A stretch of DNA of 15,001 nucleotides. It comes from Candidatus Pelagibacter sp. Its GTDB lineage: Bacteria; Pseudomonadota; Alphaproteobacteria; Pelagibacterales; Pelagibacteraceae. This document shows positions 1 to 15,001 of the stretch, in pieces. The notes below the pieces were generated by a model. The model was not told the DNA's origin. It did no database searches and worked only from the letters and a program-made list of their open reading frames with translations. The stretch is from the NCBI GenBank assembly GCA_013204495.1, contig JABMNQ010000151.1:1-15001 (forward strand), written 5' to 3'. The position numbers were made by a program, and so were the translations under genes. The first letter of the stretch is position 1, and the number at the start of each line of letters is the position of its first letter.

Positions 1-1189
1 TTAACCACTCAGCTTCTGCAAATTCAGGACCTTTATCTAGGGAGTGTTGACTGGCAACCTTATAAGCTTGCTCATATTTATCTTCATAAATAAGAGCCCT
101 AGTCATTATTGCTCTTTCAACCCACCACTTATCAGGTCTTACTAAATAATCTTTATCATTTTTTACAGAAAATAATATTTCAAGTGTATCATCAACTCTA
201 CCTCTTTTTCTTCTCCATTTAAGACGATCATGATTAAGCCCGGCATCATTTTTAAATTTTTCTGGAACATTTTTTATGGCCTGATCAACACCATAAGATT
301 TAGTCATTAAAATTTGTCTTGCCGTATACAGAAGTTGATAATCTTTAGGCAGGTAAGGGAGCATTCTTTTTAAATCAAAATATTTGTTTTCCCAAGCTAA
401 ATAGTCCGCTCTATTTATGTAATCATTAGCATTCAAATATTTTTTATATTTTTTGCTTAATATTTCCATATCAGATCTAGAAAACTCAGCAGTAACCCAT
501 CCTTCTTTGATTAAAGCTGTTCCTTTTTCAATATTCCCAGTTTGAATAAAGCTTTCTCCCAATATAACCATACCATATCCACTCAGTGGTTTGTTTTGAC
601 CAAACCAATCAATGATTTTTTTAGGAGAAATTTTTTCAGGCGAAAGTTTTTGTTCAGCTAAATATTTTACCCTACTTATTCTAGGGTAATCTTCATTATT
701 TTGAATAAAGGTCATGTAATCGTAAAAGCTAGCCTGATTACCTGTTGTTAACAAATGTCTCCATTGAATAAAGTTATATATTGATTTATCTTTTGCTTTT
801 TTAGAAGTGGATAATGCAGTTGACCATTGGCTTTTTTCCATAGCCGCAATAGATTTTTTTGCAATATCATAATCTTTTTGACTATAATATTTTGAATTAT
901 CTTTAACCACCGTAGTTGTTTTTTTTACGACTAAAGGTTTATTTTTTGGAATTGAAAAATTAATTGTTTTATCTGTAATTTTTGCAGTTTGGTTGTTAAC
1001 TACCTCAATAATTTTTGTTGGCTTAGATTTTGGTTTTAATATACCTTGAGTTACTTTTTCATTATGAATTTTTTCTCCTAAAACAGGTTTTTTTAAAGGC
1101 AATATTGTAACTTCATCAGCATAGGAATTACCAATTATCAACAATATCAATAAAAATGATTTTATAAAAAATAATATATTTTTAAGCAT
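1..1189 (-). CDS. slt: Soluble lytic murein transglycosylase (Slt type), N-terminal part, cut by window edge
   Basis: Translating the minus strand from an ATG at 1189 gives 396 open codons running off the left edge. Residues 1-24 are a signal peptide (MLKNILFF, a hydrophobic stretch, then SYA before DE), so the protein is exported to the periplasm. Residues about 25-100 are a Lys/Thr-rich low-complexity linker. The rest is a helical, repeat-like region resembling the ring-shaped superhelical domain of Slt70-type enzymes. Recognisable pieces are RADYLAWENKYFDLKRMLP, RLKWRRKRGRVDDTLEI and WWVERAIMTRALIYEDKYEQ. The family cleaves peptidoglycan glycan strands to 1,6-anhydromuropeptides during wall turnover. 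The catalytic C-terminal lysozyme-like domain would lie left of base 1 and is not seen, so activity cannot be judged. It is divergent from dapA, a neighbour I associate with alphaproteobacteria. No Shine-Dalgarno is obvious. Confidence 0.85.
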   Translation of the reverse strand, partial: MLKNILFFIKSFLLILLIIGNSYADEVTILPLKKPVLGEKIHNEKVTQGILKPKSKPTKIIEVVNNQTAKITDKTINFSIPKNKPLVVKKTTTVVKDNSKYYSQKDYDIAKKSIAAMEKSQWSTALSTSKKAKDKSIYNFIQWRHLLTTGNQASFYDYMTFIQNNEDYPRISRVKYLAEQKLSPEKISPKKIIDWFGQNKPLSGYGMVILGESFIQTGNIEKGTALIKEGWVTAEFSRSDMEILSKKYKKYLNANDYINRADYLAWENKYFDLKRMLPYLPKDYQLLYTARQILMTKSYGVDQAIKNVPEKFKNDAGLNHDRLKWRRKRGRVDDTLEILFSVKNDKDYLVRPDKWWVERAIMTRALIYEDKYEQAYKVASQHSLDKGPEFAEAEWL

Positions 1190-1216
1190 AAATTTACTAA
1201 ATGAATCTTTAAACTA

Positions 1217-1225
1217 TGTTATAAG
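1217..1225 (+). promoter_or_regulatory. Extended -10 element for dapA, possibly giving a leaderless mRNA
   Basis: The 41-bp gap between the divergent slt and dapA genes holds TG-T-TATAAG, an extended -10 match, ending five bases before the dapA ATG. Initiation at the normal distance would begin at or next to the A of the start codon. No Shine-Dalgarno sequence is present. No good -35 is seen, which extended -10 promoters can tolerate. Inferred from sequence only. Confidence 0.45.
1218..1223 (-). promoter_or_regulatory. Possible -10 for slt, sharing the TTATAA core with dapA
   Basis: TTATAA at 1219-1224 is palindromic, so the minus strand also reads TATAAC (1223 to 1218). Transcription of slt would then start near 1211 and give a leader of about 22 bases. 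Symmetric -10 elements that fire in both directions are known in bacteria. Here the proposal rests on sequence symmetry and the divergent layout alone. Confidence 0.3.
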
Positions 1226-1230
1226 TATTT

Positions 1231-2112
1231 ATGTTCAAAGGATCAAATGTTGCTTTAATAACCCCGTTTAAAAATAATGAACTTGATGTTGAATCTTATA
1301 TTAAGCTTATTCATTTCCAAATTAACAGTGGTACCAACGGCCTGGTTCCTGCTGGTACTACTGGAGAATCACCAACGTTAAGTCACGTTGAGCATCAAAA
1401 AGTAATCGATTTATGCATTAAAGAAAGCAAGGGTAAATCCATAGTTATTGCAGGTACTGGCTCCAATTCAACGGCAGAAGCAATCTCACTTACTACACAT
1501 GCGGAAAAAGCAGGAGCTGATGCTGCTTTAATAGTAACACCTTATTATAACAAGCCCACGCAAGAAGGATTGTACCAACATTATAAAGCAATTAATGACA
1601 AATGTGGGATACCAATTTTAATTTATAATATTCCTGGAAGATCTGTAATTGATATGTCTGTTGATACAATGGCTAGACTTTTTGAATTAAAGAATATTGT
1701 GGGTGTTAAAGATGCAACGGGTGATTTAAATAGAGTTAACCAGCAGAAAGAAAAAATGGGAACTGATTTTATTCAGCTCACTGGTAATGATGATAATGCT
1801 TTAGAATTTAATAATAGAGGTGGTGTTGGATCCATAAGTGTTACAGCAAATATTGCCCCAAAACTATGTTCAGATTTTCAAAAATTCTCTAAAGAAGATA
1901 GTAAAGAAAGTAAATTAGAAGCAATTAGACTAGATAAAGTTTTACAACCCGTTCATAACTCCATGTTTATTGAGAGCAACCCAAGCCCAGTTAAATACGC
2001 AGCAAAACTTTTAGGTTTATGCGAGGACGATGTTAGATTACCTTTGGTTAAGGTTACCGATCTAACTAAGGAAACTATTAAAAAAGCTTTGGTATTAGCA
2101 AAATTACTCTAA
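1231..2112 (+). CDS. dapA: 4-hydroxy-tetrahydrodipicolinate synthase DapA
   Basis: 293 residues, the normal family length. DapA condenses pyruvate with aspartate semialdehyde in the cytoplasm, the first committed step to diaminopimelate (peptidoglycan) and lysine. It is a TIM-barrel aldolase of the DHDPS/NAL family. Visible motifs are GTTGES at 42-47 (pyruvate binding), TPYYNKP at 103-109, catalytic Tyr132 in IYNIPGRS and the Schiff-base Lys160 in VGVKDATGD. The start gives the typical [13 protein letters not shown] opening, and there is no usable upstream ATG. It is the first gene of the plus-strand run and its stop overlaps the smpB start by one base (TAATG), suggesting coupled translation. 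The mRNA may be leaderless. Confidence 0.97.
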
Positions 2113-2582
2113 TGACCAAAAAAACCAACTCTGGTTTAAAAATTATTTGCTTAAATAGAAAAGCAAGTTTTAATTATTTTTTTGAAGATTTGATTGAAGC
2201 AGGGATAGTTCTTAAAGGGTCAGAAATAAAATCTATTAGAGAAGGCAAAGTAAACATAGCAGATTCTTACGCTGTAGAAAAAGGTGGAGAGATAGTATTG
2301 ATCAATTCGCATATTTCACCATTCAAGCAAGCAAGTTATTCAAACCATAATCCTATGGATGAAAGAAAGCTATTATTAAATAAAAAAGAAATTAATAAAT
2401 TAATTGGTAAAATGCAAAGAGATGGACTCACCCTCGTTCCAACAAAAATGTATTTTAAAAAAGGGAGGGCTAAAATTGAGATAGCTGTTGCCAAAGGTAA
2501 AAAACAATTTGATAAAAGAGCCACTAAAAAGAATAGAGATTGGAATCGTGAAAAAGCCAGACACATTAGAAAATCAAGCTAA
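2112..2582 (+). CDS. smpB: SsrA-binding protein SmpB
   Basis: 156 residues, full length for SmpB. It binds tmRNA and delivers it to stalled ribosomes for trans-translation. Family signatures include [12 protein letters not shown] at the start of the OB-fold core, [25 protein letters not shown] and [10 protein letters not shown]. The basic C-terminal tail [19 protein letters not shown] is the part that enters the mRNA channel in known structures. It starts on the last base of the dapA stop codon. Its end overlaps the beginning of folK in another frame, so the tail-coding bases are probably read twice. The tmRNA gene itself (ssrA) is not in this window. Confidence 0.96.
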
Positions 2583-3069
2583 ACATTCATATCTAGCCAT
2601 AGGATCAAATTTAGGAAATAAAATTAGCAATATTAATCTTGCTAAATTTGAGTTAGAAAAAAATAAAATTAAAATACTTAAAACATCTTCATTTTATTTA
2701 TCTAAATCATGGCCAAATCCTTTAATGCCTAGTTTTATAAATATTGTAGTTAAAGTGGAAACGAATTTTGCACCACTAGAATTATTAAATGTATGCAACT
2801 TAATTGAATTAAAATTTGGTAGATGTAGAGTAATAAAGAATGCCCCAAGAAGATGCGATATTGATATAATAGATTATGATAATAAAGTACTAAATTTAGA
2901 TAATAAAAGACTAATCATTCCTCATCCAAGAATGAGCATCAGGAATTTCGTTTTGTTGCCATTATTTGAAATAGATAAGAAGTGGAAACATTCAAAATCT
3001 AAGGTTAATATCGTTAATTTAGTTAATGCTTTATCAATTAAAGACCTAAGATCTATTAAAAAAATATAA
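2548..3069 (+). CDS. folK: 2-amino-4-hydroxy-6-hydroxymethyldihydropteridine pyrophosphokinase FolK
   Basis: FolK transfers pyrophosphate from ATP to 6-hydroxymethyl-7,8-dihydropterin for folate synthesis. The family pattern is clear: [11 protein letters not shown] near the N terminus, [19 protein letters not shown] (the xxPxFxNxVxxxxT region), [11 protein letters not shown] with the two metal-binding Asp residues, and [17 protein letters not shown] near the end. The open frame extends back to a TTG at 2488 but contains no ATG before the conserved core. I prefer the GTG at 2548 (173 residues), which leaves a 35-base overlap with smpB and about 14 residues before YLAIGSN. The TTG would force a 95-base overlap. 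No strong Shine-Dalgarno supports either, so translation probably depends on coupling to smpB. Function is secure; the exact start is not. Confidence 0.9.
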
Positions 3070-3074
3070 ATTAG

Positions 3075-3083
3075 TGCTATAAC
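3075..3083 (+). promoter_or_regulatory. Extended -10 element upstream of rsh
   Basis: The 19-base gap between folK and rsh contains TG-C-TATAAC, ending five bases before the rsh ATG. This is the same element at the same distance as in front of dapA. It would give an internal promoter with a transcript starting at the start codon. No Shine-Dalgarno is seen before this ATG. Confidence 0.4.
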
Positions 3084-3088
3084 TAAAT

Positions 3089-4846
3089 ATGCTTAATTCT
3101 GAAGAATTAATAAATAAAGTTAAAATATATAATAAGTTTTTAAATCCTGAAAAATTAAATAAAGCATACAATTATGCTGTCAAGGCTCACGAGAACCAGA
3201 GACGTGCTTCTGGTGATCCTTATTCCAATCATCCAATAGCTGTTGCTAGCATACTTACTGAACTTGAGTTAGATAGCGCCACCATTGTTACTGGGTTACT
3301 TCATGATACTATAGAAGATACTTATGCCACTTACGATAATATTAAAGAGGAATTTGGAGAAGAAATAGCAGACTTAGTTGAAGGTGTAACTAAAATTTCT
3401 ATTTTTGAAAACCAAGCTAACGCAAACTCTAAAGCAGAAAATTTTAGAAAATTAATTTTAGCAACTTCAAAAGATATTAGAGTGTTACTTGTAAAACTTG
3501 CTGATCGTTTACACAACATGAGAACAATCGATGCTATTAGCATAATTGAAAAAAAGGAACGGATTGCAAAAGAAACTATGGAAATTTATGCACCATTAGC
3601 AGACAGAATGGGTATGCATATAATTAGAGATGAGCTAGAGGATTTATCTTTTAAAGTTCTAAATAATAATGCAAGAGTACTTATAAAAAAAAGATTAGAT
3701 GAAATTAAGGAAGATAAGGCAAATAGCTTTAATTCAATCTCGTTGCAATTTAGTAAACTATTAAATGAAAACAAAATAAATTCTAAAATTATTGGTAGAG
3801 AAAAAACACCATTTTCTATTTGGAGAAAAATTCAAAAAAAAAGAATATCACTAGAACAAATTTCAGATATTATTGGATTTAGAATAATACTTGATAGTGT
3901 TGAAGAATGCTACAAAGCTCTTGGTGTATTTCATAAAGAATGGAATTGCATACCAGGAAAATTTAAAGATTATATTTCATCTCCTAAAATTAATAAATAT
4001 CAATCATTGCATACTTCAATTATAGGACCAAATAGAAGACCAATTGAAATACAACTTAGAACGCTGCAAATGCACGATTATGCAGAAAGAGGTATTGCTT
4101 CTCACTGGAAATATAAATCTTCTGAAAAATTCAATGCCTTAACTTGGAAAGAATATGACTGGCTAGCTGATTTAGTTGAGATTATTGAGAAGAATGATAA
4201 CCCAGAACACTCTTATGAGTACACTAAGCTACAAATGTTTCAGGAAAATGTTTTTTGTTTCACCCCAAAAGGATCTGTAATTAAACTGCCAAAAGATGCA
4301 ACACCTATAGATTTTGCTTATGCAGTTCATACAAAAGTAGGAGATCATGCGATAGCTTGTAAGATTAACGGTAAAGATAGTGAACTACAAAGTATTCTTC
4401 GCAATGGAGATGTTGTGGATATAATAACTTCCAAAAACAAATCACCATCATTACACTGGATACCAATTACCAAAACAGGAAAAGCAAGATCAGCAATTAG
4501 AAAATATTGGTATAAAAAAGGTGAAGAGAAGGCCCAAAGAATTAAAAAATATAATACCACACTATGGATTTCTTTAACTGATAAACCAGGAAAACTAGGG
4601 GAGATTACAACTTTAATTGGTCAACATAGTTTAAATATATCAAGTGTTGAAATGAAGGAAAAGTCTAAAGAATATATTAATTTTAAATTCAATCTAATTA
4701 TAATAGACTTGAAAAACTTTACAAATTTTATCAGTGAGTTAAAACAAAAAGAGATAAAATTTAAAATCATTAGACATGAGGACAACTGGTTAAAGGAACG
4801 AAATGCTTTCACACAAAAAATCTTTAAATATTTTAAAAAAAACTAA
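3089..4846 (+). CDS. rsh: Bifunctional (p)ppGpp synthetase/hydrolase, RelA/SpoT (Rsh) family, shortened
   Basis: Long Rsh enzymes make and degrade the alarmone (p)ppGpp in response to starvation. Domains in order: HD hydrolase about 25-150 with His48, HD at 72-73 and RLHNM at 140-144, all apparently intact; synthetase about 235-345, with KINKYQSLHTS and RPIEIQLRT; TGS about 388-450; ACT about 491-563. The synthetase-site tetrapeptide is KFKD (291-294), the basic RxKD-like form linked to bifunctional Rsh rather than the acidic ExDD of RelA, so both activities are likely. At 585 residues it is well short of the usual 700 or more. Only about 40 residues separate TGS from ACT, so the helical and zinc-finger/conserved-cysteine segments appear to be absent. 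Its end overlaps pyrE by 44 bases. In a genome with few regulators it may be the only alarmone enzyme (inference). Confidence 0.94.
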   Translation: MLNSEELINKVKIYNKFLNPEKLNKAYNYAVKAHENQRRASGDPYSNHPIAVASILTELELDSATIVTGLLHDTIEDTYATYDNIKEEFGEEIADLVEGVTKISIFENQANANSKAENFRKLILATSKDIRVLLVKLADRLHNMRTIDAISIIEKKERIAKETMEIYAPLADRMGMHIIRDELEDLSFKVLNNNARVLIKKRLDEIKEDKANSFNSISLQFSKLLNENKINSKIIGREKTPFSIWRKIQKKRISLEQISDIIGFRIILDSVEECYKALGVFHKEWNCIPGKFKDYISSPKINKYQSLHTSIIGPNRRPIEIQLRTLQMHDYAERGIASHWKYKSSEKFNALTWKEYDWLADLVEIIEKNDNPEHSYEYTKLQMFQENVFCFTPKGSVIKLPKDATPIDFAYAVHTKVGDHAIACKINGKDSELQSILRNGDVVDIITSKNKSPSLHWIPITKTGKARSAIRKYWYKKGEEKAQRIKKYNTTLWISLTDKPGKLGEITTLIGQHSLNISSVEMKEKSKEYINFKFNLIIIDLKNFTNFISELKQKEIKFKIIRHEDNWLKERNAFTQKIFKYFKKN

Positions 4847-5390
4847 TGCACTACTGGAAGGTCATTTTGTACTTTCATCAGGGCTACATTCTCCAAAATA
4901 TATTCAGTGCGCAAAGTTATTAAGTTTCCCACACTTAGCAAAAAACATTTGTAGATCTTTAGCAAAAAAAATAAAAAACAAATTCAAAAATATAGATTTA
5001 ATCTTAGCACCAGCAATGGGTGGCGTTATTATTGGATACGAGGTTGGTAAACTATTAAAAAAAGAAACAATATTCTGTGAAAGAGTTAATGGAAAATTCA
5101 CTTTAAGAAGAGGCTTTCATATAAGGAAAGGTTCGAAAGTCCTAATTATTGAAGATGTTATAACGACAGGCAAATCGAGTTTGGAGTGTGTAAAATTAAT
5201 CAATAAACCAGGAGCTAAGCTTGTTGGTTTTGCCTCTATTATAGATAGATCAACCAAACAATCTCTAAAAATAAAAACAAAAATTATTTCTCATATGAAA
5301 ATAGATGTGCCAACATTTAAGAAAAATGCTCTTCCAGAAAGTCTTAAAAATACTCCAATTACAGTTCCTGGAAGTAGATTTATCAAATGA
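4803..5390 (+). CDS. pyrE: Orotate phosphoribosyltransferase PyrE
   Basis: 195 residues. PyrE joins orotate to PRPP to give orotidine monophosphate in pyrimidine synthesis. The PRPP-binding loop LIIEDVITTGKSS (114-126) is clear. GHFVLSSGLHSPKYIQ near the N terminus and LRRGF at 101-105 (the mobile-loop end) match the family. The ATG at 4803 lies inside the rsh reading frame (44-base overlap). It is needed because the conserved ALLEGHF segment begins about 15 residues later and spans the rsh stop, so a start after rsh would cut it off. The gene ends in an ATGA overlap with pdxJ. Confidence 0.95.
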   Translation: MLSHKKSLNILKKTNALLEGHFVLSSGLHSPKYIQCAKLLSFPHLAKNICRSLAKKIKNKFKNIDLILAPAMGGVIIGYEVGKLLKKETIFCERVNGKFTLRRGFHIRKGSKVLIIEDVITTGKSSLECVKLINKPGAKLVGFASIIDRSTKQSLKIKTKIISHMKIDVPTFKKNALPESLKNTPITVPGSRFIK

Positions 5391-6106
5391 AAAGGTTAGG
5401 TGTTAACATTGATCATGTAGCCACAATAAGAAATGCACGAGGATCAAATCACCCCGATCCGCTAGTGATTGCAAAGCATGTTATTGAATGCGGTGCTCAT
5501 TCTGTAACTATACACCTAAGAGAAGATAGAAGACATATAAATGATAAGGATGTTTTTAATATTTGTAAAAATAAAAAAATAATTACAAATCTTGAGATTT
5601 CATTAAACGATGAAATAATTAAAATCGCTTTAAAAAATAAACCTAATTTTATTTGTATAGTGCCTGAAAAAAGAAAAGAGATAACAACAGAAGGTGGGCT
5701 AAATTTGGAAAAAAACAAGGTTAAAATTAAAAAAACAATATTACTATTTAATAAAAAAAATATTAGAACCAGTTTATTTATTGATCCAAATTTAAAAGAT
5801 ATAAAAATTGCAAAAGAACTAAATGCTAATTGTGTGGAAATTCATACTGGTAAAATTTCAAATTTAATTAAAAATAATAAGAATTTTAAAAACGAATATA
5901 TGAAAATTAAGAAATGCTCTGAACTTGGAAAAAAACTGGGCATGGAAATTCACGCAGGCCATGGTCTTGACTATAAGACAACCACTGTTTTAACAAAAAT
6001 TAAAGAAATCACTGAATTTAATATTGGTCACTTTATAATTGGTGAATCGTTGACTAATGGTTTGAAAAATACAATTAAGTCTTTTAAAAAAATAACAAAT
6101 AAATAA
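5387..6106 (+). CDS. pdxJ: Pyridoxine 5'-phosphate synthase PdxJ
   Basis: 239 residues, normal length. PdxJ condenses 3-amino-1-hydroxyacetone phosphate with 1-deoxy-xylulose 5-phosphate to form pyridoxine 5'-phosphate, the last ring-forming step of the DXP-dependent B6 pathway. It is a TIM barrel. The N-terminal LGVNIDHVATIRNARG is diagnostic. Likely active-site residues are His43 and Arg45 in TIHLREDRRH, Glu70 in TNLEISL and His192 in HAGHGLDY, with a phosphate-binding region near NIGHFIIGESL. The start codon shares four bases (ATGA) with the pyrE stop and the gene ends two bases before acpS. The cofactor derived from it, PLP, is needed by GlyA encoded further right. Confidence 0.97.
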   Translation: MKRLGVNIDHVATIRNARGSNHPDPLVIAKHVIECGAHSVTIHLREDRRHINDKDVFNICKNKKIITNLEISLNDEIIKIALKNKPNFICIVPEKRKEITTEGGLNLEKNKVKIKKTILLFNKKNIRTSLFIDPNLKDIKIAKELNANCVEIHTGKISNLIKNNKNFKNEYMKIKKCSELGKKLGMEIHAGHGLDYKTTTVLTKIKEITEFNIGHFIIGESLTNGLKNTIKSFKKITNK

Positions 6107-6108
6107 GC

Positions 6109-6501
6109 ATGAAAATACTCGGTATAGGAGTTGATATTGTTGATAACTCAAGAATTGATAGATCTTTAAAAAATAATAGTTTTATTAAACGTGTATTTTC
6201 TAAATCTGAAATACTCTCTGCTGAAAAAACAAAAGATAAAAAATCTTATTATTCAAAAAGATTTGCAGCCAAAGAAGCTTTTTCAAAATCAATTGGCACA
6301 GGTTTTAGAAACAACCTTAATTTTAAAGATATATCTATTGTTAACAATAAATTAGGCAAACCTTCATTCGTTATTACAGAAAAAATTAAAAAGATTATTA
6401 AAAAACATTTTAAAACATCTTCTTTTAATTTCTTTCTATCAATTTCTGATGAAAATAAATATTCTATTGCATACGTAATTTTACAAAAAAGTAAAAAATG
6501 A
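6109..6501 (+). CDS. acpS: Holo-[acyl-carrier-protein] synthase AcpS
   Basis: 130 residues, typical for AcpS. It moves 4'-phosphopantetheine from coenzyme A to a serine of acyl carrier protein, making ACP competent for fatty acid synthesis. The two signatures are present: GIGVDIVDNSRI with metal-binding Asp9, and KRFAAKEAFSKSIGTG with Glu56. The pdxJ-acpS-lepB-rnc order is common in proteobacteria, which supports the call. The end overlaps lepB by four bases (ATGA). Confidence 0.96.
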   Translation: MKILGIGVDIVDNSRIDRSLKNNSFIKRVFSKSEILSAEKTKDKKSYYSKRFAAKEAFSKSIGTGFRNNLNFKDISIVNNKLGKPSFVITEKIKKIIKKHFKTSSFNFFLSISDENKYSIAYVILQKSKK

Positions 6502-7235
6502 TAACTAAAAATTTTATAATTGAAAATACTAAGACTATTTTTTTTGCTTTAGTCATAGCTATTATTATTAGATCTCTTTTAATTCAGCCTTTTTACATAC
6601 CCTCATCATCTATGGAGCCGACACTTTTAATTGGAGATAGATTGTTTGTTACTAAATACTCTTATGGTTATAGCAAGCACTCGTTCCCATTTAGTCCGCC
6701 AATAATTAATGGAAGACTTTTTTCTAATAAGCCGAAAGTGGGAGATGTTATAGTTTTCAAAACACCTGCTGATAATAGAACCGATTATATTAAAAGATTA
6801 ATAGGTTTACCTGGTGATAACATCCAATTTATCAACGGTGATTTATTCATAAATAATAATCAAATATTAAAATCCACGGTTTCTAAAAGTAACACTATTA
6901 TATATTGTGGAAATCAAACTATTGAAGTCAATACCTTTAAGGAAAAACTTCCTAATGGAAAAATTCATAGCACAGTTTATTTAAAACATTATAGCTTTCA
7001 AAATTCTGACATTTTTACAGTACCCTCACAACATTATTTCTTCTTAGGTGATAATAGAGATTGTTCTAAGGATAGTAGATATTTAACGAGCGTTGGATAT
7101 GTTCATGAAAATAATTTAGTTGGTAAGGCGCAATTTATTTTTTTCTCATCAGATTTTAGAATTGCAAGTATTTTTTCTTTTTGGAAATGGCACAAAACAA
7201 TTAGATTTGATAGATTTTTTAAAAGAATTAATTAA
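6498..7235 (+). CDS. lepB: Signal peptidase I LepB
   Basis: 245 residues. LepB removes signal peptides from exported proteins at the outer face of the inner membrane. One N-terminal membrane segment is seen at about 13-30, followed directly by the catalytic serine motif IPSSSMEPTLLIGDRLFV (Ser38). The catalytic lysine is Lys99 in DYIKRLIGLPGD. The conserved late motif FLGDNRDCSKDSRY is also present, so the Ser/Lys dyad enzyme looks complete. The Slt protein encoded at the left edge has a signal peptide and could be a client. The start overlaps acpS by ATGA, and the stop shares a base with the rnc start (TAATG). Confidence 0.97.
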   Translation: MITKNFIIENTKTIFFALVIAIIIRSLLIQPFYIPSSSMEPTLLIGDRLFVTKYSYGYSKHSFPFSPPIINGRLFSNKPKVGDVIVFKTPADNRTDYIKRLIGLPGDNIQFINGDLFINNNQILKSTVSKSNTIIYCGNQTIEVNTFKEKLPNGKIHSTVYLKHYSFQNSDIFTVPSQHYFFLGDNRDCSKDSRYLTSVGYVHENNLVGKAQFIFFSSDFRIASIFSFWKWHKTIRFDRFFKRIN

Positions 7236-7903
7236 TGAAAGTTTCATCAATAAATTTAGAGAAAAAATTAAAATTAAAATTTACTGACCATAAAATTTTA
7301 ATTAAAAGTCTAACTCATAAGAGTTATAATTCATTAAATAATAATGAAAAAATTGAATTTCTAGGTGACAGAGTTCTAGGTTTAGTTATTGCTAAAAAAT
7401 TATTAGAAATTTATCCAGATGAACGCGAGGGTATACTGGATAAAAAATTCGCATCTTTAGTAAACAAAAAAAAATGCGTAGAAATTGCTAAAAAAATTGA
7501 GTTAGAAAAATATATTTTATTTTTTAATCCTAAAAATAAAAAAATTATCATTGAAGATAAAGTGATAGCTGATTGTTTGGAAGCTTTAATAGGAGCCATT
7601 TACCTAGATAAAGGAATGAACTTTGTGGAAAAATTTATACTAAATTTATGGAGTGAGCATATTACAGCAAGTGTTGTAACAGAAATAGATGCAAAAACTA
7701 AACTCCAGGAGCATTCACTAAAAATATTTAAAGTTTTACCTATTTATAAGTTGATATCAAATACAGGTCCCAGACATAAACCTCTATTTAAAGTTGCAGT
7801 AAAATTGGAAAATACTAAATTTTTTACAGCCGTAGGATCTTCTAAAAAAGATGCTGAACAAAATGCAGCAACCCTATGTATTGAGAGTATATTTAAAAAA
7901 TGA
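7235..7903 (+). CDS. rnc: Ribonuclease III
   Basis: 222 residues, normal length. RNase III cuts double-stranded RNA, including the 16S/23S rRNA precursors. The catalytic domain shows EFLGDRVLGL (Glu41, Asp45) and VIADCLEALIGAIYLD (Asp113, Glu116), the four acidic metal-binding residues. A C-terminal double-stranded RNA-binding domain spans about 153-222 (DAKTKLQEH to SSKKDAEQNAA). An A9 tract at 7466-7474 stays in frame. It is coupled to lepB (TAATG) and to recO (ATGA). The GTPase gene era, which often sits between rnc and recO, is absent here. Confidence 0.97.
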   Translation: MKVSSINLEKKLKLKFTDHKILIKSLTHKSYNSLNNNEKIEFLGDRVLGLVIAKKLLEIYPDEREGILDKKFASLVNKKKCVEIAKKIELEKYILFFNPKNKKIIIEDKVIADCLEALIGAIYLDKGMNFVEKFILNLWSEHITASVVTEIDAKTKLQEHSLKIFKVLPIYKLISNTGPRHKPLFKVAVKLENTKFFTAVGSSKKDAEQNAATLCIESIFKK

Positions 7904-8580
7904 ACTGGGATGACAATGGATACTTGATATCTAAAAACCGATACAGTGAAAATTCTATTATTGCTGAAGTTTTTACAGAAAATTATGGGAAAATTTCAGG
8001 AATAATTTTTGGTGGAACTTCAAAAAAAATTAAAAACTATTTACAAATTGGCAATAAAATCTATGTTAATTATAATTCTAAGAATGTTAGTAGAATAGGT
8101 TACTTTAAAGTAGAAATTTTAAAGGCTTTATCACCACTTTATTTCGATCATAGTCAAAAGCTGTCTTGCATCACTTCAGCGATGCACCTTATAAAGCTTT
8201 TAACTGCGGAAGCTCAAGCTAGTAAAGAAATTTTCAAATTAATTGATAAATTTTTTGAAATATTAACTTTTGAAAATTGGGTACAAAAATATATTTTCTG
8301 GGAATTAGAGCTTTTAAAATTATTGGGATATGATCTTGAGTTAAAAAAGATGGTTGAAAAAGAAATTATTAATAATGAAATTAATTATTTTGTTAAATCT
8401 TCTTCTGAAAAAAAAATTATTCCTAATTTTTTAATAGATGAAAACTATAAAAATGTTGATTCAAAAACTTTACTAAAAGGTTTAAGACTTGTTAGTGACT
8501 ACCTTGAAAAAAGCATTCTAAAACCAAATAATTTAAATCTCCCCAATTCAAGAAATCATTTCATCAGTCTATTGAAATAG
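7900..8580 (+). CDS. recO: DNA repair protein RecO
   Basis: 226 residues, slightly short of the common 230-250. RecO works with RecR to load RecA on SSB-coated single-stranded DNA and to anneal strands. The N-terminal OB-fold begins MNWDDNGYLISKNRYSENS and continues FTENYGKISGIIFGGTSKK, a pattern close to alphaproteobacterial RecO. The C-terminal half is helical (for example FWELELLKLLGYDLEL). I see no cysteine pairs for a zinc site, as in many RecO proteins. It is the last gene of the dapA run. Its stop lies three bases from the end of the convergent hemB, leaving no room for a separate terminator. Confidence 0.92.
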   Translation: MNWDDNGYLISKNRYSENSIIAEVFTENYGKISGIIFGGTSKKIKNYLQIGNKIYVNYNSKNVSRIGYFKVEILKALSPLYFDHSQKLSCITSAMHLIKLLTAEAQASKEIFKLIDKFFEILTFENWVQKYIFWELELLKLLGYDLELKKMVEKEIINNEINYFVKSSSEKKIIPNFLIDENYKNVDSKTLLKGLRLVSDYLEKSILKPNNLNLPNSRNHFISLLK

Positions 8581-8583
8581 TTT

Positions 8584-9573
8584 TTATTTAATTATTTTGT
8601 CAATTCTGTCAGCGAAGTAACTGACAATAGCGCTTGCACCAGCTCTTTTAAATGAGATTAGACTTTCTAATATTGAGTTTTTATCTATCAAGCCGCCTTT
8701 AATGCCATTGCTTAATAAGCTATATTCACCTGATACCTGATAAGCTAAAACAGGAATTTTAAAATTGTCTTTTACAGTTCTTATTATATCTAGATAGGGC
8801 ATTCCTGGTTTAACCATAACCATATCTGCTCCCTCTTTAATATCTAGGGCAACTTCTCTTATTGCTTCATTGCTGTTACGAAAATCCATTTGATAAGTTT
8901 TTTTATCACCTTTTAACAATCCCTTTGATCCAACGGCATCTCTAAAAGGCCCATAAAAGCTTGATGCATATTTTACGGCATAAGAAAGAATTTGAACCAT
9001 TTGATGACCTTCTTTATCTAATGCTTTTCTTATTTTCCCAATTCGTCCATCCATCATATCTGATGGTGCAAGAACATCACATCCCATTTCTGATTGTAAT
9101 AATGATTGTTTAATTAAAACTTCAGTTGTTTCATCATTTAAAACATACCCAGATTTTATCAATCCATCATGACCATGGGACGTATATGGATCTAACGCAA
9201 TATCACACATAATGCCAATTTCATTTTTATATTTTTTTTTAATATATCGAATTGCTTTACATACCAGATTCTCTTCGTTTAAAGCCTCTGTACCAATTTT
9301 ATTTTTTAAGTTTTTATTTGTATAAGGAAACAATGCAACCATAGGTATTTTGTTCTTAATTGCTTTATCAACGATAAAGCCAAGTTTATCTATTGTATGC
9401 CTGTATACATCTGGCATAGTTTTTATGGATTGTTTCTTATTTTTTCCATCAATTAAAAATATAGGCAAGATAAAGTCACTTGATGAGAGGCTATTTTCCT
9501 GAATAAGTCTTCTAGACCAATCGTTTTTTCTACTACGTCTAAGTCTTAGGTTTGGATAGTTTCCTGTTATCAT
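8584..9573 (-). CDS. hemB: Delta-aminolevulinic acid dehydratase (porphobilinogen synthase) HemB
   Basis: 329 residues, full length. HemB condenses two 5-aminolevulinate molecules to porphobilinogen for haem synthesis. The two active-site lysines are seen: Lys201 in SYAVKYASSFYGPFRDA and Lys255 in MVMVKPGMPYLD. The metal-site segment reads DIALDPYTSHGHDG (124-137), with Asp and Ala where zinc enzymes carry cysteines. It therefore looks like the magnesium-dependent class found in many alphaproteobacteria and plants. The segment LLKGDKKTYQMDFRNSNEA is also typical. It is encoded opposite to both neighbours, convergent with recO and divergent from the oxygenase-like gene. An A9 tract on its coding strand (9240-9232) keeps the frame (RYIKKKYK). 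Confidence 0.97.
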   Translation of the reverse strand: MITGNYPNLRLRRSRKNDWSRRLIQENSLSSSDFILPIFLIDGKNKKQSIKTMPDVYRHTIDKLGFIVDKAIKNKIPMVALFPYTNKNLKNKIGTEALNEENLVCKAIRYIKKKYKNEIGIMCDIALDPYTSHGHDGLIKSGYVLNDETTEVLIKQSLLQSEMGCDVLAPSDMMDGRIGKIRKALDKEGHQMVQILSYAVKYASSFYGPFRDAVGSKGLLKGDKKTYQMDFRNSNEAIREVALDIKEGADMVMVKPGMPYLDIIRTVKDNFKIPVLAYQVSGEYSLLSNGIKGGLIDKNSILESLISFKRAGASAIVSYFADRIDKIIK

Positions 9574-9579
9574 ATTTTT

Positions 9580-9585
9580 ATTCTA
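9580..9585 (-). promoter_or_regulatory. Possible -10 (TAGAAT) next to the hemB start
   Basis: Reading the minus strand, TAGAAT (one mismatch to TATAAT) ends six bases before the hemB ATG. If used, the hemB mRNA would begin at or beside the start codon. No Shine-Dalgarno and no clear -35 are seen. It competes with the perfect TATAAT farther upstream. Confidence 0.25.
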
Positions 9586-9606
9586 TTTATAAAATGCGAC
9601 AAATGT

Positions 9607-9612
9607 ATTATA
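9607..9612 (-). promoter_or_regulatory. Consensus -10 (TATAAT) in the hemB/oxygenase divergent gap
   Basis: The 74-bp gap 9574-9647 separates hemB from the divergent oxygenase-like gene. The minus strand reads a perfect TATAAT here. Start of transcription near 9600 would leave a hemB leader of about 27 bases. The hexamer 17 bases upstream (TTACTC) is a poor -35. No equally good element is seen for the plus-strand gene, although its promoter must also be in or near this gap. Confidence 0.4.
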
Positions 9613-9647
9613 CAAATATATCTTAAAAAGAGTAACTAATAAATATT

Positions 9648-10238
9648 ATGACATTAAATTTTAATGATTTTCAAAAACAAGATATTCAATTTGATATTAA
9701 TGAACTTCAAAAGGCTTACCAAGAAATATTAAAGATAAAAAATTTTGATGGCCCAGAAGAGATAAGTAATTTTGGTGCAATATCGTTAACTCAAATACCA
9801 GGTGACCCAGATTCAATAAAAGGACATAAAGCAAGAGGTGTTTTTTGGACTAAGCCAGATTCTTCAGGAAAAGAAGTTGTTAGAGATATTACTATTGATG
9901 AGGCAGCATATTCTGAATTTATTGATGATTTTAAAAATACTTATTTTAAAGAAGTCTTTGAAACACTCTCATCCAAATATAAACTTGGAAGAGTTAGAGT
10001 TTTATTAAAACAACCTAGATCAACATTAAGTTGGCATAGAGACCCAGAGCCGAGATTACATATACCAATTATTACCAATCCTGGATCAATAATGGTTATT
10101 GATAATGTTGCGAAACATTTACCTGCAGATGGTTCAGTTTGGATTACAAATAACACAAAATATCACAATGCTTTCAATGGTGGTGAAGAAAATAGAATTC
10201 ATTTAGTTGCCTGTGTCTTAGATCACAAATTTAATTAA
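9648..10238 (+). CDS. Aspartyl/asparaginyl beta-hydroxylase-like 2-oxoglutarate/Fe(II) dioxygenase
   Basis: 196 residues, no signal peptide or membrane segment, so probably cytoplasmic. The C-terminal half resembles the double-stranded beta-helix core of the aspartyl/asparaginyl beta-hydroxylase-like group. LSWHRDPEPRLHIPIITN gives the HxD iron ligands (His130, Asp132), YHNAFNGG gives the distal histidine (His173), and ENRIHLVACVLD gives Arg183, the likely 2-oxoglutarate ligand. The N-terminal 100 residues match nothing I recognise. Family members hydroxylate protein side chains or free amino acids and related small molecules; the substrate here is unknown. It lies one base before rpiB and starts the plus-strand run leading to glyA and the riboflavin genes. 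An unrelated cupin without oxygenase activity is possible but less likely with all facial-triad positions filled. Confidence 0.75.
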   Translation: MTLNFNDFQKQDIQFDINELQKAYQEILKIKNFDGPEEISNFGAISLTQIPGDPDSIKGHKARGVFWTKPDSSGKEVVRDITIDEAAYSEFIDDFKNTYFKEVFETLSSKYKLGRVRVLLKQPRSTLSWHRDPEPRLHIPIITNPGSIMVIDNVAKHLPADGSVWITNNTKYHNAFNGGEENRIHLVACVLDHKFN

Positions 10239-10239
10239 T

Positions 10240-10665
10240 TTGAAAAAAATATTCTTATCATCTGATCACGCAGGATTTAAATTAAAAGAATTAATTAAAA
10301 CATATTTAAATAAGAAAAATATTAAGTTTTTTGATTTAGGACCACAAAATGAAGAACAAGTTGATTATCCAGATTTTGCCCATAAAGTTGCTAAGAAAGT
10401 AAAAACAAGAAGTTACCATGTTGGTATTTTGGTTTGCGGATCTGGAACGGGCATGAATATTACTGCCAATAGACACAAAAATATACGTGCAGCACAATGT
10501 TATAATTTAAAATCTACAAAATTATCAAGATTGCATAATGATGCTAATATCATTACATTAGGATCAAGACTACTAACTAGTAAAAATGCTTTAAATTGTG
10601 TAAATATTTTTTTAAACACAAAATTTGAAGGTGGAAGACACGCTAAACGAATTAGGAAGATTTAA
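10240..10665 (+). CDS. rpiB: Ribose 5-phosphate isomerase B
   Basis: 141 residues, usual length. RpiB interconverts ribose 5-phosphate and ribulose 5-phosphate in the pentose phosphate pathway. It belongs to the RpiB/LacAB family. The motifs [10 protein letters not shown] (7-16), [22 protein letters not shown] with catalytic-position Cys66, and [14 protein letters not shown] are all present. The start is a TTG one base after the preceding stop. It gives the standard opening [12 protein letters not shown], and no in-frame ATG lies between it and the upstream gene. The product supplies ribulose 5-phosphate, the substrate of RibB encoded at the right end, a metabolic link that may be incidental. 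Two bases separate it from glyA. Confidence 0.95.
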
Positions 10666-10667
10666 TT

Positions 10668-11981
10668 ATGTCTAATGAAACAAACTACAAAAATTATAAT
10701 TATAAAAGTTTTTTTGAAGATAATTTATCAATAGCAGATCCTGATTTACACAAAGCTATTAATGCTGAATTAACAAGACAACAACATCATATAGAACTTA
10801 TTGCTTCTGAGAATATAGTATCTAAAGCTGTTCTGGAAGCGCAAGGCTCTATACTAACCAACAAATATGCAGAAGGTTATTCAGGGAAAAGATATTACAA
10901 TGGCTGTGAACATGTGGATGTTGTTGAAAATTTAGCTATCGATAGACTTAAAAAAATATTTAATTGTAAATTCGCTAATGTTCAGCCTCATTCAGGTGCA
11001 CAGGCAAACGGTGCTGTATTTTTTGCATTGTTAAATCCAGGTGATACATTTTTAGGAATGAGTTTAAATTCAGGTGGCCACATAACCCATGGTTTAAAAA
11101 TTTCAATGTCCGGAAAATGGTTTAATGCAATAGGGTACGAGGTAGATCAAAAGTCCGAGCTTATAGACTATGACAATGTTGAAAAACTTGCTTTAGAAAA
11201 TAAACCTAAAGTTATAATTGCAGGTGGTAGCGCTTATTCTAGAGTAATTGATTTTAAAAGATTTAGAGAAATTGCTGATAAAGTTGGTGCATATCTAATG
11301 GTTGATATGGCGCATTTTTCAGGATTGGTAGCCGGGAATGGATACCCGAACCCTTGTGAATTTGCTCACGTTGTAACCTCAACAACACATAAAGTTTTTA
11401 GAAGTGGAAGAGGTGGTATTATTTTGACAAATGACGAAGATTTATCAAAAAAAATTAATACCGCTGTTTTTCCCGGTTATCAAGGTGGACCACTAATGCA
11501 CATTATAGCTGGAAAAGCAGCTGGCTTTTTAGAAGCCTTAAAACCTCAATTTAAAGATTATATAAAATATGTTTTAAGCAATGCAAAAACTTTATCGAAT
11601 ACTTTAATTGAAAATGGTTTTAAAATTTATTCAGGTGGAACTGACACTCATTTGATGTTGGTTGATTTAAGACCTTTTAATGTAAAGGGTAATGCGGCTG
11701 CAGATAGTTTGTGTAATGCCAATATTACATGTAACAAAAATGGTATACCTTTCGATTCAGAAAAACCTGCAATCACATCAGGTATTAGACTTGGAACTCA
11801 AGCAGCAACAACAAGAGGTTTTGGTGAAAAAGAATTTATTAAAGTAGGAGAGTTAATTACCAAAGTTGTTAAAGGTTTATCTGAAAGCCCTAATGATAAT
11901 AGTAAAGTTGAAAAAGAAGTCAGAGATGAAGTTATTAAACTTACATCCTCTTTTCCAATTTATAAAAATTTAAAAATATGA
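10668..11981 (+). CDS. glyA: Serine hydroxymethyltransferase GlyA
   Basis: 437 residues, close to the usual 420-430. This PLP enzyme interconverts serine and glycine while loading tetrahydrofolate with a one-carbon unit. Visible landmarks are [10 protein letters not shown] (41-50), [42 protein letters not shown] with Asp213 and His216, and the PLP lysine Lys242 in [13 protein letters not shown]. The residues after the lysine differ from the common THKTLRGPRGG, as does [12 protein letters not shown] from HGAPVNxSGKxY, so it is somewhat divergent, but no catalytic residue is missing. The N terminus carries an extra 10-15 residues rich in Asn, Lys and Tyr. The stop overlaps the nrdR start (ATGA). 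FolK, also in the window, feeds the folate cofactor pathway. Confidence 0.95.
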
Positions 11982-12436
11982 TTTGTTCAATTTGTAAAAA
12001 AGGTGAAACATCAGTAGTAGATTCTAGACCAACAGAAGATGGAACGGCCATTAGAAGAAGAAGACTTTGTGTTTGTGGTGCTAGATTTACAACTTTTGAA
12101 AGAGTTCAGTTTAGAGAATTAATGGTTGTTAAAAAAAACGGTAGAAAATCATCTTTTGATAGGGACAAATTATCAAAATCTATTTATATAGCGCTTAAGA
12201 AGAGACCAATAGATACAGAGACGGCTGAAAAATTTATAAGCAAAATATCAAGGGCACTGGAGGAGCTTGGTCAAAGTGAAATTTCATCTAGCACTATTGG
12301 CACTATGGTTATGGAAGGTTTAAAAGAACTTGACCCCGTAGCGTACGTGAGATTTGCATCCGTTTATAGAAACTTCAGAGAAGAAAAAGATTTTGTACAA
12401 TTCGTGGACAAAATAGATGTCTACAAAAAAAGATAA
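11978..12436 (+). CDS. nrdR: Transcriptional repressor NrdR
   Basis: 152 residues, the family length. NrdR senses ATP/dATP and represses ribonucleotide reductase genes by binding NrdR boxes. The N-terminal zinc ribbon is recognisable: CSIC (Cys3, Cys6), [17 protein letters not shown], then [13 protein letters not shown]. The second knuckle is C-x-C (Cys31, Cys33) instead of the usual C-x-x-C; the bases around 12066-12078 show one codon fewer and no frameshift. The ATP-cone domain follows at about 50-140 ([16 protein letters not shown] to [13 protein letters not shown]). No NrdR box or nrd gene is seen here, so its targets lie elsewhere. The glyA-nrdR-ribD order is common in alphaproteobacteria. 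Confidence 0.95.
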
Positions 12437-13523
12437 ATTTTCTAAAAAGGATAAAATATATATGAAGCTTGCCTTAAATTTGGCAAGTGCAAGACACGGT
12501 CTTACTGGCGTTAACCCTTCTGTTGGATGCGTTATTGTCAAAAATAATCAGATTATATCAATAGGACAAACTGGTTATGACGGAAGACCTCATGCAGAAT
12601 ACAATGCAATTAAAAATTCAAATGAAAGTTTAAAAGGCTCTAAGATGTATGTAACTCTTGAACCATGTAATCATTACGGAAAAACTCCACCTTGCACAAA
12701 TTTAATAATTAAGAATGAGATTAAAGAGGTGATTTATTCGATAGAAGATATAGATAAAAAAGTTAAAGGAAAAACCTTTAAAATTTTAAAAACAAAAAAT
12801 ATTATTATCAAAAAAGATTTGCTTAAAAATGAAATAAATAATTTTTATTCATCTTATTTTTTTAATAGAAAATATAAGCTCCCATACGTAACTGGTAAAA
12901 TAGCTGTTTCAAAAAATAATTTAATTTATAGTGAAAAAACGAAAAAAATTACCAACATACATTCAGATAAGTTTTCACATTTTCTCAGGTATAAAAATGA
13001 TTGTTTAATGATTTCTTACAAAACTTTAAATAAAGACAATCCTAAACTAAATTGCAGAATAGAGGGCTTAACAAAATTTTCACCAAAGAGGGTAATTTTA
13101 GATAACAACCTTAAAACAAATACTACTTCATATATTTTTAAAACATCAAATAAAAACAATACAATTATTTTTTACAATAAAGCAAATAATGTGAAAATTT
13201 CACTATTTAAAAAAAAAGGTATTCAATTAATTAAAACAAATTTGGTTAATGATAAGTATTTTGATTTAAAATCAATTCTTAAAAAACTTTATAAAATGGG
13301 ATGTAGAAATATCTTAATAGAAGGTGGAAATGATCTGACAGGAAATCTTTTGAAGAAAAAAATTTATAATCAATTTTATTTATTTAAAAGCCAAAAAAAT
13401 CTATCCAAAATTTTTGCTTATAAAGATTTTAATTATTTTAAAAATTTGATACAAAATTATAGATCTAAACAAAAAGTTATTACAAAATTAGGTAAAGACA
13501 CTATTATATTATATAAAAAATAA
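12417..13523 (+). CDS. ribD: Bifunctional riboflavin biosynthesis protein RibD (deaminase/reductase)
   Basis: 368 residues, full length. RibD deaminates the GTP-derived pyrimidine and then reduces its ribosyl side chain. The deaminase half shows [12 protein letters not shown], the zinc site PHAEYNA (His59, Glu61) and [13 protein letters not shown] (Cys84, Cys93). The reductase half (about 155-368) has [23 protein letters not shown] and LIEGGNDL. It is rather divergent, for instance ISYKTL where a Gly-containing motif is usual. I chose the ATG at 12417 (20-base overlap with nrdR) because [12 protein letters not shown] aligns with residues that precede the internal Met16 in other RibD proteins. 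A start at Met16 (12462) has a good AAGGA ten bases upstream and remains possible. Confidence 0.95.
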
Positions 13524-13524
13524 T

Positions 13525-14118
13525 ATGTTTAATGGAATAATTTTTAATCAGGGATCAGTAAATAATGTCACTAAAAGACCAAGGGGCATTAATTTATTTG
13601 TAAAGTCTGATCTAAAACTAACAAATAAAGACTTGGGTGTCTCTGTTTCTTTAGACGGTGTTTGTCTTACCTTAATATCAATCAGTTCAAAATTAATGGA
13701 ATTTTATCTTTCTAATGAAACTCTAAAAAGATCTAAATTTAAATATCTTAAAATTAACGACAAAATTAATCTTGAATTACCCCTAAAATATGGTCAAAAA
13801 ATTTCCGGCCATATATGCCAAGGTCACATTGATACAATTGGAAAAGTTTTGAGTATAAAAAAAATTGATAAATCATATTTGTTTGATTTTGAAATTATAA
13901 CAAAAGAAAGAAAAAATTTAATAGAGAAAGCTTCAATTTGTATTAATGGAATCTCTTTAACCATATCAAAAGTAACTAAAAAGGGTTTTCAAATATGGGT
14001 AATTCCCCACACATTTAAACTTACCAACCTGTCTGTTTTAAATAAAACTAGTCTAGTTAATATAGAGATAGATATCTTATCTAAATACGTTAGAAATTAT
14101 TTTAATGAAAAAAAATAA
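13525..14118 (+). CDS. ribE: Riboflavin synthase (alpha chain type)
   Basis: 197 residues, typical. Riboflavin synthase dismutates two 6,7-dimethyl-8-ribityllumazine molecules to riboflavin and the pyrimidine precursor. Two lumazine-binding barrels are seen, about 1-90 and 91-190, each with its internal repeat motif: DGVCLTL (44-50) and NGISLTI (141-147). The opening MFNGII and GHICQGHIDTIG (95-106) are diagnostic. It starts one base after ribD and overlaps the ribB start by 14 bases. The lumazine synthase gene ribH would be expected just right of the window. Confidence 0.96.
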   Translation: MFNGIIFNQGSVNNVTKRPRGINLFVKSDLKLTNKDLGVSVSLDGVCLTLISISSKLMEFYLSNETLKRSKFKYLKINDKINLELPLKYGQKISGHICQGHIDTIGKVLSIKKIDKSYLFDFEIITKERKNLIEKASICINGISLTISKVTKKGFQIWVIPHTFKLTNLSVLNKTSLVNIEIDILSKYVRNYFNEKK

Positions 14119-14464
14119 CTTCTCCTCAATAGAAAACATAATCAATATCGCTAAAAAAGGTGGAATGTTCATTTTAGTGGATGATGAAAAAAGAGAAAAT
14201 GAAGGAGATTTAATAATATCGACGAGTGACTGTAATTCAAAAAATATTAATTTCATGGCTAAGTATGGTAGGGGATTGATTTGTTTGGCACTCGATAGTG
14301 TCCAAGCAAAGAAACTAAACTTGACTCTTATGTCTCCTGTAAATGAGTCTAGAAATAAAACCGCATTTACCATTTCAATAGAAGCAAGAAAAGGAATTAC
14401 CACTGGTATATCCGCCATGGATAGAGCTAAAACAATTAAGATTGCATCAAAAAAAAAATGTTAA
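14105..14464 (+). CDS. ribB: 3,4-dihydroxy-2-butanone 4-phosphate synthase, N-terminal fragment before frame break
   Basis: 119 codons open from an ATG inside the ribE end. The sequence is the first part of RibB, which makes the four-carbon unit of riboflavin from ribulose 5-phosphate. FILVDDEKRENEGDLI (22-37) carries the metal and substrate acidic residues. GRGLICLALD, FTISIEARKG and TTGISAMDRAKT follow in normal order. The frame then meets an A10 tract and ends in KKKC and a stop at 14462. A normal domain is about 200 residues and its later catalytic motif (GHTEA) lies beyond the break, so this fragment alone should not be active. The sequence downstream restores homology one nucleotide out of frame. 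Confidence 0.9.
   Translation: MKKNNFSSIENIINIAKKGGMFILVDDEKRENEGDLIISTSDCNSKNINFMAKYGRGLICLALDSVQAKKLNLTLMSPVNESRNKTAFTISIEARKGITTGISAMDRAKTIKIASKKKC
14449..14458 (+). repeat. A10 homopolymer at the ribB frame break
   Basis: Ten consecutive A residues follow C14448. With nine the reading would go S-K-K-N-V-N-K-K-E-I-V and join both halves of RibB without a stop. With ten the gene stops six bases later. It is the longest homopolymer I find in the window. The A9 tracts in rsh, rnc, recO, hemB and ribD are all in frame. Confidence 0.9.
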
Positions 14465-15001
14465 TAAAAAAGAAATTGTCTCTCCGGGGCATGTCTTTCC
14501 TATAATTGCTAAAGATGGCGGTGTACTTGTTAGGGCAGGTCACACTGAAGCTTCAGTAGATATTTCAAAATTAGCTAAAAAAAATAATTCAGCGGTAATC
14601 TGTGAAATAATGAATGAAAATGGAACAATGGCCAAAGGACAAGAATTATTTAATTTTGCTGAAAAGCATAAACTGAAAATAGGCAAGATTGAAGATCTTA
14701 TTGCTTATAGACTTAAAAAAGAAAAACTAATTAGATTAAAAAAACAATCAGATATTAAAGTTAAAAATCAAAAATATAAAATTAGAATTTATGAAAATCT
14801 TTTAGATGGTTCAGAACATTTTGCTTTAATAAAGGGCAATATAAAGAAAGGCACTATACCTAGGGTTAGAGTAATTTCCTCAAACGTAGTACAAAACTAT
14901 CTTATCAATCAAAATATACCAAATTCATTTAATAAAACTTTAAATTATTTTAAAAAATTTAATAATTGTGTCTTAGTCTTTATAAAAGATACAAACTTAA
15001 A
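14457..15001 (+). pseudogene. ribB: RibB C-terminal part plus degenerate RibA-like domain (RibBX type), out of frame with its start, cut by window edge
   Basis: From 14457, one frame off the upstream fragment, 181 codons are open to the right edge. They begin NVNKKEIVSPGHVFPI and continue with GGVLVRAGHTEASVDI, ICEIMNENGTMA and IGKIEDLIAYRL, the second half of DHBP synthase including the conserved GHTEA histidine. After a Lys-rich linker comes YENLLDGSEHFALIKGNI, resembling the start of GTP cyclohydrolase II (RibA). The GCHII zinc-site region (SeCxTGD...RCDCG) is absent, so this domain is degenerate, as in RibBX proteins. No in-frame ATG, GTG or TTG lies near the junction, so it is not an independent gene. 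The strong conservation on both sides argues against old decay. Confidence 0.85.

Follow-up and report, generated by a model that had tools for sequence, protein, structure and literature searches.

An apparently split ribBA gene at the end of a SAR11 contig

The stretch of DNA analysed here (the window) is 15,001 bases long and constitutes a whole contig (G000:C140) of a draft genome of 197 contigs that is 85.67% complete. Close to its end two conserved halves of a ribBA-type gene were found in different frames, with the frame change located at a tract of ten A (A10). The best named matches of this gene were from Pelagibacterales (SAR11). The contig end falls inside the gene, 543 bases past the A10 tract. 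The features of this region are:

12417..13523, plus strand: open frame of 368 aa, which contains an A9 at 13209-13217 and which we take to be ribD-like
13525..14118, plus strand: open frame of 197 aa, the upstream neighbour, presumably riboflavin synthase (ribE); overlaps the start of the split gene
14105..14464, plus strand: upstream open frame of the split gene, 119 aa, N-terminal part of DHBP synthase (RibB domain), with a stop just after the A tract
14449..14458, plus strand: A10 tract with the frame change; the homologous site is in frame in 109 of 109 relatives
14457..14999, plus strand: downstream open frame with the remainder of DHBP synthase, followed by the beginning of a GTP cyclohydrolase II (RibA-like) domain that the contig end truncates

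The upstream half matched positions 1-107 of the profile PF00926 (E 2.2e-37) and the downstream half positions 110-191 of the 191 (E 4.9e-31), and the DHBP synthase domain is complete when both halves are taken together. In the downstream half this match is followed by one to PF00925, GTP cyclohydrolase II (E 1.6e-6, 28.3 bits compared with a cut-off of 23.3), which is partial because the contig ends. Because the PF00925 domain comes after PF00926, the split gene is of the fused ribBA type and not ribB alone. The first-pass annotation had named it RibB, which is correct for the DHBP synthase domain but does not describe the whole gene. The halves also matched successive stretches of the bifunctional family NF010626 with 147.9 and 170.2 bits; the cut-off is 513, and low scores are expected for fragments. 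The gene resembles a bifunctional ribBA (DHBP synthase/GTP cyclohydrolase II) in its domain order and in its successive NF010626 and PF00926/PF00925 stretches, but differs in lying in two frames on the window's contig, and the contig stops short of its last 68 residues, counted by the intact protein P0123 described below.

The downstream frame is open from the tract through the window's end, whereas the third frame reaches a stop after 15 codons. A single frame is restored by one A fewer or two A more in the tract, and the tract length is the only fault seen in the gene. The first-pass annotation had described a one-base excess in an A10 that splits the gene, two well conserved halves and a -1 frame that stops after about 15 codons. 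All of this could be confirmed, the conservation by the PF00926 match in each half.

Each half of the gene had a single match in the readable own genome. This search covered the readable contigs, small contigs being masked as N: of 41 own contigs or stretches inspected, the window among them, 15 read as N, and all 15 are shorter than 3 kb. A search for a second intact ribB, which had been proposed earlier, yielded none within these readable contigs, and a second copy as a backup was rejected within the same scope. The C-terminus of ribBA, ribH and nusB were not found in the readable own genome either, an absence that the masked contigs make uninformative.

The tract site in related genomes

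Relatives of the locus were fetched with the first half alone as query, and therefore an intact second half was not selected for. Among 61 genomes searched near the window's, 49 matched, counting the own genome; 30 loci were available, the window's own among them. The search of named genomes found 470 relatives, of which the best 80 were kept, and the two sets may share genomes. When the own locus was left out, 109 of 109 relatives were in frame, and in each the flanking motifs were exactly 19 residues apart. The run at the site was an A9 in 62 of them and shorter or interrupted in 46, and the single relative with an A10 was in frame with a different following codon. A slippery tract was thus not kept among the 109 relatives. 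An A9 in close relatives had been named earlier as a test for an error, and the 62 relatives fall on the side of an error. Among the 80 named loci, 76 had a full-length frame (355 codons or more), and 4 run off the locus.

In a wider family sample, matches were obtained in 282 of 397 genomes, with the shortened frames taken from a part of these matches. Those of G266, G408, G367 and G345 end with their own contig, and that of G319 is in frame past the site and has a stop later. The ribBA of G240 (L213, G240:C17) carries at least two frame changes at other A tracts and is in frame at the studied tract. G273 and G064, both with matches near a contig end, were left out of the site comparison. A frameshift shared at the site was found in 0 of the 109 fetched relatives and was rejected for this set; the shortenings followed up in the wider sample are contig ends, other tracts or a later stop.

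Intact and broken forms among database proteins

The two halves were joined to a query of 298 residues, for which 7,910 of 8,000 scored proteins passed 1e-60; the list comprises the best 120. The search is restricted to lengths between 0.55 and 1.75 times that of the query, so that intact forms are favoured and short truncated forms cannot appear. All 120 listed proteins (best 120 of 7,910) were in frame at the site with lysine-lysine-asparagine, and 118 had a length of at least 345 aa. The protein P0123 (366 aa; 2 contigs, the longest of 24,013 bases) is intact and 100% identical over all 298 readable residues. A further 68 proteins, P0124-P0191, also among the best 120 of 7,910, are 97-99% identical and in frame at the site. 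Compared at the protein level only, P0123 as the closest intact sequence shows no difference from the window except the frame at the tract. The part after the tract is identical in both, with no decay downstream. P0123 cannot derive from the window's contig as assembled, because this contig ends before the gene does. It may be independent of the own assembly or may belong to the own genome, as another database protein seems to do (P0241, whose contig of 28,774 bases has the length of own contig C30), and a frame-correcting gene caller may stand behind it. P0121 and P0122, RibBA proteins with lengths of 492 and 512 aa, contain a repeated internal stretch and are possibly assembly duplications.

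With the truncated frame of 119 residues as query, 1,267 short proteins of 8,000 scored passed 1e-30, and 120 were listed. None of the 120 listed of 1,267 was 100% identical to the truncated form of the window, the best reaching 97%. At the site 20 of the listed proteins were plus-one and 21 minus-one, and 46 continued in frame beyond it; a further 32 were classed as other, and 1 lacked an anchor. The classes follow a simple residue rule with a few ambiguous assignments, and as the search selects short proteins these counts give no rate. Short proteins with a plus-one break at the tract thus exist in other lineages. P0001, which is 97% identical and stands for a close relative, is broken at this tract in the opposite direction, and its tail corresponds to the window's third frame. 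As judged from these predicted proteins, the comparison shows that breaks of both signs occur at one tract. Some broken forms stand for several sequences, such as P0004 (26) and P0015 (21, longest contig 9,514 bases), which fits a recurring error or a recurring mutation. The longest contig was at most 1,710 bases for 39 of the 41 forms broken at the site. This was rejected as a sign of thin coverage: contig shortness carries no weight because many other listed short proteins are also on short contigs.

Frame breaks and long runs in the own genome and in relatives

The own sample consisted of 40 contigs or stretches and the window (277,751 bases, 36,051 of them N). Frame breaks were scored against the ORFs of five relatives, by which 167,768 own bases were covered. 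Three breaks were observed, in ribBA, in glutamate 5-kinase and in a gene which we take to be penicillin-binding-protein-like. The latter is split near runs of seven A (own contig C70, L177 about 8666-8681, minus strand). The glutamate 5-kinase break (own contig C30, L173 about 12733-12763, minus strand) adjoins a run of four A, and P0338, an 89% identical protein from another source on a 1,743-base contig, breaks off at the same residues; among the intact relatives listed, identity does not exceed 92%. Because P0338 ends at the same residues, this break was dropped as a sign of error and may be real.

The samples of the five relatives contained four break places in 682,123 covered bases, one in G022, three in G012 and none in G030, G086 and G123. 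The own rate (3 in 167,768 bases) was not significantly higher than that of the relatives (4 in 682,123 bases; p = 0.14), and an unusually error-rich own assembly is therefore not supported. Two of the four breaks in relatives, both in G012, are located at A10 and A12 tracts. The genome of G012 is closed and consists of a single contig of 1,343,202 bases. In a gene that is presumably KDO-transferase-like, the frame changes at the A10 (G012:C1, L136 about 4650-4860, minus strand). Of 31 matching genomes, 30 have this gene open over 400 aa and G012 alone has a shortened form, so that the split was rejected as a shared event. The frame change at the A12 (G012:C1, L148 about 8823-8865, plus strand) lies in a gene assumed to be SMP-30-like, which also stops in G013.

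Long runs are usual in the own genome and usually in frame. The own sample contained 18 A/T runs of at least ten, of which 12 are located well within a region that a relative's protein matches: the window's run and 11 others, all 11 crossed without a change of frame. The A10 had been regarded as exceptional within the window, a view that fails genome-wide. It had also been stated that the five other A9 tracts of the window are in frame. Indeed, all five lie in long open frames, but they are four A9 and one T9, the latter in a minus-strand gene.

The three own breaks occurred in roughly 180 genes, estimated as the covered bases divided by about 950. For metagenome contigs, the published figures are 0.32-1.02% (Illumina) and 2.13-2.78% (454) of genes with homopolymer errors (PMC3277595). 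The own figure lies between these two ranges, the published values referring to homopolymer errors only.

Origin of the A10 tract

Probably the consensus of this one fragmented SAR11 draft assembly gives the tract a wrong length, and we infer that the tract is in frame in the sampled cells. This reading is favoured because all 109 relatives are in frame, P0123 is intact and identical, and breaks occur both ways at the tract. The lack of a 100% copy among the 120 listed short proteins, the published rates of homopolymer errors and the contig end 543 bases past the tract also speak for it. A homopolymer error had already been put forward as the simpler explanation, and it gains from the 62 of 109 relatives with an A9. 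Against it counts that the search that found P0123 favours intact forms and that P0123 was compared as protein and not as DNA. In addition, the own break rate is not significantly raised, the glutamate 5-kinase break recurs in P0338, and some broken RibB forms (P0004, P0015) represent several sequences. Homopolymer frameshift errors in metagenome assemblies (PMC3277595) resemble the present case in the single-base change in an A run, the conserved gene and the draft contig. The listing of both directions at the same site is a further likeness, with the error as the inferred cause in the present case.

From the assembly and the protein comparison, an error and a private mutation cannot be separated with certainty; an error is most likely and a private mutation ranks next. 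The latter, a rather unlikely explanation, would be a recent replication slippage in one cell line or subpopulation that made the tract one base longer and broke the gene, either in a short-lived mutant or as a minority allele taken by the assembly. According to PMC3812077, indels in homonucleotide repeats become commoner as the repeat length grows. Breaks of both signs at the tract recur in database proteins, some of which stand for several sequences, and closed G012 has breaks at an A10 and an A12, the former in G012 alone of 31 matching genomes; both observations would agree with a private mutation. However, the part after the tract is identical to intact P0123 and no such break is present in any of the 109 relatives. 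Riboflavin synthesis is normally essential without uptake, which also counts against a private mutation.

SAR11 bacteria are free-living and not endosymbionts. If the A10 were genuine in the population, slippage of RNA polymerase or of the ribosome could restore the frame in part of the products, which is considered improbable. The tract is long and the downstream part is without decay, and for insect endosymbionts 12-50% corrected transcripts on long poly(A) are given in PMC5009743. Eight genes of Blochmannia vafer have frameshifts in homopolymers that are perhaps corrected by slippage (PMC3017870), and bypass of indels in repeats is described for the laboratory in PMC3812077. The split gene shares with the Buchnera and Blochmannia cases (PMC3017870 and PMC5009743) an AT-rich genome, a long A tract and an otherwise intact conserved gene. 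It differs in that part of those frameshifts are shared by several populations or species and gave mixed transcripts, whereas here the break is absent from all 109 relatives; moreover, the lineage here is SAR11. The run is shorter or interrupted in 46 of the 109 relatives, so the slippery site was not kept. Rescue needs one A fewer or two more, but among Buchnera transcription errors insertions predominate in homopolymeric runs (151/157 insertions compared with 16/57 deletions, PMC5574713), so that the required change goes in the rarer direction. The commonest slip, one extra base, is of no help here because the tract has one base too many, and a ribosomal minus-one shift would enter the frame with a stop after 15 codons. 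The first-pass annotation had considered slippage rescue a plausible case, for which no support was obtained. Within a limited literature collection, no paper was found for SAR11 together with 'transcriptional slippage'.

Even more doubtful is the broader proposal that free-living SAR11, whose AT-rich genomes contain many long A tracts, tolerate out-of-frame poly-A tracts in essential genes via RNA polymerase slippage, which would include the split ribBA, the recurring plus-one forms and the A10 and A12 splits of G012. Least probable of all is a fixed pseudogene in a lineage that lost RibBA and depends on riboflavin uptake or another copy instead. That each half matches only once within the readable own genome would be compatible with such a loss, but the halves are conserved with the tract as the only fault seen, and all 68 listed proteins of 97-99% identity pass the site in frame.

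Slippage rescue, if true, would bring a process known from endosymbionts into a free-living bacterial group that ranks among the most abundant. With the A10 as a consensus error, which is the preferred reading, the organism's gene would cross the tract without a frame change, like that of the 109 relatives, and its product would be an ordinary bifunctional RibBA protein. A poly-A frame break in a single AT-rich marine draft contig should not be taken as gene loss or recoding until the reads have been checked.
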